A stretch of DNA of 64,000 bases from a virus. This document shows, piece by piece, positions 1-64,000 of this stretch (positions are counted from its first letter, which is position 1; each line of letters begins with the position of its first letter). The notes below the pieces were generated by a model. It was not told where the DNA came from. It was given only the letters and a program-made list of their open reading frames with translations, and searched no databases. The stretch covers positions 1 through 64,000 of the IMG/VR virus record IMGVR_UViG_3300025127_000001; one strand, given 5' to 3'. Position numbers and translations under genes: made by a program.

Positions 1-1
1 A

Positions 2-286
2 CCAACAACACCTGGTAAAAAACCAGACATGACTATTTCTGGTGGATCTATCTATAAGACTAAAGATAAGTCAAAAACAAAAACTCCTAAAGACACTATG
101 TTTAGAGATGTTGATGGTGATGGTAATGTTGTTACTAGAACTGTTGATAAAATAGGTCAAGGTGTTACTAATTTAGTAGACAACATAGGTGATTCTATAG
201 AAAGAGGTAAAAGAAAAAGAAAAACAAAGAAACGATCAAGAAACGTGTCAAGAGGAAATTGTCCTCCATGTCCTCCATGTAATTAA
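2..286 (+). CDS. Hypothetical basic phage protein, 5' end outside window
   Basis: The frame is open to the left edge, and the codons before the first ATG (position 29) read as plausible coding sequence (Pro/Thr/Lys-rich), so the true start may lie outside the window. The protein is Lys/Arg-rich with a DVDGDGN acidic loop near the start of the ATG-initiated part, resembling an EF-hand calcium loop, and it ends in a short Cys-Pro-Pro-Cys type tail. A similar DLDGDGN loop occurs in the gene at 62671. Function is unknown. It lies in a run of small late genes just ahead of the holin-like gene. Confidence 0.6.
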   Translation, partial: PTTPGKKPDMTISGGSIYKTKDKSKTKTPKDTMFRDVDGDGNVVTRTVDKIGQGVTNLVDNIGDSIERGKRKRKTKKRSRNVSRGNCPPCPPCN

Positions 287-287
287 T

Positions 288-485
288 ATGAGTATCAAGG
301 GTTATAAAAAAAATAGTCCCGACGTTAATAAACCATATAATGTTATTCCCGGAGGTCATATAACTATGAAAGGTGTTAAGTTTAAAGTACTTGGCACTGA
401 TGATAGAGGATATACAAAAGTAATGTATCCTGGTCATGACTATATATTTCCAGGTGCTAAGTATGTTGTTGAAAAGAAAATGTAA
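288..485 (+). CDS. Hypothetical small protein
   Basis: A 65-residue protein without a recognised domain. It is rich in Gly, Lys and Tyr and contains a predicted beta-strand rich middle (TMKGVKFKVLGTDDRGYTKV). It starts directly after the preceding stop, and its stop overlaps the start of the holin-like gene by one base, which suggests translational coupling in one late operon. Confidence 0.65.
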   Translation: MSIKGYKKNSPDVNKPYNVIPGGHITMKGVKFKVLGTDDRGYTKVMYPGHDYIFPGAKYVVEKKM

Positions 486-946
486 TGAGTGATAAGAAAA
501 AATTTAAAGATACTAAAGTCGGTAAATTTTTGTTAGGTAAATCAGGTCTTGTAAATGCCATAGGAGATGTGATGCCAGACAAAGGCTTATTAGGTTTAGT
601 TAAAAACTTAATACATAATGATCCAGACATACCACCTCAGGATAAAGAAACAGCGTTAAAACTACTAGAGCAAGACATGATTGAAATGCAGGAGGTATCT
701 AAAAGATGGTCTTCAGATATGAGTAGTGATTCATGGCTTAGTAAAAATACTAGGCCCTTAACGCTTATATTTTTAACTATATCTTTAGTTATATTAATAA
801 TACTAGAAAGCGCAAACATGCAGTTCGACGTAGACAACAGTTGGGTAGATTTATTAAAATCACTCTTAATAACAGTTTATGTTGCATACTTTGGTTCGCG
901 TGGAGCGGAAAAGTTTAAAAGTATAAGTAATAATAGAAGTAAGTAA
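485..946 (+). CDS. Holin-like membrane protein (GTA_holin_3TM type)
   Basis: The 153-residue protein has a soluble N-terminal half, then a segment RWSSDMSSDSWLSKNTRPLT (about 74-93) followed by hydrophobic helices at about 91-109 and 122-137 and a short basic tail. The order of a conserved SDSWLSKN-RPLT stretch and two or three membrane helices is what I recall for the phage/GTA 3TM holin family. Its likely role is permeabilising the inner membrane at lysis. The peptidoglycan-cutting partner is probably the M15 peptidase at 61055, far away on this linear map. Family assignment is from memory of the motif, not a search. Confidence 0.7.
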   Translation: MSDKKKFKDTKVGKFLLGKSGLVNAIGDVMPDKGLLGLVKNLIHNDPDIPPQDKETALKLLEQDMIEMQEVSKRWSSDMSSDSWLSKNTRPLTLIFLTISLVILIILESANMQFDVDNSWVDLLKSLLITVYVAYFGSRGAEKFKSISNNRSK

Positions 947-968
947 TAATCAATTTAAATTTAATAAA

Positions 969-1211
969 ATGGCAAAAACAAAAAAAATTACAAAACAAGA
1001 GTTAGAAAAAGTTGTTGAACAACAAAAAGAAGTTAACACTTTTCTAAATCAACTTGGTGTTTTAGAAAGCAATAAACATATTGTACTACATAGATTAGAT
1101 AAATTAAACGAAAAAGTTGAAGAGACTAAAGCTATGTTAGAAAGTAAGTATGGTGCTGTAAACATTAATCTTGAAGACGGAACTTATACAGAAATAGAAG
1201 ACAAAAAATAA
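969..1211 (+). CDS. Hypothetical coiled-coil protein
   Basis: An 80-residue, almost entirely helical protein with heptad-like Leu/Val spacing from about residue 10 to 62 and an acidic tail. Similar short coiled coils near the terminase genes are common in marine phages, but no function is known. The start follows an A/T-rich leader without a Shine-Dalgarno sequence. Confidence 0.65.
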   Translation: MAKTKKITKQELEKVVEQQKEVNTFLNQLGVLESNKHIVLHRLDKLNEKVEETKAMLESKYGAVNINLEDGTYTEIEDKK

Positions 1212-1212
1212 A

Positions 1213-1437
1213 ATGGATTCTATTATAAGAAAAATAAGTATAGGTTCTGATTACAAGAACGATGCAATGCATTATTCTGTTGGTCAAGAGGTTTACGGTG
1301 GTCACACTATATCTCATATACTTTTAGAGCCAGATAACTCTTATAATATTTTTATAAAAAAAAATAATGCGGTATTGCCATGGAAAAAATTTAATTCTAA
1401 CATGGCAATATCCATTGAATATGATTTACAGTATTAA
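1213..1437 (+). CDS. Hypothetical small protein
   Basis: A 74-residue protein with no recognised motif. The composition (VGQEVYGGHTISHILLEPDN) suggests a small beta-rich fold. It follows the coiled-coil gene after one base, and its stop shares a base with the start of the tandem GroES-like gene, so it sits in the same tightly coupled operon. Confidence 0.6.
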   Translation: MDSIIRKISIGSDYKNDAMHYSVGQEVYGGHTISHILLEPDNSYNIFIKKNNAVLPWKKFNSNMAISIEYDLQY

Positions 1438-2042
1438 TGAAATCTGTACATGATTTTATAGTGATGCCAGTTGGTGATCGCTATAATAACCATTTAGAAG
1501 TTGGTGACAAAAAATTAATATTAAATTCTACTGTTGAAGATCATAAGTTTATAAACAGAAAAGCTGTTGTAATATCAACACCGACATCAATAAACACACC
1601 AATAGAAGAAGGTGACGAAGTTATTATACACCACAATGTATTTAGAAGTTATTATAACCAGCAAGGTAAAAAAGTTGATAGCAGTAAGCTTTTAAATGAA
1701 GATCATTTTTTTTGTCAACCAGATCAAGTTTATTTGTATAAAAGACTTGTTAAATGGTGCACTGTTGGGAAAAGATGTTTTGTAAAACCTTTAGAAAACA
1801 AATCTGATTTAAGAGACAAAAAAACTCTAAACAACGTAGGTGTTGTAAGATATAACAATAGCTTGCTAGAAGCTCAGGGAATAACCGAGGGAGACTGTAT
1901 AGCGTTTAAAAACAATAGGGAATTTGAATTTGTTATTGATAATGAGCTGTTATATTGTTTACACACTGACGACATTTTAATTAAATATGAATATAAAGGA
2001 GACAAAAAAGAATATAATCCAAGCTGGGCAAAGAGCAGTTGA
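1437..2042 (+). CDS. Tandem GroES-like (Cpn10-fold) protein
   Basis: The 201-residue protein reads as two Cpn10-like units. Residues about 5-103 contain a start strand (DFIVMPVGD), a region with a GDEVIIHH element and a closing CQPDQVYLYK strand. Residues about 104-185 repeat the plan with CFVKPLENK, NVGVVRY, EGDCIAFKNN and LLYCLHTDDILIKYE. The pairing of 'EGD-V/I-F' and 'DDIL' elements is typical of GroES barrels. It overlaps the next gene by 56 bases. It could be a co-chaperonin acting on capsid assembly, possibly with the GroEL at 57305. This is a fold-level inference from motif order; a degenerate or unrelated beta-barrel is the alternative. Confidence 0.5.
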   Translation: MKSVHDFIVMPVGDRYNNHLEVGDKKLILNSTVEDHKFINRKAVVISTPTSINTPIEEGDEVIIHHNVFRSYYNQQGKKVDSSKLLNEDHFFCQPDQVYLYKRLVKWCTVGKRCFVKPLENKSDLRDKKTLNNVGVVRYNNSLLEAQGITEGDCIAFKNNREFEFVIDNELLYCLHTDDILIKYEYKGDKKEYNPSWAKSS

Positions 2043-2262
2043 TGAGTTAATAAAGGTAGCTAAAGAACCTATTGTAGATTCGGATGACGATATATCTGCT
2101 GATCGTTTAAAAAACGCAGCGGCAACAAAAAAATTAGCAATATTTGATGCTTTTGAAATACTAAATCGTATTAAAGAAGAAGAAGATATGTTAAATGAAA
2201 AACCAAAAAAAGAAACTGAAAAAAAATCTTTTGGTGGTTTTGCTGAAGGAAGAGCTAAATAA
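1987..2262 (+). CDS. Putative terminase small subunit
   Basis: A 91-residue, mostly helical, charged protein placed directly before the large terminase, with one shared base. The first part (QAGQRAVDELIKVAKEP) and the middle helix (AATKKLAIFDAFEILNRI) are followed by a Lys/Glu-rich tail. Position, size and helical nature fit a DNA-recognition subunit of the packaging motor, but no helix-turn-helix is clear enough to prove this. The start at 1987 creates a 56-base overlap with the upstream gene. The only later in-frame Met would leave a very short product, so this start is preferred. Confidence 0.5.
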   Translation: MNIKETKKNIIQAGQRAVDELIKVAKEPIVDSDDDISADRLKNAAATKKLAIFDAFEILNRIKEEEDMLNEKPKKETEKKSFGGFAEGRAK

Positions 2263-4466
2263 TGTATAAGCAAGATTTATATAAAATACTATCTGAACAT
2301 ATAAAACCTAATATTCTTAAAAAAAGAAATAAGAAAAAAGATTGGGAGTATGGATATAACAAGGAGCATGATATGATTGTTATATCAAAAACAGGTAAGA
2401 TAGGAGAAATTTATGAAATACAAAATCTTAAAATAGCTTTACCGTTAGAAGAAAATGTACATGAGTTCGAAAACAATAAATGGACCTTTATAGATCTACC
2501 TAAAGAATTAAAAAGAATAAAAACTATTTTTGACTGGGAAAAATATCCAGTTGATTTTAAAGAAAAATGGTATGACTATATTGACACAGAGTTTGAAAGG
2601 CGTGAAAAAGGTTTTTGGTTTTACAACAAAGATCGGCCTATATATCTTACTGGTTCTCACTATGTCTACCTGCAGTGGTCCAAGATTGATGTTGGGAAAC
2701 CAGACTTTAGGGAAGCAAACAGATTATTCTTTATCTTTTGGGAAGCTTGCAAGGCAGATACAAGATGTTACGGGATGTGCTACCTTAAGAACAGACGTTC
2801 TGGGTTTTCCTTTATGGCATCAGGAGAGGTTGTTAATTTGGCAACCATATCAAGTGACTCTAGATATGGTATATTATCCAAGTCTGGGCCGGATGCTAAA
2901 ACCATGTTCACAGATAAGGTGGTACCCATATCGGTTAATTACCCCTTCTTTTTCAAACCGATTCAGGACGGTATGGACAGACCAAAGACCGAGTTGGCGT
3001 ACCGAGTACCAGCCAGTAAATTCACGAGGCGTAAGATCCTCGCAAACGAACCACAGGAACAGTTACAGGGATTGGACACCACCATCGACTGGAAGAACAC
3101 AGGTGATAACTCCTACGACGGTGAGAAACTCAAACTCCTCGTACATGACGAATCGGGTAAATGGGAAAGGCCGAACAACATCCTCAACAACTGGCGTGTT
3201 ACAAAAACAACATTAAGATTAGGTAGTAGAGTTATAGGTAAATGCATGATGGGATCTACGAGCAACGCTCTAGACAAAGGTGGTGATAATTTTAAAAAAC
3301 TATATTATGACTCAGATGTTACAAAAAGAAACGCCAATGGACAGACTCGCTCAGGACTATATAGTTTGTTCATACCTATGGAATGGAACTACGAGGGATA
3401 CATCGATTCTTATGGCGTACCTATATTCGAAACACCAAAAGATGAAAAATACGGGCCACACGGTACTAAAATAGATCAAGGTGTTATAGAGTATTGGCAA
3501 AACGAAGTTGATGGTTTAAAGCAAGATCAAGATGCTTTAAATGAGTTTTACAGACAGTTTCCAAGAACAGAACAACACGCTTTTAGAGATGAGGCAAAAG
3601 CATCACTTTTTAATCTAACAAAAATATATGAGCAAGTAGATTTTAATGAAGATGTTAAAAATAACAAGTCTATAACTATAGGTAATTTCGCTTGGTTAAA
3701 TGGACAAAAAGATACGCAAGTTGTATTTTACCCAAATAAAGATGGTAGGTTTCATATATCATGGATACCTCCTAGATATTTACAAAATAAAGTAATATTA
3801 AAAAGGGGTTATAAATATCCTGGTAATGAACATGTTGGTGCATTTGGTTGTGACAGCTACGATATATCAGGTACAGTAGACGGTAAAGGATCTAATGGAT
3901 CTTTACATGGTTTAACTAAATTTAGTATGGAAGACGCACCTACTAATTGTTTCTTTTTAGAATATATAGCTAGACCACAGACTGCTGAGATATTTTTTGA
4001 AGACGTACTTATGGCTTGTGTTTTTTATGGCATGCCATTACTTGCTGAAAATAATAAACCTAGACTTTTGTATCATTTTAAAAGAAGAGGTTATAGAGGA
4101 TTTTCTATGAATAGACCTGATAAATTAAAATTATCTTTAACAGAAAGAGAGATAGGTGGTATACCAAATTCTAGTGAAGATATGAAGCAAGCACACGCTG
4201 CGGCTATAGAGACATATATAGAAAACAATGTAGGTTTAACACCTAATGGATATGGAAACATGTATTTCCAAAGAACATTAAACGACTGGGCTAAATTTAA
4301 TATTAATAACAGAACAAAGCATGACGCTTCTATTAGTTCTGGTTTAGCTTTGATGGCTTGTAATAAAAATAGATATAGACCATCACCTGAAAAAACTTTA
4401 AAATCTGTTAATTTAGGTATTAAAAAATACAACAATAAAGGAGAGATTTCAAAAATAATACAATAG
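2262..4466 (+). CDS. terL: Terminase large subunit
   Basis: This is the ATPase-nuclease that pumps DNA into the prohead. The N-terminal 170 residues are lineage-specific. The adenine/Walker A region reads LKNRRSGFSF near residues 174-184 (a terminase-type variant P-loop), Walker B is LLVHDE near 290-297, and the coupling motif is MGSTSNALDKGG. The RNase H-like nuclease domain begins near AFGCDSYDIS, and a later Asp (KHDASISSG) completes the expected acidic set. At 734 residues it is long for the family. Codons from about 2620 to 3200 are clearly GC-richer than the rest of the gene (see findings). Genes for the small subunit and portal flank it. Confidence 0.93.
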   Translation: MYKQDLYKILSEHIKPNILKKRNKKKDWEYGYNKEHDMIVISKTGKIGEIYEIQNLKIALPLEENVHEFENNKWTFIDLPKELKRIKTIFDWEKYPVDFKEKWYDYIDTEFERREKGFWFYNKDRPIYLTGSHYVYLQWSKIDVGKPDFREANRLFFIFWEACKADTRCYGMCYLKNRRSGFSFMASGEVVNLATISSDSRYGILSKSGPDAKTMFTDKVVPISVNYPFFFKPIQDGMDRPKTELAYRVPASKFTRRKILANEPQEQLQGLDTTIDWKNTGDNSYDGEKLKLLVHDESGKWERPNNILNNWRVTKTTLRLGSRVIGKCMMGSTSNALDKGGDNFKKLYYDSDVTKRNANGQTRSGLYSLFIPMEWNYEGYIDSYGVPIFETPKDEKYGPHGTKIDQGVIEYWQNEVDGLKQDQDALNEFYRQFPRTEQHAFRDEAKASLFNLTKIYEQVDFNEDVKNNKSITIGNFAWLNGQKDTQVVFYPNKDGRFHISWIPPRYLQNKVILKRGYKYPGNEHVGAFGCDSYDISGTVDGKGSNGSLHGLTKFSMEDAPTNCFFLEYIARPQTAEIFFEDVLMACVFYGMPLLAENNKPRLLYHFKRRGYRGFSMNRPDKLKLSLTEREIGGIPNSSEDMKQAHAAAIETYIENNVGLTPNGYGNMYFQRTLNDWAKFNINNRTKHDASISSGLALMACNKNRYRPSPEKTLKSVNLGIKKYNNKGEISKIIQ

Positions 4467-6878
4467 ATGAATATATATACAAATCCAAATAGCTCCTTTC
4501 CTAGTCAGGTAGTACCAGACGAAGAAAAGAACAGTTGGGAATATGGCCTGAAAGTTGCTCAAGCTATTGAAGGCGAGTGGTTTCGTGGAGATAGAGGCTT
4601 AGGCAATGGTGGTAGATTTGGTAATAACTGGCAATGGTTTCATGATTTAAGATTATATGCTAGAGGTGAACAATCTGTACAAAAATATAAAGATGAGTTG
4701 TCAATAAACGGTGACTTAAGCTATTTAAATTTAGACTGGAAACCTGTTCCTATTATACCTAAGTTTGTAGATATTATAGTTAATGGTATGGCTCAAAGAG
4801 TTTATGATATAAAAGCATATGCTCAAGATCCAGAATCTGTGCAAGAAAGAACTAAGTATGCAGAAGCTATAATGCGTGATATGTACGGTAAAGACTTGTT
4901 GATGGAAACACAGGAGAAAACAGGTATGAACTTTTTTAATGTTGCAGATCCTGACGCTTTACCTGGTTCACAAGAAGAATTAGATTTACATATGCAGCTT
5001 AATTATAAGCAAGCTGTAGAAATAGCTGAGGAAGAGTTAATATCAAATGTATTTGCTAAAAACAAATATGATTTAATAAGACGTAGAGTTTTAAATGATT
5101 TAGTTACAATAGGTATAGGTGCTTCTAAAACTGAGTTTAATAAATCTAATGGTATACAAGTTGAATATGTAGACCCTGCAAACATGGTTTACTCTTACAC
5201 AGAAGATCCTAATTTTCAAGACATATACTATGTTGGTGAAGTAAAAGCAATTACATTAGAAGATTGTAAGAAATTGTTTCCTTGGTTAACGCCATCTGAT
5301 TTAAAAGAAATTGAAAAATACCCAGGTAATGCTAATTACCAAAGAAGGTATTATGGTCAAGATGATCAGTATAATACTGTTAATGTTATATTTTTTGAAT
5401 ATAAAACATATCAAAACCAAGTATTTAAAATTAAACAAACTGATCAAGGGTTAGAAAAAGCTTTAGAAAAAACAGACGAATTTAATCCGCCAGAAAGTGA
5501 TAACTTTGACAGAGCTCATAGAGCTATAGAAGTTTTATATAGTGGTGCTAAAATACTAGGTCACGAAAAAATGTTAAGATGGGAGCTAGCTAAAAATATG
5601 ACTAGACCTAATTCTAATTTAACTAAGGTTAATATGAATTATACTATATGTGCTCCTAAAATGTATAAAGGTAGAATAGAATCTACCGTAAGCAGAATTA
5701 CAGGTTTTGCTGACATGATACAAATAACACATTTAAAACTACAACAAGTGTTAGCTCGTATGGTTCCGGATGGTGTATTTGTAGATGTAGATGGCTTAGC
5801 AGAAGTTGATCTAGGTAATGGTACAAATTATAATCCTCAAGAAGCTTTGAATATGTACTTCCAAACTGGTAGTATTGTTGGTAGAAGTTTAACACAAGAA
5901 GGTGATCCTAACAGAGGTAAAGTACCTATACAAGAATTACAAACAAGTAGTGGTAATGCTAAGATAGGTAGTTTAATTCAAACGTATCAATATTATTTAC
6001 AAATGATACGTGATGTGACCGGATTAAACGAAGCAAGAGACGGTAGTCAACCTGAAAAATATTCTCTTGTTGGTTTACAGAAATTAGCCGCGGCAAACAG
6101 TAATACAGCTACAAGACATATTTTACAAGCAAGTTTATTTTTAACATTAAGATGTGCAGAAAATATAGCGCTTAGAGCTGCTGACGCAATACAATTTCCG
6201 TTAACTAGACAAGCATTGATAGATTCTTTATCAAGATATAACACTGGTACTCTTGATGAATTAATTGACAAACAGCTTCAAGAGTTTGGTATTTTCTTAG
6301 CATTAGAACCAGACGAAGAAGAAAAAGCACAATTAGAGCAAAACATACAAGTTGCTTTGCAAGCTCAATTAATTAGATTATCTGATGCTATTGATATTAG
6401 ACAGGTAACTAATTTAAAGCTAGCTAATGCTATGCTTAAGTTAAGTCAGAAAAAGAAAGCTGAAGCTGATCAAGCTGCAGCACAGCAAAACATGCAGGTT
6501 CAAGCTCAAGCAAACGCTCAAGCTTCAGAACAAGCATCGTTAGCAGAAATGCAAAAACAAGAAGCTTTAACTCAATCTAAAGTTCAAATAGAACAAGCTA
6601 AGTCTCAGTTTGAAATACAACGTATGCAGACAGAAGCTAATATTAAAAGAGAGTTAATGGCTCAGGAGTTTGAGTATCAAATGAAACTAGCAGAAGCTAG
6701 AATTAAAGCTGAATCTTTTAGAGAAAAAGAAATAGAAGATAGGAAAGATAAAAGAACTAGAATATCTGGTACACAACAATCACAATTAATTGATCAGCGT
6801 AACAACGATACTTTACCTAAAGATTTTGAAAATCAAGGTATAGAAACAACGGGTGGTAATTTAAATACACCGGTTTAA
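4467..6878 (+). CDS. Portal protein
   Basis: An 803-residue protein immediately after the terminase, starting one base after its stop. It has the expected portal plan: an N-terminal wing region, a central part rich in Tyr/Asp/Asn (VEYVDPANMVYSYTEDP), a helical stem region around 'DGVFVDVDGLAEVDLGNG' to 'VTGLNEARDGSQPEKYSLVG', and a long C-terminal Gln/Ala/Lys coiled coil at about 640-760, comparable to portal barrels. It forms the dodecameric ring for packaging and ejection at one capsid vertex. The assignment rests on position, length and architecture. Confidence 0.88.
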   Translation: MNIYTNPNSSFPSQVVPDEEKNSWEYGLKVAQAIEGEWFRGDRGLGNGGRFGNNWQWFHDLRLYARGEQSVQKYKDELSINGDLSYLNLDWKPVPIIPKFVDIIVNGMAQRVYDIKAYAQDPESVQERTKYAEAIMRDMYGKDLLMETQEKTGMNFFNVADPDALPGSQEELDLHMQLNYKQAVEIAEEELISNVFAKNKYDLIRRRVLNDLVTIGIGASKTEFNKSNGIQVEYVDPANMVYSYTEDPNFQDIYYVGEVKAITLEDCKKLFPWLTPSDLKEIEKYPGNANYQRRYYGQDDQYNTVNVIFFEYKTYQNQVFKIKQTDQGLEKALEKTDEFNPPESDNFDRAHRAIEVLYSGAKILGHEKMLRWELAKNMTRPNSNLTKVNMNYTICAPKMYKGRIESTVSRITGFADMIQITHLKLQQVLARMVPDGVFVDVDGLAEVDLGNGTNYNPQEALNMYFQTGSIVGRSLTQEGDPNRGKVPIQELQTSSGNAKIGSLIQTYQYYLQMIRDVTGLNEARDGSQPEKYSLVGLQKLAAANSNTATRHILQASLFLTLRCAENIALRAADAIQFPLTRQALIDSLSRYNTGTLDELIDKQLQEFGIFLALEPDEEEKAQLEQNIQVALQAQLIRLSDAIDIRQVTNLKLANAMLKLSQKKKAEADQAAAQQNMQVQAQANAQASEQASLAEMQKQEALTQSKVQIEQAKSQFEIQRMQTEANIKRELMAQEFEYQMKLAEARIKAESFREKEIEDRKDKRTRISGTQQSQLIDQRNNDTLPKDFENQGIETTGGNLNTPV

Positions 6879-6897
6879 TTATTTAATTATATTATAT

Positions 6898-8103
6898 ATG
6901 GAAAAAGAAGTAAAACAAGAAGGTGAGTTTAGTTTAAAAAATAAAAAAACTAAACCAAAACAACTGGGCAAAAAAGATAATGCGCCTGTAAAAGTAGATC
7001 TTACTAAAAAAGAAGAACCTACTGATCAAGGAGCTGTTATCCCAGAAGTAACTAAGGTAGAAATTAAAACAGAAGACAATGCCGTTTCAGAGCAAAAAGC
7101 AGGAGAACTGGTTGATGATAAACAAACCGGAGATATACCTAAAGTGGAAGAACAAGTACAAGAGCCCAACTCGGATGTTGAGCTTCCAATCGAGCAAGTC
7201 TCAGACGAAGAGCTAGAAACTGAAGTAAATAAAGTAGAGCAACAAGTAAAAGAGGCTAAAAGAGATGAGCAAATAACTGGTAAACCTTTACCTGAAAATA
7301 TAGAAAAACTAGTTTCTTTCATGGAAGAGACTGGTGGTGATATACAAGACTATGTTAGATTGAATTATGATTATTCTAATGTAGATAACAATACTCTGCT
7401 AAAAGAGTATTATAAAAGAACACGTCCTCACTTAGCTGATGACGAAGTCAGTTTTCTTTTAAATGATAATTTTTCTTACGACGAAGAAGTTGATGAAGAA
7501 AATATTGTTAAGAAAAAGAAAATTGCATATAAAGAAGAGGTTGCAAAAGCCAAAAACTTTTTAGAAGATGCTAAAAGTAAATATTATCAGGAAATTAAGT
7601 TAAGACCTGGTGTTACTCAAGATCAACAAAAAGCTATGGATTTTTTCAACCGCTACAATGAGCGTCAAGATGTAGCCAAACAACAGCATCAGGATTTCGT
7701 ATCAAAAACAAAAGAAATTTTCAACGATGAATTTAAAGGTTTTAATTTCAAGCTTGGAGATAAAACGTTTAGATATAAAGTTAAAAATCCTAATGCCATT
7801 GCAGATAGACAATCTGATGTTAACAACACTATAGGGAAGTTCCTTGATGGTGATGGTAACGTGGTAGATGTCAGTGGCTATCATAAGGCTATATATGCTG
7901 CAGAAAACGCAGATACTTTAGCACAACATTTTTATGAGCAAGGCAAAGCCGATGCTATTAAAGATGTAATGGCTAAGTCTAAGAACATAGATGACACACC
8001 TAGAAAAACTTCTAGTGGTGAAGTATTTGTTCAAGGAATAAAAGTAAAAGCGTTGAGCGGTGTTGACTCTAATAGATTAAAGATCAAAAAGATCAAACTT
8101 TAA
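6898..8103 (+). CDS. Capsid scaffolding protein (putative)
   Basis: A 401-residue, very charged protein between portal and major capsid genes, the classical scaffold position. Residues 1-130 are disordered and Glu/Lys/Val-rich, the middle is helical, and the C-terminus (NRLKIKKIKL) is strongly basic, as in scaffolds that bind the acidic inner face of the coat protein. There is no visible protease motif, so cleavage of the scaffold would need another enzyme. The gene lies in a late operon after an A/T-rich leader. Confidence 0.7.
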   Translation: MEKEVKQEGEFSLKNKKTKPKQLGKKDNAPVKVDLTKKEEPTDQGAVIPEVTKVEIKTEDNAVSEQKAGELVDDKQTGDIPKVEEQVQEPNSDVELPIEQVSDEELETEVNKVEQQVKEAKRDEQITGKPLPENIEKLVSFMEETGGDIQDYVRLNYDYSNVDNNTLLKEYYKRTRPHLADDEVSFLLNDNFSYDEEVDEENIVKKKKIAYKEEVAKAKNFLEDAKSKYYQEIKLRPGVTQDQQKAMDFFNRYNERQDVAKQQHQDFVSKTKEIFNDEFKGFNFKLGDKTFRYKVKNPNAIADRQSDVNNTIGKFLDGDGNVVDVSGYHKAIYAAENADTLAQHFYEQGKADAIKDVMAKSKNIDDTPRKTSSGEVFVQGIKVKALSGVDSNRLKIKKIKL

Positions 8104-8122
8104 CTTTTAAAAATTAATAATA

Positions 8123-9634
8123 ATGGCAAATTTAGTAAGTCCTTTGTTTGGGTCTATTATACCCTCACAAAAACAGGAAGTTCTGCAAAGTAACTATTTA
8201 CAGTTTACTGATAAAGCAGGCGACAATTTCTCTGATTTTGCACAGCAGTATCTACCAGAAATCTACGAACAAGAAGTAGAAAGATATGGAAACAGAACTT
8301 TATCTGGATTCCTAAGAATGGTCGGTGCTGAGATGCCGATGACGAGTGACCAAGTAATCTGGTCTGAACAAAATAGATTACACATTGCATATGAAGGTTG
8401 TACAACAGGTGGTGCTGGTACTAAGACTATTGATATTCCAGTAACTGCTGCAGGTGTTGTACCAGCGGTTGTTAACGTAATTTCAGTTGGACAAACAATC
8501 GTAGCAATGGATGACGTAGGAGCAGAAGTAAAAGGTATTGTTAGTGCAAGTAACACTAACGGTACAATTACAGTTGAGCCTTACGACGCAGTAGATCTTA
8601 ACGCGCTTAACGCGGCTGGAGGTGCTGTAAAAATCTTTGTATATGGTTCTGAATATGGAAAAGGATCTTCAACTCCAAATGCAGTTATTGGTGCAGGTGG
8701 AGCTATCGACGGTGTATTAAGCATCGAGCCTTCTTTTACACAATTCTCTAACTCACCTATCATCATTAGAAGCAAGTACACTGTAAATGGTTCTGATATG
8801 GCACAAATCGGTTGGGTAGAAGTTGCTACTGAAGACGGTACTGGAGGTTTCTTATGGTATTTAAAATCAGAGTCTGAAACAAGATTAAGATTTGAAGATT
8901 ACTTAGAAATGGTATGTGTTGAAGGCCAAAAAGCTAGCGCTGATGTTGGTGCTGGTGTTCCTTCTGCTGCATCTGCTGCAGGTTATAAAGGTACTCAAGG
9001 TTTATTTGATGCTATCCAAGAAAGAGGTAATGTTGAAGTAGCATTTAATACTAATGCACCTATCACTCAGTTAGAAGCTTTTGATTCTATTCTTAGAAAC
9101 TTAGATACTCAGGGAGCTATTGAAGAGAACATGCTTTTCTTAAATAGAGAAACTGCTCTAAGTTTTGATGACATGCTTGCTGGTATTTCAGCTGGTGGTG
9201 CTGGTGGTACTGCTTATGGATTATTTGAAAACTCTGAGCAAATGGCTTTAAACTTAGGTTTTAGCGGTTTCCGAAGAGGTTCTTATGATTTCTATAAAAC
9301 TGACTGGAAATATTTAAATGACGCTTCTACAAGAGGTGCTATTGAAAATTTAGCTGGTACAGGTTATGGCGTAAGCTCGATCGATGGTGTATTAATTCCT
9401 GCTGGAACTTCTACAGTTTATGATCAAATCTTAGGTACAAACATTAGACGACCATTCCTTCACGTACGTTATAGAGCTTCTCAAGGAGATGACAGACGTA
9501 TGAAGTCTTGGTTAACTGGTTCTGCTGGTGGTGCGTTCACATCTGATCTTGATGCAATGGAAGTAAACTTCCTATCAGAAAGATGTTTATGTGTACAAGC
9601 TGCTAACAATTTCGTATTGTTTGACGGAGCTTAA
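8123..9634 (+). CDS. Major capsid protein
   Basis: A 503-residue protein following the scaffold. Codon use is the most biased in the window toward Gly/Ala/Thr-rich, smoothly translated sequence, consistent with high expression. The N-terminal segment is followed by a Gly/Val-rich insertion at about 85-190 that may form a surface domain, then a P-domain-like part and a C-terminal stretch (RMKSWLTGSAGGAFTSDL). A strong hairpin terminator lies directly downstream, as is common after major coat genes. HK97-type fold is inferred from context. Confidence 0.85.
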   Translation: MANLVSPLFGSIIPSQKQEVLQSNYLQFTDKAGDNFSDFAQQYLPEIYEQEVERYGNRTLSGFLRMVGAEMPMTSDQVIWSEQNRLHIAYEGCTTGGAGTKTIDIPVTAAGVVPAVVNVISVGQTIVAMDDVGAEVKGIVSASNTNGTITVEPYDAVDLNALNAAGGAVKIFVYGSEYGKGSSTPNAVIGAGGAIDGVLSIEPSFTQFSNSPIIIRSKYTVNGSDMAQIGWVEVATEDGTGGFLWYLKSESETRLRFEDYLEMVCVEGQKASADVGAGVPSAASAAGYKGTQGLFDAIQERGNVEVAFNTNAPITQLEAFDSILRNLDTQGAIEENMLFLNRETALSFDDMLAGISAGGAGGTAYGLFENSEQMALNLGFSGFRRGSYDFYKTDWKYLNDASTRGAIENLAGTGYGVSSIDGVLIPAGTSTVYDQILGTNIRRPFLHVRYRASQGDDRRMKSWLTGSAGGAFTSDLDAMEVNFLSERCLCVQAANNFVLFDGA

Positions 9635-9642
9635 TATTCATT

Positions 9643-9682
9643 AAAGGTAACGGGCGCTTCGGCGCCCAGAACCTTTATTAAC
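9643..9682 (+). terminator. Rho-independent terminator after major capsid gene
   Basis: A GGGCGC/GCGCCC stem with a TTCG tetraloop (9652-9667) is extended by an outer AAAGGT/ACCTTT pairing (9643-9648 with 9671-9676) and followed by TATTA. It lies nine bases after the capsid stop. It may cap or attenuate transcription so that the capsid mRNA is more abundant than the downstream genes. Confidence 0.85.
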
Positions 9683-9701
9683 TATTTAATTATATTATAT
9701 T

Positions 9702-10478
9702 ATGGGAAAAGTAAAAGAAAAAATATCTACCAAACTAGAGGATAGTTGGGAGATTAAAGACAGATATTATTACACTTTAGGTAATAAACAACCTCTAACA
9801 ATGAGGATACCATCACAGCATAGTAGAAAATATCCTTTACTATGGTTTGATGAAGACAAAGGTATACAAAGAGAATTAAGATACGCTACAAATATGAATT
9901 CTTGTTTTAAAGATGAGCAAGAGGGTGAAGCAACCATGGGTCATATAGTATTTAAAGATGGTAGTCTCTTTGTACCGAAAAGATACCAAGCTTTACAAAA
10001 ACTGTTATCACTGTATCACCCGTTAAAAGGAAAAAGATATGGAGAAACTGATGATGTTGCTGAAGCAAGTGATCAGTTAGATTTTATGCAGTTGGAAATA
10101 GAAGCTTTAAATGCTGCCGCTAATATGGATATTGATATGGCTGAAGCTATATTAAGAACAGAAAAAGGAACGTCAGTTAGCAAGTTAACATCTAAAGAAT
10201 TAAAAAGAGATTTACTTCTTTTTGCTAAAAGAAACCCAGGTTTGTTTTTAGATTTAGTTGAAGATGATAATGTTCCATTAAGAAATTTTGCTATTAAAGC
10301 TGTAGAAGCTAGAATAATTAAATTAGCAGATGATCAAAGAACATTTAAATGGGCTAGTAATGGTGCTAAACTTATGACTGTGCCATTTGATGAACATCCA
10401 TTTTCAGCTATGGCTGCATTTTTCAAGACAGACGAAGGACTAGAAGTTTATAAGTCTATCGAGAAAAAACTAAAATAA
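9702..10478 (+). CDS. Hypothetical virion-associated protein
   Basis: A 258-residue protein flanked by two hairpin terminators, downstream of the major capsid gene. The first 110 residues look beta-rich (YYYTLGNKQPLTMRIPSQ, LRYATNMNSCFKDEQEG); the rest is helical. No catalytic motif is visible. By position it may be a head-completion or decoration factor, but nothing in the sequence proves this. Confidence 0.7.
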   Translation: MGKVKEKISTKLEDSWEIKDRYYYTLGNKQPLTMRIPSQHSRKYPLLWFDEDKGIQRELRYATNMNSCFKDEQEGEATMGHIVFKDGSLFVPKRYQALQKLLSLYHPLKGKRYGETDDVAEASDQLDFMQLEIEALNAAANMDIDMAEAILRTEKGTSVSKLTSKELKRDLLLFAKRNPGLFLDLVEDDNVPLRNFAIKAVEARIIKLADDQRTFKWASNGAKLMTVPFDEHPFSAMAAFFKTDEGLEVYKSIEKKLK

Positions 10479-10491
10479 CATGTAATTATTG

Positions 10492-10526
10492 ATATAAGGC
10501 TCGTTCACTCGGGCCTTATATTAAAA
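10492..10526 (+). terminator. Hairpin terminator
   Basis: ATATAAGGCTCG (10492-10503) pairs with CGGGCCTTATAT (10510-10521), with one G-T wobble and a six-base loop, and is followed by TAAAATAAA. It ends the short unit that starts after the capsid gene terminator. Confidence 0.8.
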
Positions 10527-10537
10527 TAAAAATAAAT

Positions 10538-11323
10538 ATGGCAATAAATGTAAACACAGTATATCAAACTGTGTTGTCTATATTAAACAAAGAGCAAAGA
10601 GGTTTACTTACACCTGAAGAGTTTAACAATATAGGAACACAAGTACAGCTAGAAATATACGACTCTTATTTTCCTGATGGTGATCAAGCTAATAGAAAAA
10701 ACCAAGCTAATCAACAAAATGATACAGAGTGGTTTAATTCATTTGATAACATAGAGTATAAGATAGAACCTTTTATTGTTAATGAATCATGGGTACCTGT
10801 AACACTCCCAGGTTCAACAGCGTGGTCACTACCTACAACTAATTTAGGTGGTAGAGCAGTAAGACACGTTGGTAACGTTTCAGTTAACTATAACAACATT
10901 AACTCACCATACGTGCAAGATTCTAGGTGTGACAAAATAAGTTATAAAGATTATCAATATATAACTAAATCTCCACTAACACAACCTGATCAACACAATC
11001 CCGTTTATTATTTTTCGTCTACACAGAACAACATAGATAATAACTTAGTTAATCCTGTTGTAAATATATTTCCATACCCGTCTACTGTACAGGCCGAAGT
11101 TTTATTAGGCCCTAAAAATGTATTATGGAATTATACAATTGGAACATTAGGTCAGTATGAATATGCTGCTAATGGTAGTATTGATTTTGACTTAAGTACT
11201 TCTGAACAAAACGAAGTAATACTTAGAATATTAGCATATGCTGGTATTGTAATAAAAGATCCTCAAATTATTCAAGCTGCTTCACAACAAATAGCTGCTG
11301 AAACAGCAAATGAAAAAGCATAA
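10538..11323 (+). CDS. Conserved structural protein, putative connector component
   Basis: A 261-residue protein starting with a helical element (VYQTVLSILNKEQRGLLTPEEF) and followed by beta-rich sequence. I recall this N-terminal 'NKEQ-G-LTPEEFN' pattern from structural proteins of marine phages next to tail adaptor genes. It ends two bases before the next gene and probably belongs to the head-to-tail joining complex. The exact role is not visible. Confidence 0.65.
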   Translation: MAINVNTVYQTVLSILNKEQRGLLTPEEFNNIGTQVQLEIYDSYFPDGDQANRKNQANQQNDTEWFNSFDNIEYKIEPFIVNESWVPVTLPGSTAWSLPTTNLGGRAVRHVGNVSVNYNNINSPYVQDSRCDKISYKDYQYITKSPLTQPDQHNPVYYFSSTQNNIDNNLVNPVVNIFPYPSTVQAEVLLGPKNVLWNYTIGTLGQYEYAANGSIDFDLSTSEQNEVILRILAYAGIVIKDPQIIQAASQQIAAETANEKA

Positions 11324-11325
11324 TT

Positions 11326-12552
11326 ATGGCATTAACAGAAAACAACAGACAATATTACGAGGGTGCTCAAACCTTTAGAGGTGACGGAGTTAACACATCT
11401 TTTACAGCCACTTTTGATACTGGTTTAGTATATTATAGCTTAGATCCTACTAACAATAATTATGCGTTAAACAACTTTAAGGTTTATGTAAGTCCTAGTG
11501 GTTTAAGTGGTACTTATGTAGAACAAACTAATGTAGAAATTGCTAGCGTAATAAATAATGTTATTGAATTTGCAGCTGCTCCAGCTGATGGTAATTATGT
11601 TGTAATACAACTTAAAACTTTAGATGGTGGTAAATACGGTAACAATGTTAGTGACAAAGCGTATGGTAATACTGTAGAAAATAATTATGGTGAATATCAA
11701 TACATAAGTCTACAAGATGCAATACAAAACTTTATGGTTGGTTATGTAGGCGATGGTAAGTTAATACAAAAAGTAAAAAAATCTGATGTAATATTTTTTG
11801 CTAAACGAGCTTTACAAGAGTTTAGCTATGATACATTAAGAAGTATAAAATCAATGGAGCTAACTGTTCCAAATAGTGCTAGTATAATTTTACCTCAAGA
11901 TTACGTAAACTATGTCAATGTAGCATGGTATGATAATGCTGGTATAAAACACCCTATATTCCCTGTAAATAATTTAACTATAAACCCTTACGAGTTACCA
12001 TTACAAGATAATGCTGGTGTACCAATTCAAGATATTTACAATGTTAATATACAAGGTACATCTATAGTGGAAGATAGATGGAGAACTAAAACCTCTGATT
12101 TTAACTTTAAAGATTTTATAGATAATACTTGGTTAGGTTACGCATTGTATTATGGAGACTGGGGATTTGGTTTATATTCTGGCTGGGGTGAATTATATGG
12201 CTTAGAGCCACAATATGCCAACATGAATGGTTACTTTAGTTTAAATGATAGAGAAGGTAAGATGTCTTTTTCATCTGACTTAGTAAATCAAATAATTGTT
12301 TTAGAATATATATCTGATGGTTTAGCAGACAGTATGGATACTAAGATACCTAAGCTAGCAGAAGATGCTTTATATGCTGCTATATCACACTCTATAATAG
12401 CTTCAAGAATAAACCAACCAGAATATATAGTTGCTAGACTTAAAAAAGAAAGATACGCTAAACTAAGAAACGCTAAAATAAGACTTTCAAATATAAAACT
12501 TGAAGAAATTGTTCAGGTTATGAGAGGTAAATCTAAATGGATTAAACACTAA
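11326..12552 (+). CDS. Head-tail adaptor / tail tube-like structural protein
   Basis: A 408-residue protein. Residues 1-115 form a beta-rich, Gly/Asn/Thr-rich domain. From about 125 a pattern (ISLQDAIQNFMVGYVGDG, then VIFFAKRALQEFSYDTLR) matches what I recall for gp4/gp11-like head-tail adaptors, in which a helix bundle follows a short beta part. The C-terminus is basic and helical (LKKERYAKLRNAKIRLSNIK). It probably forms the ring between portal and nozzle. The precise homologue is uncertain. Confidence 0.65.
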   Translation: MALTENNRQYYEGAQTFRGDGVNTSFTATFDTGLVYYSLDPTNNNYALNNFKVYVSPSGLSGTYVEQTNVEIASVINNVIEFAAAPADGNYVVIQLKTLDGGKYGNNVSDKAYGNTVENNYGEYQYISLQDAIQNFMVGYVGDGKLIQKVKKSDVIFFAKRALQEFSYDTLRSIKSMELTVPNSASIILPQDYVNYVNVAWYDNAGIKHPIFPVNNLTINPYELPLQDNAGVPIQDIYNVNIQGTSIVEDRWRTKTSDFNFKDFIDNTWLGYALYYGDWGFGLYSGWGELYGLEPQYANMNGYFSLNDREGKMSFSSDLVNQIIVLEYISDGLADSMDTKIPKLAEDALYAAISHSIIASRINQPEYIVARLKKERYAKLRNAKIRLSNIKLEEIVQVMRGKSKWIKH

Positions 12553-12558
12553 AATTAA

Positions 12559-15500
12559 ATGGCTGAGGTTAAAAATGCTTTTATAAAGTCTAAAATGAAT
12601 AAAGACCTAGACGCAAGGTTGTTGCCGTCTGGAGAATATAGAGACGCTCAGAACGTAGCCATTAGTAGATCAGAAGGGCCAAATGTAGGAGCACTTGAAA
12701 CTATTTTAGGAAACGAAGTTGCAACACAATTGCAACGAGATATAGAGATAACCATGTCAACCATAATAGATAATGGTGATGGTACTCTTGTTATTGACGC
12801 GCCCGTGCAAAGTTCTCCTAATTACGAGTTATATAATATATTTCCTAATATGCTTATTACTGATGGAAATGTAATTGGTACTATAACAGGTGTTGTTCAA
12901 ACTGTTTCTTTGGATGTTAGGTTTAACTCAGCGGCTGATGCTGCAATTTTTGAAGCTAGCAATAGCGCTACTATAAACTGGGCTAATGGCGATGAAAATG
13001 CTCCAATTGTAAAACCTTTAAAAATAATAGGTACAAACCAAGACTTAACAAACGAAATTGTTTACATATTCGCAACAGATTATGTTGATACTTCTAACAA
13101 CGGTTTATTGTTTCCTTCTGTAAAAGAAAATGCTTTACAGCCTTTTAGTACAGAAAAAGTTGGTACAGGTTTTATATATAGATATGATTTAAAAACCCCT
13201 ACAGTTAGACCAGATATTTTAGTATATGGTTCTTGGTTAAATTTTGCTCAAAACTTTCCAATATTAAATTCTAATTTATTAGAAAATTTATTATTTTGGA
13301 CAGACAATAGAAATCAACCTAGAGTTATAAATGTAGATACTGCTTTTAGTAATAGTAATGCTACGGCAGGTACTAACAATTGGCAAAATCCTTATTATAG
13401 AAATGAAGATCATGTTAGTGTTGCTAAATTTGCACCGTATCAACCAATAGAATTATGGAAAAGATTTGATCAAGCTGATGCTGGCTATAATTTTTCAGGA
13501 GCATCTACGCAAACTACAATGAGAGATGTTGTAAGTTTATATGCTGTTAATGGAGGTACTAGTGAAGTCACAGCTGATTATGCTGCTGGTGTTGGTACTA
13601 TAAATATAAACACTGCTAGTGTTAATGGTTTTTATGAAGGTTTATCAAATGATACACTGGTAGATATGACTGTTTGGTATTTTAAACAAGATCCAAACAA
13701 CCCAGCGGTTCCACCAGTGTTAACAGACACAGGTTGCACGGTTCAACAATTTCAACCTAACACAGGTGATGTAATATTAAACGGCACATTAGCAGATCAG
13801 ATGTATGCTGGTAATCAAGTTATCTTTAATATAAATCCTTTTTATATTGATAATTACCCAGGTGATCCTAATTTTTTAGAAGATAAATTTGTTAGATTTA
13901 GTTATAGGTTTAAATATGATGATGGTGAATACTCTATCTTTGCACCATTTACACAGATTGCTTTTATGTCAAAGCAAAATGGTTTTTTTATAGGAACTGA
14001 AGATGAAAACTTCAAAGATGAAGATGATGCGTATAGAAGTTCTGTAGTTGAATTTATGGAAAACCAAGTAACAAATATCTTGCTTAGGATACCGATGCCT
14101 AATACAATTACTAGTATAGCATCTTCACCCACGTACATGAGGTGTAATACACTGCAAACAAGTCTTAAGGTAAAAGAAATAGATATACTTTTTAGAGAGG
14201 CTGGCACGCTACCTGTTAAAGTTTTAGAAACAATTAAAATAGAGGAAATAGCTAGTGAAGGTGGTAATGATACTTATTATGAATATAACTACCAGTCTAG
14301 AAAACCTTTCAAAACATTACCTGAAAGTGAACTCATAAGGGTGTTTGATAAAATACCGGTTAGAGCAAAGTCTCAAGAGATAATAAGCAACAGAGTTGTT
14401 TATGGTAACTACGTAGACAAACTAACTCCACCTGCTGATATTAACTACAACGTTGGTATATCAGATAAGTTTCCTTTAACAACAGCTGGTTTAGTTGATG
14501 GTCAATACTCTTCTATAGTAGAATATCCTCAACACAGTGTTAAACACAATAGGAGTTATCAAGTTGGTATTATATTATCTGATAGATACGGTAGACAATC
14601 AAGTGTTATATTATCTTCTAACAAAAACGAAGTATTACAAAATAGTATTAATTTTGGTGGATCAACATTATACGCTGCATATAGAAGTAAGTTGAGTATT
14701 GAAAATGAATCATCTACGTTAGACTGGCCAGGTGATTCTCTTAAAATTGTTTTTAATGAAGAGATACTTAGTAGCTTTCTTCCTATAGGTGAAAATGGTC
14801 CGTCAGATCAATTTAACGGTGAACCAGGAATATTTAGTTATGATGAATCAATTTCAGCTGGTGTTGCTGGCTCTGCAGGTTTTGTACCGGGTGGTTGGCA
14901 TTCTTACAAAGTTGTTGTAAAACAAAACGAACAAGAGTATTATAACGTTTATTTACCTGGTATTATAAATGGTTATCCAGCTAACTCTGATAGTTTTGGT
15001 ATAGAAATAGGGGAAACAGCTTTTAGTACTTTACTAGCAGACAATATAAATAAAATACCTAGAGATTTATCAGAAGTAGGACCTGATCAAAGACAGTTTA
15101 GAAGTTCAGTTAGACTATTTGGTAGAGTAGAAAACGGTGGTGAAAACTTAAGCTTTTCATTACCACCTTTTAACACTCAATATTATCCTGGTAGAGCATC
15201 ACATAGTGTAGATGCTATTGGTGTATCAACTGAAATAAACCCACCTCAAGACTCAACGAATCCAACATCTTTAAGTATATACCAAGGTAGCACAAGACCT
15301 TATATGATGAGATTGTCTACAAACAAAAGCATCGGAGAAGAAGATGTTAATCCTGCTGGTCCTGGTAATGTAGACTTTCCACATTTAGCTGTATATGAAA
15401 CTAACCCTGTTATATCAAATATTGATATATACTGGGAAACTAGTACTACAGGTTATTTACCTGAGTTAAATTATTTAATACAAACAACTGTTGGTGCGCC

Positions 15501-17880
15501 GACTGGTATAACAAACCCAAACCCTTCATGGAGAGAAAATCAAAGAGACGGTGGTGGTACGCAAACAGGTGCAGTTGATTCTAAATTTTTAACTGATAGC
15601 TTTAGAGCTATAGACGATGCTAACCAGATAACGGGTTATTTTAGATATGTTTCTGGTACATTTAGAGCATTAAGTGGTGGTAGTAATCAAGTAGATTATG
15701 GTGATGCTAGCGCTAATCCTTGGTTTGAAATTATTGAAAATGGTGATTCTACTCAAGGTACTTATGACATAAGAATAGCTTTAACAACAACAGGGCAAGA
15801 TAGTGTTTGTTATGATAATGGTTCTAGTGTAACAGATCAATTCACTTTTGAATTTGGTTTAGAATTATACGATCCAAATACGTCTACTTTTAATGGTTCT
15901 GTTACTACTCGTAACATACTTATATCTTTAGAAAATATAGCACCTACAATAACTAACTGTAGTAACCCTAGTGCTTTTTTACCACCATTAAGTTATCCTG
16001 TTACCGTTAAAGATTTAGATGGTATAAATGGTTGTTATGCCACTGCTTTAGATCAAACTGATTTAGTGTGGTTGTTTGATGTTCCAAATCAAAACCCGTC
16101 TAATACTATAACAATGATTGATGGCTCGATATTTAATATATCAACAGCTGGAACTATAACATTAGAAAATAGTGGTATTTCTCCTGCTGGTAGTTACGTA
16201 TTAAATGTAATACTAGCAGACGCAAATCAAGGCACCGGTTTTGATACTGATACTTGTACAGTTGTAGCTACATGGGGAAAAGATCCTGCTTGTGTAGGTT
16301 TTTATTTTAATAACCCAGTAGTAGGCGGTGGACCATGGTCTCAAAGTTTTGGTGGTTCTGGTTTTTATGGAGGTAGTACAAATGTTTATATGGTAGAAGA
16401 TCCTGCTACGGATTCAGATATACCATTAATAATACAACCATGTATGTTTCAGTCAGCACCTCAAGGTGGAAATTGTTTTGCACCAACGAGCTTTTTTAGC
16501 GGTGGTGGTTATGATCCAGCAACTGATGTTGGACCAGCTTTAAGCACTGTTAACACTAGCGGTAGTGGTAGTGGTACAGGTATAACGGTAACCATACAAG
16601 ATGCTGCGGGTGGGCAAGTACAAAGGGTTATATATAACCCCGGAACAGGTTCTAATTATAATGAAGGTGATGTAATACAAATAAACAGATCAACAGGTAA
16701 CTTACCAACAACACCATCTACATTTGAATATAGACCAGGTGGTTCTGTACCTTATACTGGTTGCTCTGGATTAACCCCTGTTGGTGGTGCTCCTACTCAA
16801 TATTCTGATTGTAGTCTTTCTCAACAAGTTTTTACAGTTGTTAAGAACGAAGGCTATAGTGATGCTTCGCCTTGTAAATGTGAAGGTGAAGATTACACTA
16901 TATTAAATCCTAATGCTGGATTTTATTTCTGGTATGGTATGGCTAGTTTTCAGTCTTATGATGCAAATGGTTCTTACAACGGTATACAATATCAATATGT
17001 AGGATCTACAGGTACAAAGGGAGGTACAATGTATTATAGAGATCCAAATGGATATAGCGGAACTGTTGTAGCCAACTGGCAAATAGCTACAGACATAGAT
17101 GGTGTATTAGCTCAATATAGAGGTTATTACCAGTCAGATACTGTTGCAACAACACCTAGTAGCGCGCCGTATGGTGGTGGCTTAATTAACAACCAAGGTG
17201 GTAGTTTTGCTGATTTTGAATTTGTTACTAATGCTAATTTTACGTTTCAGAATAGTCAAGTTTATGGTGGTAGATATTTTGCTTTCAATGTGCCTGGTGA
17301 ATATAAGTTTATAAGTGAACGTTTAGATTCTACTAGATCTTTTGATTTTACTAGCAATTGTGCCGGTGGAGCTGGTTGTACAGCATCAGTGCCAGCATGT
17401 TGTCAAGGAACTAATGGTTCAGGTTTAGATTTAACTATGCCAGAAGTAATGGAAACAGATTTTGTAATGGGTGACGCTTATTATGATTCAAATGTTTGTC
17501 TTGCTCCAGCAGGTCAAGAATCTTTATATTCACCTATTTTTTCTACTAAATACTATGTGGCTAACGCATCACAAACTTCTGGTGGAAGTTCACCTACTGG
17601 TAATGGTCAATATACTTTATGGGCACAAGGTTATTTAACTAAATATGTGCAGGAATTTTTTACTGATAAAGAGTTAACTAACAAATGGACTCCGCCTTCA
17701 GGAGCTGCGTACTTTGCTTGGAAATATGGAGGTGAAGTTTTCCAAAACGGAACAGTACAAACAAGAAATGACTCTGCTCCAAATGAATATGGTAATCAAT
17801 GGTATCATGCTCAGTTCAGTGGACAAGGTGACAAACAAGGTGCTGCAATTAGTTTAAACTTAAGTAATACAACAGCATAA
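12559..17880 (+). CDS. Giant tail nozzle / stabilisation-like protein
   Basis: A 1773-residue beta-rich protein. Its N-terminus (KMNKDLDARLLPSGEYRDAQ, with NVAISRSEG after it) follows the pattern of P22 gp10 / T7 gp12-like nozzle and stabilisation proteins, where 'DARL-GEYRDAQN' opens a beta-propeller. The second half (about 1120-1770) is Gly/Ser/Thr/Cys-rich and repetitive, and looks like added adhesin-type or Ig-like domains. It is much larger than classical nozzle proteins, so it is likely a fusion of nozzle and receptor-contact modules. Confidence 0.7.
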   Translation: MAEVKNAFIKSKMNKDLDARLLPSGEYRDAQNVAISRSEGPNVGALETILGNEVATQLQRDIEITMSTIIDNGDGTLVIDAPVQSSPNYELYNIFPNMLITDGNVIGTITGVVQTVSLDVRFNSAADAAIFEASNSATINWANGDENAPIVKPLKIIGTNQDLTNEIVYIFATDYVDTSNNGLLFPSVKENALQPFSTEKVGTGFIYRYDLKTPTVRPDILVYGSWLNFAQNFPILNSNLLENLLFWTDNRNQPRVINVDTAFSNSNATAGTNNWQNPYYRNEDHVSVAKFAPYQPIELWKRFDQADAGYNFSGASTQTTMRDVVSLYAVNGGTSEVTADYAAGVGTININTASVNGFYEGLSNDTLVDMTVWYFKQDPNNPAVPPVLTDTGCTVQQFQPNTGDVILNGTLADQMYAGNQVIFNINPFYIDNYPGDPNFLEDKFVRFSYRFKYDDGEYSIFAPFTQIAFMSKQNGFFIGTEDENFKDEDDAYRSSVVEFMENQVTNILLRIPMPNTITSIASSPTYMRCNTLQTSLKVKEIDILFREAGTLPVKVLETIKIEEIASEGGNDTYYEYNYQSRKPFKTLPESELIRVFDKIPVRAKSQEIISNRVVYGNYVDKLTPPADINYNVGISDKFPLTTAGLVDGQYSSIVEYPQHSVKHNRSYQVGIILSDRYGRQSSVILSSNKNEVLQNSINFGGSTLYAAYRSKLSIENESSTLDWPGDSLKIVFNEEILSSFLPIGENGPSDQFNGEPGIFSYDESISAGVAGSAGFVPGGWHSYKVVVKQNEQEYYNVYLPGIINGYPANSDSFGIEIGETAFSTLLADNINKIPRDLSEVGPDQRQFRSSVRLFGRVENGGENLSFSLPPFNTQYYPGRASHSVDAIGVSTEINPPQDSTNPTSLSIYQGSTRPYMMRLSTNKSIGEEDVNPAGPGNVDFPHLAVYETNPVISNIDIYWETSTTGYLPELNYLIQTTVGAPTGITNPNPSWRENQRDGGGTQTGAVDSKFLTDSFRAIDDANQITGYFRYVSGTFRALSGGSNQVDYGDASANPWFEIIENGDSTQGTYDIRIALTTTGQDSVCYDNGSSVTDQFTFEFGLELYDPNTSTFNGSVTTRNILISLENIAPTITNCSNPSAFLPPLSYPVTVKDLDGINGCYATALDQTDLVWLFDVPNQNPSNTITMIDGSIFNISTAGTITLENSGISPAGSYVLNVILADANQGTGFDTDTCTVVATWGKDPACVGFYFNNPVVGGGPWSQSFGGSGFYGGSTNVYMVEDPATDSDIPLIIQPCMFQSAPQGGNCFAPTSFFSGGGYDPATDVGPALSTVNTSGSGSGTGITVTIQDAAGGQVQRVIYNPGTGSNYNEGDVIQINRSTGNLPTTPSTFEYRPGGSVPYTGCSGLTPVGGAPTQYSDCSLSQQVFTVVKNEGYSDASPCKCEGEDYTILNPNAGFYFWYGMASFQSYDANGSYNGIQYQYVGSTGTKGGTMYYRDPNGYSGTVVANWQIATDIDGVLAQYRGYYQSDTVATTPSSAPYGGGLINNQGGSFADFEFVTNANFTFQNSQVYGGRYFAFNVPGEYKFISERLDSTRSFDFTSNCAGGAGCTASVPACCQGTNGSGLDLTMPEVMETDFVMGDAYYDSNVCLAPAGQESLYSPIFSTKYYVANASQTSGGSSPTGNGQYTLWAQGYLTKYVQEFFTDKELTNKWTPPSGAAYFAWKYGGEVFQNGTVQTRNDSAPNEYGNQWYHAQFSGQGDKQGAAISLNLSNTTA

Positions 17881-17881
17881 T

Positions 17882-19543
17882 ATGGGATATATAGTTGAAG
17901 TAAAATATTTTAATACCTTTTTATTAAAAAGAGTTATGAATGAAGCTGGTACTAGAGGTCATTGGCCTAACCTAGTTACAGCTACAGGCGCTAATAATTA
18001 TCCTACAAAGCTACAGTTTAACTTAAATGCTGGTACTGGTGGTGTTAGTGGGCAAGCAGAAACTAACCAAACTATAGTACCTGTTGGAGCTACTAGTTTT
18101 TTAGTAACAAATCCAACTGGAAACATTGTTGTTGGAGCTAGAATAGATTCTCAAACAGCTGGTATACCTTCATTTACAACTGTGTCTAGTATAACTACAA
18201 ACGCGCAAGGTGATATTACAGGTATATCTATAAGCCAACAAATAACACAAAACTTACCTAATGGTACTGTTTTAAACTTTACATTTCCTATATCCGAAAA
18301 CAACTGGGCTATTGAAGAATCAAGAATACGAGGTGGTTATAATAACACATCGACTGATTATGGTGTAAAAGCTTATTTGGTAGAAGAAGAACCTAACGCT
18401 GCATTAAGAGGCAACTCATTAATATACTCTGGTATATTTAATTCTAGAACAGGTATAAATCAAACCAACGTATTTAATGTTGGTGAAGAAATAACTAAGT
18501 CAGCAGATCCAGCTAATGGTACTATACAAAAATTATACGCTGAAGATACTAACTTAATTATATTCCAGGAAAACAAAGTAAGTAGAGCTCTTATAGATAA
18601 AGACGCTATATACAATGCTGAAGGTGGTGGTAACGTTACTTCTGTCAACACAACAATAGGTACAATACAACCGTACGCTGGTAACTACGGTATCAGTAAT
18701 AACCCTGAAAGTTTTGCTGTATATGGTTATAGAAAATACTTTACCGATAAAGATAGAAATGCTGTACTTAGATTATCAATGGACGGTATTACTGAAATAT
18801 CTAACTATGGTATGTATGATTATTTTAGAGATGAGCTAAGTAGTTTAGGTAGTGGTAAGGCAATAGGCGGTTGGGATATACACAACAAAATGTATACAGT
18901 ATCATTACAATATTCTACAGCTGCAGGTGAAACAACTAGAACTCTTGCTTTTGATGAGCAAGTTAATGGTTGGCCTAGTTTCTTTAGCTATAAACCAGAT
19001 AATTTATTTTGGCTAAACAATGGTTTTTATTCTACAACAGGTCAATATGTATATAAGCATTATTCTAACAATGTAAACCCTGGTAATTTTTATGGATATG
19101 ATCATAAATCTTCTATAACTTTTATATTTAATCCTAAGGTTAGTGTATCTAAGTTATTTAAAACTATAAATTATGAAGGAGATAGTGGTTGGACTGTTAG
19201 TAATATAACAACATCTGAAAACGATAGTGGTAATAGTATATACAGTTATGTTGAAGGTGCTTATGATAGTAGTAATCCACCTGTAACAGGTAACGCGGCT
19301 TTCGCTGCTACAGCTAATCAACCAATTAGATTTGCTGGTTTTATGAAACAAGAAGGTAAATATAAAGCGGAAATAAAAAACATAAGTTCTGCTACATACG
19401 GTGAGATAAGGTTTGGAGTAAGCATGACAGGGGTAAAAGGTTACTATTCTACTGTAACTATAGAAACAGATAGTGTCACTAGCCCGTCAACAGTTAAAGA
19501 ATTATTTGCTGTATCTAGTGAGTATGTAGAATCATATTACTAA
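17882..19543 (+). CDS. Tail stabilisation / nozzle-associated protein
   Basis: A 553-residue protein starting two bases after the giant nozzle-like gene. Residues 205-320 hold an element (KLYAEDTNLIIFQENKVSRA, then YGISNNPESFAVYGYRKYF and MDGITEISNYGMYDYFRD) that I associate with beta-propeller stabilisation proteins of podoviruses and crAss-like phages. The C-terminus is beta-rich. It and the previous gene may be two halves of what is one gp10/gp12-like protein in other phages. Confidence 0.65.
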   Translation: MGYIVEVKYFNTFLLKRVMNEAGTRGHWPNLVTATGANNYPTKLQFNLNAGTGGVSGQAETNQTIVPVGATSFLVTNPTGNIVVGARIDSQTAGIPSFTTVSSITTNAQGDITGISISQQITQNLPNGTVLNFTFPISENNWAIEESRIRGGYNNTSTDYGVKAYLVEEEPNAALRGNSLIYSGIFNSRTGINQTNVFNVGEEITKSADPANGTIQKLYAEDTNLIIFQENKVSRALIDKDAIYNAEGGGNVTSVNTTIGTIQPYAGNYGISNNPESFAVYGYRKYFTDKDRNAVLRLSMDGITEISNYGMYDYFRDELSSLGSGKAIGGWDIHNKMYTVSLQYSTAAGETTRTLAFDEQVNGWPSFFSYKPDNLFWLNNGFYSTTGQYVYKHYSNNVNPGNFYGYDHKSSITFIFNPKVSVSKLFKTINYEGDSGWTVSNITTSENDSGNSIYSYVEGAYDSSNPPVTGNAAFAATANQPIRFAGFMKQEGKYKAEIKNISSATYGEIRFGVSMTGVKGYYSTVTIETDSVTSPSTVKELFAVSSEYVESYY

Positions 19544-19552
19544 TTTAATTTA

Positions 19553-19948
19553 ATGGAAATAAGAAGAATTAAAGAATCTGACTTTAATACTATTGGACAG
19601 TGGTGGATAGATCATGGTGGTAAAATACCTGATAAAGAGTTCTTACCACATGAAGGTACCGGTGGATTTATAGTTAGTTCAAAAGAAAAAGATATTGCTG
19701 CAGGGTATTTATATTTTACCAATGCTAGTATAGCATATGTAGATTTTTTAATATCAGACAAGCATTATAAAGAAAAAGATAAACACGATGCTATAGTTTA
19801 TCTTATAGATTTTATGGTTAAACTAGGTTTAAAAAGAGGTTGTAAATTTGTTTGGGCAACTTCTAAAATAAGCGGAGTTGTAAACAAATGTAAAGAACTA
19901 GGTTATGACTTAATAAAAGGTCATACATTAATATATAAACACAAATAA
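19553..19948 (+). CDS. GNAT-like acetyltransferase-fold protein
   Basis: A 131-residue protein with the order of secondary structure of GNAT enzymes: N-terminal strand-helix (RRIKESDFNTIGQWW), strands around IAAGYLYF and SIAYVDFLIS, a helix starting KDKHDAIVYLIDFMVKLG, then KFVWATS and a helix ending CKELGYDLIKG. GNAT-like genes often sit among structural genes of marine phages, possibly modifying virion or host proteins. The acetyl-CoA loop is not clearly canonical, so activity is unproven. Confidence 0.65.
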   Translation: MEIRRIKESDFNTIGQWWIDHGGKIPDKEFLPHEGTGGFIVSSKEKDIAAGYLYFTNASIAYVDFLISDKHYKEKDKHDAIVYLIDFMVKLGLKRGCKFVWATSKISGVVNKCKELGYDLIKGHTLIYKHK

Positions 19949-19949
19949 T

Positions 19950-20657
19950 ATGGGAGGAGTAGGATCAACTATTGGTGGTATCATCGGTGGTATATCTGCT
20001 AAAAATGAAGCCGATAGAGCTTATCGTTCAGCGTCTCAAGAGCAAGCAAGACGTGAAGCAGAATTAAACTCGCTTGAAGCAAGTAGACAGCCTATTGTTA
20101 ATCCTTATGCTAACTATTCAGACCTTAGTGATATGGCTGCTAATCTTGGTGACATGGTTAGTAATCCTTTTGCTAACATGGGTGTTGCTACTCAAGCTGC
20201 TAAAATGCAAGCAGAAGAAGCTGATATATCTTTAGCTAATACTTTAGACACATTACGAGCTACAGGTGCTGGAGCGGGTGGTGCAACTGCATTAGCTCAA
20301 GCCGCATTAAGAAGTAAGAAAGGCGTTGCTGCTAGTATAGAACAACAAGAAGCTCAAAACGAAAAGCTAGCTGCACAAGGACAACAAAATATGGAACGTA
20401 TGCAAATGCAAGAAGCTCAACGTGTACAAGCTATACAAATATCAGAAGGTCAAAGATTACAGGCTGGCGAAGCAGCTGGTGCTGATTATACGTTCAGAGC
20501 TCGTGAAGGTAGAGAGGTAGCTAAAATGGATAGAGTTGCTGGATTAGCAGACAGAGCGTATTACGAAAAAAGAGAAGCTAAAGCCGCTAGCCAAGCAGCG
20601 TTTGGTAACATCATGAGTGGTGTAGGTGGTTTAGCAGATTCATTATTTCCAGGTTAA
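19950..20657 (+). CDS. Small internal virion protein (T7 gp14-like architecture)
   Basis: A 235-residue protein with an N-terminal glycine-zipper (GGVGSTIGGIIGGISA), a long Ala/Gln/Glu coiled coil at about 20-215 and a short Gly-rich end. This layout matches ejected pore proteins such as T7 gp14. Two larger internal virion candidates follow in the same order as T7 gp15 and gp16. It would insert into the outer membrane during DNA ejection. The assignment is by architecture and gene order. Confidence 0.6.
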   Translation: MGGVGSTIGGIIGGISAKNEADRAYRSASQEQARREAELNSLEASRQPIVNPYANYSDLSDMAANLGDMVSNPFANMGVATQAAKMQAEEADISLANTLDTLRATGAGAGGATALAQAALRSKKGVAASIEQQEAQNEKLAAQGQQNMERMQMQEAQRVQAIQISEGQRLQAGEAAGADYTFRAREGREVAKMDRVAGLADRAYYEKREAKAASQAAFGNIMSGVGGLADSLFPG

Positions 20658-20667
20658 AAAATAAATT

Positions 20668-22644
20668 ATGAGTTATAGAGATCCGGCAAAGCCAACAGGA
20701 GTAAACCCTTACATGGTAGGAGTTCAACAATCTCAAGCATTAATAAATAGAGGTCTTAAGCAAATGGCAGCTACGCAAGAACGTAGACGTCAAGAGATAC
20801 AAGAGATGCAAGAGAGGGAATATAAAATTGATCAATGGAAAATTGGTCAAATAAATCAATTAAACAAACTTGAGGATATTCCTAACGTTGACCTATCTGT
20901 AAAGAACATGCTAGCTTCTCAAGTTAATTACGCAGCTCAAGCGCAAATGTATTTAGCTACTCAATTTGGTGATGATGAAAAAAGAGCTGAAGCTAGAGAT
21001 GTAATAACAAATTACCAAAGCTTACTAACAGAGACTGGTGAATTTGCTGGCAGCTGGGACGCGAACACTAAGTTATGGAATGATAAGTATTTATCATTAA
21101 ACCAACCGGGTGGAATACGTTTGGTTGGTGATCCGGGCACAGAAGAAGGTAGAAAAGAACTTAAAGAAAATCAGTGGCTACTAGACGTATTGTCTGGTAG
21201 ATTTAACCAAGGAACTTCAGTTGATGTAGTGTATGATCAAGACGCTAAAGACCTTAGAATGAACATTAAAGGCTCTGATATTAATGGAGAAAAATATGAT
21301 AAATCTATACTAGGTAAAGAGTGGTTGAAGCTTATGAACTCTGCAGATGGTTATGAGTTTATTGTTGATGTACCTAAAGGTCCAACTGTTATGATTGAAA
21401 AAATGCAGGCAATGACTAACAATGAAGGTGCTCCTATAATGAATCCAAATAAAGCTTTAGATGAAAGTCTTTATTTAAACAAACCTCAAGGTGATAAGCA
21501 AATGATAAACGCAAATGCTTTAAGAGGTTTATTAGTTGCTGAAGCAAATCAAATGGTTAGTGGTATTGTATTTGGTGCTAAAGGAAATCAAATGCCTGAA
21601 TCCTTTTATAATTATACTTTAAAACAAGCTACTGATAGTAATAGCTGGTCAAATAATTTTGTACCAGACGCAGAAGCTTTAGCTAACAAATGGAACGCTG
21701 ATAACGCAGAAGATATAAAAAACGGATTAAAAACAGCTAAGACAAGCGCTGATATTACTGTAGAACAATTAAGAGATATACTTATAGATCAAACAATAGC
21801 ATCGATACCTAACTTAGAAGTATTAGGTGAATATGATAATAACGGTGTTTTTCAACCTACACTAAAAGACGGTAAGAAACAATACTACTATAAGGTAGCT
21901 CCACAAAAACCTAAAGATGTAGACAAGCCAACATCAGCTGAAAGATCTGACAATGAAATTATAAATGCTGTTGATGTTGCTTATGATAAAGCTAACAATG
22001 CTGATCCTGAAACAGACCCTATGGATATTGTAAACTCTTTACAGAATATTAATGGTTATACTTTTGCGCCGTCAGAATCTGGTGATGCCTTAGTGTTTGA
22101 TGTATTTAAAGATCAAATGGTAACAAAAGACGGTGAAAGATCAGAACAACCAGTTTTAGTAGATCAGTTTACGTTAGGCGATCCAGATGAATATCAAAGA
22201 CTTATTAGAACATTAAATAAAGGTAGAATACCTACTACATCTGGTTATGACACTGTACCAAAATCTAGTCAATATGTAAATGATATGATTAAAGCTTTAG
22301 AAGGTAGTAGCTTAGATAAAATTATAGCAGATGTTGAAAAAGGTATTACTACAACAGATATAGGTGAAACTGAAATGATGGGTGTATTGAACAATTTAAA
22401 TGTTAATGTTAAAGGTTCTGATGGTAAAAGAAGTAAAGCTTCATTTAAAGAATTATTAGAAGACGCTGGTATTACATACCGTGAAGCTGTAGCTGGTAGT
22501 GATCAAATAGGTTTTGAAGGACCAGACGGTTTAACAAAAATAAAAATAGACGAAAACTTTTTAGATAATTTAATTAAGTATTTAAGAGACTCGCTAGGTG
22601 CAGCTGACGCTAAATCTTTAATAGAGAAGTATCTACAAAAATAA
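20668..22644 (+). CDS. Internal virion protein (T7 gp15-like position)
   Basis: A 658-residue, largely helical and charged protein between the gp14-like gene and the giant polyvalent gene. The first 70 residues are Gln/Arg/Glu-rich coiled coil. No enzymatic motif is visible. By gene order it would be the middle ejection protein that forms a periplasmic tube. Codon use matches its neighbours. Confidence 0.6.
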   Translation: MSYRDPAKPTGVNPYMVGVQQSQALINRGLKQMAATQERRRQEIQEMQEREYKIDQWKIGQINQLNKLEDIPNVDLSVKNMLASQVNYAAQAQMYLATQFGDDEKRAEARDVITNYQSLLTETGEFAGSWDANTKLWNDKYLSLNQPGGIRLVGDPGTEEGRKELKENQWLLDVLSGRFNQGTSVDVVYDQDAKDLRMNIKGSDINGEKYDKSILGKEWLKLMNSADGYEFIVDVPKGPTVMIEKMQAMTNNEGAPIMNPNKALDESLYLNKPQGDKQMINANALRGLLVAEANQMVSGIVFGAKGNQMPESFYNYTLKQATDSNSWSNNFVPDAEALANKWNADNAEDIKNGLKTAKTSADITVEQLRDILIDQTIASIPNLEVLGEYDNNGVFQPTLKDGKKQYYYKVAPQKPKDVDKPTSAERSDNEIINAVDVAYDKANNADPETDPMDIVNSLQNINGYTFAPSESGDALVFDVFKDQMVTKDGERSEQPVLVDQFTLGDPDEYQRLIRTLNKGRIPTTSGYDTVPKSSQYVNDMIKALEGSSLDKIIADVEKGITTTDIGETEMMGVLNNLNVNVKGSDGKRSKASFKELLEDAGITYREAVAGSDQIGFEGPDGLTKIKIDENFLDNLIKYLRDSLGAADAKSLIEKYLQK

Positions 22645-22653
22645 CAATAAAAT

Positions 22654-25600
22654 ATGGAAGAGCTAGAAGTTATTGTACAACGTATGATTGACGCTGGAGA
22701 ACCTGAAGAAAATATTAAACTAGTAATAGAAGAATATAGTAGAAGACAGGGAAAGCTAGCAGGTGTTGCGGAGACGGATGCAACTGTAGCACCGGAGCCA
22801 ATAGCATCCGAGAGTACGGGATCAAACTTGGAAGATGGTTCTTTGGATTTAGATATAAAAGATAGATCTATACCTAAAACTCCTCAAGGTGAATTAGTTT
22901 ATGGTGATCAAAGAAGTTTTGATCAACAGATTATTGATTTCCAAAAGAACTATAATGACGCTATATTAGGTCAAGGTAAATATTCTTTTTTAGCTGATAA
23001 ACCTAAAGCAGATAGATTACTTTTTGCTGATAAAATGGTTTCTAAACCTAGATACTTTAGCTCTGTTTATAACAAGTCTAAAGACAAGTATGAGGTTAAG
23101 CCAAGTAAAGGTATGTATGATAGAATATCTAGTTACTTACCTGATGACTTTAATTTATACGATACACCTGAGCAATTTAATCAAGCGTTAGAAGATGGTA
23201 GAGCTCAAGCTCTACAACAAGATCCTATTGTAACTCAAATGTTAGAATCAAGATCTGCTTTGATGTCTGACGATTATAAAGAGTGGGAAGCTAACAAACG
23301 TAATGAATGGGATTTAACTACAGAAGAAGGTGTTATAGCTGCTAATAAAGAAGCTAATGAATGGTTTTTAAAAAATATAGTTGAACCTGTAGAAAACTCT
23401 CAAACATTTAAAAGAGTGTTTAACGAGTACACAGACGTTACTGAAGCTATAATGGGTGAAAGACATGTGGGTTATGGTAGAAGTAAAGATCCGTTTTTAA
23501 GCAAAGACCCTAGTTCTTTACGTGAAGGCTGGAGGAAAGGTTGGAAACAATTTGGTTTAGGTTTTGAGAAAGCTGGTTTAAGTGCTGAGCATGGCGCGCT
23601 AGAAGATTATCTTGTAGAATTAAACGGCTTGCTAGATAAAGATCCAAATGAAGAAGTAAGAGTTAAACAAAAAGCTTCTATGCCTGCAAGTGCTTATGGT
23701 GCTGTATCAATAAAACCAGATAGAAGACTTACTGCTGAGGAAAGATCTAAAGAGTTGATAGATCTTATTCTACAAACACAAGATAATATTAAGGGTAAAG
23801 TAAAAAACATAGCAGGTAAAGAAGCTGAATTAGGTTTATATAGAGCACCTGATTATGATGATGGTATTAGTTTAGAAGACATACTTTTAACAACAGGTGA
23901 AGCAGGTTCTAGTTTAGTTGTTGTTGGTGGATCAGCTGCGCTAAGTCCATTTACTGGAGGAGCTAGTGGTGTGCTTGGTTTAACAGCTATGTTTGGTAGT
24001 ATATATGGTCAGAACTATTATGATACTATATTACAAGGTTTAAAGGAAGACGGTATAGATGCTTCAAACCCTGAATTTGATAAACTAGTTGCTGAAGCTA
24101 TTAGTGAAGGTAAATATGCGAATAGAGCTGAAGTCGCTGGGTTTGCAGCTGTAGAAACTGGACTAGAAAGACTTGGTGCAGCTCCGCTTGTAAAAAACTT
24201 TATTAAGTCTATAGGACTTGGAACGTTAAACAAGAAAACATCTGCATCGTTATTTAGAAACCAATGGAAACAGTTTGCTAAAAACGCTCCACAAAACGTT
24301 AGAGCTGTTGGTACATCTGGTTTAAGAGAAGCTGGAACTGAAGCTGGTCAAGCTGGTGTATCTCAATTAAGTAAAGGTATACAGTTAGCAGATGATTTTG
24401 AAAACATAACTGCTACAAGTTATTTTGATCCAGCTGAAATAAGAGATAATGCTATAGCTGGTGGTATAGTTGGTGTTGTTACTCTTGGCGGTGGTAAGGT
24501 TGCTGGTCAAGCAACTATTGAATCTAGACAGTTATATAGAACTGCAGCAACAAGATTTAATTCAAGAGACGCAGAAAGTATTAAAATAGTAGAAGCTTAT
24601 TTTAAAAATCAAGAAAACAATTTAAAAGGAGATCTTGCTGCTAATAAAATAAATCAAGATCAATACGATAATCAAATGCAAGAGCTATCTAACGCTCGTA
24701 ATGCTGGTTACAATATACCTTCTAACTTTAGTATTGAAAACAAAGAAAGATCTTTTGATCTTATAATGGAACGAAACGGTTTAAACAAACAGCTTAAACA
24801 ACAAGACGATGCGCTTGCTCAACCTATAAAAGATCGTATAAAAGAAATAAATACAGAGCTTGCTGAGATAGGTAAGTCAGAGTTTAGTACACAAGTTATT
24901 GGTGGTGCTACTAAAATATCTAAAGCTCTTGATGTTCCTATAGAATATTTTAAAGATGACGCAGCTGTAACAAATAAGTTAAATGAACTTGAACAACAAG
25001 GTTATAATGTTGGTGATAAAAAAAATACTAACTTTGGTACTATTGTAGAAAATAGTGATGGTGATAAATTTATATTAATAAATCAAGCTAGAAACGAAGG
25101 TAAAGCTACAACAGAAGCTCATGAAGTTCTGCATGCTATATTATCACAAACAATAGGAACAGATGCAGAGCTTGCTAAAAAAATTGGTACATCGTTATTA
25201 AATGAGCTGACTACAAATAGTAAGATATTAGATTTAACAGATAACTTTGCTACACGTTTAGCTGGTTATGATTTAGAAAATAACCCACAAAACTTTGAAG
25301 AAGTATTAACACTGCTTAGCGAGGAGATGCTTGAAGGCAGAATTGTTTACAATGAAAGTGTTATGGAACGTATAGGTAGAATATTATCCGAAGCTTTTGC
25401 TAAGCTAACAGGTAAACCTATTACGTTTGAAAACGGTAAAGATGTATTTAACTTTGTAAGAGATTATAACAAAAGTGTTATAAAGGGTGAATTAACTGGC
25501 AGACAAAAAGCAGCCGCGGTAGAAGGTATACAAGTTGGAGATATTGATAGTGATGGTACAAGAGGACCATTAGCTTCTGGTACTGTAGTAGAAACAATTA

Positions 25601-28600
25601 ACAATATAATACCTGAAACTATAACTACAAAAGATCAGTTTCAGTCTGACCCAAGAGTTTTTGGAGATGCGTTTAAAGCTACAGAAAAAGGTGGTGTAAT
25701 ATACAACTATGTTAATTCAAGGTCTAGTAGTAAAGAGCAAGCTGATGGTACATTAAGAAGTATACAGGAAAGGTTATTAAACTACGACCCAGCAACAGGT
25801 AAATCATTTGCTGAATTTATTTTTTCTAACACTAACTTCGCTAGATTAGACGCTAACAAAGCTTTATTTAAAGAAAGCCAAAGACAAAGAACAGAAGGTA
25901 CTAGCATAGACAGTGAACAAGCTAGACAAGTTGTAGATCCATCGACAGTATCAGGACCAGCGGTTGATGTGACTGTAGACGAAAAGGTTACAACTAAAAT
26001 TGATCCATTAAGCTTTGAAAAAGTTACACCAGAAAAGCAAACTAAGATTAAAAATATAGTTGATATTAAGTCAGAGGACGTATCTAAGATCACACCTAAG
26101 GAACTTAATAATAGATACGCTGGTAAAGTTGCAGAAGTAATATTTGAAGTTCCTGAAACTAAAATTACCGACGCAAAGAAAAACTTAACTTACGCTAAAA
26201 AAATAGTAAAAGGAGTACAAGAAAAGTCTGAAGCTGGTAATATACAAGAGTTTTTTAGAGTTGGTCAAAACATGAAAAACTTTATTAAGATATTACCTGA
26301 GTTTAATGTAGCGCAAAATGAGGGTGATATATCTGATGTGGGTATTGAAGGTGAGAGTATAGCTGTAGACCCAACTGTTAAAGGTGTTTCTGTAGGTATT
26401 AACAATAGGTTGTTAAATTATTTCTACGAAGACTTTGTAGATCCAACAGGTGCTATTACTACACCAGGTGGAAGGAGTAAAGGTTTAACTAGTCAAACAA
26501 AAGTTAAAAGATTAAAGCCTGAGTTTAGAAATCCTACACAAGAAGTTATAGATCAGGTTAAAGTAGATATAGGTATTACACCTCGTGGAGAGCTTAATCA
26601 ATATGACAGAAGTATAGGTCAGATGTTAAAGGGAATGGCGAAACTTCAGGCGCAAAATACTGTAAGCAGGGCGGCCCGCCAAAAAGTAAAAGCACTTCCT
26701 GGTATTGAGCAAACGAAAAAACGCCAAACCGTGGCTAACATTACTAGTACAAAATCTAGAATTATGGCCTCACAAGTGTTTGAAGAAACACTTAATGACC
26801 TACAAAAAAGTGATGTAGCTACAGAATATGATGCTGCTAGAAATAATAAGATATGGAAGCGTATAGCTAAAGATGTGGGTGTAGATTTTATTGAAGCAAC
26901 TAACGAAGCTGATAGAGTTAAGTTCAAAGCTTTTGTATTAGAGAAATTACCTAAATATCTACCACAAGCTTTCTTTACACCAGGCACTTTTGCTGGCGCC
27001 GGTAAGTCTGGTTATAAAAGAAACTTTTTCTTTTTAAGTAAAGATGAATTAACAGACTTAATACGAGGAGTAGAGTTTGCAAAAGAAAACAAAGCTATTA
27101 CGGCCGCTGTTACTAAAACCAATATTACCACTGGCACGGGTAAAAATAGAAAAGTATCTAACGTCGCTATGCGTAGGTTTGAAGATGGTACTATAGCTAA
27201 AGAAAATAAATTAAAACAAAAAGGTTTAGAAGATATATTTTTAGCTCTTGAAAAGATGATGAAAGATGATAAGTCTACTATACCATTTGTTATATCATTA
27301 CTTAGTAGCACTAGTCAATATCAAGGGCATTTCATGAGAGCAGCATCACCATGGACCTTTATATCTAAAGATATAGAAAACGATGCTATTGTAGAAGAAC
27401 ACGTGTTACCTGCTAGTCTAGTTTCTAAGTATTTGTTTGCATCGGCATTAGAAGGTAAGATTAAAAAGAATTATCCTGATGTAAAGAAAAATTATTTTCA
27501 AGGTATACTGTCTGATACAAACGATAAGAAGTTAAAACTAAGAGGCGAATTTAATTATCAAAGTATGCCGCCTGCTGGTTGGCAGATGTCAGATAATATA
27601 TGGGCTAGATATTTTAATACCAATGTTGGTAATAATAATTTCGGTATAAGTCCTAGTGATATTGTTTTAATAAATAAAAAGACAATAGCTCAAGAACTAA
27701 ACATAGATCAATACGGTAACACAGTACCTAGAACATTTGCATCTCAACAAGAAAAAGCTTCTGAAAAAGATAACAAGATATTAGCTAAATCTATAAGACC
27801 AGTAAAAGCTAGTAAGTCTTTACCTACAAACTTATCGTTAAGTAAATTAGTAGACGAAGCTTTAAACAAAGCTAGAGATCCTAGAGCTTCTGAAAAAGGT
27901 ATTAGTGTATTTGATTTTGATGATACTGTAGCTACAAGTAAAAGTATGGTTATAGTTAATATGCCTAACGGTAATACTAAAAAAATTACTCCAGCTGAGT
28001 TTGCAAAACAACACAGCACACTAGAAGGGCAAGGGGCTAAGTTTGATTTTAGTGAGTTTAATAAAGTTGTTGATGGGAAGCCTGGGCCATTAGCTGCTAA
28101 AATGGAAAAAGCAATTAATAAGTTTGGAAACAAAGACGTATTTATACTTACAGCTAGACCACAAGAATCAGCTCAAGCTATATATGATTTTTTAAAAGGT
28201 ATAGGTTTAGAAATACCACTAGGTAATATAACAGGTTTGGCAGACGGAACACCACAAGCAAAGGCTAGATGGATAGTAGGTAAAGCAGCTGAAGGTTACA
28301 ATGACTTTTATTTTGCTGACGATGTATATAAAAATGTTAAAGCTGTACAAGACGCATTAAGTGTATTAGATGTTAAATCTAAAATAAGACAAGCTAGAAT
28401 ATTGGCAAGTAAAGATCTTGATAAAGACTTTAACGACATTATAGAAAACAAAACAGGTATTGCTTCTGAAAAAACTTATGGTCAAGTTAAAGGTGAAGTT
28501 GCTGGTAAAGATAAAGGTAGGTTTAATATATTTGTTCCACCGTCAGCTGAAGATTTCGTAGGTTTATTATACGCTACGTTAGGTAAAGGTAAAGTTGGTG

Positions 28601-30408
28601 ATTCACAGATGGCTTGGTACAAAGCTAATTTATTAGACCCATATGCTAGAGCTATGACTAATATATCTCGTGCTAGACGAGCAATGTTTGAAGATTACAA
28701 AGCATTAAAGAAACAAATAAAGATTAAACCAAAAGATCTTAAAAAGAAAGTACCAGGTGAACCATTTACACGCGAGCAAGCTGTAAGAGTTTATATATGG
28801 AACCAACAAGGTATGGAAGTTCCTGGTATAAGTAAGGCAGATAATAAAGATTTAGTTGACTTTGTTAATAAAAACGAAACACTAAAAACATTTGCTGACC
28901 AATTAATAGGTATGCAAAAAGGTACAGAGTATGCTGCGCCTAAAGTAGGTTGGCCAGCTGGTACTATAACAACTGATTTATTAAACACTATAGGTACTGT
29001 TAAAAGATCTTTGTATCTACAACAATGGCAGGAAAATGCTGATATAATATTTTCTGAAAAGAATATGAATAAGCTTGAAGCTGCGTTTGGTAAACCATAT
29101 AGAAAAGCTTTAGAAGGTATGCTAGCTCGTATGAAGAGTGGTCGTAATAGAAGCTTTGATGGTGATACAATGACTGGTAAATTTACAGACTGGTTAACAG
29201 GTCAAATCGGTACAATCATGTTCTTTAATACTAGATCAGCTTTACTACAGTTAATATCATCTGCTAACTTTGTAAACTTTACAGACAATAATATATACAA
29301 CGCTGCTAAAGTGTATGCTAATCAACCTCAGTATTGGAAAGATGTAATGATGTTAATGAACTCAGACTTCTTAGTTGAAAGACGTAGTGGTTTAAGGTTT
29401 AACGTTAATGAGTCTGATATTGCTGACATGGCTAAGCAAGCTGGATACAGAGGTGTTGTATCTAAGTTGTTACAATTTGGTTTCTTACCAACACAAATAG
29501 CTGATAGTTTAGCTATCGCAACAGGTGGCGCTACTCTTTATAGAAATAGAATTAATACATACAAGAAACAAGGTATGGATCAGAAAGCTGCAGAAGAAAA
29601 AGCTTTTCAAGATTTTAGAGAAATAGCTGAAGAAGCTCAGCAGTCTAGTAGACCTGATAGAATATCCGCACAACAAGCTGGACCATTAGGTAGAATAATA
29701 TTAGCATTTGGTAACACACCTATGCAGTATATGAGGTTAATTAAAAAAGCCGCGTCTGATATTAAAAATGGTAGAGGTGATTTTAAAACAAATGCTTCTA
29801 AAATAGTTTACTACATGCTAGTTCAAAACTTAATATTCAACGCCCTGCAACAAGCTATATTTGCTGTAGCATTTGGTGACATCGAAGAGGAAGATGAAAA
29901 TAGTAAGTATGTAAACATAGCTAATGGTATGGCGGACTCATTATTAAGAGGTATGGGTATTGGTGGAGCTATTGTTTCTATAGGAAAAAATGTAGGTAAA
30001 AGAATATACGACGAAAGCCAAAAGAAAAATCCTAAGTTTGAAAAGATAGGTTATGAAGTTGCTAAGTTATCACCTCCATTATCAGCTAAGCTTTCAAGAA
30101 TAAATCAAGCAGCAAGATCGTACCAATGGGATAAAGATAAAATGATGAGTGAAGGATTGTCGCTTGAAAACCCTGCGTACTTAGCAGGAGCAAATATTAT
30201 TGCAGCTACTACAAACATACCATTAGATAGAGCAATAAAGAAAACAAACAATGTTGTACAAGCTACAACTCAAGACTTAGAAACCTGGGAAAGGTTTGCA
30301 TTGCTAGGTGGTTGGCAAGACTGGGAACTAGGTATTGAAGACGAAGAAAAAAAGAAAACAAAAAAGAAAAAATCATCAAATAAAAAACGTAGATTCGTAA
30401 TAGATTAA
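22654..30408 (+). CDS. Giant polyvalent internal virion protein with HExxH and HAD-like sites
   Basis: The 2584-residue protein is the largest gene. A hydrophobic Gly-rich stretch lies at about 410-455. A HEVLH zinc-protease motif is at residues 823-827 (codons from 25120), with an acidic FEEVLTLLSEEM downstream as a possible third ligand. A HAD-type phosphatase signature is spread over DFDDT (1754-1758), ILTARP (1831-1836) and FADD (1887-1890). The last 700 residues, with helical segments such as FNTRSALLQLISSANFVNF and MLVQNLIFNALQQAIFAVAF, resemble large polyvalent protein-associated domains. The tail is Lys-rich. Together with its position this suggests an ejected protein carrying several enzymes into the cell. 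Confidence 0.75.
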   Translation: MEELEVIVQRMIDAGEPEENIKLVIEEYSRRQGKLAGVAETDATVAPEPIASESTGSNLEDGSLDLDIKDRSIPKTPQGELVYGDQRSFDQQIIDFQKNYNDAILGQGKYSFLADKPKADRLLFADKMVSKPRYFSSVYNKSKDKYEVKPSKGMYDRISSYLPDDFNLYDTPEQFNQALEDGRAQALQQDPIVTQMLESRSALMSDDYKEWEANKRNEWDLTTEEGVIAANKEANEWFLKNIVEPVENSQTFKRVFNEYTDVTEAIMGERHVGYGRSKDPFLSKDPSSLREGWRKGWKQFGLGFEKAGLSAEHGALEDYLVELNGLLDKDPNEEVRVKQKASMPASAYGAVSIKPDRRLTAEERSKELIDLILQTQDNIKGKVKNIAGKEAELGLYRAPDYDDGISLEDILLTTGEAGSSLVVVGGSAALSPFTGGASGVLGLTAMFGSIYGQNYYDTILQGLKEDGIDASNPEFDKLVAEAISEGKYANRAEVAGFAAVETGLERLGAAPLVKNFIKSIGLGTLNKKTSASLFRNQWKQFAKNAPQNVRAVGTSGLREAGTEAGQAGVSQLSKGIQLADDFENITATSYFDPAEIRDNAIAGGIVGVVTLGGGKVAGQATIESRQLYRTAATRFNSRDAESIKIVEAYFKNQENNLKGDLAANKINQDQYDNQMQELSNARNAGYNIPSNFSIENKERSFDLIMERNGLNKQLKQQDDALAQPIKDRIKEINTELAEIGKSEFSTQVIGGATKISKALDVPIEYFKDDAAVTNKLNELEQQGYNVGDKKNTNFGTIVENSDGDKFILINQARNEGKATTEAHEVLHAILSQTIGTDAELAKKIGTSLLNELTTNSKILDLTDNFATRLAGYDLENNPQNFEEVLTLLSEEMLEGRIVYNESVMERIGRILSEAFAKLTGKPITFENGKDVFNFVRDYNKSVIKGELTGRQKAAAVEGIQVGDIDSDGTRGPLASGTVVETINNIIPETITTKDQFQSDPRVFGDAFKATEKGGVIYNYVNSRSSSKEQADGTLRSIQERLLNYDPATGKSFAEFIFSNTNFARLDANKALFKESQRQRTEGTSIDSEQARQVVDPSTVSGPAVDVTVDEKVTTKIDPLSFEKVTPEKQTKIKNIVDIKSEDVSKITPKELNNRYAGKVAEVIFEVPETKITDAKKNLTYAKKIVKGVQEKSEAGNIQEFFRVGQNMKNFIKILPEFNVAQNEGDISDVGIEGESIAVDPTVKGVSVGINNRLLNYFYEDFVDPTGAITTPGGRSKGLTSQTKVKRLKPEFRNPTQEVIDQVKVDIGITPRGELNQYDRSIGQMLKGMAKLQAQNTVSRAARQKVKALPGIEQTKKRQTVANITSTKSRIMASQVFEETLNDLQKSDVATEYDAARNNKIWKRIAKDVGVDFIEATNEADRVKFKAFVLEKLPKYLPQAFFTPGTFAGAGKSGYKRNFFFLSKDELTDLIRGVEFAKENKAITAAVTKTNITTGTGKNRKVSNVAMRRFEDGTIAKENKLKQKGLEDIFLALEKMMKDDKSTIPFVISLLSSTSQYQGHFMRAASPWTFISKDIENDAIVEEHVLPASLVSKYLFASALEGKIKKNYPDVKKNYFQGILSDTNDKKLKLRGEFNYQSMPPAGWQMSDNIWARYFNTNVGNNNFGISPSDIVLINKKTIAQELNIDQYGNTVPRTFASQQEKASEKDNKILAKSIRPVKASKSLPTNLSLSKLVDEALNKARDPRASEKGISVFDFDDTVATSKSMVIVNMPNGNTKKITPAEFAKQHSTLEGQGAKFDFSEFNKVVDGKPGPLAAKMEKAINKFGNKDVFILTARPQESAQAIYDFLKGIGLEIPLGNITGLADGTPQAKARWIVGKAAEGYNDFYFADDVYKNVKAVQDALSVLDVKSKIRQARILASKDLDKDFNDIIENKTGIASEKTYGQVKGEVAGKDKGRFNIFVPPSAEDFVGLLYATLGKGKVGDSQMAWYKANLLDPYARAMTNISRARRAMFEDYKALKKQIKIKPKDLKKKVPGEPFTREQAVRVYIWNQQGMEVPGISKADNKDLVDFVNKNETLKTFADQLIGMQKGTEYAAPKVGWPAGTITTDLLNTIGTVKRSLYLQQWQENADIIFSEKNMNKLEAAFGKPYRKALEGMLARMKSGRNRSFDGDTMTGKFTDWLTGQIGTIMFFNTRSALLQLISSANFVNFTDNNIYNAAKVYANQPQYWKDVMMLMNSDFLVERRSGLRFNVNESDIADMAKQAGYRGVVSKLLQFGFLPTQIADSLAIATGGATLYRNRINTYKKQGMDQKAAEEKAFQDFREIAEEAQQSSRPDRISAQQAGPLGRIILAFGNTPMQYMRLIKKAASDIKNGRGDFKTNASKIVYYMLVQNLIFNALQQAIFAVAFGDIEEEDENSKYVNIANGMADSLLRGMGIGGAIVSIGKNVGKRIYDESQKKNPKFEKIGYEVAKLSPPLSAKLSRINQAARSYQWDKDKMMSEGLSLENPAYLAGANIIAATTNIPLDRAIKKTNNVVQATTQDLETWERFALLGGWQDWELGIEDEEKKKTKKKKSSNKKRRFVID

Positions 30409-30423
30409 ACTAAATAAATAAAT

Positions 30424-30708
30424 ATGGCCACACAACTTGGAGAAAACACTAAGGTAACTCTAGATTTGAAGACAATAGGTATTGTAATAGTTGGTGCTAT
30501 ATCTCTAGCTGCAATGTATTTTACGCTGCAAAAAGAAATAGACATCGCTAAAAAATTACCTGAACCAACAATTAGTCGAACTGAATATGATTTGAAAGAT
30601 CAACTAATACGTGAAACAATAATGAACACGCAAGATAAAGTTGAAGAGAATAGTAAGAAGTTAGATAAAATTGATGAGAAGTTATATGAAATAATTGAAG
30701 ACAAATAA
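30424..30708 (+). CDS. Small membrane protein with coiled coil (holin/spanin-like candidate)
   Basis: A 94-residue protein with one membrane helix at about 17-36 (TIGIVIVGAISLAAMYFTLQ) and a C-terminal coiled coil to the end. Such single-span proteins directly after the internal virion genes are often annotated as holin or inner spanin, but the sequence alone does not decide. The dedicated holin-like gene at 485 is a stronger candidate. Confidence 0.6.
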   Translation: MATQLGENTKVTLDLKTIGIVIVGAISLAAMYFTLQKEIDIAKKLPEPTISRTEYDLKDQLIRETIMNTQDKVEENSKKLDKIDEKLYEIIEDK

Positions 30709-30710
30709 TC

Positions 30711-31064
30711 ATGAAAAAAATTATCACTTTAATATTAATTTTATTTTGTACTACTGCATTTACACAGGATTATAAAATACTCCATATTAATGCTCACTGG
30801 AATGAAAGAAATACTTTAAAATTACCTAGCAAAATAGAAGGTGTAACTGTAGATTTTGCTTGGATTGAAGATCAAACAAAGAGTTTGCGAGAAAAAATTC
30901 AAGCAGTACCAGTAGTTATAGTATATGTTGAAGAAGAAAAAGAAAAGAGAGTTGTAAGAAAATGGTCTGCTGATATAAGCTTTAAATTAAATATTAACGC
31001 AAAAGAAATATCTGAAGCTATAAAACAAGATAAACAAAAATCACATAGGCGTAAAACAAATTAA
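30711..31064 (+). CDS. Exported protein of unknown function
   Basis: A 117-residue protein with a clear signal peptide (MKKIITLILILFCTTAFTQ), cut probably near Ala-Phe-Thr-Gln, a Bacteroidetes-like pattern. The mature part has an alternating strand-helix layout (YKILHINAHWN, VPVVIVYVEEEK) that could be a small thioredoxin-like fold, but no CxxC is present. It ends just before a pair of small Lys-rich genes. Confidence 0.6.
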   Translation: MKKIITLILILFCTTAFTQDYKILHINAHWNERNTLKLPSKIEGVTVDFAWIEDQTKSLREKIQAVPVVIVYVEEEKEKRVVRKWSADISFKLNINAKEISEAIKQDKQKSHRRKTN

Positions 31065-31065
31065 C

Positions 31066-31227
31066 ATGGCAAATAAAATAAAAAGAACAAAGATTAGTCC
31101 AGCTTGTAAAGCAGCGGCAAAAAAGAAATTTGATGTCTGGCCAAGCGCTTACGCTTCAGGTTGGGGCGTAAGATGTACTAAAGCTGGAGGCCCAGGTAAA
31201 ATGGGTAAAAGTAAAAAGAAAAAGTAA
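31066..31227 (+). CDS. Small Lys-rich protein, DUF5872-like
   Basis: A 53-residue ORF starting two bases after the previous stop. It contains FDVWPSAYASGWGVRCTKAG, a pattern I recall from small phage proteins of the DUF5872 type, and a Lys-rich tail. Its TAA overlaps the next ATG (TAATG), which supports translation. Function unknown. Confidence 0.65.
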   Translation: MANKIKRTKISPACKAAAKKKFDVWPSAYASGWGVRCTKAGGPGKMGKSKKKK

Positions 31228-31475
31228 TGGCTAATAAAATTAAAGGAGGCGGAACTAAAAAAGTTTGTCTGCCTAGAAAGAAATGGCTGTCAATGAGTAA
31301 AGAAGAAAGACAGAAGGTTGTTAACGCTAAGAAGTCTGCTGCGGCCAAAGGAAAGTATAAGAGATCTAGTAAGTCTAATGTAAAAGGTGCTCGTAAAAAA
31401 GGAGCTACACTTAGAGACTGGTTTGAAAAAGAAGATTGGGTTAATGTAGCTACAGGTAAACCCTGTGGTGAATAA
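31227..31475 (+). CDS. Small basic protein, DUF5872-like
   Basis: An 82-residue Lys/Arg-rich protein. The C-terminal half (RKKGATLRDWFEKEDWVNVA and a final TGKPCGE) matches the conserved core I recall for DUF5872-type phage and bacterial proteins. With the preceding 53-residue gene it may represent two parts of what is one protein elsewhere. Possible nucleic-acid or virion association is only inferred from charge. Confidence 0.65.
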   Translation: MANKIKGGGTKKVCLPRKKWLSMSKEERQKVVNAKKSAAAKGKYKRSSKSNVKGARKKGATLRDWFEKEDWVNVATGKPCGE

Positions 31476-31486
31476 ATAAAAATATT

Positions 31487-31627
31487 ATGGGAAAGTTATT
31501 AGTAAAATTAGGATTGTGGATACAACATATATGGTGTAAGTTATTATGTAAATGGAATTGGTTAATATCTAAGTTAATTGTAGATGTTAAAGAATGTCCA
31601 GTGGCACAATGCATGTGTAAAAAATAG
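31487..31627 (+). CDS. Very small Cys-rich protein
   Basis: A 46-residue ORF with the same ATTATGGG start context as its neighbours. It has a hydrophobic, Trp-rich body (LWIQHIWCKLLCKWNWLI) and five Cys residues, with a CPVAQCMCKK end. It may be membrane-associated. It is the last gene before the terminator. Confidence 0.5.
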   Translation: MGKLLVKLGLWIQHIWCKLLCKWNWLISKLIVDVKECPVAQCMCKK

Positions 31628-31639
31628 GGATCAAAGACA

Positions 31640-31709
31640 TAACGGGCGTACCATACCCGAAAGATCCTGTAACCGAAGGGGAGCTCAATAGAGTTCCCCT
31701 TCTTTATTA
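31640..31709 (+). terminator. Terminator region between convergent units
   Basis: The main hairpin pairs GAAGGGGAGCTC (31675-31686) with GAGTTCCCCTTC (31691-31702), with one wobble and an AATA loop, and is followed by TTTATTATT, so it ends the plus-strand unit. A second, weaker CGGG...CCCG hairpin lies just upstream near 31643-31659 and, read on the minus strand, is followed by TTATG, so it may help to end the minus-strand unit. Confidence 0.8.
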
Positions 31710-33425
31710 TCCGTCACAAGCTAAGCAGTCTTCAGACATAGCAGCATCAGCTATATCGCCACGTAATACAGACTCTGTTCTAACATAATATAAAGTTTTA
31801 ATACCTTTTTTCCAAGCTTCCATATGTACCTTGTTAATCCACTTAGGCGTGGCTTGACTAGGAAAAGCTAGGTTAAGGCTAACAGATTGATCTATATATT
31901 GTTGTCTTATTCCTGCTTGATTAACTAATTCAAGTTGGTTTATTTCTTTGAAAGTTTTAAAAACTTCTTTAACTGGTATACCATGAGCAATTGTAATATC
32001 TTCAAGCTCAGATATATTCTGAACACTGCCCCCATCAGCCAGTATTTTATTCCATATCTCTTCATTATTTAATTTATGTTTTCTTAAAACCTTAATTAGT
32101 GTAGGGTTTTTTCTTATGAACGTTCCTTTTGCTGTTTGTTCGGTAAAAACATTAGCAGCCCATGGTTCAATACCCGGACTAACGTTTCCACTAAGTTTGC
32201 TGTTGCTAACAGTAGGAGCAATAGCACGTAGGTGAGTATTACGAAGACCAGTTCCGCGACACCACAAAGGTTCGCCATAAGTCTCAGCAAGACCTCTACT
32301 AGCTCTTTCGCTTTCGATTTTAATTTGTGAAAAAATCCTTCTGGTTTCGAATTGGGCGGATAAACCTTCAAATGGTAATCCTTTCTCTTGGAGGTAGGTG
32401 TGCCAGCCCAATACGCCAAGGCCGAGCGCTCTGCCTTTTTCCGCAGATCGTACTGCGTTTTCAAATCCGTATCTGTATTTTGCTCTTTGAATAAACTCTT
32501 CCAGTACTCCATCAAGGAACCATATACTATCGTGAATAAGATTCGTGTTTCTCCATTCATCATATTTTGCTAAATTTAAACTTGATAAACAACAAACAAA
32601 ACTATGTGACTCATCAGTATGTAATACTATTTCGCTACATATATTTGTCATATGTACTTTTAATGCATTGTCTTTGTAAGCTTGGGGGTTCTGCTTATTC
32701 GTATTTCCTTTAAATAAAACATAAGGTTCACCAGTAGCTTTTCGTTTCTGTATGAGCTTGCTCCACTTACGTCTGGCAACTTTATCTCCTGCTTCAATTG
32801 CTCGCATAAACTTATCACCGACGACAGCACATTGGTGTAGGTTAAGAGATTGTCTATTGACATCTCCTTTTGGTTCTCTAATCTCGAGCCATTCTTCAAA
32901 ATCGTCATGTTCAATGTTGATATTAACTGATGCCGCTCCTCTTCGGACAGATCCTTGATTAGTGGCAAGTATAGTCGAATCATATATTTTACAAAACGGT
33001 ACAACTCCATCACTTGTTCCATTGTTTGTTATGTTTGCTCCGGCGGGTCTAATCATATTAACTCCGATGCCAACTCCTCCGCCGTGTTTAGCTAGCAACA
33101 TCATCTCTAAATTTTTTTTACCTATGTCTTGTATGCTGTCTGCGACATCAATACCAAAACAACTTATAGGTAAACCTCTATCTGTGCCTGTATTAGACAA
33201 TACTGGAGAGGCTAAACATAGCCAGCCTTTCCATATATAATCAAAAAAAGTATCAGCCATCTCTGGACGATACAAACGTTTAGCTATAGTTGTAGCCACA
33301 CGTGTATAGGCATCTCTTGGTGTTTCACCTGGTAATAAATAACTACCACCAATAGTGGTTTTATATACTTCGTTATTTCCCCAAGCAGGGTAATCAATCC
33401 CTTTTTTCCACTCGTTGTTCCACAT
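31707..33425 (-). CDS. nrdA: Ribonucleoside-diphosphate reductase, alpha subunit (class I)
   Basis: Reduces ribonucleotides to deoxyribonucleotides for phage DNA synthesis, with the beta subunit encoded at 34059. The redox Cys are C89 (PISCFG) and C278/C279 (VCCLSSLNL). The N261-x-C263-x-E265 active-site triad is in NICSEIVL. The radical-transfer pair Tyr546-Tyr547 is in KTLYYV, and the C-terminal CLACDG tail can re-reduce the enzyme. At 572 residues it is short and lacks the N-terminal ATP-cone, so dATP feedback inhibition is probably lost, a known phage trend. Three small genes separate it from nrdB. Confidence 0.95.
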   Translation of the reverse strand: MWNNEWKKGIDYPAWGNNEVYKTTIGGSYLLPGETPRDAYTRVATTIAKRLYRPEMADTFFDYIWKGWLCLASPVLSNTGTDRGLPISCFGIDVADSIQDIGKKNLEMMLLAKHGGGVGIGVNMIRPAGANITNNGTSDGVVPFCKIYDSTILATNQGSVRRGAASVNINIEHDDFEEWLEIREPKGDVNRQSLNLHQCAVVGDKFMRAIEAGDKVARRKWSKLIQKRKATGEPYVLFKGNTNKQNPQAYKDNALKVHMTNICSEIVLHTDESHSFVCCLSSLNLAKYDEWRNTNLIHDSIWFLDGVLEEFIQRAKYRYGFENAVRSAEKGRALGLGVLGWHTYLQEKGLPFEGLSAQFETRRIFSQIKIESERASRGLAETYGEPLWCRGTGLRNTHLRAIAPTVSNSKLSGNVSPGIEPWAANVFTEQTAKGTFIRKNPTLIKVLRKHKLNNEEIWNKILADGGSVQNISELEDITIAHGIPVKEVFKTFKEINQLELVNQAGIRQQYIDQSVSLNLAFPSQATPKWINKVHMEAWKKGIKTLYYVRTESVLRGDIADAAMSEDCLACDG

Positions 33426-33624
33426 CTCTTTGTTCTTTATTTTTTAATTCATCAACAATTTTTTCCCACTCATCTTTACCTACATGTATTTGAAAAGCAG
33501 TCAAAGTACCTTCAGACATAGTTGTGTTTGCTTGTACTTCTCTAATTAATTGTTGTACTATATTAGTTAGTGCTTTAACTTTATTTTCAAGCACTTTAAC
33601 TTTGCTTTGTTTCTGTCCTTTCAT
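33394..33624 (-). CDS. Hypothetical coiled-coil protein
   Basis: A 76-residue, strongly helical protein with regular Leu/Val heptads in its first 35 residues. It overlaps the start of nrdA by 32 bases and the preceding gene by 29, which is typical of this compact block. Function unknown. Confidence 0.55.
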   Translation of the reverse strand: MKGQKQSKVKVLENKVKALTNIVQQLIREVQANTTMSEGTLTAFQIHVGKDEWEKIVDELKNKEQRDVEQRVEKRD

Positions 33625-33820
33625 TTTTATAATCTATTATAAAACCTGTTAATACTATTATATTCATACCTATGCTAGACAATATTTCATACAGATCATG
33701 AAACGTATGTATAGATAAATGTATATGACCTACAACCCAAAATGGTATTGCTAGGTTTTGACTGATCCATACAATAGTATATTTTAAAAATTGTTTCATC
33801 TCATTAAATGAGTAAACCAA
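33596..33820 (-). CDS. Small membrane protein
   Basis: A 74-residue protein with two hydrophobic stretches (about 13-30 and 45-62) and a charged C-terminus. It overlaps both neighbours by about 25-29 bases. No family recognised. Confidence 0.5.
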   Translation of the reverse strand: MVYSFNEMKQFLKYTIVWISQNLAIPFWVVGHIHLSIHTFHDLYEILSSIGMNIIVLTGFIIDYKNERTETKQS

Positions 33821-34065
33821 GCTATTAAACCATTAAGGTTTAATGCTACTAAGTTCCATTGTTTACGTGACATTACTTGTATAATAACACATGTAAAACC
33901 CATCACATATAGTATAGGTTCTATTGTCCATTGTGCAGCTATCAAAAAGCCAGCGCCCATATATCCAATACGAGACGCTACCTTTTGATATGCTGTTAGC
34001 TTATTGGTATACCTCATAAACTTTATAAGTCTATACCTCCATAATCTTTTAGCCTCCATTACCAT
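33796..34065 (-). CDS. Small membrane protein
   Basis: An 89-residue protein with a basic N-terminus and two likely membrane helices (about 30-48 and 50-66). The start overlaps the end of nrdB by seven bases; a second Met two codons later (34059) would give almost no overlap. Function unknown. Confidence 0.5.
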   Translation of the reverse strand: MVMEAKRLWRYRLIKFMRYTNKLTAYQKVASRIGYMGAGFLIAAQWTIEPILYVMGFTCVIIQVMSRKQWNLVALNLNGLIAWFTHLMR

Positions 34066-35018
34066 ATGTCTTCGAAGTCTTCGCCTTCATTTGCCTTCGA
34101 GTAATCAGTTGGCCTAATAGCGAAAAAGTCAGTATGGGTATGACCACCAGTGAGATGATAGAACCAATCGAGGTTTGCTGCAGCCTTCTTATCGTAATCA
34201 AATATCGAAATATAACCGAGCTCTTGTAGTTTTTCATTTGCTCTTTTTCTTATAAATTGTTTTAAGTCGTCTGCTTTTAGGTTTTCAATATCACCCATTT
34301 CAAACATCTTATCAATGTATTTTTCTTCTAATTCAACCATTGTTTTAGCAGCTTGTACTACATCATCTCTACAAAGATCTAATAACTTAGGATCTTCTTG
34401 ACACATGTGTCTAAACAATTGACAACCCATTTTACTATGCAGTGATTCATCACGCACAGACCATTTCATTTGTTGTCCAATTCCTTTGAGTAAATTGCGT
34501 AGTTGAAAACTATATAGTACAGCAAAAGCACTATACAAACTAACGCCCTCGGCAAAGGCTGAAAATATTGCCAAGCTTCTTCCAATGCCGACTGAACTAG
34601 TACCGTCATAAGCAACCAAGTTATCAAAACGGTCGGCTGTCGCAGGTTCGTGTAAAAACGCTTCATAATTTTCTAATCCTAGTGTTTCATTTAAATAACT
34701 ATAAGCTACAGCGTGTATTGTCTCTTGCGAGCCAAACATCATAGCCATCTGCTGGATCTCATGTTTAGGAAACCATGAGACAACCTTCTGAGTCCAGTAA
34801 TCTGATACTGCACATTCTGTCTGGGCGAAACCGAGTAATATGTTTCCGACCAAGTTCTTCTCTTTATCATTTAATTTTTCTTTCCAATCTTTTAAATCAC
34901 CTTGCATAGGTATTTCTGTATGCAACCAAAACGCCTGAGCTTGTTTTAACCAACCTTCTGTATAGTACTCAGGATACTCAAAAGGTTTATATGGTATACG
35001 TTCATCAAATAATCCCAT
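34059..35018 (-). CDS. nrdB: Ribonucleoside-diphosphate reductase, beta subunit (class I)
   Basis: The radical-generating partner of the alpha subunit. The metal ligands can be followed: E68 (in AQTECAV), E99 and H102 (SQETIHAV), E157 (AFAEGV), E191 and H194 (RDESLH). The spacings 31 and 34 between first/second and fourth/fifth ligands equal those of E. coli NrdB. Tyr106, four residues after H102, occupies the radical Tyr position, so a classic tyrosyl-radical enzyme is expected. Its 319 residues are within the family range. Confidence 0.95.
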   Translation of the reverse strand: MGLFDERIPYKPFEYPEYYTEGWLKQAQAFWLHTEIPMQGDLKDWKEKLNDKEKNLVGNILLGFAQTECAVSDYWTQKVVSWFPKHEIQQMAMMFGSQETIHAVAYSYLNETLGLENYEAFLHEPATADRFDNLVAYDGTSSVGIGRSLAIFSAFAEGVSLYSAFAVLYSFQLRNLLKGIGQQMKWSVRDESLHSKMGCQLFRHMCQEDPKLLDLCRDDVVQAAKTMVELEEKYIDKMFEMGDIENLKADDLKQFIRKRANEKLQELGYISIFDYDKKAAANLDWFYHLTGGHTHTDFFAIRPTDYSKANEGEDFEDIW

Positions 35019-35182
35019 TACTTATAAAAAATTTCTAATGCAAAGTCTATAAATGGTAAATAAAATACGTGTGCTGTTTGTTTTGGTTCATTGTAACTTC
35101 TGGCCCCAAACAATATACCTGGGTAAAATCCTATGGAAAAAGACCAATCATCTTTTACCTTGTCCTCTATATTTTTTGACAT
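35018..35182 (-). CDS. Small conserved phage protein next to nrdB
   Basis: A 54-residue ORF whose TAA overlaps the nrdB start (TAATG). It contains FSIGFYPGILFGARSYNEPK and ends in a hydrophobic stretch (YLPFIDFALEIFYK). I recall similar 'GFYPG-LFG-R' peptides next to phage nucleotide-metabolism genes. Function unknown. It overlaps the next upstream gene by 35 bases in another frame. Confidence 0.65.
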   Translation of the reverse strand: MSKNIEDKVKDDWSFSIGFYPGILFGARSYNEPKQTAHVFYLPFIDFALEIFYK

Positions 35183-35285
35183 AATTTTTACTTTGTTTAT
35201 TATTACTATGTTTACTTTTGGCGTGTACGCCGGGTCTTTTCTTTTTTGGTTTTTCTATATAAGCTGATATTGTTAATCTAGCCAT
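35148..35285 (-). CDS. Small basic phage protein (RPGVHAK type)
   Basis: A 45-residue, Lys/Arg/Asn-rich peptide with KKKRPGVHAKSKHSNNK and a YRGQGKR end. This 'KRPGVHAK...SKNYKK-YRGQG' pattern is a small conserved peptide that I recall from many unrelated phages. Its role is unknown. It overlaps both neighbours. Confidence 0.7.
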   Translation of the reverse strand: MARLTISAYIEKPKKKRPGVHAKSKHSNNKQSKNYVKKYRGQGKR

Positions 35286-35451
35286 AACATTTTATATTAT
35301 ATTCATTTTGTTTTTTAACTATATCTTTATACTTAACGTAGCCTTTCACGTCCCAAGACCACTTAACAAATTTATCGATTTGACGCTCAGCGTATTTACG
35401 CCTAGCTAATTGTTTTTGTTTTGTAATATTAACCTTACTGTCTCGTCGCAT
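35278..35451 (-). CDS. Small helical hypothetical protein
   Basis: A 57-residue ORF running between the endonuclease-like gene (46-base overlap) and the RPGVHAK-type gene (8-base overlap). It has an amphipathic basic helix (ARRKYAERQIDKFVKWSWDV). The frame fills an otherwise empty 120-base gap with well-behaved codons, which is the main evidence that it is real. Confidence 0.55.
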   Translation of the reverse strand: MRRDSKVNITKQKQLARRKYAERQIDKFVKWSWDVKGYVKYKDIVKKQNEYNIKCYG

Positions 35452-35876
35452 TCTTTTTGATTTTGTGGTTTATATAAAGTGAAAGGACCTATACGTCTTT
35501 CTGACATTAGCTTTTTAAATATTTTCCAACGTAATGGAAAAGACTCGTTGGCTCTACCTTTACATTCTATTATAAAGCCTTTACCAACAAAGTCTGGTGT
35601 GTATTTCATATTAAGTATTTTTTTATTACCTCTATTTTTATAAACACCTTTACCATTACCGCATCGTTCATAACACTCAAATGGAAAGTCAAACGATTCA
35701 ATCAACTCAAATGTTTGACCTTCATACAGGGCTGTTATACCAGCTTTCTTGAGTGCAAGATACATATATTTTTCTAATCCAGAAGCAAACTTTATCCCGT
35801 CGGCAGTAACTTTTTTACTTTGAACAGGACCTTTTTTCCTTTTATAAGATCTCTTCATCATTAACTTCGATGTCAT
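35406..35876 (-). CDS. Endonuclease I-like Holliday junction resolvase
   Basis: A 156-residue PD-(D/E)xK nuclease resembling T7 endonuclease I. Residues GIKFASGLEKYMYLAL (about 27-42) give the first Glu (E35), YTPDF gives D95, and IIECKG gives E104 and K106. The basic N-terminus is likely DNA-binding. It would resolve branched DNA during replication and packaging and may degrade host DNA. Alternative starts at Met6 or Met7 would shorten the overlap with the upstream gene. Confidence 0.8.
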   Translation of the reverse strand: MTSKLMMKRSYKRKKGPVQSKKVTADGIKFASGLEKYMYLALKKAGITALYEGQTFELIESFDFPFECYERCGNGKGVYKNRGNKKILNMKYTPDFVGKGFIIECKGRANESFPLRWKIFKKLMSERRIGPFTLYKPQNQKECDETVRLILQNKNN

Positions 35877-36153
35877 AGTGTTCTCCAGTATTACCGTTTT
35901 GTCCTATAACATTCATTCTATTAAGCATTGCCTCTTCTATTTCATCACGCAAGCAATGTCTTGCTGCTTGAATATATAACAATGCGTCCATTATTTCTTC
36001 TTGTACATCAACTAAGAAACGATCTAAGTCTTTAACCTCACCTTCTATTTCGTCCATCATTGTGGCACCATACTTCGCTTGGCCAATTAAACTACGTTCG
36101 TCTATTTTGTTAATTACTTCTCTTACTATTTTATCTTTTGTTTTAATCTGCAT
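35842..36153 (-). CDS. MazG-like all-alpha NTP pyrophosphatase domain protein
   Basis: A 103-residue helical protein with the pattern GQAKYGATMMDE, LDRFLVDVQEEIMDALLYIQ. The 'KYG ... D-xxEExxDALxY' arrangement is typical of small phage members of the all-alpha NTP-PPase superfamily. It probably hydrolyses non-canonical or unwanted dNTPs. It overlaps the MazG fusion gene by 11 bases. Confidence 0.65.
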   Translation of the reverse strand: MQIKTKDKIVREVINKIDERSLIGQAKYGATMMDEIEGEVKDLDRFLVDVQEEIMDALLYIQAARHCLRDEIEEAMLNRMNVIGQNGNTGEHYDIEVNDEEIL

Positions 36154-36907
36154 CTTTTACAAATGTTCCGTTAATCATTTTACCTGTTCTTGCTGCAATC
36201 ACATTGTAAGCTGAATCAATACAGTCTTCAATTTCAAGCCCTTGTAAATGAGCAAGGTTTGTTAATACAACAACCATATCACCGATAGCGTCTATGATTT
36301 CTTCTTTGTCTTTGTCTAACAAAGCTTTGGCTAACTCGCCAGCTTCTTCCATAAGCTTAACATACTGCGTATGTGAATTGCCTTTGTCATACAGCCCGCG
36401 TGTAGCAGCCCAGTCTCTAATTAGATCAAAACGATCTTCATGTGTTTGTATATCGGGATTATGTGTTGGATTAAAATAAGCTTCATAAAAAGCTTTGTTA
36501 TAAATATAGCTTCTGTTTTCATTAAACATAGACGTTTTAACATTAGCCATTATCCATGGAATAGTTTGTTTGGTAATTTCAAACTGGCCAAATTCCGTTT
36601 GCCAAGTTAAACCTACGTGGTCCATCAATTGTCCTTTTAATTTATTAACTGGACAGTTAAATGTTGAGGTTTGTTCTGTTGCATTTATTTTCATTTTATT
36701 AAATAAATTTTTATAAGGTTTTAAATCTACTTTATAGCCGTAAGATTGTTGAAGTTCTATCTCTTTATCCGATATGTAATCTATATCTTCTGACTGATCA
36801 AGAACTTCGTATTCACCCTCCTTATAGCCTTGCATAAGGGTAACCCTGTTATTAAGATTACGTGTAACACCAATCTTTTTACCTGGTATGTGGTATAAAT
36901 AATACAT
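36143..36907 (-). CDS. GIY-YIG-like / MazG fusion protein
   Basis: A 254-residue protein in two parts. Residues 1-70 (MYYLYHIPGKKIGVTRNLNN and onwards) match the opening strands of a GIY-YIG nuclease-like domain, with YYLYHI and KIGVTR in place of GIY and YIG. Residues about 178-245 form a MazG pyrophosphohydrolase domain: E187/E188 and E191 in MEEAGELAKAL, then E203, D206 and D210 in EEIIDAIGDMV. MazG would remove unwanted NTPs or lower ppGpp. The function of the N-terminal part is unknown and its catalytic residues are not clear. Confidence 0.75.
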   Translation of the reverse strand: MYYLYHIPGKKIGVTRNLNNRVTLMQGYKEGEYEVLDQSEDIDYISDKEIELQQSYGYKVDLKPYKNLFNKMKINATEQTSTFNCPVNKLKGQLMDHVGLTWQTEFGQFEITKQTIPWIMANVKTSMFNENRSYIYNKAFYEAYFNPTHNPDIQTHEDRFDLIRDWAATRGLYDKGNSHTQYVKLMEEAGELAKALLDKDKEEIIDAIGDMVVVLTNLAHLQGLEIEDCIDSAYNVIAARTGKMINGTFVKDAD

Positions 36908-36910
36908 AAG

Positions 36911-37579
36911 TTATAATTTGTCTTTATATAAGTGCATATTATGAGCATGATGATAATACCAGCCCATGTCTAAATCTAATCTCTGTGCAATCATTTTTTG
37001 TAATGATGAGAACTGATACTGATCGTTACAGAAACCATACCAGATGTCGTTAGAACGCATAAAAACAGACATGTTTAATCTGTCTTTAAGTCCTAGTGTA
37101 CTAGTCACTGGTGTTATATGAAACTGTACTGCATAAGTACATGGTGTATCTTTTCTGTATTGTTCATATTCTTTTGCATCATATATACTTATTGCAGCGT
37201 GTCTAGTTGTTTTGTTTTCTCTTAGTTTACCAACAACATAATCTATTTGATTATTACGCTGCCATTGCCAACCGTAGTTAGACATAACGTTACCGTCGGT
37301 GTCTGCCATACGTTCCCATATAGGTGGCACTTTGCCATATAACTCACCTAGCTTTTTAATATTTCTATCACCTGATAAATACCATTGCCATTCAGCTTCA
37401 GCATACTCAAGCTTCCAATTACGTTGCTTATTTGTTATATGGTTATTAAGCGGATCTTGTATATAAAATCCTACGTTCCACAAAGCTTTTGTGTTATCAT
37501 AGTCTACACCTTCTGTAATTAAAAGGTCTAACGTATGTTCGTAAGCTTTATTGGCGTTTCTAAATACTGTTCTTGCCAT
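36911..37579 (-). CDS. ThyA-fold enzyme: thymidylate synthase or pyrimidine hydroxymethylase
   Basis: The 222-residue protein follows the ThyA plan: YGWQW near 102-106, catalytic Cys147 in DTPCTYAVQF, the dUMP-phosphate motif RSND (175-178), and MHLYKD near 215-220. The residue after Cys147 is Thr, not the usual His. In an ungapped alignment anchored on G182, Asp186 lies opposite the Asn that selects dUMP in thymidylate synthase; Asp there is known from T4 dCMP hydroxymethylase. The usual C-terminal 50 residues are missing. The substrate is therefore open between dUMP and dCMP. Confidence 0.8.
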   Translation of the reverse strand: MARTVFRNANKAYEHTLDLLITEGVDYDNTKALWNVGFYIQDPLNNHITNKQRNWKLEYAEAEWQWYLSGDRNIKKLGELYGKVPPIWERMADTDGNVMSNYGWQWQRNNQIDYVVGKLRENKTTRHAAISIYDAKEYEQYRKDTPCTYAVQFHITPVTSTLGLKDRLNMSVFMRSNDIWYGFCNDQYQFSSLQKMIAQRLDLDMGWYYHHAHNMHLYKDKL

Positions 37580-37838
37580 ATTTGTTATAATAATATTTAT
37601 AATACTCGTACATCTTTTCCCAAACCTCTATTGCATGATATTGATCTGGTGATTTATATACTTTATTTTTAATTTTAATTTCAATAGCCCAAGGAGATGT
37701 TAACTTACACTCAGGAAATATAATTATACCATTGTTTATACACCATCTGTATGCCTCAAACTCTTCTTCAGTCTTTTCATACTTGCCATAGTGTATAACG
37801 TTTTGATTTTTATTCCCACGGTAAGGCATCGTCTTCAT
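37560..37838 (-). CDS. Hypothetical protein
   Basis: A 92-residue protein, aromatic-rich (many Tyr/Trp), with no recognised domain. It overlaps the primase-helicase end by 29 bases and the ThyA-fold gene by 20 bases, so it belongs to the replication operon. Confidence 0.6.
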   Translation of the reverse strand: MKTMPYRGNKNQNVIHYGKYEKTEEEFEAYRWCINNGIIIFPECKLTSPWAIEIKIKNKVYKSPDQYHAIEVWEKMYEYYKYYYNKYGKNSI

Positions 37839-39528
37839 TTACTACATCTAGTTGCGGTATAAAGCTACCAGATCTTGGTTCCCATTTGAAATGTGCTTCA
37901 GCACCGTTCTCACCTAAATTTTGAAACTTAACTTTAAGTACTTTAGCTTTAACTGTTTTAGCTTCGTAATCTCTATGTACTAATAACCCGTGATAGCTAG
38001 CGTCATACCATTCACCACCGCCTTTAATGTTGTACATATTAGGTTCTTGTATTTGACCTTTATCGTTTTTCATCATCTTAGTAGGGTGAGCTACTATAAA
38101 AACTAAAGCATCATACTTTTTAGCAAAAGCTTCTATCTTCATTAAGTAATCCATTGTGTAACGATTAACATCGTCTGACACAGCGTTTATATCTCTGACT
38201 TTATTATAAGGATCAATGACTAAGCATTTAATACCTTTACGTTTAACCAGCTCAGCACCCTTACGTAACACTGATTCAAGGTCGTACTTGTCCATGTCAA
38301 TAAAATAAAAGTTATCATTAACATGACTAGCAACCTCTTTCCATTTAGCACTACCTATATCATGAGTGCTTGGCATGTCACCCCATACCTTACGCATTAA
38401 CTTATGAGCGTGTAGATATGTTGGTGCGTTTTCAGGGCTAGCAAAAGCTGTTTTCCAGCCGTAGTTTTTATTATAACCTACAACCATTTGGTCAACAAAA
38501 TCAGACTTACCGCTACTAGGTATCCCAGTAACAGTAATAAACTGACCTGTGTATGTACTGAAGATTTTGTCGAAGTTAGAGAGACCAACTTGGTAACCCG
38601 GTTTAAAACCATGTTTAACAAAGTCGGTGACTTCTGTTTCGATGTCTTTGAACGTTGTAACGTTTTCGAGTGGATACGGTCTTGCTTTGTTAACACACTC
38701 TGCCAGTTTTTCTTTTCCATACTTTACTAAATATTCATTAGCGTCTTTACAGTCGTCAAGGTCTACTAAAAAACAAACTTCAGCACCAAGCCTACGTACA
38801 AACTCTTGTTGTAACATTAAGCCTGCATCGTCTTTGTCTATAGCTAAAAGTATTTTTTCTTTGTCTTCAAAGTAATCAATACAGTTATCTAAATAATCTA
38901 AGTTGTTATTAGTAAGCGTTGCGCCGTTAGGAACTGATATAACATTTTTAATACCTGCTTCGTGAAAAGATAATGTATCTATTTCACCTTCTGTTATAAC
39001 GCAATTGTCATAACCTATAATACTATTGATATTATAAAATACTTTTTCAGCACCTTTATATAATTTAAAATTCTTACGACCATCTCTATATTTAACATTA
39101 ATAAGTTGATCGCCCATGTAGTAATTAAACTTTATGGTATTCTCGGTTTTGCCGGTTTGTGGCATATACTCAGGACCCTCACTGATTTGTAAATCAATAA
39201 GAGTCTGAGTTGATATACCTCTTGTGTCAAACCATTCAGCTACTTTAGTTCGTGGTATATTCCATTCATCAGCCGGTGGTTCGACTGGTCTAACATATAC
39301 ACGTTCGCTAGCACCCTTACGTTGGTACGTGTGCAGCTGAAATGATGTGCTACAGTTGTGACATGTACCGAGACCACGTTCCCAATCATAAGAAGCACAT
39401 TTTGCTTTTTGATTCTTGGGTTTTCTAGTGTGCGAGCAAAGAGGACATATGCCCTGCTTTTTCCCTTCTTCTAGCTTATATTGATTGAACTGGTCAATCA
39501 AAAATCCATTGATCTCTGTTGTCTGCAT
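37810..39528 (-). CDS. DNA primase-helicase (T7 gp4-like)
   Basis: The bifunctional replication enzyme of 572 residues. A zinc-binding primase head is formed by C28, C31, C56 and C59. The TOPRIM domain has E180 (VITEGEID) and D231/D233 (LAIDKDD). The RecA-like helicase has Walker A GIPSSGKS (335-342) and Walker B LVIDP (D439). The acidic C-terminus (NEDDALPWE) resembles the T7 gp4 tail that contacts the polymerase. No DNA polymerase gene is found in the window, so it lies outside or is not recognised. Confidence 0.92.
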   Translation of the reverse strand: MQTTEINGFLIDQFNQYKLEEGKKQGICPLCSHTRKPKNQKAKCASYDWERGLGTCHNCSTSFQLHTYQRKGASERVYVRPVEPPADEWNIPRTKVAEWFDTRGISTQTLIDLQISEGPEYMPQTGKTENTIKFNYYMGDQLINVKYRDGRKNFKLYKGAEKVFYNINSIIGYDNCVITEGEIDTLSFHEAGIKNVISVPNGATLTNNNLDYLDNCIDYFEDKEKILLAIDKDDAGLMLQQEFVRRLGAEVCFLVDLDDCKDANEYLVKYGKEKLAECVNKARPYPLENVTTFKDIETEVTDFVKHGFKPGYQVGLSNFDKIFSTYTGQFITVTGIPSSGKSDFVDQMVVGYNKNYGWKTAFASPENAPTYLHAHKLMRKVWGDMPSTHDIGSAKWKEVASHVNDNFYFIDMDKYDLESVLRKGAELVKRKGIKCLVIDPYNKVRDINAVSDDVNRYTMDYLMKIEAFAKKYDALVFIVAHPTKMMKNDKGQIQEPNMYNIKGGGEWYDASYHGLLVHRDYEAKTVKAKVLKVKFQNLGENGAEAHFKWEPRSGSFIPQLDVVNEDDALPWE

Positions 39529-39926
39529 TATTTATACTGTTTTAAAATAGTATACATCTTTATATCCGTGTCACTGTCCCATATATAATTAAGCTCTTTA
39601 TCAAACATAATTAAATAAGGCGTTTCAATGTCACAAGGGTCATAGTTTATATTTAATTTTCTTTTTATATTGTAAACCCAAATAGAATCTGCTTTGTAGC
39701 ATTTAACAACCACAGTGTTAAAACTTTTATTTATTATTCTATAATACTTTTCAGTATTTAGTTTGTCTACAATGTCATAAGACTTTTGTTTTCTATCTAA
39801 ATATAAATACAAGTAATTTTTACTTGGATCACGATCACCAAGCGATTGACCAAGCTCGTATGTTAGAACTTGGCCATAAGTCGCTAGGCTTAAAAATAAA
39901 AAAACTAAACTAAAACGGTAGGTCAT
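39528..39926 (-). CDS. Exported protein of unknown function
   Basis: A 132-residue protein with a signal peptide (MTYRFSLVFLFLSLATYGQ), Bacteroidetes-like in ending at a Gln. The mature part is rich in Tyr/Asp/Lys. A secreted product inside the replication operon is unusual; it overlaps the primase-helicase start by one base (TAATG) and the SSB-like gene by 17 bases. A role at the cell envelope, such as superinfection exclusion, is possible but not shown. Confidence 0.6.
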   Translation of the reverse strand: MTYRFSLVFLFLSLATYGQVLTYELGQSLGDRDPSKNYLYLYLDRKQKSYDIVDKLNTEKYYRIINKSFNTVVVKCYKADSIWVYNIKRKLNINYDPCDIETPYLIMFDKELNYIWDSDTDIKMYTILKQYK

Positions 39927-40227
39927 CTTCTACCTCGTTGACAGCCGCTGGTTGTGGTGTGCCCACAGCTGATTCCTGTTTAGGAGCAGGTGCAACGTTC
40001 TCTCCATTCGTCCATACAACTTTTACATTACCTAAATAAACTTTATCAACTTTAGCATCTCTTTCCTCTTTAGTCTGTTGAACTATAACAGGTCCGTTAT
40101 TGCCAAAGTTATCTAGCTCATCGTTGATAGTAATAGTTATAGGTAAGTATTTACCTTTTTTACCATTGATAATTTTATCTTTTGGTATTTTAGTAAGGTC
40201 AATACTAGTTGCTATAATACTTGCCAT
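39910..40227 (-). CDS. Single-stranded DNA-binding protein (SSB-like)
   Basis: A 105-residue protein with a beta-rich body (about 1-75), a Pro/Ala/Gln linker and an acidic C-terminal end EVEDDLPF, the hallmark partner-binding tail of bacterial SSBs. It is shorter than typical SSB (about 150-180) and the OB-fold is only inferred. It sits between primase-helicase and recombination genes, as expected. Confidence 0.75.
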   Translation of the reverse strand: MASIIATSIDLTKIPKDKIINGKKGKYLPITITINDELDNFGNNGPVIVQQTKEERDAKVDKVYLGNVKVVWTNGENVAPAPKQESAVGTPQPAAVNEVEDDLPF

Positions 40228-40228
40228 A

Positions 40229-40410
40229 CTATACGTATTGATTTATTTGATTAAACATTCTAGCTAACTGATCTTTAGTCGCGTTAGTAGTTCTTCTTAA
40301 GTTATCTACAGCTTTAACATGATTTTGGTTTGCGTAGAAATTAGTTGTACTAGTTTCTAATCCTGTTACACTGCATACTTTTAATTGAGGTTTTCTGGTT
40401 CTTGCCATAT
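40229..40410 (-). CDS. Small conserved protein, read through an apparent -1 frameshift
   Basis: The ATG at 40410 opens MARTRKPQLKK and then meets a stop four codons later. In the -1 frame the sequence continues as VCSVTGLETSTTNFYANQ and on to a final NQINQYV*, ending at 40229. The switch lies exactly on A AAA AAG in the zero frame (near 40378-40384), the classical bacterial slippery heptamer. A joined 60-residue product looks like one compact Cys-containing protein. Either programmed frameshifting or a lost A in an A7 run explains it. Confidence 0.6.
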
Positions 40411-40417
40411 TAATTAA

Positions 40418-41143
40418 TTAAAGGGTTTTGTTAATAAAATATTGTGAAGCATCAAAGTCTTTTGTTTTGTAAAATAACTCATAAGCTTCTGTCGCCTTAC
40501 GTACTTTGTCAAGCCCACGCTCTAAAAAGTCTGACGAACAATCAAACAAGCCTATTTGATGAGTGTTTTTATCTATAACAATAAATAACATTTCGTAACC
40601 AAATAGTTTGTTATAAATGTATGCTTGACTGTCGTAATTATATTTCCAGGCTGATCTTGAAAAAGCCATTATGTCATTAGTAGTTTTTAAATCAATTACT
40701 AATTTTTCATCATGGTTAATAATATCAGCTTTGCCTTTCCACATATTACCCTCAAGCTTTGTTACGCCAGGTTGTTCATATTCTACGTTGTTACCACGAA
40801 TAAGATCTTTACATATTTTATTATTTAATATCTTATCTGACATAACATCTATCATGTCAACTTCGTGTTGTAACAAGCATAGCTCGCCGCCTGACATCTC
40901 TTTATAAGCCTTCGTGTTCCTAGTCGATGAAGGTATTACTAGGTATTTCTTCAACTTATCTGGTTCAAGAATAGCTGTGTGAAAATATCCACCAACTAAG
41001 AACGCTGCTGAAGGCTTACTTGGTTTCCCAAGCAATAAAGGATTTTTTAGTAACGTACTGATGTCAGAATTACTAAGATACTTCTTACCGAACTCACCGT
41101 AGTAATGTTTGTCATCACGTAGTTTTTCTATTATTTTATCCAT
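40418..41143 (-). CDS. RecE/RecB-like PD-(D/E)xK exonuclease
   Basis: A 241-residue nuclease of the phage-type exonuclease VIII/DUF3799 class. The motifs are GGYFHTAILEP near 51-61, WKGKADII followed by VIDLKTT (the D...D-x-K core), and YNYDSQAYIY (the Q/Y helix). It probably resects DNA ends so that the ERF annealing protein encoded next can bind. The two genes overlap by eight bases, an arrangement typical of a two-component recombinase. Confidence 0.8.
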   Translation of the reverse strand: MDKIIEKLRDDKHYYGEFGKKYLSNSDISTLLKNPLLLGKPSKPSAAFLVGGYFHTAILEPDKLKKYLVIPSSTRNTKAYKEMSGGELCLLQHEVDMIDVMSDKILNNKICKDLIRGNNVEYEQPGVTKLEGNMWKGKADIINHDEKLVIDLKTTNDIMAFSRSAWKYNYDSQAYIYNKLFGYEMLFIVIDKNTHQIGLFDCSSDFLERGLDKVRKATEAYELFYKTKDFDASQYFINKTL

Positions 41144-41651
41144 TTAGAGTTTTTAATTCTTGTTCTTGCTTTGATGTAAGTTTATACTTTTTCTTAATAG
41201 CATCAACTGTACCACCAGCTTTAACATAAGCTTTTGCTTTGTTAAATGTAGTATTGTCTACACCGTGAGTATTTGTTGCATCACTATCTTGAGTGTCATC
41301 AATTAAGAACAAATTACCTAACGCATATTTCTTACCATAACTCGATGCAGCTCCAAACCTTTGAGGCATTTGCATACCTTTCTGATCAAGGTCAACACCA
41401 ACTAATGCTGTAGCATTTATTGTTTGTTTACCATCAGATATAGTAGCTGTAGTCTCTATGATAGGGAATGGATTTGTTTCAAGTAGTTGTTCACCAATTG
41501 TAACATATACATCCAACTCCTTTTCAAAGGGTTTAATAGCTTCGAGAATGTCTTCGGCACTGCGAAAGTAATATTTGCCGAAAGAGTTAAACCTACTTTT
41601 TTTCGATTTAAACTTTGTCTGAATTGTAGTTAATTTTTCGTTTAAAGTCAT
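41136..41651 (-). CDS. ERF-family ssDNA annealing protein
   Basis: A 171-residue recombinase mediator. The key ERF signature is FGAASSYGKKYALGNLFLID with DDTQDSDA after it, near 100-128. The N-terminal helix-strand region and the DILEAIKPFEKEL segment match the family. It anneals complementary ssDNA made by the neighbouring exonuclease and may circularise or concatemerise phage DNA. The C-terminal 45 residues form a small helical tail, possibly for partner contact. Confidence 0.85.
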   Translation of the reverse strand: MTLNEKLTTIQTKFKSKKSRFNSFGKYYFRSAEDILEAIKPFEKELDVYVTIGEQLLETNPFPIIETTATISDGKQTINATALVGVDLDQKGMQMPQRFGAASSYGKKYALGNLFLIDDTQDSDATNTHGVDNTTFNKAKAYVKAGGTVDAIKKKYKLTSKQEQELKTLNG

Positions 41652-41714
41652 TTGGTATATTGGTTTTTCTTATTAATATAATTACACATAATTTTTATGT
41701 TTTACAAACCTAAC

Positions 41715-42470
41715 TTACAGATAGTCAAGCACTTGCGAGTGATCAACTTCTTCAATAAGTTTGTCAACAGCTTGTTTTTTTATCTCTGAAACACGCACAT
41801 AATCACTAACGCCGTTGATGTTTAGTTTTGCAGCAATTTGTTTTGCTGTGTGCTTATCACAGTCTAAACCATATGATAATCTTAATACCTCATATTGTTG
41901 CTCTGTTAAATGCTTTCTAAGTAAACCTTGTAGGTAAACATTTAGTAATTGAACATTATAAGGTTCTGATTTATCAGGTAACTGTTGTACCATAGATTCA
42001 CCTTCATCATTTAAAGGTTGAGCATCTATAGATAAAAATATAGAATTAAAAAACATTTCAACCATTTTTTTATCTTTAGGGTTTTTACGTATTTCATTCA
42101 TCTTGTGCTCTGGTATACGCATCGTACCTCTATGTCTATCAATACGTCTTCGTATAGCTCCTTTAATACGTTTACTAAAAAATGATTTAAGAGTTTTTTC
42201 AATATCATCAGAGTCGATTAACATATCCCACTCTAATTTATCTACTGCTCTTGTTAAAGCTTCATTGCCTATTTGTATAAGATCGTTTATACTTAATATA
42301 CCTGAAGCTTGGTCTCCGGTTGAAAATTTTCTAGCTAAGTTTTCTACCAATGGCATAAACTTAACTATCATTTCATCACGGGTATAATAATCATAGAATT
42401 TATCTTTAGGCATAGATCTTTTTAAATCTTCTTTGTACCTAATATAATTCTGTACGTTATATTTCCTCAT
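41715..42470 (-). CDS. Phage sigma-70 family sigma factor
   Basis: A 251-residue protein. Region 2 is recognisable in MPLVENLARKF, ILSINDLIQIGNEALTRAVD and KSFFSKRIKGAIRRRIDRHR, followed by GTMRIPEHK. A region 4-like helix-turn-helix (LTEQQYEVLRLSYGLD ... TAKQIAAKLN) closes the protein. It lacks region 1.1. It probably redirects host RNA polymerase to phage promoters, most likely the late plus-strand units. It overlaps the upstream HTH gene by 14 bases. Confidence 0.85.
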   Translation of the reverse strand: MRKYNVQNYIRYKEDLKRSMPKDKFYDYYTRDEMIVKFMPLVENLARKFSTGDQASGILSINDLIQIGNEALTRAVDKLEWDMLIDSDDIEKTLKSFFSKRIKGAIRRRIDRHRGTMRIPEHKMNEIRKNPKDKKMVEMFFNSIFLSIDAQPLNDEGESMVQQLPDKSEPYNVQLLNVYLQGLLRKHLTEQQYEVLRLSYGLDCDKHTAKQIAAKLNINGVSDYVRVSEIKKQAVDKLIEEVDHSQVLDYL

Positions 42471-43086
42471 TCATTTCTTGTTTTGCGCGTTTTAAATCAT
42501 CACACATGTGACGATATACTGTTCTTTGTGATACACCTAAAACTTCTGCTAACCATCGTACTGTTATCTTACGATGCTCTGATATGTCAATCATAGCTTG
42601 GTATATCGTTTCTTTACAAATACTAGATCTACCAATTAACTTACCAACAATACTAAGCTTTTCACTCAGTGTTAGCATGTTGTAAGGTTTAAATATTACC
42701 TTACGCTTTTTGTTTTTAGGTGGATCACCACCTGTCATTAATACATCACCAATCATATCTTCTAAAGCTTTATTGCTTATAAAGAAAGTTACAAAACCGT
42801 TATCTTTATTTGCTATAAATTTAAATATATATCTCATGTCATCTTCAAACGACACTTCATCACCATCAATACCTTCTTGATTTAAATAATATAACACTAG
42901 CATGTGCCACTTTAATGATTTGTATGTAGTTATTTTAGCTTTTGTATTAAACAGATGATAACATGCGTAAGTACCGTTTTCATAATACTTGTATTGCTTG
43001 GTTTCAATAGTAGGTATATCATCACCATCGTGACGATATATAACTCGCCTATTGTTTAACCATTTCATATTTCTGTTTTGTGACAT
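42457..43086 (-). CDS. Helix-turn-helix regulator (putative)
   Basis: A 209-residue protein whose last 45 residues form a helix-turn-helix (ITVRWLAEVLGVSQRTVYRH). The N-terminal part is unassigned. Because it is co-transcribed with the sigma factor, it may regulate the middle/late switch or be an RNA polymerase-binding partner. Specificity cannot be read from the sequence. Confidence 0.7.
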   Translation of the reverse strand: MSQNRNMKWLNNRRVIYRHDGDDIPTIETKQYKYYENGTYACYHLFNTKAKITTYKSLKWHMLVLYYLNQEGIDGDEVSFEDDMRYIFKFIANKDNGFVTFFISNKALEDMIGDVLMTGGDPPKNKKRKVIFKPYNMLTLSEKLSIVGKLIGRSSICKETIYQAMIDISEHRKITVRWLAEVLGVSQRTVYRHMCDDLKRAKQEMNEEI

Positions 43087-43100
43087 TAGCCTATTACTAA

Positions 43101-43304
43101 TTATATTATTAAGGCATTTGTCATGCCCTCGATTATCATTAATCTTCTGTTATACTTTTTTATTAACACTGCTTTGTTTGACGCATCAATACCATTTATG
43201 GTATCTGATACTATCTCATTATGCAGTTCGTTTATGTGAAGCCTTAGAAACTCTACGTGTTGTGCCTTTCTTTTTCGCTTCTTTAATTTTATTAGCAATT
43301 CCAT
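43101..43304 (-). CDS. Small basic hypothetical protein
   Basis: A 67-residue helical protein with a Lys/Arg-rich start (KLKKRKRKAQ) and heptad-like hydrophobics. It lies between two clearly coding genes with short spacers. No family recognised. Confidence 0.55.
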   Translation of the reverse strand: MELLIKLKKRKRKAQHVEFLRLHINELHNEIVSDTINGIDASNKAVLIKKYNRRLMIIEGMTNALII

Positions 43305-43315
43305 AAAAGTTTGTT

Positions 43316-43819
43316 TTAATTAAGTGCTGTGCTTGTTTTCTGCTCATATAATATATCTCTTGTTATTAATTTTTCTTTTTGATTTGCAACGGAATACTTT
43401 TCACCTTCATAGTAATTCCAATATGCAGTTATACTGCAACCCGGTACTTTGTACTGATCTGGCATACACTGTGGTGGTTCTGTAAAAATTACAGACTCAA
43501 TACCATCAGGGCAAAAACTTAATGGCCATCTACACTTGTCTATGGTCATATGTATTTTACCGTACCTTTTGGTGTACTCTTTGCCAAGCGCAATCATGTG
43601 TTCGTATAACCAATAGTAATTTGGTCTACTTGATCTGGTCCATATGGTTGACGGGTGATTAAGGTGTGCCTGTTTATAAGGTACATCGTCTGGATTACCA
43701 TATACATGATGCGCAGTACAAAGCATTTGGGCTGATTCTAAGATCATCTTTACAACATGCTTATCATATTGTATCTGTGCAGCTTTAACTGGGTCTCTAT
43801 GTAAATAAAATATATTCAC
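43316..43819 (-). CDS. Conserved phage protein (DKHVVKM family), unknown function
   Basis: A 167-residue protein with the N-terminal pattern MNIFYLHRDPVKAAQIQYDK and HVVKMILESAQMLCTAHH, followed by HLNHPSTIWTRSSRPNYYW and FTEPPQCMPDQYK. This set of conserved His, Trp and Pro motifs is widespread in phages as I recall, and suggests an enzyme, but I know of no proven function. The end has a four-base overlap with the next gene. Confidence 0.75.
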   Translation of the reverse strand: MNIFYLHRDPVKAAQIQYDKHVVKMILESAQMLCTAHHVYGNPDDVPYKQAHLNHPSTIWTRSSRPNYYWLYEHMIALGKEYTKRYGKIHMTIDKCRWPLSFCPDGIESVIFTEPPQCMPDQYKVPGCSITAYWNYYEGEKYSVANQKEKLITRDILYEQKTSTALN

Positions 43820-44037
43820 AGTCCTGATTTTTTTAGAAAGTATTTATATACTTCCGGTATATGTTTTTTGTAATAAGGTTGTTCTTGTGCAACCCAACGT
43901 TTAAGACTTTGCTTATCCATAAACGGTGCACACATATCAAATACAGGTTCTATATCATCAATGAAGTCACCGACTGTCCAACCTTCCCATATGTGTTTAT
44001 CTTTATCTACCATATCTTTTGTGATTAAGTCGTTCAT
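43816..44037 (-). CDS. Hypothetical protein
   Basis: A 73-residue acidic protein with IWEGWTVGDFIDDIEP near its start. I recall similar short 'IWEGWTVG-FI' proteins in marine phages, but the function is unknown. It overlaps the downstream gene by four bases (ATGA). Confidence 0.6.
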   Translation of the reverse strand: MNDLITKDMVDKDKHIWEGWTVGDFIDDIEPVFDMCAPFMDKQSLKRWVAQEQPYYKKHIPEVYKYFLKKSGL

Positions 44038-44116
44038 AAAGTTTGTCTAATAATATCATAGCCACCTCGTGACTTATCATATTGTCGTTATATAGTTTCC
44101 ATATTAATTTACTCAT
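44003..44116 (-). CDS. Very small ORF after DNA ligase
   Basis: A 37-residue ORF (MSKLIWKLYNDNMISHEVAM...). Its ATG overlaps the ligase stop by eight bases (ATGAGTAA), a classic coupling arrangement, and its end overlaps the next gene by 35 bases. A longer reading from 44215 would lie inside the ligase and is unlikely. Confidence 0.5.
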   Translation of the reverse strand: MSKLIWKLYNDNMISHEVAMILLDKLYERLNHKRYGR

Positions 44117-44942
44117 AATTGCGTAAACATTTAAACAGCGGGTGCCTATAGCTACCAGCTTGAGTTCGTTGAAAATAGGTAAAGGTTGCACGCTTGCCAA
44201 TATAAGATTGAACATCTTTGAGCATTTTAGCCAAATCCTTGTAGGAATAGCCTTTACCCGGCGGACAACCGAACTCTACACCTTCGTCATCTAGCATAAT
44301 GAACTTGCCAAGTGTGCCTGTCCTTTTGCCTTTACCTAATTCATAACCTATGATTGTTGCTTCGGTATCGCTAAAGTCTTTGAATTTCATTAGATCGTAA
44401 GACCTACCGTGTTTGTATATACCACTTCCTGTGCGTATAATAGAACCTTCGTAGCCCTCACTAAGATATGTCGCGTGAAGATCCCTAGCATAATTGTAAC
44501 TATCAACTAGCTTAGCAGGTACGTATTTAACTTGTACGTCATAAATATCTGACACAACAAGATTTTGCATACGAGTTTTGTAGTCATCATAATTACCATC
44601 AATGTAGTCATACACATGAAACTGTACTAGATGCTGGGCGTCAAGCCTGTCATCTTCGGTAGGTTTTTGCTTACGAACTAATGATATAATCTTTTCAAAG
44701 TCACGCTTTAGCTTGTGATTATAAAGCTCGCCATCGAGCACCATGTGTGGACTAGTATTAAATAATGGTTGTAAAGCCATTTCAATATGCCTTACATTCA
44801 TAAATTGTTTGCCGCTACGTGAGAACGCACCGTCTTTAGTAAACACACATCTGACACCGTCTAGCTTTGGTTGTATGTACACAGGTTCACTGAAGTCAAC
44901 ACGTGACTCATCGAACTTGTGCGCTAGCATAGGTTTTATCAT
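44109..44942 (-). CDS. ATP-dependent DNA ligase
   Basis: A 277-residue minimal ligase. The nucleotidyl Lys is K26 in QPKLDGVR (motif I). Further motifs are LDGELYNH (E72), EGYEGSIIR (E165) and LMKFKDF (K186/K188). An OB-fold follows (about 195-277). It joins Okazaki fragments and repairs nicks in phage DNA. It lacks extra N- or C-terminal domains, like other small phage ligases. It overlaps the upstream gene by four bases. Confidence 0.93.
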   Translation of the reverse strand: MIKPMLAHKFDESRVDFSEPVYIQPKLDGVRCVFTKDGAFSRSGKQFMNVRHIEMALQPLFNTSPHMVLDGELYNHKLKRDFEKIISLVRKQKPTEDDRLDAQHLVQFHVYDYIDGNYDDYKTRMQNLVVSDIYDVQVKYVPAKLVDSYNYARDLHATYLSEGYEGSIIRTGSGIYKHGRSYDLMKFKDFSDTEATIIGYELGKGKRTGTLGKFIMLDDEGVEFGCPPGKGYSYKDLAKMLKDVQSYIGKRATFTYFQRTQAGSYRHPLFKCLRNYE

Positions 44943-45205
44943 AAGTTTTTTAATTTATTTTCTATATTTCTAATTCTGTTTTTAATGATAGCACATTTTT
45001 CATATTCTTGTCTATCCTCTAGCATATTTAACTGTGTTTGTAGACGCGCTAGTTCGCCTACTAGTATTTCTTCTTGATCTGTTGTAAAGTTTAATGGGTA
45101 TATGTCACCGTATTTTTTGATTATACGAGTAAAAACCAGCTCAGAAAGCTGGTCTATATAGTCATCAAATTTACTTAGGTCATACATATTATTGTTATCC
45201 AACAT
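44939..45205 (-). CDS. Hypothetical coiled-coil protein, UVR-like end
   Basis: An 88-residue protein with a C-terminal helical hairpin (LQTQLNMLEDRQEYEKCAII and after) reminiscent of UvrB/UvrC interaction helices. Function unknown. The link to ligase by a four-base overlap suggests co-expression with DNA-processing genes. Confidence 0.6.
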   Translation of the reverse strand: MLDNNNMYDLSKFDDYIDQLSELVFTRIIKKYGDIYPLNFTTDQEEILVGELARLQTQLNMLEDRQEYEKCAIIKNRIRNIENKLKNL

Positions 45206-45214
45206 AAGTCGTAT

Positions 45215-45757
45215 TTAGTTTGTAAGTATATCAATAATCTTTTGAGCATTAACTCGTAGACCGTTATAGTCTTTTAAGCTAAGATCAACTTTACTTGACT
45301 CAATATTTTCATAATATCTAGTTTCACTGTTAGCAAAATCAGTATAATCCATAGGATCTTTATCGTTCATGTATCTTGATATTACTTTTTCTGGTTTTAG
45401 CACAAAAACATTGCTGCTACTATAGTTATCCCAACAGCTAATCCATCTATCTTTTTTACCCGACCATATAATATAAGTATACTGATGGTCAATATGCATT
45501 GGATCAGCGTATAGATAGCAACTGTCATAGTACATATCATGCACTAATTTAGCAGCTAATCTGCTGCCATCTTGACTAGGGTTAGCATGTAACCAATTAG
45601 CTATTTGCACAGCTTGCCATTCAGGATAACCATCGTGATGTAAGTACATATTTACATAGCTTTTGTCACTAAATACACTAGGATAATCTGCAAAACCAAG
45701 CTCTGAGTTCTCAGCATGCTTTCGATCTACAACCATTGTTAAGTTTCTAGTCGCCAT
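45215..45757 (-). CDS. Conserved phage protein, unknown function
   Basis: A 180-residue protein opening with ATRNLTMVVDRKHAE and YVNMYLHHDGYPEWQA. The 'TRNLT-VV ... HHDGYP' plan is a recurrent phage family in my memory, without known function. It overlaps the upstream gene by 11 bases. Confidence 0.7.
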   Translation of the reverse strand: MATRNLTMVVDRKHAENSELGFADYPSVFSDKSYVNMYLHHDGYPEWQAVQIANWLHANPSQDGSRLAAKLVHDMYYDSCYLYADPMHIDHQYTYIIWSGKKDRWISCWDNYSSSNVFVLKPEKVISRYMNDKDPMDYTDFANSETRYYENIESSKVDLSLKDYNGLRVNAQKIIDILTN

Positions 45758-45962
45758 TTTCTTTATCGTATTCTGTTAATATATCGTTTATTTGATCTTC
45801 AAAGTTTACTATTTCTTTAGCCAAACTTACAAAGTCTCTTAGTGCGTTAGCCTCGTACTGACTAAGCTCATCAGCCGATACTTCACCATATTCTATTGCA
45901 TTTAAGCAATCTTCAATATCTCTTGTAGTGTTTTCAAACCTACAATAGCTCATATTTGCCAT
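45747..45962 (-). CDS. Small conserved phage protein (MSYCRFENT type)
   Basis: A 71-residue acidic protein beginning MANMSYCRFENTTRDIEDC, a recurrent opening in phage proteins of unknown function. It starts about 20 bases downstream of the tRNA on the same strand, so processing of the tRNA would also define its 5' leader. Confidence 0.7.
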   Translation of the reverse strand: MANMSYCRFENTTRDIEDCLNAIEYGEVSADELSQYEANALRDFVSLAKEIVNFEDQINDILTEYDKENGD

Positions 45963-45982
45963 AATTATTAATTTAAAGTTAG

Positions 45983-46056
45983 TTGCGGGAGTAGGATTCG
46001 AACCTACGACCTCAAGGTTATGAGCCTTGCGAGCTGACCAACTGCTCTATCCCGCT
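45983..46056 (-). tRNA. tRNA-Met (CAT), initiator-like
   Basis: A full cloverleaf can be drawn on the minus strand. The acceptor stem is six good pairs plus a mismatched first pair (A1 opposite A72). The D-stem is GAGC/GCTC with A11-T24, the anticodon stem CAAGG/CCTTG around CTCATAA (anticodon CAT) and the T-arm GTAGG-TTCGAAT-CCTAC. The unpaired 1-72 position and A11-T24 are hallmarks of bacterial initiator tRNA. The anticodon stem has AGG/CCT next to the loop instead of three G-C pairs. CCA is not encoded (CTA follows). Confidence 0.9.
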
Positions 46057-46060
46057 ATTT

Positions 46061-46321
46061 TTAGTCTAGCAAAGTCATATATGCTTTTGGGTTTGCTGAT
46101 CTAAACCAGTCAAGACCTTTACGAGTAATATCGTAGTGTCCAGTCATTTGACTACCCATTATTAAGTCATACATTGCAACTTCGTTAGGTGACAATAGGG
46201 CTTTATCGCCAGTAAAAGGGTTTTCTACTGTTTCCCATTGTGTATATACCGCACCGTCATACCATTTTGGTAATGGTTTTTGTCCTGTATCATTAGTCTT
46301 CGTACTCATAGCCTTCGTCAA
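46061..46321 (-). CDS. Small conserved phage protein
   Basis: An 86-residue protein with LPKWYDGAVYTQWETVENPF and a later AMYDLIMG, a pattern I recall from phage genomes. The start may be Met1 (46321) or Met5 (46309), the latter giving a shorter overlap with the upstream gene. Function unknown. Confidence 0.65.
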   Translation of the reverse strand: MTKAMSTKTNDTGQKPLPKWYDGAVYTQWETVENPFTGDKALLSPNEVAMYDLIMGSQMTGHYDITRKGLDWFRSANPKAYMTLLD

Positions 46322-46736
46322 TTAATTCGTTTTCAACTTCTTTTTTAATATCACCAAAGTATTCTTCGTAAACTTCATCAACCACTTCTTGAAAAGCATA
46401 GTCTTCTGATTCAAGATCTGTGTAGTATATGCTACAACCATCATACATACAGTTAGGCATTTTTTCAAGCCAATCGCTGTCATAGTAGTATATATCTTCA
46501 TTTAATGATGGATTTCTGTCGTTATCTGTAGCAACCCATATTTCATAACCATCAGCTGTTGTTTCTGTATAGAACATAAAGTCTGGGTTTTTCCAGTCTT
46601 CTGATATAGAAAATTCATAATGGTCTTTAATACTTTGAAGTTTGTAGTCAAAATCTACATCTTCAGGTGCTAAACACCCGTAATCTTCTGACATTTTTGC
46701 CAAGATTAGATCGTCTGTTAATAGTTTTTTGCTCAT
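46293..46736 (-). CDS. Acidic hypothetical protein
   Basis: A 147-residue, strongly acidic, Tyr-rich protein with no recognised domain. Such DNA-mimic-like composition is common in phage proteins that bind host nucleic-acid-binding proteins, but this is only a composition-based thought. It overlaps the upstream gene by four bases. Confidence 0.6.
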   Translation of the reverse strand: MSKKLLTDDLILAKMSEDYGCLAPEDVDFDYKLQSIKDHYEFSISEDWKNPDFMFYTETTADGYEIWVATDNDRNPSLNEDIYYYDSDWLEKMPNCMYDGCSIYYTDLESEDYAFQEVVDEVYEEYFGDIKKEVENELIDEGYEYED

Positions 46737-46966
46737 TTTGAAATTATATTATAGCCAAACAGATAACTGTGAGGGCTTAGTTCTGAATTATTTAAGTTAG
46801 AGTATGTGATTATGTCTGATAAATCTTGTACAGTCAAGTCTGACCACATAGTTTTAGACATAAGATTATACTTTAATCTTTTAGCTGTGCTGTATTTTTT
46901 AGCACTGTCTTGCAATGAAGTTTTTACATTTGGTAAAAGCTCATCATAAATAGTTTTAATTGCCAT
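46733..46966 (-). CDS. Hypothetical protein
   Basis: A 77-residue protein, Ser/Asn/Leu-rich, with no known motif. It is preceded by a copy of the conserved promoter-like motif 13-35 bases upstream, so it starts a transcript that runs toward the tRNA. Confidence 0.6.
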   Translation of the reverse strand: MAIKTIYDELLPNVKTSLQDSAKKYSTAKRLKYNLMSKTMWSDLTVQDLSDIITYSNLNNSELSPHSYLFGYNIISK

Positions 46967-46974
46967 AGTTTTTA

Positions 46975-47008
46975 TTTTATTATCGATTTTTATTTGTATT
47001 AGATTTGT
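46975..47008 (-). promoter_or_regulatory. Promoter-like motif, copy 5
   Basis: On the minus strand ACAAA, TAC and TCGATAATA occur at the same relative positions (1, 11 and 23) as in the other copies. It lies just upstream of the gene starting at 46966 and overlaps the end of the preceding gene. Confidence 0.65.
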
Positions 47009-47375
47009 AATTTCTTAAGTAATATTCAACAATAAATACTAGTCTAGTCATTTCTTCGTATATAAGAGTTCTAGCCCAAGCAGTACCTTTTCTTACATAA
47101 GTTTCACCTGTGTCTCTATCTAACCACATCCATCTGTCTTCTCTTTGATACTTAGGATTTAGTTGATAAATTCTGTCACTGCTATTACATCTACGAACGT
47201 AACCGCTTGAATATGAGCCAAGTAGCTCACCACCGGGACAAAGAAATATTCTTGTACCGTTTTTAGCTTGTCTTTGAGTCGTGACCTCTTTGAGACCATA
47301 CTCAACAAGCATTCTTCTAGCATATGTATCACATAACATCTGCCGTTCTTGTTGCCAAGTGTAAGTGTTTTGCAT
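46980..47375 (-). CDS. Hypothetical protein
   Basis: A 131-residue, Arg/Tyr-rich protein. Middle part: FLCPGGELLGSYSSGYVRRC and WMWLDRDTGETYVRKG. No family recognised. It begins about 23 bases after the 3' end of the tRNA-like element, in the same orientation. Confidence 0.6.
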   Translation of the reverse strand: MQNTYTWQQERQMLCDTYARRMLVEYGLKEVTTQRQAKNGTRIFLCPGGELLGSYSSGYVRRCNSSDRIYQLNPKYQREDRWMWLDRDTGETYVRKGTAWARTLIYEEMTRLVFIVEYYLRNYKSNTNKNR

Positions 47376-47397
47376 TGTTTATTTATTTTAAGATTAG

Positions 47398-47477
47398 TGG
47401 ACGTGGCAGGATTCGAACCTGCGTTTGCTACTGGATGTCTCATAGAGATCACAGCTTGCACTAACCATTTCACGCCC
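47398..47477 (-). ncRNA. tRNA-like element with intact acceptor and T arms
   Basis: The ends form a seven-pair acceptor stem (GGGCGTG/CACGTCC, one wobble) with discriminator A and a perfect T-arm GCAGG-TTCGAAT-CCTGC. The D-arm cannot be drawn normally: no T8, no 5' D-stem strand. The best anticodon arm (GATCT-CTATGAG-ACATC) has one mismatch and would read ATG. The variable region would be 11 bases. It is either a degenerate tRNA or a tRNA-like RNA. It directly abuts the structured segment on its 5' side. Confidence 0.55.
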
Positions 47478-47481
47478 TTAT

Positions 47482-47641
47482 GAGAGGCACCAGTCTCGGA
47501 CCGGTACTAACTAGTATTATGCTTTATCCGAGCTTTTGACCAGTATGCCGCCGCCTCTCTGCCACAACGCCGGTCTGCCGACATCTTCCGCTAAGAAGCA
47601 TTTCTTATTGTGGCTATTATGTAGTCTGCCGCTAACAGCAG
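47482..47641 (-). ncRNA. Densely structured non-coding RNA candidate
   Basis: No ORF covers this GC-richer stretch. On the minus strand it can form: CTGCTG/CGGCAG (47626-47641), GCCACAA/TTGTGGC (47608-47614 with 47561-47567) enclosing AAGAA-ATGC-TTCTT (47593-47606) and GTCGG-CAGA-CCGGC (47569-47582), then GAGAGGC/GCCTCTC (47553-47559 with 47482-47488) enclosing ACCGGT-CCGAG-ACTGGT (47489-47505). The five-base loop CCGAG is complementary to CTCGG at 47528-47532, giving a possible pseudoknot. Six stems in 160 bases is unusual. It does not match a known RNA class that I recognise. Confidence 0.5.
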
Positions 47642-47651
47642 CACCTTCCAA

Positions 47652-47840
47652 CTACTTACGCCGCCAAGCACGGTGAACAGATGCGCTCACCTCTTGACTG
47701 ACGATTTGTATTGTATTGCCTGTTTTGTGCTCTATGATTGGAACGTATGAGTAAGTTTGCGTGGTTGAACAGTCAACACACGTCTTGTAACCTAAATCTA
47801 AACGCACTGGGTGCACAGTTTTTCCGCATCTACAATACAT
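47652..47840 (-). CDS. Small zinc-ribbon-like phage protein
   Basis: A 62-residue protein with C-x-C near the start (MYCRCGKTV) and C-x-x-C (YKTCVDCSTT) about 17 residues later, a probable zinc ribbon, followed by HKTGNTIQIV. I recall similar 'YC-CG ... GY-TC-ECST' phage proteins of unknown role. It may bind nucleic acid. A copy of the promoter-like motif lies just upstream, and the structured RNA segment begins about 10 bases after its stop. Confidence 0.65.
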   Translation of the reverse strand: MYCRCGKTVHPVRLDLGYKTCVDCSTTQTYSYVPIIEHKTGNTIQIVSQEVSASVHRAWRRK

Positions 47841-47852
47841 AGTTTGTTTTAT

Positions 47853-47885
47853 TTTATTATCGATTAGTGTTCGTATTATTTTTGT
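47853..47885 (-). promoter_or_regulatory. Promoter-like motif, copy 4
   Basis: Minus-strand ACAAA, TAC and TCGATAATA lie at the shared spacing. The gene at 47652-47840 begins about 16 bases downstream, followed by the structured RNA and tRNA-like element, which would share this transcript. Confidence 0.65.
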
Positions 47886-48061
47886 ATCAACTTGTTTATT
47901 GCTACATTAATAATATAAGCACAAGCTTCAGTGTATTCATCACCTTCTAACTCGCTTACAATAGTTCCATCAACCACCCAGTCAATAGAATCTTCAATTA
48001 ATTCATGTAAGTGATCCGCCATAGCGTCTGCTATCGAATCAAGTTCTTTCATTTTACTCAT
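47876..48061 (-). CDS. Hypothetical acidic helical protein
   Basis: A 61-residue helical protein (IADAMADHLHELIEDSIDWV). No family recognised. It overlaps the upstream gene by eight bases, and its end overlaps the next promoter motif. Confidence 0.55.
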   Translation of the reverse strand: MSKMKELDSIADAMADHLHELIEDSIDWVVDGTIVSELEGDEYTEACAYIINVAINKLIQK

Positions 48062-48287
48062 TTTCTTTATTTTTTATTACTCTTGCTATAATTTCCATTG
48101 TCCAAGTACCATCTTCTTGTATACCTACAACTTCAAGATTGCCTTGTTTTAATACTTTATTTATTAATTCTGGACCTAAGTTTGACCTCATAGGTATTGA
48201 TACTATCTCACACTCGTCAGTTATTGGTCCTCCTTTTAAGTCTTCTGGCCATCTCCAAAAGCTAAAATTTCTTGTTGGTGTTCCCAT
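48054..48287 (-). CDS. Hypothetical protein
   Basis: A 77-residue protein with a mixed strand-helix pattern (GNLEVVGIQEDGTWTMEIIARVI). Its ATG overlaps the previous stop (TAATG). Function unknown. Confidence 0.55.
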   Translation of the reverse strand: MGTPTRNFSFWRWPEDLKGGPITDECEIVSIPMRSNLGPELINKVLKQGNLEVVGIQEDGTWTMEIIARVIKNKENE

Positions 48288-48451
48288 TATTTAAATTTAT
48301 TTGCTACTTCACGTATTTCTTCTTTGTCGTCGCTGTCAAGCCCAGGTGTTTGCTGAGCGTACATGCGCAGTACATAGTGTACAAAAGTACAATCGCCTTC
48401 AGTTAGTTTTATTGTTTTAAACTTAGTTTTTTTAAACCCGTTAGTTTCCAT
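48287..48451 (-). CDS. Small hypothetical protein
   Basis: A 54-residue ORF filling the gap between two larger genes: TAATG overlap downstream, 11-base overlap upstream. It contains KLTEGDCTFVHYVLRMYAQQ and an acidic end. Its fit between neighbours is the main evidence. Confidence 0.55.
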   Translation of the reverse strand: METNGFKKTKFKTIKLTEGDCTFVHYVLRMYAQQTPGLDSDDKEEIREVANKFK

Positions 48452-48731
48452 ATTCTATATTTGCTTCTGAAGTTACCATCCATTCACAGTCATTCACTTT
48501 ATGACCTGCGCCATATAAAAACGCTTCACAAGATTCTGAGTCTGGATTCCATTTATTATTCTCATTACATAAAGAGCTAATGTCATATTTATACACTTTA
48601 CCATCTGTAAAATCTAGTAAAAATATATATTTAGCTCTACTAATTTGTATTTCTTTCATATATTGCTCGGCATTTTCAGCAAGCTTACGCTCTTCTTCCA
48701 TTTCATGCCATTTAGTAATTGTATCGCTCAT
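48441..48731 (-). CDS. Hypothetical protein
   Basis: A 96-residue protein with a charged helical N-terminal half and a beta-rich part (KYIFLLDFTDGKVYKYDISS). No family recognised. It overlaps the upstream gene by four bases. Confidence 0.6.
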   Translation of the reverse strand: MSDTITKWHEMEEERKLAENAEQYMKEIQISRAKYIFLLDFTDGKVYKYDISSLCNENNKWNPDSESCEAFLYGAGHKVNDCEWMVTSEANIEYGN

Positions 48732-48979
48732 GATTTAGCTATTAATTTTAGTTGTTCTACTGAATATTTTTTACTTGTCTGTTGCCACATGCGGTTGTGC
48801 GTGAACTTACGAGCTTTGCTATATGTCTTCTTACCGTCGACTTTGTATCGCATATACTCTTTATCAGTAAGTCCACTACACCTACCGTCGTGGGCGTGCT
48901 TACGTCTATGCTCCGCGGCACGCAGTTTCTTTTGCTGCTCAGCATAGTTTAGCAGCTCTCGCATATTAGTAACTACCAT
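48728..48979 (-). CDS. Basic hypothetical protein
   Basis: An 83-residue, Lys/Arg/His-rich helical protein (KKLRAAEHRRKHAHDGRCSG), possibly nucleic-acid binding by charge. It overlaps its upstream neighbour by seven bases and its downstream neighbour by four. Confidence 0.55.
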   Translation of the reverse strand: MVVTNMRELLNYAEQQKKLRAAEHRRKHAHDGRCSGLTDKEYMRYKVDGKKTYSKARKFTHNRMWQQTSKKYSVEQLKLIAKS

Positions 48980-49167
48980 GGTAGGTCAGATTTTTCAATA
49001 AAGGTTAGACCTTTGTAGTTAAACCATTGATATTTACCTTGTTTGTCGCCATTGTCTTTGAAGCCAAATGATGGCGGTAGATCGGCTATCTTGTAGCCTT
49101 TGTACTCAACGCCTGCAAGATTTGCAAGTTGAGTGTCGTACTTTTTGTAGAATTTTATTGATTGCAT
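48973..49167 (-). CDS. Hypothetical protein
   Basis: A 64-residue protein with YKGYKIADLPPSFGFKDNGD, probably a small beta domain. It starts 18 bases downstream of promoter-motif copy 3. No family recognised. Confidence 0.55.
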   Translation of the reverse strand: MQSIKFYKKYDTQLANLAGVEYKGYKIADLPPSFGFKDNGDKQGKYQWFNYKGLTFIEKSDLPW

Positions 49168-49180
49168 AGTATTGATTTTA

Positions 49181-49215
49181 TAGTATTATCGATAGTGATT
49201 TGTATTTTGTTTGTT
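49181..49215 (-). promoter_or_regulatory. Promoter-like motif, copy 3
   Basis: Minus-strand ACAAACAAAATACAAATCAC followed by TATCGATAATACTATAAAA. The spacing matches the other copies exactly, and the downstream gene starts at 49167. Confidence 0.7.
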
Positions 49216-49504
49216 AATCACCTGTAAAATTATCCCACCTAGTCTTGCTGTCATAGTATGCTTGACAACCTGCGTCGTGGAGTCTTTGCATTTCTTTATG
49301 ATGCTCTACATTGTCAAGATAGTCATCAATACGCTCATGCATCTCATCTTCAGTTATAGTGCCGAAGCTTACTACATTTACATGTTGTAGTAAAGTTTTA
49401 CAGTTACAATTGAAGCCTTTTGCTTCTTTACCATTGTATGTAGTCCACTCTTGATACTCATAAGGTGTATCTCTGTAAGTTATTATGTCACCTGGTTTAT
49501 ACAT
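49214..49504 (-). CDS. Hypothetical protein
   Basis: A 96-residue protein. The N-terminal part (MYKPGDIITYRDTPYEYQEW) has a small beta-barrel look; the end is helical and His/Asp-rich. It overlaps its small upstream neighbour by eight bases. No family recognised. Confidence 0.6.
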   Translation of the reverse strand: MYKPGDIITYRDTPYEYQEWTTYNGKEAKGFNCNCKTLLQHVNVVSFGTITEDEMHERIDDYLDNVEHHKEMQRLHDAGCQAYYDSKTRWDNFTGD

Positions 49505-49637
49505 TTTGATTAGATTTTTGATAGTTAGTAATTATTTTTTCAACATCTTCACGAGTTATCTCGCCTTTCCATTGTTTTAGTACGTAGCTAGACATATCTA
49601 TTTGTTTACCGTTTTGACAAGTTAGTATAAATTGCAT
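49497..49637 (-). CDS. Very small hypothetical protein
   Basis: A 46-residue ORF (MQFILTCQNGKQIDMSSYVL...) between 49637 and 49497, ending in an eight-base overlap with the next gene. Alternating polar and hydrophobic residues suggest a folded product. Confidence 0.5.
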   Translation of the reverse strand: MQFILTCQNGKQIDMSSYVLKQWKGEITREDVEKIITNYQKSNQNV

Positions 49638-49648
49638 AGTATTATATT

Positions 49649-49768
49649 TTAGTGAAAGTCATAATATACTTCTATAACTTTATCTTTTTGTTCTTGAGTT
49701 AATTTAGTATAATGCTTGTCGAATAGTCGCCAAGATATTTTTAGTAGAGTATAAGATTTAGTACACAT
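49649..49768 (-). CDS. Very small hypothetical protein
   Basis: A 39-residue ORF (MCTKSYTLLKISWRLFDKHY...), the first downstream of promoter-motif copy 6. Short, but it fills the only gap between neighbours in the same orientation. Confidence 0.4.
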   Translation of the reverse strand: MCTKSYTLLKISWRLFDKHYTKLTQEQKDKVIEVYYDFH

Positions 49769-49786
49769 AGTATATTATTTTATTAG

Positions 49787-49972
49787 TTAAACATTTATTT
49801 TATTATCGTCGCCTTGTTGTGTTTTGTTTGTAATAGGTTGGTCAAACGGTGCTTCGAGTGTACCGAATAGCAGTTCGTCGAAGTATTCACCGCTTGAAAT
49901 AAACCTATTTTGTAATTTAGAGTAGTATCTTCTAGCCATAGATTCCGAATTGTATGCCATCAGGAACACCAT
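49787..49972 (-). CDS. Small hypothetical protein
   Basis: A 61-residue protein; the start may be Met5 (MAYNSESMARRYYSKLQN, 49960), since the first four codons add a hydrophobic MVFL only. It overlaps the upstream membrane-protein gene. No family recognised. Confidence 0.45.
   Translation of the reverse strand: MVFLMAYNSESMARRYYSKLQNRFISSGEYFDELLFGTLEAPFDQPITNKTQQGDDNKINV
49797..49831 (-). promoter_or_regulatory. Promoter-like motif, copy 6
   Basis: Minus-strand ACAAACAAAACACAACAAGG and CGACGATAATAAAATAAA keep the spacing of the other copies, with one change (ACGATAAT for TCGATAAT). It lies inside the end of the gene at 49787 and upstream of the 49649-49768 ORF. Confidence 0.5.
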
Positions 49973-50126
49973 TGATTAATAAGTTTACTACTAGTGTTAT
50001 CCAACCCACTACTGCTAATGGTAGTAAGAAACCGAAAGCAAATACTTCCATTGCTACTTCATGTATTGGTTTTGACTTGACATATTTAGTCACTGCGGCT
50101 TGAAAGCCTCTGAATTTAAATTTCAT
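49932..50126 (-). CDS. Small membrane protein
   Basis: A 64-residue protein with a basic N-terminus and one long hydrophobic helix (FGFLLPLAVVGWITLVVNLL). It begins 23 bases after the 3' end of the second tRNA-like element. Possibly an early protein acting at the inner membrane. Confidence 0.6.
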   Translation of the reverse strand: MKFKFRGFQAAVTKYVKSKPIHEVAMEVFAFGFLLPLAVVGWITLVVNLLINGVPDGIQFGIYG

Positions 50127-50148
50127 ATTGTTAGATTTAATAAGTTAG

Positions 50149-50252
50149 TGGATAAGGTGGGAGTCGAACCCACATGCCATACACAACTTACGCCATTGAC
50201 CGAAGCCAAATTGTAGCCATTGCATGATACACTACTGTCCATGTAGTTACCC
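50149..50252 (-). ncRNA. tRNA-like element with perfect T-arm and enlarged variable region
   Basis: A perfect T-arm (GTGGG-TTCGACT-CCCAC) is followed by CTTATCC and discriminator A. The best 5' acceptor partner is GGGTAAC (50246-50252; six of seven pairs). ACTAC-ATGGACA-GTAGT can be a D-arm, and TGTATC-ATGCAAT-GGCTACA a bulged anticodon arm that would read GCA (Cys). Between it and the T-arm are about 38 bases with a UUCG-capped stem TTGGC-TTCG-GTCAA and an ACAATT/AGTTGT pairing. It is not a normal tRNA; a tRNA-derived RNA or a decayed tRNA are possible. Confidence 0.5.
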
Positions 50253-50325
50253 ATGTATGAGTGATTCAACTTTGTTTATACTCGAGAAAATAACTCATAA
50301 CGCCGAGTGGTTTGTAGAGTGCTAA

Positions 50326-50556
50326 TTAAAGCACTTCTACATCACCTTGTAAAACTCTTGGAATTGAAGTCGAAGAAGTGTAAGACTTGTATTTTTCCCA
50401 GCAGTTTAACTTAGTTAAGTTATCTTTCATAAGTGAGAACACTTTGTCATGATTGTATTTGAATGTTTTACCATTTTTGAATTCAACATTGATAACTTGA
50501 TTTTTACCGATTAGTGATTGTCTAACGACGAATCTTTTAGAATTTAGAATTGACAT
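50326..50556 (-). CDS. Hypothetical protein, first gene of minus-strand block
   Basis: A 76-residue basic protein with a small beta-rich start (KRFVVRQSLIGKNQVINVEF). As the first gene after the control region it is likely expressed very early. Its promoter is probably copy 1 or 2 of the conserved motif. No family recognised. Confidence 0.6.
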   Translation of the reverse strand: MSILNSKRFVVRQSLIGKNQVINVEFKNGKTFKYNHDKVFSLMKDNLTKLNCWEKYKSYTSSTSIPRVLQGDVEVL

Positions 50557-50600
50557 AATTGTTTAGATTTAGAATTATTATTATTATTTATATTGTCTTT

Positions 50601-50635
50601 ATAGTATTATCGAATGAGCTTTGTAATTTGTTTGT
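50601..50635 (-). promoter_or_regulatory. Promoter-like motif, copy 2
   Basis: Minus-strand ACAAACAAATTACAAAGCTC and ATTCGATAATACTATAAAG, at the shared spacing. It faces the gene beginning at 50556. Confidence 0.7.
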
Positions 50636-50710
50636 GACAAGTGTAATTTTGTTTACTTGTTAAAATTAGTTTAGTAGTTATACCGCATTGTCTCATAGTG
50701 CATTAGATAT

Positions 50711-50750
50711 TTACAATAGTATTATCGAAATATAACTGTAAATAGTTTGT
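50711..50750 (-). promoter_or_regulatory. Promoter-like motif, copy 1
   Basis: Minus-strand ACAAACTATTTACAGTTATA and TTTCGATAATACTATTGTAA, at the shared spacing. It lies about 115 bases upstream of copy 2, just downstream (in transcription sense) of the operator-like repeats at 50759-50789, which could control it. Confidence 0.7.
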
Positions 50751-51079
50751 ATAAAACGATATGTCAATGTGTCATGACAATATGTCAATTAGTTCTACGG
50801 AAAATGATGAATAGTCTAGCCTATCGGGGTGAAACGCGTATATATGACGGCGCATCGTGGTAAAACAGGGGCAACCCGGTGAAACGAAACGATTTTAAAT
50901 ACAGACCGGCTACGGAAAAAAGAGTGGGCAACACAAATACTCTCTATTAGTAACGACTTTATATATGACACTAGCCTTATAAAGTATATAAGTAACTAGC
51001 TATTGTCACTGTTCTTGTAAATAAAAGCGAAAACCTGTAAGTATATAGAATATAGTATAAACTAATAAAAAAATTAAAC

Positions 51080-52663
51080 ATGGCAATAATTTATTCATAC
51101 CCAGAGATTGGCAGTGTGCATAACGATGATCTGTTTATTATATCTAGAACTTCTAGTGATAACAAGACTTTTTCTCTTAAAGCAACAGAACTATCTAATT
51201 ACATATTAGGTGGTTTTTCTATTGGCATTGCTGGCAATTCTGGTACTGGTACTATTGCCAACGGAGAGACACTTTCCATAATAGGAGCCAACAACGAAAT
51301 ACTAACAACAGCATCGGGACAAGATATTACAGTATCAATAGATCCAAAATCAGTAGTAACATACAGTTTATCAGGACAAGTCTCACTTGTAGATGATTAT
51401 AAGATAGTATTAAATGATTCAAGTACTTTAACTCCAACAGAAGTTGTTCTTGAAGCAGGAACTGGTATCACACTATTAGATCAAGGAAATAACACGGTAC
51501 AAATACAATCAATATCAGATGTTACAGTTGCAGCAAACGCCGCTGTTAACACTTTACCAATTTTTTACCCAGCAACTAATACACTAGGTAACTCACCTAT
51601 AAGTATTTCTAGAGATGCAGGTGACAATCCTTCTACTGTAACTCTTTCTACAACAAGTGGTCAAGCTGCAAAATGGTTTTTCAACGGAGCTGGCACTAAG
51701 TTTACTATGTATAATACTGCTGGTAATGATATATTTTTACTTTCAGGTGATAACACTGGATATTATACATATAATTTCCAAATGCGTGGAAGTTTAGCCG
51801 TAGGAAGATCACAGCAATCTACAGCTGTTACTTTAGATGTAGGTGCTCCATCAGATACTAGACCAGCTGCATGGTTTAGAAATGGTGTTGTAATATCAAA
51901 TAACCCACCAGGTGTACAAGTTGATAACACATCGATGGTAATTGGTGCTGGTAATAACGATAACATATCAGGTTCTGATCATTGTTTAATTGTAGGTAGT
52001 GGTAACCAAATTACTGTAAGTTCTTCACAATCAGTTGCTTTTGGACAAGGAAATGCTATAACAAATTCTAACGATGCTTTTGCTGTAGGTAATTCAAATA
52101 CATTATCTTCTTCACGTAGAACTCAAGCTCTTGGTTATAATAACCAAATACAAGCTAGTTCAAGTTTCATAGCTGGTGGCGATAATAATATATCCACTTC
52201 AAACTCTAACATAATGGTGTTAGGTTATGATAATAGCTTACCTTCTGGTAATAACGCTAGTGCTGTATATATAATAGGTGGCAATAACCAGCCTTTTGGT
52301 TCAGCGGTATTAAGAGAGAGTTTTGGTATTGGTAACAACTTAACGCTAAGCCAAAATGTAATGACATTAGGTTATAGAAACAATGCTAGTGGTTATCCAA
52401 CTCCTGATAAAAATTTAGGTTTAGGAGATACTAAATTTGTTGTAGGAGTAGGTAGTTCTACAATTACTAATGCAAATGCTTTAATAATAACAGAGGGTGG
52501 TGTTAACGGCGGAAGCCAAGGAAGTACACCTCAAATACCTAGAGTTATTTTACCTTCAGTAGTAGGATTTAATTTTGCAGATGATACAGCTGCAGCTGCT
52601 GGTGGTATACCAGTTGGTGGTTTGTATCACAACGCCGGAGTATTAAGAATAAGACTAACATAG
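51080..52663 (+). CDS. Tail fibre protein with YadA-like head repeats
   Basis: A 527-residue, Gly/Ser/Asn-rich protein. Residues about 295-430 carry a repeated motif of about 14 residues with G-x-x-N-x-I/L and S-x-x-A-x-A-x-G (IGAGNNDNISGSDHCLIVGS, FGQGNAITNSNDAFAVGNSN), as in the YadA/Hia head beta-roll. It is probably a trimeric receptor-binding fibre. Its N-terminal element (YPEIGSVHNDDLFIISRT) is shared in form with the next gene and may bind the tail. First gene after the divergent region, so likely a late promoter lies before it. Confidence 0.75.
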   Translation: MAIIYSYPEIGSVHNDDLFIISRTSSDNKTFSLKATELSNYILGGFSIGIAGNSGTGTIANGETLSIIGANNEILTTASGQDITVSIDPKSVVTYSLSGQVSLVDDYKIVLNDSSTLTPTEVVLEAGTGITLLDQGNNTVQIQSISDVTVAANAAVNTLPIFYPATNTLGNSPISISRDAGDNPSTVTLSTTSGQAAKWFFNGAGTKFTMYNTAGNDIFLLSGDNTGYYTYNFQMRGSLAVGRSQQSTAVTLDVGAPSDTRPAAWFRNGVVISNNPPGVQVDNTSMVIGAGNNDNISGSDHCLIVGSGNQITVSSSQSVAFGQGNAITNSNDAFAVGNSNTLSSSRRTQALGYNNQIQASSSFIAGGDNNISTSNSNIMVLGYDNSLPSGNNASAVYIIGGNNQPFGSAVLRESFGIGNNLTLSQNVMTLGYRNNASGYPTPDKNLGLGDTKFVVGVGSSTITNANALIITEGGVNGGSQGSTPQIPRVILPSVVGFNFADDTAAAAGGIPVGGLYHNAGVLRIRLT

Positions 52664-52664
52664 T

Positions 52665-53390
52665 ATGGCAAAAATATCATCGTACCCTACGGCTCAGCCA
52701 GATGGTTCAGACATATTAATCGGTACTGACATACAAACAGGCCAGACTAGAAATTTCAGTGTTGACGCATTGACAACCTATAATGCTAATGCTTATTTAA
52801 AACAGATAAGTTGGGAGTTTATAGTTAATGAACCTGATTCTGGGGTTACAGATGGTAAATTGTTTTTTAATGGATATGGTGGTAATGGAACTAACTTTAT
52901 TGATATAACTACAATAGATATAAATGTTAAAATGCCTAACGCAACAAATGCGTTACCTTATTTAGAATATTTATTAACAGACAACCCAGTAGACGATAAA
53001 CACAAGCCTGCAGATAATTATATAAAATTTTCTGATAGGCATAATTTAGGTTCTTTTGGTATATATAAATTTAATAGTATAACACTCGTAGCAGGTGATA
53101 TATATAGATTAGATTTAACACCAAGTAATGAAAGTGTAGGTAAAATATATAATAAAAACCTATACGCTATAGAACTTGATCCTATTAAAACAATGGGTCA
53201 AACTTTTATATTTATTCAAACATTATCTTCTGCTACATGGAACATAACACACAACTTAGATACATTTCCTTCTGTAACTGTAGTAGATTCATTTAACACA
53301 ACAGTACAAGGTAGTGTAGAATATGTAGATAAAAACAACATAACGATAACTTTTTCTGCACCATTTTCAGGAAAAGCATATTTAAACTAA
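52665..53390 (+). CDS. Short tail fibre protein
   Basis: A 241-residue protein. It shares the N-terminal attachment-like element (YPTAQPDGSDILIGTD) with the preceding fibre. The C-terminus, WNITHNLDTFPSVTVVDSFN followed by ITFSAPFSGKAYLN, follows the 'W-I-HNL--P-V-V-D ... FS-P--G-AYLN' plan of a recurrent fibre tip domain. Probably a secondary receptor-binding fibre. Confidence 0.7.
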   Translation: MAKISSYPTAQPDGSDILIGTDIQTGQTRNFSVDALTTYNANAYLKQISWEFIVNEPDSGVTDGKLFFNGYGGNGTNFIDITTIDINVKMPNATNALPYLEYLLTDNPVDDKHKPADNYIKFSDRHNLGSFGIYKFNSITLVAGDIYRLDLTPSNESVGKIYNKNLYAIELDPIKTMGQTFIFIQTLSSATWNITHNLDTFPSVTVVDSFNTTVQGSVEYVDKNNITITFSAPFSGKAYLN

Positions 53391-53399
53391 ACTAAAACG

Positions 53400-55169
53400 A
53401 TGGCAATACAATTTTTAAACACAGTAAACTTCAACGGTAATCAAGCCGAAGGGCTTACCATACAAAACGCTGCCACTGATCCAGCTTCTGGACAAATAGG
53501 TCAGTTGTACTATAATACAAGCGACGATGAATTAAGAGCGTATGATGGTAGTGATTGGAATGAAGTAGGTGGTGGAGTAGAGTCTGTTGGCTTACAGATG
53601 CCATCGGCTTTCACCGTAACAAACTCTCCAGTAACAAGCAGTGGTACTTTAACAGTAGCTGGTGCAGGTAACACAACACAATATGTAAGAGGTGATGGTA
53701 GTTTAGCTACTTTTCCTAGTATACCAACAGTACCTTCTAATATTGTAGAAACATTAACAGTAGCAAGTGGTACTTATGTAAGCTTAACCGATGCATCTAG
53801 TGCTGATGGTGATGTTGATCTAGGTACTGTAGATCTTTCAGCATCTAACGGTACTAGTACTACAGCATCAAGATTTTTAACAAAAGATAATACTTGGGCT
53901 GTACCTTCGTACACAAGTAATACAAATGAAACATATACACTACCAGTAGCAGCTGGTGCATCAAACACTGCTTTACTAGAGTTAACAGCGGGTGGTTCTG
54001 GATCAGGTGTTAAATCTACTGTAACGATAGAGGGTACGGATAAACAAATAGTTGTAACCGAAACTACAGGTAATAATGGTACTATAAACTTTAAGTTTCC
54101 TACTGGTGGTTTTACAGCGCCTGATGGATCAAGTGCTACAACTCAAACAAACAGTGATAATTCAACAAAGCTAGCGACAACTGCTTATGTTGATAGTATG
54201 ATAGCTACAGTGCCAGCTGGTTTAGTATTTAAAGGTAGTTGGAATGCAAACACAAACTCACCTACGCTAACTAGTGGACAAGGAACTGTAGGTAACTATT
54301 ATATAGTATCAGTTGCTGGTAACACAAATCTAGATGGTATTACCGACTGGCAAGTTGGTGACTGGGCTGTATTTACAGATGATGGTGCAGGTGGTGCTGA
54401 TCAATGGGATAAAATTGATAACTCATCAATACTTGACGGAGCTGGTGTAGCTGGTCAGGTTTCTTATTGGAGCGGTACTAAAGAGCTTGCTGGTGATACT
54501 GGTATGACATATGATGCTTCTACTAATGTATTAACAGTTAATAGCGCAACCTCTACACAATGGACAGAGGCATATGATAACTATGTAGCTAGTGCAGCTG
54601 TAACAGGTAGTTCAACTAAGACGATGACGTTTACTCAAAATGATGGGGGTACGTTCACAGCTCAATGGACAGATGAAGATTCAGGTGGTACAGTAACAGA
54701 TGTACTTTCAGTTTCACCAATAACTATAGATGGTACTGCTGGAGGTAGTAATAATCTTAAACCAGAAGTAGGTATATTAACAGCTACCAAAACTCAAATA
54801 GGTGCTGCTGCTGTAACAGATGGTACTGGTATAGATGTATCAGTGTCAAATGGTGTATTTACTATATCTACAGACGGCACAAACCCATTAGGTACAAGAA
54901 TTTCTTTAAATACTAGTGTAAGTGGTGTATCTCAACAGAGTGGCGCACCAAGCGGAACAACCGGTTGGGTGATTGATGTAACTGATAATAATGTATTTGG
55001 TAACAATGTTAGTGATGCTATTGATGTTAAAGTAGAAGTTGTGACTAGCGCAGGAGCTACTGTGTATCCAGATATTACTAGAAGTAACGAGTTTATGACA
55101 ATTAACTTTACTAATTTACCATCAGCTCCTAGTCAAGGAGACTATGAAGCTTTATTAACTGCAATATAA
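53400..55169 (+). CDS. Tail fibre protein
   Basis: A 589-residue beta-rich, Thr/Ser/Gly-rich protein. The N-terminal part (GQIGQLYYNTSDDELRAYDG) is a common fibre domain, followed by repeated 'GDGSLATFPS'-like turns. The end is rich in TDGTGIDVSVSNGVF-like strands. No chaperone domain is visible. It lies in a row of four fibre genes, so the virion may carry mixed fibres. Confidence 0.7.
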   Translation: MAIQFLNTVNFNGNQAEGLTIQNAATDPASGQIGQLYYNTSDDELRAYDGSDWNEVGGGVESVGLQMPSAFTVTNSPVTSSGTLTVAGAGNTTQYVRGDGSLATFPSIPTVPSNIVETLTVASGTYVSLTDASSADGDVDLGTVDLSASNGTSTTASRFLTKDNTWAVPSYTSNTNETYTLPVAAGASNTALLELTAGGSGSGVKSTVTIEGTDKQIVVTETTGNNGTINFKFPTGGFTAPDGSSATTQTNSDNSTKLATTAYVDSMIATVPAGLVFKGSWNANTNSPTLTSGQGTVGNYYIVSVAGNTNLDGITDWQVGDWAVFTDDGAGGADQWDKIDNSSILDGAGVAGQVSYWSGTKELAGDTGMTYDASTNVLTVNSATSTQWTEAYDNYVASAAVTGSSTKTMTFTQNDGGTFTAQWTDEDSGGTVTDVLSVSPITIDGTAGGSNNLKPEVGILTATKTQIGAAAVTDGTGIDVSVSNGVFTISTDGTNPLGTRISLNTSVSGVSQQSGAPSGTTGWVIDVTDNNVFGNNVSDAIDVKVEVVTSAGATVYPDITRSNEFMTINFTNLPSAPSQGDYEALLTAI

Positions 55170-55186
55170 TAAAATAATATAATCGC

Positions 55187-56926
55187 ATGGCGGTTCAATT
55201 TGTAAATAATCAATTTATCTGGGGCAGCATGCAAGCTGTTACCAAGGCTATTATCGGTCAGTCAAACTCTTATACAGGTGATTATACTGCTTATATAACT
55301 GGTAGTGATGGTTTACATGTATATGGAAATAACACTACATCATCTAACACTTTATTTTTAGTAGACTATGGAGACAGTAATAAAGTTGTTGAAGCTACAC
55401 CATCACCAAGGTTTAGAGCTGGTGACATTAGCGGTGTAGGTAGTCATACTTTTCTAGAAGTTGATGCTGGTGGATTTGATGTTTACAATGGATCAGATGC
55501 TAGATTTACTGTAAATGGCACCACAGGTAACGTCGGTATAGGTGTAGGCAGTCCAGGCGCTCAGTTAGAAATAGCTGATTCAAGCAATGCTTCATCTGGA
55601 TTAAGATTCACAGCTGTAAATACTGGTAATCAAGATACCGTTAATATGCATTTTCAAGGTACCGCAGGAACCGCTCCGTTTTATATATCAAGACAAGCGA
55701 CAGGTGGCGCTGAACTACAATTGCAATTCGATGGTGATTTAATATTAAACGGTAATAATGGGGATAATGTAGGAATAGGAACAACCACCCCTCAACAAAA
55801 GCTACACGTAAGTAACAATATACTTTGCGGAGGTAACTTGTACTTTAATACTGGTACATCTAATTATATATCTGGAGTAGGAGGTGGTTTAGAGTGGTAT
55901 ACTGATAGTAATAAGATTGTAGATATTACTTACGGTGGTGAGGTTGATATAACAAATGATTTAAATTTAAATAATGATAAAGCTGTATCTTGGGGTTCAA
56001 CTGGCGGTACCGCTAAAAGTGTTTATATAGAAGCAACTGACGGTGTAGGTAATAGTGGTAGGTCTCAAATGAAGTTTCTTAACAATAGTTCTTGGGATTG
56101 GTCTAGTGCGACAGATGGTCAATTTGTATTTAAAAACGATAACACAAGTGCTATTTATGGAACTGTTTTTGATATAGTTCATGGCTCAACTAGCACAAGT
56201 GATAGTGCAAGTATAAACATAAGATTAGGTAGAGATAAAGATTCTACCTATTCATACACAGGTGGGCTTACATATACATCAACTAATAACTCTAGCAATA
56301 AAGAAACATTTTTATTTAAATGTGCTAATAGAGGTTTTATGCAAGTCAAAGGTACTTTAGGAGGAGAAATTGACAATATTAAACTTGGTACTAATCTTTC
56401 TAATTATGATGGTAAATTTGATTTTCAAAGTGATAGTGGCGGAGGAGCACCTTTGTTTGTTATTAATGATCAAGATTATCAACCTGCATTATCTACATCA
56501 AATCCAGTTGTAAAACTACAAACTAACTTTCATTCTACAAACGGTAGATACATGATGGTTTTTCAAAGATATAGCACAACTTCTAGTATTAGGGGTTCTA
56601 TATTAACAACAAATTCTGGAACCACATATAATACAAGTTCTGATTATAGGCTTAAAACAGACGCAAAAGATTTTAATGCTTTAGATTTAGTAAAGCAAAT
56701 ACCTGTTTATGATTTTAAATGGAAATATATAGACAACAGAGATTACGGGTGCTTTGCGCATGAATTAGCAGAAATTATACCAAATGCTGTAACTGGAGAA
56801 AAAGACGCTGTAACTGAAGACGGCGAAGCTGATCACCAACAAGCTGACTATAGTAAAATTGTACCTGTTTTAGTAAAAGCAATACAGGAGCTTGAAGCAA
56901 AAGTAAAAATACTTGAAAACAAGTGA
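55187..56926 (+). CDS. Tail fibre / tailspike with intramolecular chaperone domain
   Basis: A 579-residue protein. The last 95 residues are a peptidase S74 (endosialidase-type) chaperone: SDYRLKTDAKDF (S485 as self-cleavage Ser with the following Lys), then CFAHELAEIIP and a final coiled coil. In this family the domain folds the trimeric fibre and then cuts itself off. The upstream part is Gly/Ser/Asp-rich and beta-structured. It probably provides receptor binding or polysaccharide binding. Confidence 0.88.
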   Translation: MAVQFVNNQFIWGSMQAVTKAIIGQSNSYTGDYTAYITGSDGLHVYGNNTTSSNTLFLVDYGDSNKVVEATPSPRFRAGDISGVGSHTFLEVDAGGFDVYNGSDARFTVNGTTGNVGIGVGSPGAQLEIADSSNASSGLRFTAVNTGNQDTVNMHFQGTAGTAPFYISRQATGGAELQLQFDGDLILNGNNGDNVGIGTTTPQQKLHVSNNILCGGNLYFNTGTSNYISGVGGGLEWYTDSNKIVDITYGGEVDITNDLNLNNDKAVSWGSTGGTAKSVYIEATDGVGNSGRSQMKFLNNSSWDWSSATDGQFVFKNDNTSAIYGTVFDIVHGSTSTSDSASINIRLGRDKDSTYSYTGGLTYTSTNNSSNKETFLFKCANRGFMQVKGTLGGEIDNIKLGTNLSNYDGKFDFQSDSGGGAPLFVINDQDYQPALSTSNPVVKLQTNFHSTNGRYMMVFQRYSTTSSIRGSILTTNSGTTYNTSSDYRLKTDAKDFNALDLVKQIPVYDFKWKYIDNRDYGCFAHELAEIIPNAVTGEKDAVTEDGEADHQQADYSKIVPVLVKAIQELEAKVKILENK

Positions 56927-56989
56927 TGATAAACATATACCTGCTCGGTTAAGAGCGTATAACCAAAGTTTAATTTAAAACCAAAACCA

Positions 56990-57280
56990 ATGACTTATTT
57001 TTATTATAAGACCAATACTTGGGGTAACTCCAACCCTCAAGTAACCGAGGAAACCAAAGACTTTTGGAAACACCTTGTAGAAAAAAAGAACTGGAGAATT
57101 GTTCAACTACCTAACGGTTTTTATCAAACAGAATATAAAGACCAAGATGGTTTATGGATAGATGTAACTAGACGTGAAACTATGGACGGTGCTGAAGCTG
57201 CTATTGATGGCAGCATAGAGCACTACACTAAAAAGTTAGACTTTCTAAAAGGACCTAAGGTAGTTAAAACCTTTGAATAA
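56990..57280 (+). CDS. Hypothetical protein upstream of groEL
   Basis: A 96-residue protein with Trp/Tyr-rich strands (MTYFYYKTNTWGNSNPQVTE, FYQTEYKDQDGLWIDVTRRE) and a final helix. No family recognised. A 63-base spacer before it contains a small GGTTA/TAACC hairpin (about 56950-56968). Confidence 0.65.
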   Translation: MTYFYYKTNTWGNSNPQVTEETKDFWKHLVEKKNWRIVQLPNGFYQTEYKDQDGLWIDVTRRETMDGAEAAIDGSIEHYTKKLDFLKGPKVVKTFE

Positions 57281-57304
57281 ATATAAATCAAATTTAATCT
57301 AATT

Positions 57305-58861
57305 ATGTCAGACAAAATTGTCAAAAACCTTAACTTTGGTAACGATGCCAAAGAAAAGGTATTTAAAGGAATAGATAAACTCACTAAAGCTGTTAGCTCC
57401 ACATTAGGGGCTAGCGGCAAGTGTGTTATACTAGAAGATAATAATGGAAAACCCATTATAACAAAAGATGGTGTAACAGTCGCTGAATCTATAATATTAT
57501 TAGATCCAGTTGAAAACATGGGTGCTACATTATTGAAACAAGCGGCTAGACAAACAGTACAAGACGCTGGAGATGGTACAACAACAGCAACGTTATTGGC
57601 TCACTCTATACTTGAAGAAGCTCAACAAAACAATGGGGATCAAGTTAGAGATATTAAAATAGGTATTAATAATGGTGTGCAAAAAGTTGTTAAGTATTTA
57701 GAGAAAAACTCTATACCTGTAGAAGGTAAAATGATTGATCAAGTTGCTACAATATCTACAAACAACGATAAGAACTTAGGTGAACTTATTGGAAAAGCTT
57801 TTAAAGCTGTAGATGAAACAGGTGTAGTAATGATGGAACCAACCGACAATGGTGAAACATGTGTTGATATTGTTGACGGTGTACAGTATGATAAGGGATT
57901 ATTAAGCAATCACTTTATAACTAGTAAAGAAAAAAAGACTGCTGAACTAGAAAACCCTTATGTATTACTTATTGAATCAGAAGTAAATTCTATTAGAAGT
58001 ATACAGTCTGTTTTAGAGTTTGTAATTAAAAATAACAAACCTTTATTAATAATTGCAGACATGGAACAACCAGTTGTATCTGCGTTAGCAATGAATAAGA
58101 TTAAAGGTAATATAAAAGTAAACGTTATAAACGCTCCTACATATGGTGTAAATAAAAAAGATACACTAGATGACTTAGCAATGCTGACTGGAGCTACTAT
58201 TATAAACGAAGATCTTGGAGATACACTTGACTTAATTCAACCTGATTATTTAGGCACATGTATAAGATCTGTTACTAGTAACAATGAAACTATAATTCAA
58301 GTAGACACGCCTAGTGATGAAGTTAAAAGTATTGTTAAAGAAATTAAAAAGCAATTAAAAAAGACTAAAGCTCCAGGTGAAATAATAAGACTTGAAAAAA
58401 GACTAGCTAGATTATCAGCTAAAGTTGCAGTTGTTAAAGTTGGTGCTAGTTCAGAAGTAGAATTAAAAGAAAAACAAGATAGAGTCGAAGACGCTATCTG
58501 TGCTACTAAAGCCGCAATAAAAGAGGGAATTGTTTCAGGTGGAGGCATTGCGCTTCTAAACGCTTCGCAACAAATCAAACCAAAATCAACAGGTGAAAGT
58601 ATATTACTACAAGCTATTAAAAAACCGTTTGATTGTATACTAAAAAATGCTGGTATTGAAAACGACGTACCAATAGCTAAAGAAGGTTTTGGTATAAACG
58701 TGGTTACAGGAGATATGGTAAATATGATCGAATCTGGAATTATCGATCCGCTTTTAGTTACAAAAAGCGCCCTTAAAAACGCGGCTTCAGTAGCAACTAC
58801 TATATTATCTACAGATTGTGTAATCAATAATTTAAGATTAGATGAAAGCTGTAGGGTATAA
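57305..58861 (+). CDS. groEL: Phage-encoded GroEL chaperonin
   Basis: A 518-residue group I chaperonin. Visible motifs are TKDGVTVAESI, AGDGTTTATLLA (ATP-binding loop), the apical segment LLIIADMEQP and ATLTG-like LAMLTGATI, and RLARLSAKVAVVKVGASSEV with EKQDRVEDA (the ATPase Asp). It ends DESCRV and has no GGM tail. The peptide/GroES-binding region LLSNHF replaces LSPYF. It probably folds capsid or tail proteins, perhaps ones the host chaperonin cannot handle. The GroES gene overlaps its end by 20 bases. Confidence 0.95.
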   Translation: MSDKIVKNLNFGNDAKEKVFKGIDKLTKAVSSTLGASGKCVILEDNNGKPIITKDGVTVAESIILLDPVENMGATLLKQAARQTVQDAGDGTTTATLLAHSILEEAQQNNGDQVRDIKIGINNGVQKVVKYLEKNSIPVEGKMIDQVATISTNNDKNLGELIGKAFKAVDETGVVMMEPTDNGETCVDIVDGVQYDKGLLSNHFITSKEKKTAELENPYVLLIESEVNSIRSIQSVLEFVIKNNKPLLIIADMEQPVVSALAMNKIKGNIKVNVINAPTYGVNKKDTLDDLAMLTGATIINEDLGDTLDLIQPDYLGTCIRSVTSNNETIIQVDTPSDEVKSIVKEIKKQLKKTKAPGEIIRLEKRLARLSAKVAVVKVGASSEVELKEKQDRVEDAICATKAAIKEGIVSGGGIALLNASQQIKPKSTGESILLQAIKKPFDCILKNAGIENDVPIAKEGFGINVVTGDMVNMIESGIIDPLLVTKSALKNAASVATTILSTDCVINNLRLDESCRV

Positions 58862-59102
58862 TATTGTAATTAAAACGGAAACTCCTGGGACAAAGAAAAC
58901 AAAAGGAGGTTTGCTTTTAACAGAAAGTCAAAGAATAGATGTTAGGTACCAAGAGGCAGAGGTTCTTACAGTAGGACCAGATGTACTAGGTATAAATGAA
59001 GGTGATAAAGTATTTTTTGATAAAAGAGCAGCAACAAGATTAGAAATAAATAAAGATATTTTTCATGTAATAAAATATTCTGACGTTGTAGTTGTATTAT
59101 GA
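58842..59102 (+). CDS. groES: Phage-encoded GroES co-chaperonin
   Basis: An 86-residue Cpn10. It begins GYNIVIKTE, has a mobile-loop segment TKGGLLLTE (compare the GG-hydrophobic-hydrophobic-T of host GroES), EAEVLTVGPDVLGINEGDKV and ends in SDVVVVL. It is shorter than E. coli GroES (97). It overlaps groEL by 20 bases, so both are translated together. A second GroES-like protein, in tandem form, is at 1437. Confidence 0.9.
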   Translation: MKAVGYNIVIKTETPGTKKTKGGLLLTESQRIDVRYQEAEVLTVGPDVLGINEGDKVFFDKRAATRLEINKDIFHVIKYSDVVVVL

Positions 59103-59542
59103 GACTAGATGCAAGTGATTTAAAAGAATTAAACTTGCTCAAACATTATAGAATAATTAGAAAATGGGCTTGTAAAAACAACAATTTAACTGACGCAGAA
59201 TTAGAGTTACTTATATATCTTGATTGTATGGATATGTTTTCCAAGCATGATTTTGAAATTGGTACTTACTCTTATAGTTGGAACAATAGACGCTGGAACA
59301 AATTGTTACAAGAAGGTTGGATTGTTGTGTGGAGACATAACAATAGAACAACCCAGAAATATAACATATATAAAGTTTCATTTAAGTGTAAACAACTTAT
59401 ACAGAGAATGTACCGTATTATGCTTGGCGAAGAAGATATACCGACCAGCGAACGTCGCAACAAGATAATGAAAGGTAAAACGTATATGGATAAAGTATTA
59501 CAAACATCTATATACAATGTAAATAAAGATAAAAATAGATAA
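59099..59542 (+). CDS. Winged-helix-like protein
   Basis: A 147-residue basic protein. LTDAELELLIYLDC, SYSWNNRRWNKLLQEGWI and RTTQKYNIYKVSFKCKQLIQ fit a MarR-type winged helix (helix, wing, helix). It has a four-base overlap with groES. It may regulate late genes or be a virion DNA-binding protein. DNA-binding is inferred from the fold-like pattern. Confidence 0.6.
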   Translation: MRLDASDLKELNLLKHYRIIRKWACKNNNLTDAELELLIYLDCMDMFSKHDFEIGTYSYSWNNRRWNKLLQEGWIVVWRHNNRTTQKYNIYKVSFKCKQLIQRMYRIMLGEEDIPTSERRNKIMKGKTYMDKVLQTSIYNVNKDKNR

Positions 59543-59545
59543 ACT

Positions 59546-60094
59546 ATGGGAGTAGCAAGCGGTGGTCTTGGAATTGCGGGTAACATGATAATGAAAAAAT
59601 ACTCAGATGAGCAATTAAGAAGTCTAGCTGACGGACCAATGGGTGGTCCAGCTGTTATGAAAGAAATACAGCGTAGACAAACTCTGGGTAACTTTGGTCA
59701 AGGTGGTGATCAAGGTGGAGTAGGAGCAGCGGTATCAAGAGCAGCAGCAGCAGCATCTGCACCAACTGGAAGTCCTGGTAGTGATTCTAGATTTAAATCT
59801 ATAGAAGAAAGATTAAGTAAACTAGAAGGCGGAGGTGAAGATACAGCTGTTGGTAATGTATCAAATACAGTTACAGAATTTGGCAAAGGTTATGATTTTG
59901 GAACTGGTGGTAGTGCTGTAGCAGGAAATTCCACAGGTATGGTTAATCCACCACCTATGATGCCATCAGAAGAAGTTTCCTTTCAAGCAGACAAAAGCTC
60001 AAGAGCTTTTAATCCGTTACAAACAAAATCAATAGTAGCTCAATATGGTTCTATGAAAGAAAGAAACGAAGCTGCTGGTTATTACGAAAAATAA
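59546..60094 (+). CDS. Disordered Gly/Ala-rich structural-type protein
   Basis: A 182-residue protein, low-complexity and Gly-rich, with a short coiled coil (RFKSIEERLSKLEGGG) and Pro/Met-rich turns. A gp14/gp7-like role is possible, but no motif supports it. It lies in the late operon between chaperonin genes and small genes. Confidence 0.6.
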   Translation: MGVASGGLGIAGNMIMKKYSDEQLRSLADGPMGGPAVMKEIQRRQTLGNFGQGGDQGGVGAAVSRAAAAASAPTGSPGSDSRFKSIEERLSKLEGGGEDTAVGNVSNTVTEFGKGYDFGTGGSAVAGNSTGMVNPPPMMPSEEVSFQADKSSRAFNPLQTKSIVAQYGSMKERNEAAGYYEK

Positions 60095-60100
60095 AAAACT

Positions 60101-60832
60101 ATGAAAGATAATTACGAATTAGATTCTGGCAACGTAAACATGAGTGCCGAAGGAAAAGCAGTAGGCTACAACATGTTTGGTGATGGAGCTTTAACAGGCA
60201 AAGATCAACAACGTATAGACGGTGTCATGATGGGCAGTGGTAATGTACCTCAGTTTGGTGGTGATTTTGCTACACAAAAACATAGTGTTGGTATGCCACA
60301 ACAACAATCTACACCTCCACCTATGCCTGATGGCGGTAAGGGAGCTGTAGTTACTGGAAGTGAAAACTTTGCAACAACTACACATCAGCCAGGAATGCCT
60401 AGCGCTGCAGAGCATGGTAATGCTAGCGGTTATACTCAAAGTCCAGAGGATATGTTTCCAACAGGTCAACCAAAACCAACAAACATATTTAAGAAAAAAG
60501 AAGGTGGTACTGACGTGGGCAACGCATTACGAAGTGTTAAAAAATTCTTTCAAGGTAGAGACAATGCTAGCATGAAACAAAACATAGTTGGTGCTGGTGG
60601 TAAGTTTGATGACCAAGGCAATTTAACTTTTGACCCAAACGCTGAAGGTGCTAACTTAAATAAAATGATGCGTAAAGCAAATAGATTTAATTCTTTTCAA
60701 ACTAACCAAGGAAACGATGCTAATAAAATTGACTTATCTAGCTTTGGTTCGGATAAAAAAGGTAAAGGTTTATTTAAATCAGCAAAACCAGGTGGATCTG
60801 GCTTTGGTAATTTATTAAGAAACATATTTTAA
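60101..60832 (+). CDS. Disordered Gly/Asn/Gln-rich protein
   Basis: A 243-residue, low-complexity protein (GVMMGSGNVPQFGGDFATQK) with a basic C-terminal part (NKMMRKANRFNSF). It may be an internal or minor virion protein. Function unknown. Confidence 0.6.
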   Translation: MKDNYELDSGNVNMSAEGKAVGYNMFGDGALTGKDQQRIDGVMMGSGNVPQFGGDFATQKHSVGMPQQQSTPPPMPDGGKGAVVTGSENFATTTHQPGMPSAAEHGNASGYTQSPEDMFPTGQPKPTNIFKKKEGGTDVGNALRSVKKFFQGRDNASMKQNIVGAGGKFDDQGNLTFDPNAEGANLNKMMRKANRFNSFQTNQGNDANKIDLSSFGSDKKGKGLFKSAKPGGSGFGNLLRNIF

Positions 60833-60842
60833 AACAAACAAC

Positions 60843-61055
60843 ATGAATCATTATAAAAACGATCCCCACGCAGAAATGTATGGTAAAGGTAAAGTAGGTA
60901 TTGTAGGTGAATCTCATATATGGGACGGACCCTTAAATCAGCATGGTAGACTACATGCTCCAGGTTCTAGCTCTGGTATTACAGGTATGCAAGTACTTAA
61001 ATATCCTAGCGCTTATAAAGCTGGACCTATTACTTTAATCGCACAAATGGGGTAA
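60843..61055 (+). CDS. Hypothetical small protein
   Basis: A 70-residue protein rich in Gly, His and Pro (GESHIWDGPLNQHGRLHAPG). It precedes the endolysin gene with a one-base overlap. No family recognised. Confidence 0.55.
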   Translation: MNHYKNDPHAEMYGKGKVGIVGESHIWDGPLNQHGRLHAPGSSSGITGMQVLKYPSAYKAGPITLIAQMG

Positions 61056-61408
61056 TGAAATACTTTCAATATGAAGAGTTTGACTCGCCTGACATACAAG
61101 GTAGTGGTCAATTAATGAGCAAAGAACTGTTGAGCAAGCTTGAGATGATACGTGAAGAGTATGGTAAACCAATACATATAAACTCTGGTTATCGTACCGA
61201 AGCGCATAATGAAAAGGTTGGCGGAGTTTCGTCATCTTCTCATTTAAAAGGTTTAGCTGTAGATATAGCTTGTAAATCTAGTAGAGATAGATTTGAGCTA
61301 ATTGATTTGTTTATTAAACATGGTATAGATCGCATAGGTATAGCTAGTAGTTTTATACACATAGATATTGACAAGAGTAAATCTAATAATGTAATTTGGA
61401 CTTATTAA
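61055..61408 (+). CDS. Peptidase M15-type endolysin candidate
   Basis: A 117-residue zinc peptidase with the M15 plan: SGYRTEAHNEKVGG, SSSHLKGLAVDIAC (H63, D70) and FIHIDID (H102). These are the metal ligands of D-Ala-D-Ala carboxypeptidase/endopeptidase-type enzymes. It is compact, without a cell-wall-binding domain or signal peptide, so it probably needs the holin to reach the peptidoglycan. Confidence 0.85.
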   Translation: MKYFQYEEFDSPDIQGSGQLMSKELLSKLEMIREEYGKPIHINSGYRTEAHNEKVGGVSSSSHLKGLAVDIACKSSRDRFELIDLFIKHGIDRIGIASSFIHIDIDKSKSNNVIWTY

Positions 61409-61409
61409 A

Positions 61410-61676
61410 ATGGCAAACAAATTTAAAAAATCAGAACTAGCGTGTAATAAACCCAGAAAAACACCTGGCCACAAAACCAAGTCTCATATTGTAAAGGCTT
61501 GTAAAGATGGTAAAGAGAAGATTATTAGATTTGGCCAGCAAGGTGTAAGCACTGCTGGTAAAAAGAAAGACGCTAAATCAAAAGCAAGACGTAAAAGCTT
61601 TAAAGCTAGACACGCTAAAAATATTGCTAAAGGAGTGTTTAGCGCAGCATACTGGGCTAACAAAGTAAAATGGTAA
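61410..61676 (+). CDS. Conserved small basic phage protein
   Basis: An 88-residue Lys/Arg-rich protein with PRKTPGHKTKSHIVKACKDG and RRKSFKARHAKNIAKGVFSA ending AYWANKVKW. The block is a recurrent small protein in marine phages as I recall, without known function. Its charge suits DNA or capsid binding. Confidence 0.7.
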   Translation: MANKFKKSELACNKPRKTPGHKTKSHIVKACKDGKEKIIRFGQQGVSTAGKKKDAKSKARRKSFKARHAKNIAKGVFSAAYWANKVKW

Positions 61677-61679
61677 ATT

Positions 61680-61877
61680 ATGGCAAATAAATTTCCTGAA
61701 ATAAAAGAAAAAAACGAAGGTAAGTTTACTAAGTGGGTAAAGAAAAATATGCCTGGTAAAGATACTTGTGCCGCTGCATCTGCAGTTATGGCAAAGAAAG
61801 ATGATTATAGTGAAGCTGTTGTTAAGATGGCTAACTATGCGAATAACTTTGGCTGTAAAAAGAAAAAGAAAAAATAA
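61680..61877 (+). CDS. Small Lys-rich protein
   Basis: A 65-residue protein (KFTKWVKKNMPGKDTCAAAS, then FGCKKKKKK). It shares the MANK opening and basic nature with its neighbours and with the genes at 31066 and 31227. Function unknown. Confidence 0.6.
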   Translation: MANKFPEIKEKNEGKFTKWVKKNMPGKDTCAAASAVMAKKDDYSEAVVKMANYANNFGCKKKKKK

Positions 61878-62380
61878 TGGCTTTTAAGATGAAAGGTTTT
61901 CCTCAACTTGGAGATTTACAAAATGATCAACTTAAATCTCAAGTAGGAAATGGTACTAATCGACAGCCAATGTTATCAGAGTATAAAGAGGATAGTATAT
62001 TTACTAAACTAAAAACTATAATTAGTAATCCTTTTGATGCAATAAAAGTAGCATATCAAGGCGGAAGATCTGATCAAGGAGACTATACTCATTCAAGCTT
62101 GACAAACTTAAGAAGAGCTAAAGATGCGGCTGATGCTGGTAATCCAGATGCTCAACAAAGTTTTAATAGAACTAGCGCTTTTAATACAGCTGCTAGTTTA
62201 ACACCTTATGCTATGGCTGCGTCAACGATAGCTGACTTGGCTTCAGGTGATCCTACTGGAGCTATACTAAAAAAGGTTAATAAAATACCTGGGTTTAAAA
62301 ATGTAATTAAAGATCCTAAAAAAGCTGCAAAAGTAGCTAAGGGAATATATAAAACTTATAAAACAGATAAACAATTATAA
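61877..62380 (+). CDS. Hypothetical helical protein
   Basis: A 167-residue, mostly helical, Ala/Lys-rich protein with a hydrophobic segment (AASLTPYAMAASTIADLA) around 110-128. Its MAFKMKGF start resembles the MAFKMRGL start of the partial gene at the right end, suggesting a shared N-terminal targeting or assembly signal. Confidence 0.6.
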   Translation: MAFKMKGFPQLGDLQNDQLKSQVGNGTNRQPMLSEYKEDSIFTKLKTIISNPFDAIKVAYQGGRSDQGDYTHSSLTNLRRAKDAADAGNPDAQQSFNRTSAFNTAASLTPYAMAASTIADLASGDPTGAILKKVNKIPGFKNVIKDPKKAAKVAKGIYKTYKTDKQL

Positions 62381-62382
62381 CT

Positions 62383-62658
62383 ATGGGAAAAGCATGTTGC
62401 GATTACGAAAAAGGACATACTGGTAAATATACTGGTAATCACCCTCATTACGCTAAGTATGACAATCATACACATACGCCTGTAAATAACTGTAATGCAG
62501 CGGCTGCAGAAAGAGATGATGCTGCTCATATGGACTATTTAAAAAGAGACGTATTGTATGATGCTCATCATGGGCATAGTGACGAGAAAATGACTGCAGA
62601 TGAAAAACATATTTCAAAACTAGCAGGAGATTTAAAATACGATAAAGAACATCATTAA
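62383..62658 (+). CDS. His-rich hypothetical protein
   Basis: A 91-residue protein, rich in His, Asp and Lys (GNHPHYAKYDNHTHTPVNNC). Possible metal binding by composition only. Starts three bases after the previous stop. Confidence 0.6.
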   Translation: MGKACCDYEKGHTGKYTGNHPHYAKYDNHTHTPVNNCNAAAAERDDAAHMDYLKRDVLYDAHHGHSDEKMTADEKHISKLAGDLKYDKEHH

Positions 62659-62670
62659 AAAAATAAAATT

Positions 62671-63069
62671 ATGGGACACTGTACAGACGGAAATCCAAAG
62701 TTCTTAGGTGCAGCACTTGGCGCATTAGCTGGTGCTGGAGCTCAAAAGCTAGTTGGAGGACTCGGTAAAAAATTAGGAATTGGTATGAAAGGCGATCATG
62801 GTAAAATCATGCATTGCGGGCCAGGTCATCAAGTAGGCGGTGGTACTTTTTTAAGTAAACACTGTGCTAATAGTAATTATAAAGATAAACCAGCTGGTGG
62901 TTATCAACCATTAAATTATATGTCAGCTTCATATAACGATATGGGTGATAGTAATAAACCTAAAGGTAAAATAGCTCAGAAGAGTGGTGGAGCTAAACCT
63001 GATTATCTTGATTTAGATGGCGACGGTAATAAGCAAGAGCCAATGAAAAAAGCAGCTAAAGAAAAATAA
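62671..63069 (+). CDS. Gly-rich protein with EF-hand-like loop
   Basis: A 132-residue protein. An N-terminal glycine-zipper-like helix (LGAALGALAGAGAQKLVGGL) is followed by a Cys/His/Gly-rich middle and a C-terminal PDYLDLDGDGNKQEPMKKA motif, an EF-hand/dockerin-type calcium loop. A pore-like helix plus a calcium loop could suit an ejected or structural protein, but this is inference. Confidence 0.65.
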   Translation: MGHCTDGNPKFLGAALGALAGAGAQKLVGGLGKKLGIGMKGDHGKIMHCGPGHQVGGGTFLSKHCANSNYKDKPAGGYQPLNYMSASYNDMGDSNKPKGKIAQKSGGAKPDYLDLDGDGNKQEPMKKAAKEK

Positions 63070-63070
63070 A

Positions 63071-63253
63071 ATGAGTTGGGCTAGCTACAGGCAAGAACGT
63101 GGGTTAGGTGATTTTATTGAAAATAGAATAACTCGACCTACAGGTATAAAAGCAGTTGTTGATGCTGTATCTAAAGGTTTAAACGTTCCGTGTGGTTGTG
63201 AAGGTAGGAAAGAGGCTTTAAACAGAATGCTGCCATTTAATAAAAATAAATGA
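63071..63253 (+). CDS. Hypothetical small protein
   Basis: A 60-residue protein with a CGC motif (NVPCGCEGRKEALNRML). It has a four-base ATGA overlap with the next gene. Function unknown. Confidence 0.55.
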   Translation: MSWASYRQERGLGDFIENRITRPTGIKAVVDAVSKGLNVPCGCEGRKEALNRMLPFNKNK

Positions 63254-63618
63254 TAAAACTAAACAGCAAAGGTTTTGCTATGGGCCCAAGTCCATATCAA
63301 ACCACTAACACACCTATTTATCAAAGAGATTTAGGACCTGGTGTACTAGGTGAATCTCTTAGAAACGGAGTTATAATACTTAATGAAAAGCTAGACCCTA
63401 AGTTTCATAATGAAGTTAAAGGTCATGAAGAAGTACATGTAGCTCAAATGAAGTCTGGTGAACTAGATTACGATGATAACTATGTATACTGGAGAGGTGA
63501 AACAATACCTAAGCATAGCGCCAGAGCTTTGTCGGGTGATCCTAAAAAATTAGGGTATGAAGCACAAGCTTACCAATTATCTGGCACAAAATATAAAGAC
63601 ACTAAATATAACGTATAA
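63250..63618 (+). CDS. Small HExxH metallopeptidase-like protein
   Basis: A 122-residue protein with HEEVHVAQ (H59, E60, H63) and a downstream Glu (LGYEAQAY, E104) in place for a third zinc ligand. VYWRGE lies between. The size and sequence suggest a minimal zincin, perhaps a virion protein that trims host or capsid proteins. Whether it is active is unknown. Confidence 0.65.
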   Translation: MIKLNSKGFAMGPSPYQTTNTPIYQRDLGPGVLGESLRNGVIILNEKLDPKFHNEVKGHEEVHVAQMKSGELDYDDNYVYWRGETIPKHSARALSGDPKKLGYEAQAYQLSGTKYKDTKYNV

Positions 63619-63628
63619 AATTAAAACT

Positions 63629-64000
63629 ATGGCATTTAAAATGAGAGGTCTTGAACCTATAAACCAAAGAGCTTCTGCGGGAAAGGTAAAAAGACAAGTA
63701 AGAAGAGCAATGCGTAAAGGTTACGATTACGATGTTGATATGAACACCGGAGAAGTAACACGCGGAGCTAGAGTAAACCCAAAAGAGGTTAAGCTAGATC
63801 CACTTGGACTAGGCTCAACTGGTAAAGCTCGTAGACAAAGAGCTAAAGATGTAGCTGCTGCATACGAGGCTAATCAACCTATTTTTAGAGATGAAGACGC
63901 GAGTCATTCTGTAAGAAGAAAGAAAACAGAAGGTTTGTTTAACACTGTAGATAAGAAAATTGTAAAAGGATCTTATGATGAAGGTGTTGAAACAGTAATT
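63629..64000 (+). CDS. Partial basic hypothetical protein, 3' end outside window
   Basis: The ATG at 63629 opens a Lys/Arg-rich frame of at least 124 residues that runs off the right edge. It starts MAFKMRGLEPINQRASAGKV. No family recognised. Confidence 0.6.
   Translation, partial: MAFKMRGLEPINQRASAGKVKRQVRRAMRKGYDYDVDMNTGEVTRGARVNPKEVKLDPLGLGSTGKARRQRAKDVAAAYEANQPIFRDEDASHSVRRKKTEGLFNTVDKKIVKGSYDEGVETVI

Follow-up and report, generated by a model that had tools for sequence, protein, structure and literature searches.

In tmRNA the third acceptor pair is G-U without exception, and it serves as the determinant for AlaRS (PMC3985003). A phage-borne reduced form of this RNA has been described in mycobacteriophage DS6A, which carries a TLD-only tmRNA; a molecule consisting of the TLD alone is a strong inhibitor of tmRNA and may act by titrating SmpB (PMC4131195). 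Among other structured phage RNAs, GOLLD and ROOL are encoded close to phage tRNA islands and assemble into cages (PMC12286853). Rad52-like recombinases, Erf included, act on short and diverged homology (PMC3945230). Here we describe a phage locus at which helical RNA modules are exchanged and nested in front of a tRNA-like domain of tmRNA type, referred to as TLS. In the open-licence literature we found no precedent for the nested exchange of whole helical modules at a non-coding RNA locus.

The window, that is, the whole stretch of DNA analysed, comprises 64,000 nt (positions 1 to 64,000) of a 64.5-kb virus record, IMGVR_UViG_3300025127_000001. Its terminase is nearest to that of a metagenomic phage (62%), followed by those of Flavobacterium and Cellulophaga podophages (about 45%). 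The window also encodes a GroEL chaperonin at 57305-58861 (PHROG 5725, E 4e-136) and, in the structural region, a 2584-aa reading frame at 22654-30408, possibly a virion-associated polyvalent protein. Positions 47482-47641 of the minus strand, flanked by a zinc-ribbon gene (62 aa) and a gene of 131 aa, had been described in a sequence-only reading as GC-rich, non-coding and foldable beyond chance, and all three properties were borne out. GC content is 0.51-0.53 in the segment, compared to about 0.26-0.40 in the surrounding DNA. Only short overlapping ORFs of 44-46 aa were found, and conservation as protein is absent in relatives because the make-up of the array changes wholesale; an overlooked protein gene was thus rejected, no frame being conserved. 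The MFE of the minus strand is -55.9 kcal/mol, whereas dinucleotide shuffles average -44.85 +/- 3.94 (z -2.80) and one in 200 of them folds as well; the wider array (47390-47654) has a z of -2.35. Since the site was chosen by eye from 64 kb, folding energy alone is weak evidence, and it is covariation that carries the case for a structured RNA. The array consists, in this order, of a D hairpin, a GCCACAA hairpin, the pseudoknot module Z and the TLS, each of which recurs elsewhere. The features are as follows:

47652..47840, minus strand: zinc-ribbon protein gene, 62 aa, directly upstream of the array
47621..47654, minus strand: module D hairpin (TAGTTGGAAGGTGCTGCTGTTAGCGGCAGACTA), beginning at the zinc-ribbon stop codon TAG; outer stem GTAGT/ACTAC
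47561..47614, minus strand: hairpin module closed by GCCACAA/TTGTGGC, with two inner hairpins, from the MFE fold
47482..47559, minus strand: module Z, outer stem GAGAGGC/GCCTCTC around an H-type pseudoknot; 14 distinct homologues
47539..47543, minus strand: 5' strand of Z pseudoknot helix 1, CTGGT, pairing with ACCGG at 47501-47505
47527..47532, minus strand: 5' strand of Z pseudoknot helix 2, CTCGGA, pairing with TCCGAG at 47495-47500
47398..47477, minus strand: TLS, a tmRNA-type tRNA-like domain; acceptor GGGCGTG/CACGTCC, discriminator A (47398)
47425..47460, minus strand: exchangeable P2 insert of the TLS (TGCAAGCTGTGATCTCTATGAGACATCCAGTAGCAA); 27-nt core shared with locus L186

The 24-nt core of module D is also present in five further contexts (L011, L015, L016, L027 and L139). 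Its outer stem varies with pairing retained, as in GTAGC/GCTAC of L016, and in L027 the whole module is nested within a Y module. The 7-bp GCCACAA/TTGTGGC stem, already proposed to enclose two hairpins, is present in the MFE fold; in L015 this hairpin is shorter, and an inner stem CTGG/CCAG replaces TCGG/CCGG. Module Z was found in 18 further contexts with varying inserts. Across its 14 homologues the covariation score is 0.381, compared to 0.166 +/- 0.021 in shuffled alignments and at most 0.128 in slid versions, and both sides are altered in 10 of 17 pairs. A pseudoknot between CCGAG and CTCGG had been drawn from the window alone, and across the 14 relatives both helices of this H-type pseudoknot covary: helix 1 occurs as CTGGT paired with ACCAG or ACCGG and as CAGGT/ACCTG, and helix 2 as CTCGGA/TCCGAG, CGCGGA/TCCGCG, GCGGA/TCCGC, GTGGA/TCCAC and GTAGA/TCTAC. 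The suggestion of a structured RNA of an unrecognised class stood in that no described family corresponds to the segment, but the segment is made of three modules of a recombining library rather than one class. At gathering thresholds Rfam found nothing in the window besides tRNA-Met, and a scan of 47000-48000 with E up to 10 returned, apart from tmRNA, chance snoRNA matches.

Relatives were collected by searching IMG/VR with the zinc-ribbon protein, which is conserved in at least 168 stretches, and 80 loci were fetched. The sample was widened by scanning for sequence patterns of two modules and of the TLS, an approach that enriches for the scanned modules, and 128 distinct downstream regions were taken from the collected loci. 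These sequences are metagenomic assemblies; the mosaic described below nevertheless recurs in many independent contigs and samples. Members of the zinc-ribbon family are 76-95% identical, with the last 33 residues nearly invariant. The protein had no match in PHROGs or Pfam and was not found among 50,697 phage records; its AlphaFold model has a pLDDT of 62.5 and was set aside. A PDB sequence search gave nothing convincing. Being near-invariant, yet without a family match, the zinc-ribbon protein merits functional study. Its pattern, CxC...CxxC followed by TYSYVPIIEHKTGNTIQIVSQEVSASVHRAWRRK, is nearly invariant in uncultured marine phages. In blastn searches against cultured phages the window array and a 2-kb stretch around another array were unmatched, and a 601-base query matched only short T-arm-like stretches with marginal E-values. 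Separately, AT-rich stretches with TTATTTTATTATCGATT (AATCGATAATAAAATAA on the minus strand) lie at 46964-47009 and 47852-47900 and recur before minus-strand genes; similar GATAATATAATAAATTAAA stretches precede genes in relatives, making this a candidate phage promoter or start-site motif.

The DNA right after the zinc-ribbon stop codon is a mosaic of recurring blocks, while the flanking gene is conserved. With a dictionary of about 45 entries, whole modules or halves of modules, all defined and bounded by hand, 88 arrays parse into 79 distinct arrangements; the TLS is the last module in 65 of the 88 arrays. The unbiased part of the sample, which comes from the zinc-ribbon search alone, numbers 72 loci, of which 55 carry a TLS at a distance of 1 kb or less. 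Some arrays are without a TLS within that distance, and some hold two tRNA-like elements. Arrays ending in a TLS have a median length of 304 nt and a GC content of 0.44, and the shortest arrays measure 85 nt. For 48 arrays the mean folding z is -2.21, with 27 at -2 or below, compared to -0.64 for adjacent coding sequence of equal length, in which 4 of 46 reach that level. The sense strand folds more stably than the antisense strand in 45 of the 48, and G-U pairs are present in the covarying stems, which together fit an RNA transcribed from the zinc-ribbon strand.

This layout could mean that the TLS is a 3'-end signal (RNase P/RNase Z) for the zinc-ribbon transcript, with the modules forming a structured, stabilising and nuclease-resistant 3' UTR and charging being incidental. 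Such a role would suit arrays that open with the stop codon of the zinc-ribbon gene, a codon that is base-paired in 63 of 94 folds, that usually end with a TLS and that fold strongly throughout. It leaves unexplained the variety of modules, the presence of two tRNA-like elements in some arrays, and a fixed G3:U70 next to a pair 4:69 that covaries (see below), and we regard it as an improbable account, though the strongest of the rivals.

Each module consists of a conserved core and stems, of which the outer ones vary in sequence while pairing is kept. The same core is met in several settings: K in five (in Y, Z, TLS and L, and free), G in five (P, B, Y, TLS, free), CG in five (ts, TLS, E, Y, free), P in three (TLS, L, free) and M in three (Y, TLS, free). 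The deepest nesting seen, three levels, is in the TLS P2 slot of L089 and L099, where A3 holds u and u holds gg. For the 52 distinct stem ends of the TLS shell the mean helix is 5.40 bp, compared to 2.80 +/- 0.16 when the 3' ends are permuted, and the Y shell behaves alike (5.48 bp against 3.07 +/- 0.21). The outer helix of core K averages 4.47 against 3.04 permuted, with 0 of 1000 permutations as good; the corresponding counts are 0/1000 for E, 1/1000 for W and 9/994 for P. In all these permutation tests the sequences share ancestry and kinship was ignored. The W core, for example, is closed by TACCACC/GGTGGTA, TTATCAC/TGATAA, ACCCGGCT/CCGGGT and CCGACTAC/TGGTCGG. Inner-helix tests were non-significant for the shells tm, V, P, K and E, in which insertion is at internal loops or the boundaries were misplaced. 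Outer-helix tests gave no information on the cores M, A3, C and GG, whose short patterns produced too many spurious hits. Since the ends of inserts stay complementary despite differing sequences, exchange respects RNA helices, which speaks for selection on RNA structure.

Exchange is also recent. Phages that are 95-99% identical in their flanking DNA carry different arrays; for example, L010 and L011 have flanks 98.6% and 95.0% identical, but K lies inside Z in the former and inside the TLS in the latter. Only flank identities were used here, as blastn coverage of arrays undercounts shared modules (it is zero for L085 and L152, which have their last element in common).

Nesting in loops, variable number and a location outside genes would also be expected if the modules were selfish hairpin insertion elements at a permissive site, like palindromic or double-hairpin elements. 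However, one core bears different complementary outer stems, as the K and W permutations above illustrate, and this variation between copies argues against constant element ends. Additionally, acceptor loops are replaced rather than split, no transposase or homing enzyme was matched among the proteins tested, and the Y pattern was not found in bacteria, searched as one genome for each of 84,980 species. We therefore give this explanation little credence.

The adjoining tRNA-like element noticed in the sequence-only reading proved to be joined to the structured RNA and to be of tmRNA type, not a tRNA. In the window it has a T-arm (GCAGG-TTCGAAT-CCTGC), G3 at 47475 and U70 at 47401, and is without an anticodon arm. 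ARAGORN does not call it as a tRNA; ARAGORN and the Rfam tRNA model alike find tRNA-Met as the only tRNA in the window. The core of its P2 insert is enclosed by a different outer stem in the TLS of L186. The Rfam tmRNA model (RF00023) matches it with E 8e-12 and with both model ends. SmpB binding by this copy is uncertain, because it reaches 34.0 bits where gathering requires 47 and because the D-region of tmRNA is longer than its own (AAATGGTTAG). The family has three main variants by acceptor, GGGCGTG, GGGGGTG and GGGAGTG, the second of which scores 53-65 bits, above gathering. Of 18 loci, 5 exceed gathering with the tmRNA model, in matches of about 82 nt that align all TLD positions. Of the 374 positions of the tmRNA model 304 are missing, and the resume codon and tag reading frame are absent. 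A PK1-PK4 pseudoknot region reached through P2 was not found, P2 closing on short hairpins or unrelated modules, and over the 128 arrays ARAGORN reported one doubtful tmRNA (L089) and no other. The first 21 nt of a Bacteroidetes tmRNA (L227, tag ANSNYALAA) are identical to those of the TLS of L039; when relocated tag pieces were sought by comparing the interior of Bacteroidetes tmRNA with the arrays, only head and tail matched convincingly. No anticodon arm with a 7-nt loop was found in the TLS, the insert sequence being unrelated in each variant, and no two-piece permuted order was seen, the 5' half preceding the 3' half in all aligned copies. Judged by alignment and pairing, the TLS is the tRNA-like domain of tmRNA without the mRNA-like domain.

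Among 51 aligned TLSs the covariation score is 0.396 against 0.100 +/- 0.011 (0 of 500 shuffles as good), acceptor and T-stem cells pair in 100%, and each of the five P2 pairs varies on both sides. At 4:69 there is CG in 39, AU in 8 and GC in 4, whereas G3:U70 is present in 51 of 51, a set found with patterns that included position 3, mismatches allowed. In an independent search, which used only acceptor pairing, T-arm and GG in the D region as criteria, G:U stood at 3:70 in 106 of 132 non-tRNA hits, compared to 2 of 9 canonical tRNAs, and A73 in 114 of the 132. G3:U70 could be inherited and not selected. That the elements are decayed phage tRNA genes with chance folding might be suggested by the canonical tRNA-Met 1.4 kb away and by the tRNA-like acceptor and T-arm, but decay would break stems, which here pair throughout while P2 covaries, and the head is of tmRNA type and has no anticodon arm; this reading is already contradicted by covariation, and we attach almost no weight to it.

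Further tRNA-like elements were seen at these loci. Module V (L018, L019, L021, L028 and L072), with ends GAACTAG or CAACTAG and CTAGTTA, is a second kind of tRNA-like element; it has G or C facing A at acceptor pair 1:72, a mismatch like that of initiator tRNA, and its interior takes inserts. The site that tRNA-Met occupies in the window (45982-46056) holds a second TLS in L016; in L012 it holds a very short tRNA-like element (GGACGTA...TACGTCC) of acceptor and T-arm with almost nothing between.

A candidate engine of module exchange is encoded in the same genome:

41136..41651, minus strand: ERF-family single-strand annealing recombinase (Pfam PF04404, E 5.8e-27)
40418-41143: PD-(D/E)XK protein DUF3799, adjoining the ERF recombinase

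By analogy with other Rad52-like enzymes, ERF-type annealing may be a sufficient engine for the shuffling. We propose that the array RNA is probably co-transcribed with the zinc-ribbon gene and may be cut at the TLS by RNase P and RNase Z. Host AlaRS could then charge the TLS through the conserved G3:U70 and A73, and the charged, tag-less molecule would engage EF-Tu and SmpB and compete with host tmRNA, so that trans-translation would be damped during infection. By analogy, a charged TLD without a tag is expected to block the start of trans-translation; the charged TLS probably competes for SmpB, AlaRS or EF-Tu. The upstream and P2-slot modules may serve as swappable binding or stabilising domains. 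Their swapping between phages, which is seen in the arrays, would be carried out by relaxed annealing recombination with ERF as the presumed enzyme, and a swapped module would be retained only when the receiving helix closes.

We believe that the best explanation overall is a recursively assembled module RNA closed by a TLS that acts as a tmRNA mimic, with a probability of roughly 0.5, a compromise between its two parts. The anatomy of the locus, with its modular structure, nesting, covariation and tmRNA-type TLS with alanine identity elements, we hold to be highly probable, and the function as tmRNA mimic we put forward tentatively. A decoy role needs the TLS alone and leaves the upstream modules unexplained. 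For these, binding or decoy domains are favoured, because a fixed site that is diverse between conserved flanks looks like the product of an arms race. In its fullest form, which we likewise offer as a conjecture, the locus would be a phage-borne, recursively modular library of RNA domains, shuffled combinatorially, in which any one module could sit in the apical loops of a number of others. Selection would act on the RNA, since helices have to close. Most arrays would terminate in a tmRNA mimic that is charged with alanine, has no tag and disables ribosome rescue or some related function of the host. An arms race would drive diversification, as in an anti-defence island, but one made of RNA.

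If this is true, natural phages recombine and nest RNA domains at one locus as they do protein domains, and recombination is fast enough for near-identical genomes to differ. The arrays would form a natural catalogue of interchangeable junctions, pseudoknots and hairpins with covariation data, and would allow a tractable test of RNA decoy evolution in arms races. They would also imply possible RNA-based phage interference with trans-translation or other translation factors, and with the tag-less TLS the idea of tmRNA inhibition by mimicry, taken from DS6A, becomes testable on many natural variants.

In comparison with known systems, the TLS resembles tmRNA (ssrA, RF00023) in its acceptor with G3:U70 and A73, T-arm, stemless D-loop and P2 in place of the anticodon arm, and the head of the tm variant shares the 21-nt identity with Bacteroidetes tmRNA. 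It differs from tmRNA in lacking a tag frame and pseudoknot region, in measuring about 80 nt where inserts are short, in holding interchangeable inserts in P2 and in following an array of other modules. tmRNA proper was rejected for the absence of tag and pseudoknots, and tRNA, GOLLD, ROOL and OLE were likewise rejected; in 18 relatives Rfam found nothing but tRNA and tmRNA. The TLD-only tmRNA of DS6A (PMC4131195) is likewise phage-borne and reduced to little more than the TLD, but by its published description it is a single gene, whereas many variants, insert swapping and a module array are found here; taken alone, the TLS could be classed as a novel form of the TLD-only tmRNA of phages. Among phages with a full or two-piece tmRNA, the marine phage Melnitz (PMC9004378), for example, also has a tmRNA-derived gene; those tmRNAs are complete and tagged, unlike the present RNA without the mRNA-like domain. 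GOLLD and ROOL are, like the arrays, large structured phage RNAs near tRNAs, and ornate multi-domain RNA beside tRNA-Met might suggest that the array RNA is structural and, like them, builds a particle or scaffold, with modules as interchangeable ornament. Each of those has one recognisable architecture, however, whereas modules here are shuffled and nested, match neither them nor OLE in Rfam, have no core common to all arrays apart from the TLS, and form arrays down to 85 nt, and we consider such a role very unlikely. In manner of exchange the arrays resemble the mosaicism attributed to Rad52-like phage recombinases (PMC3945230), with exchange at short or diverged homology and an ERF gene present; unlike in gene mosaicism, the units exchanged are not genes but RNA helical domains nested inside each other.
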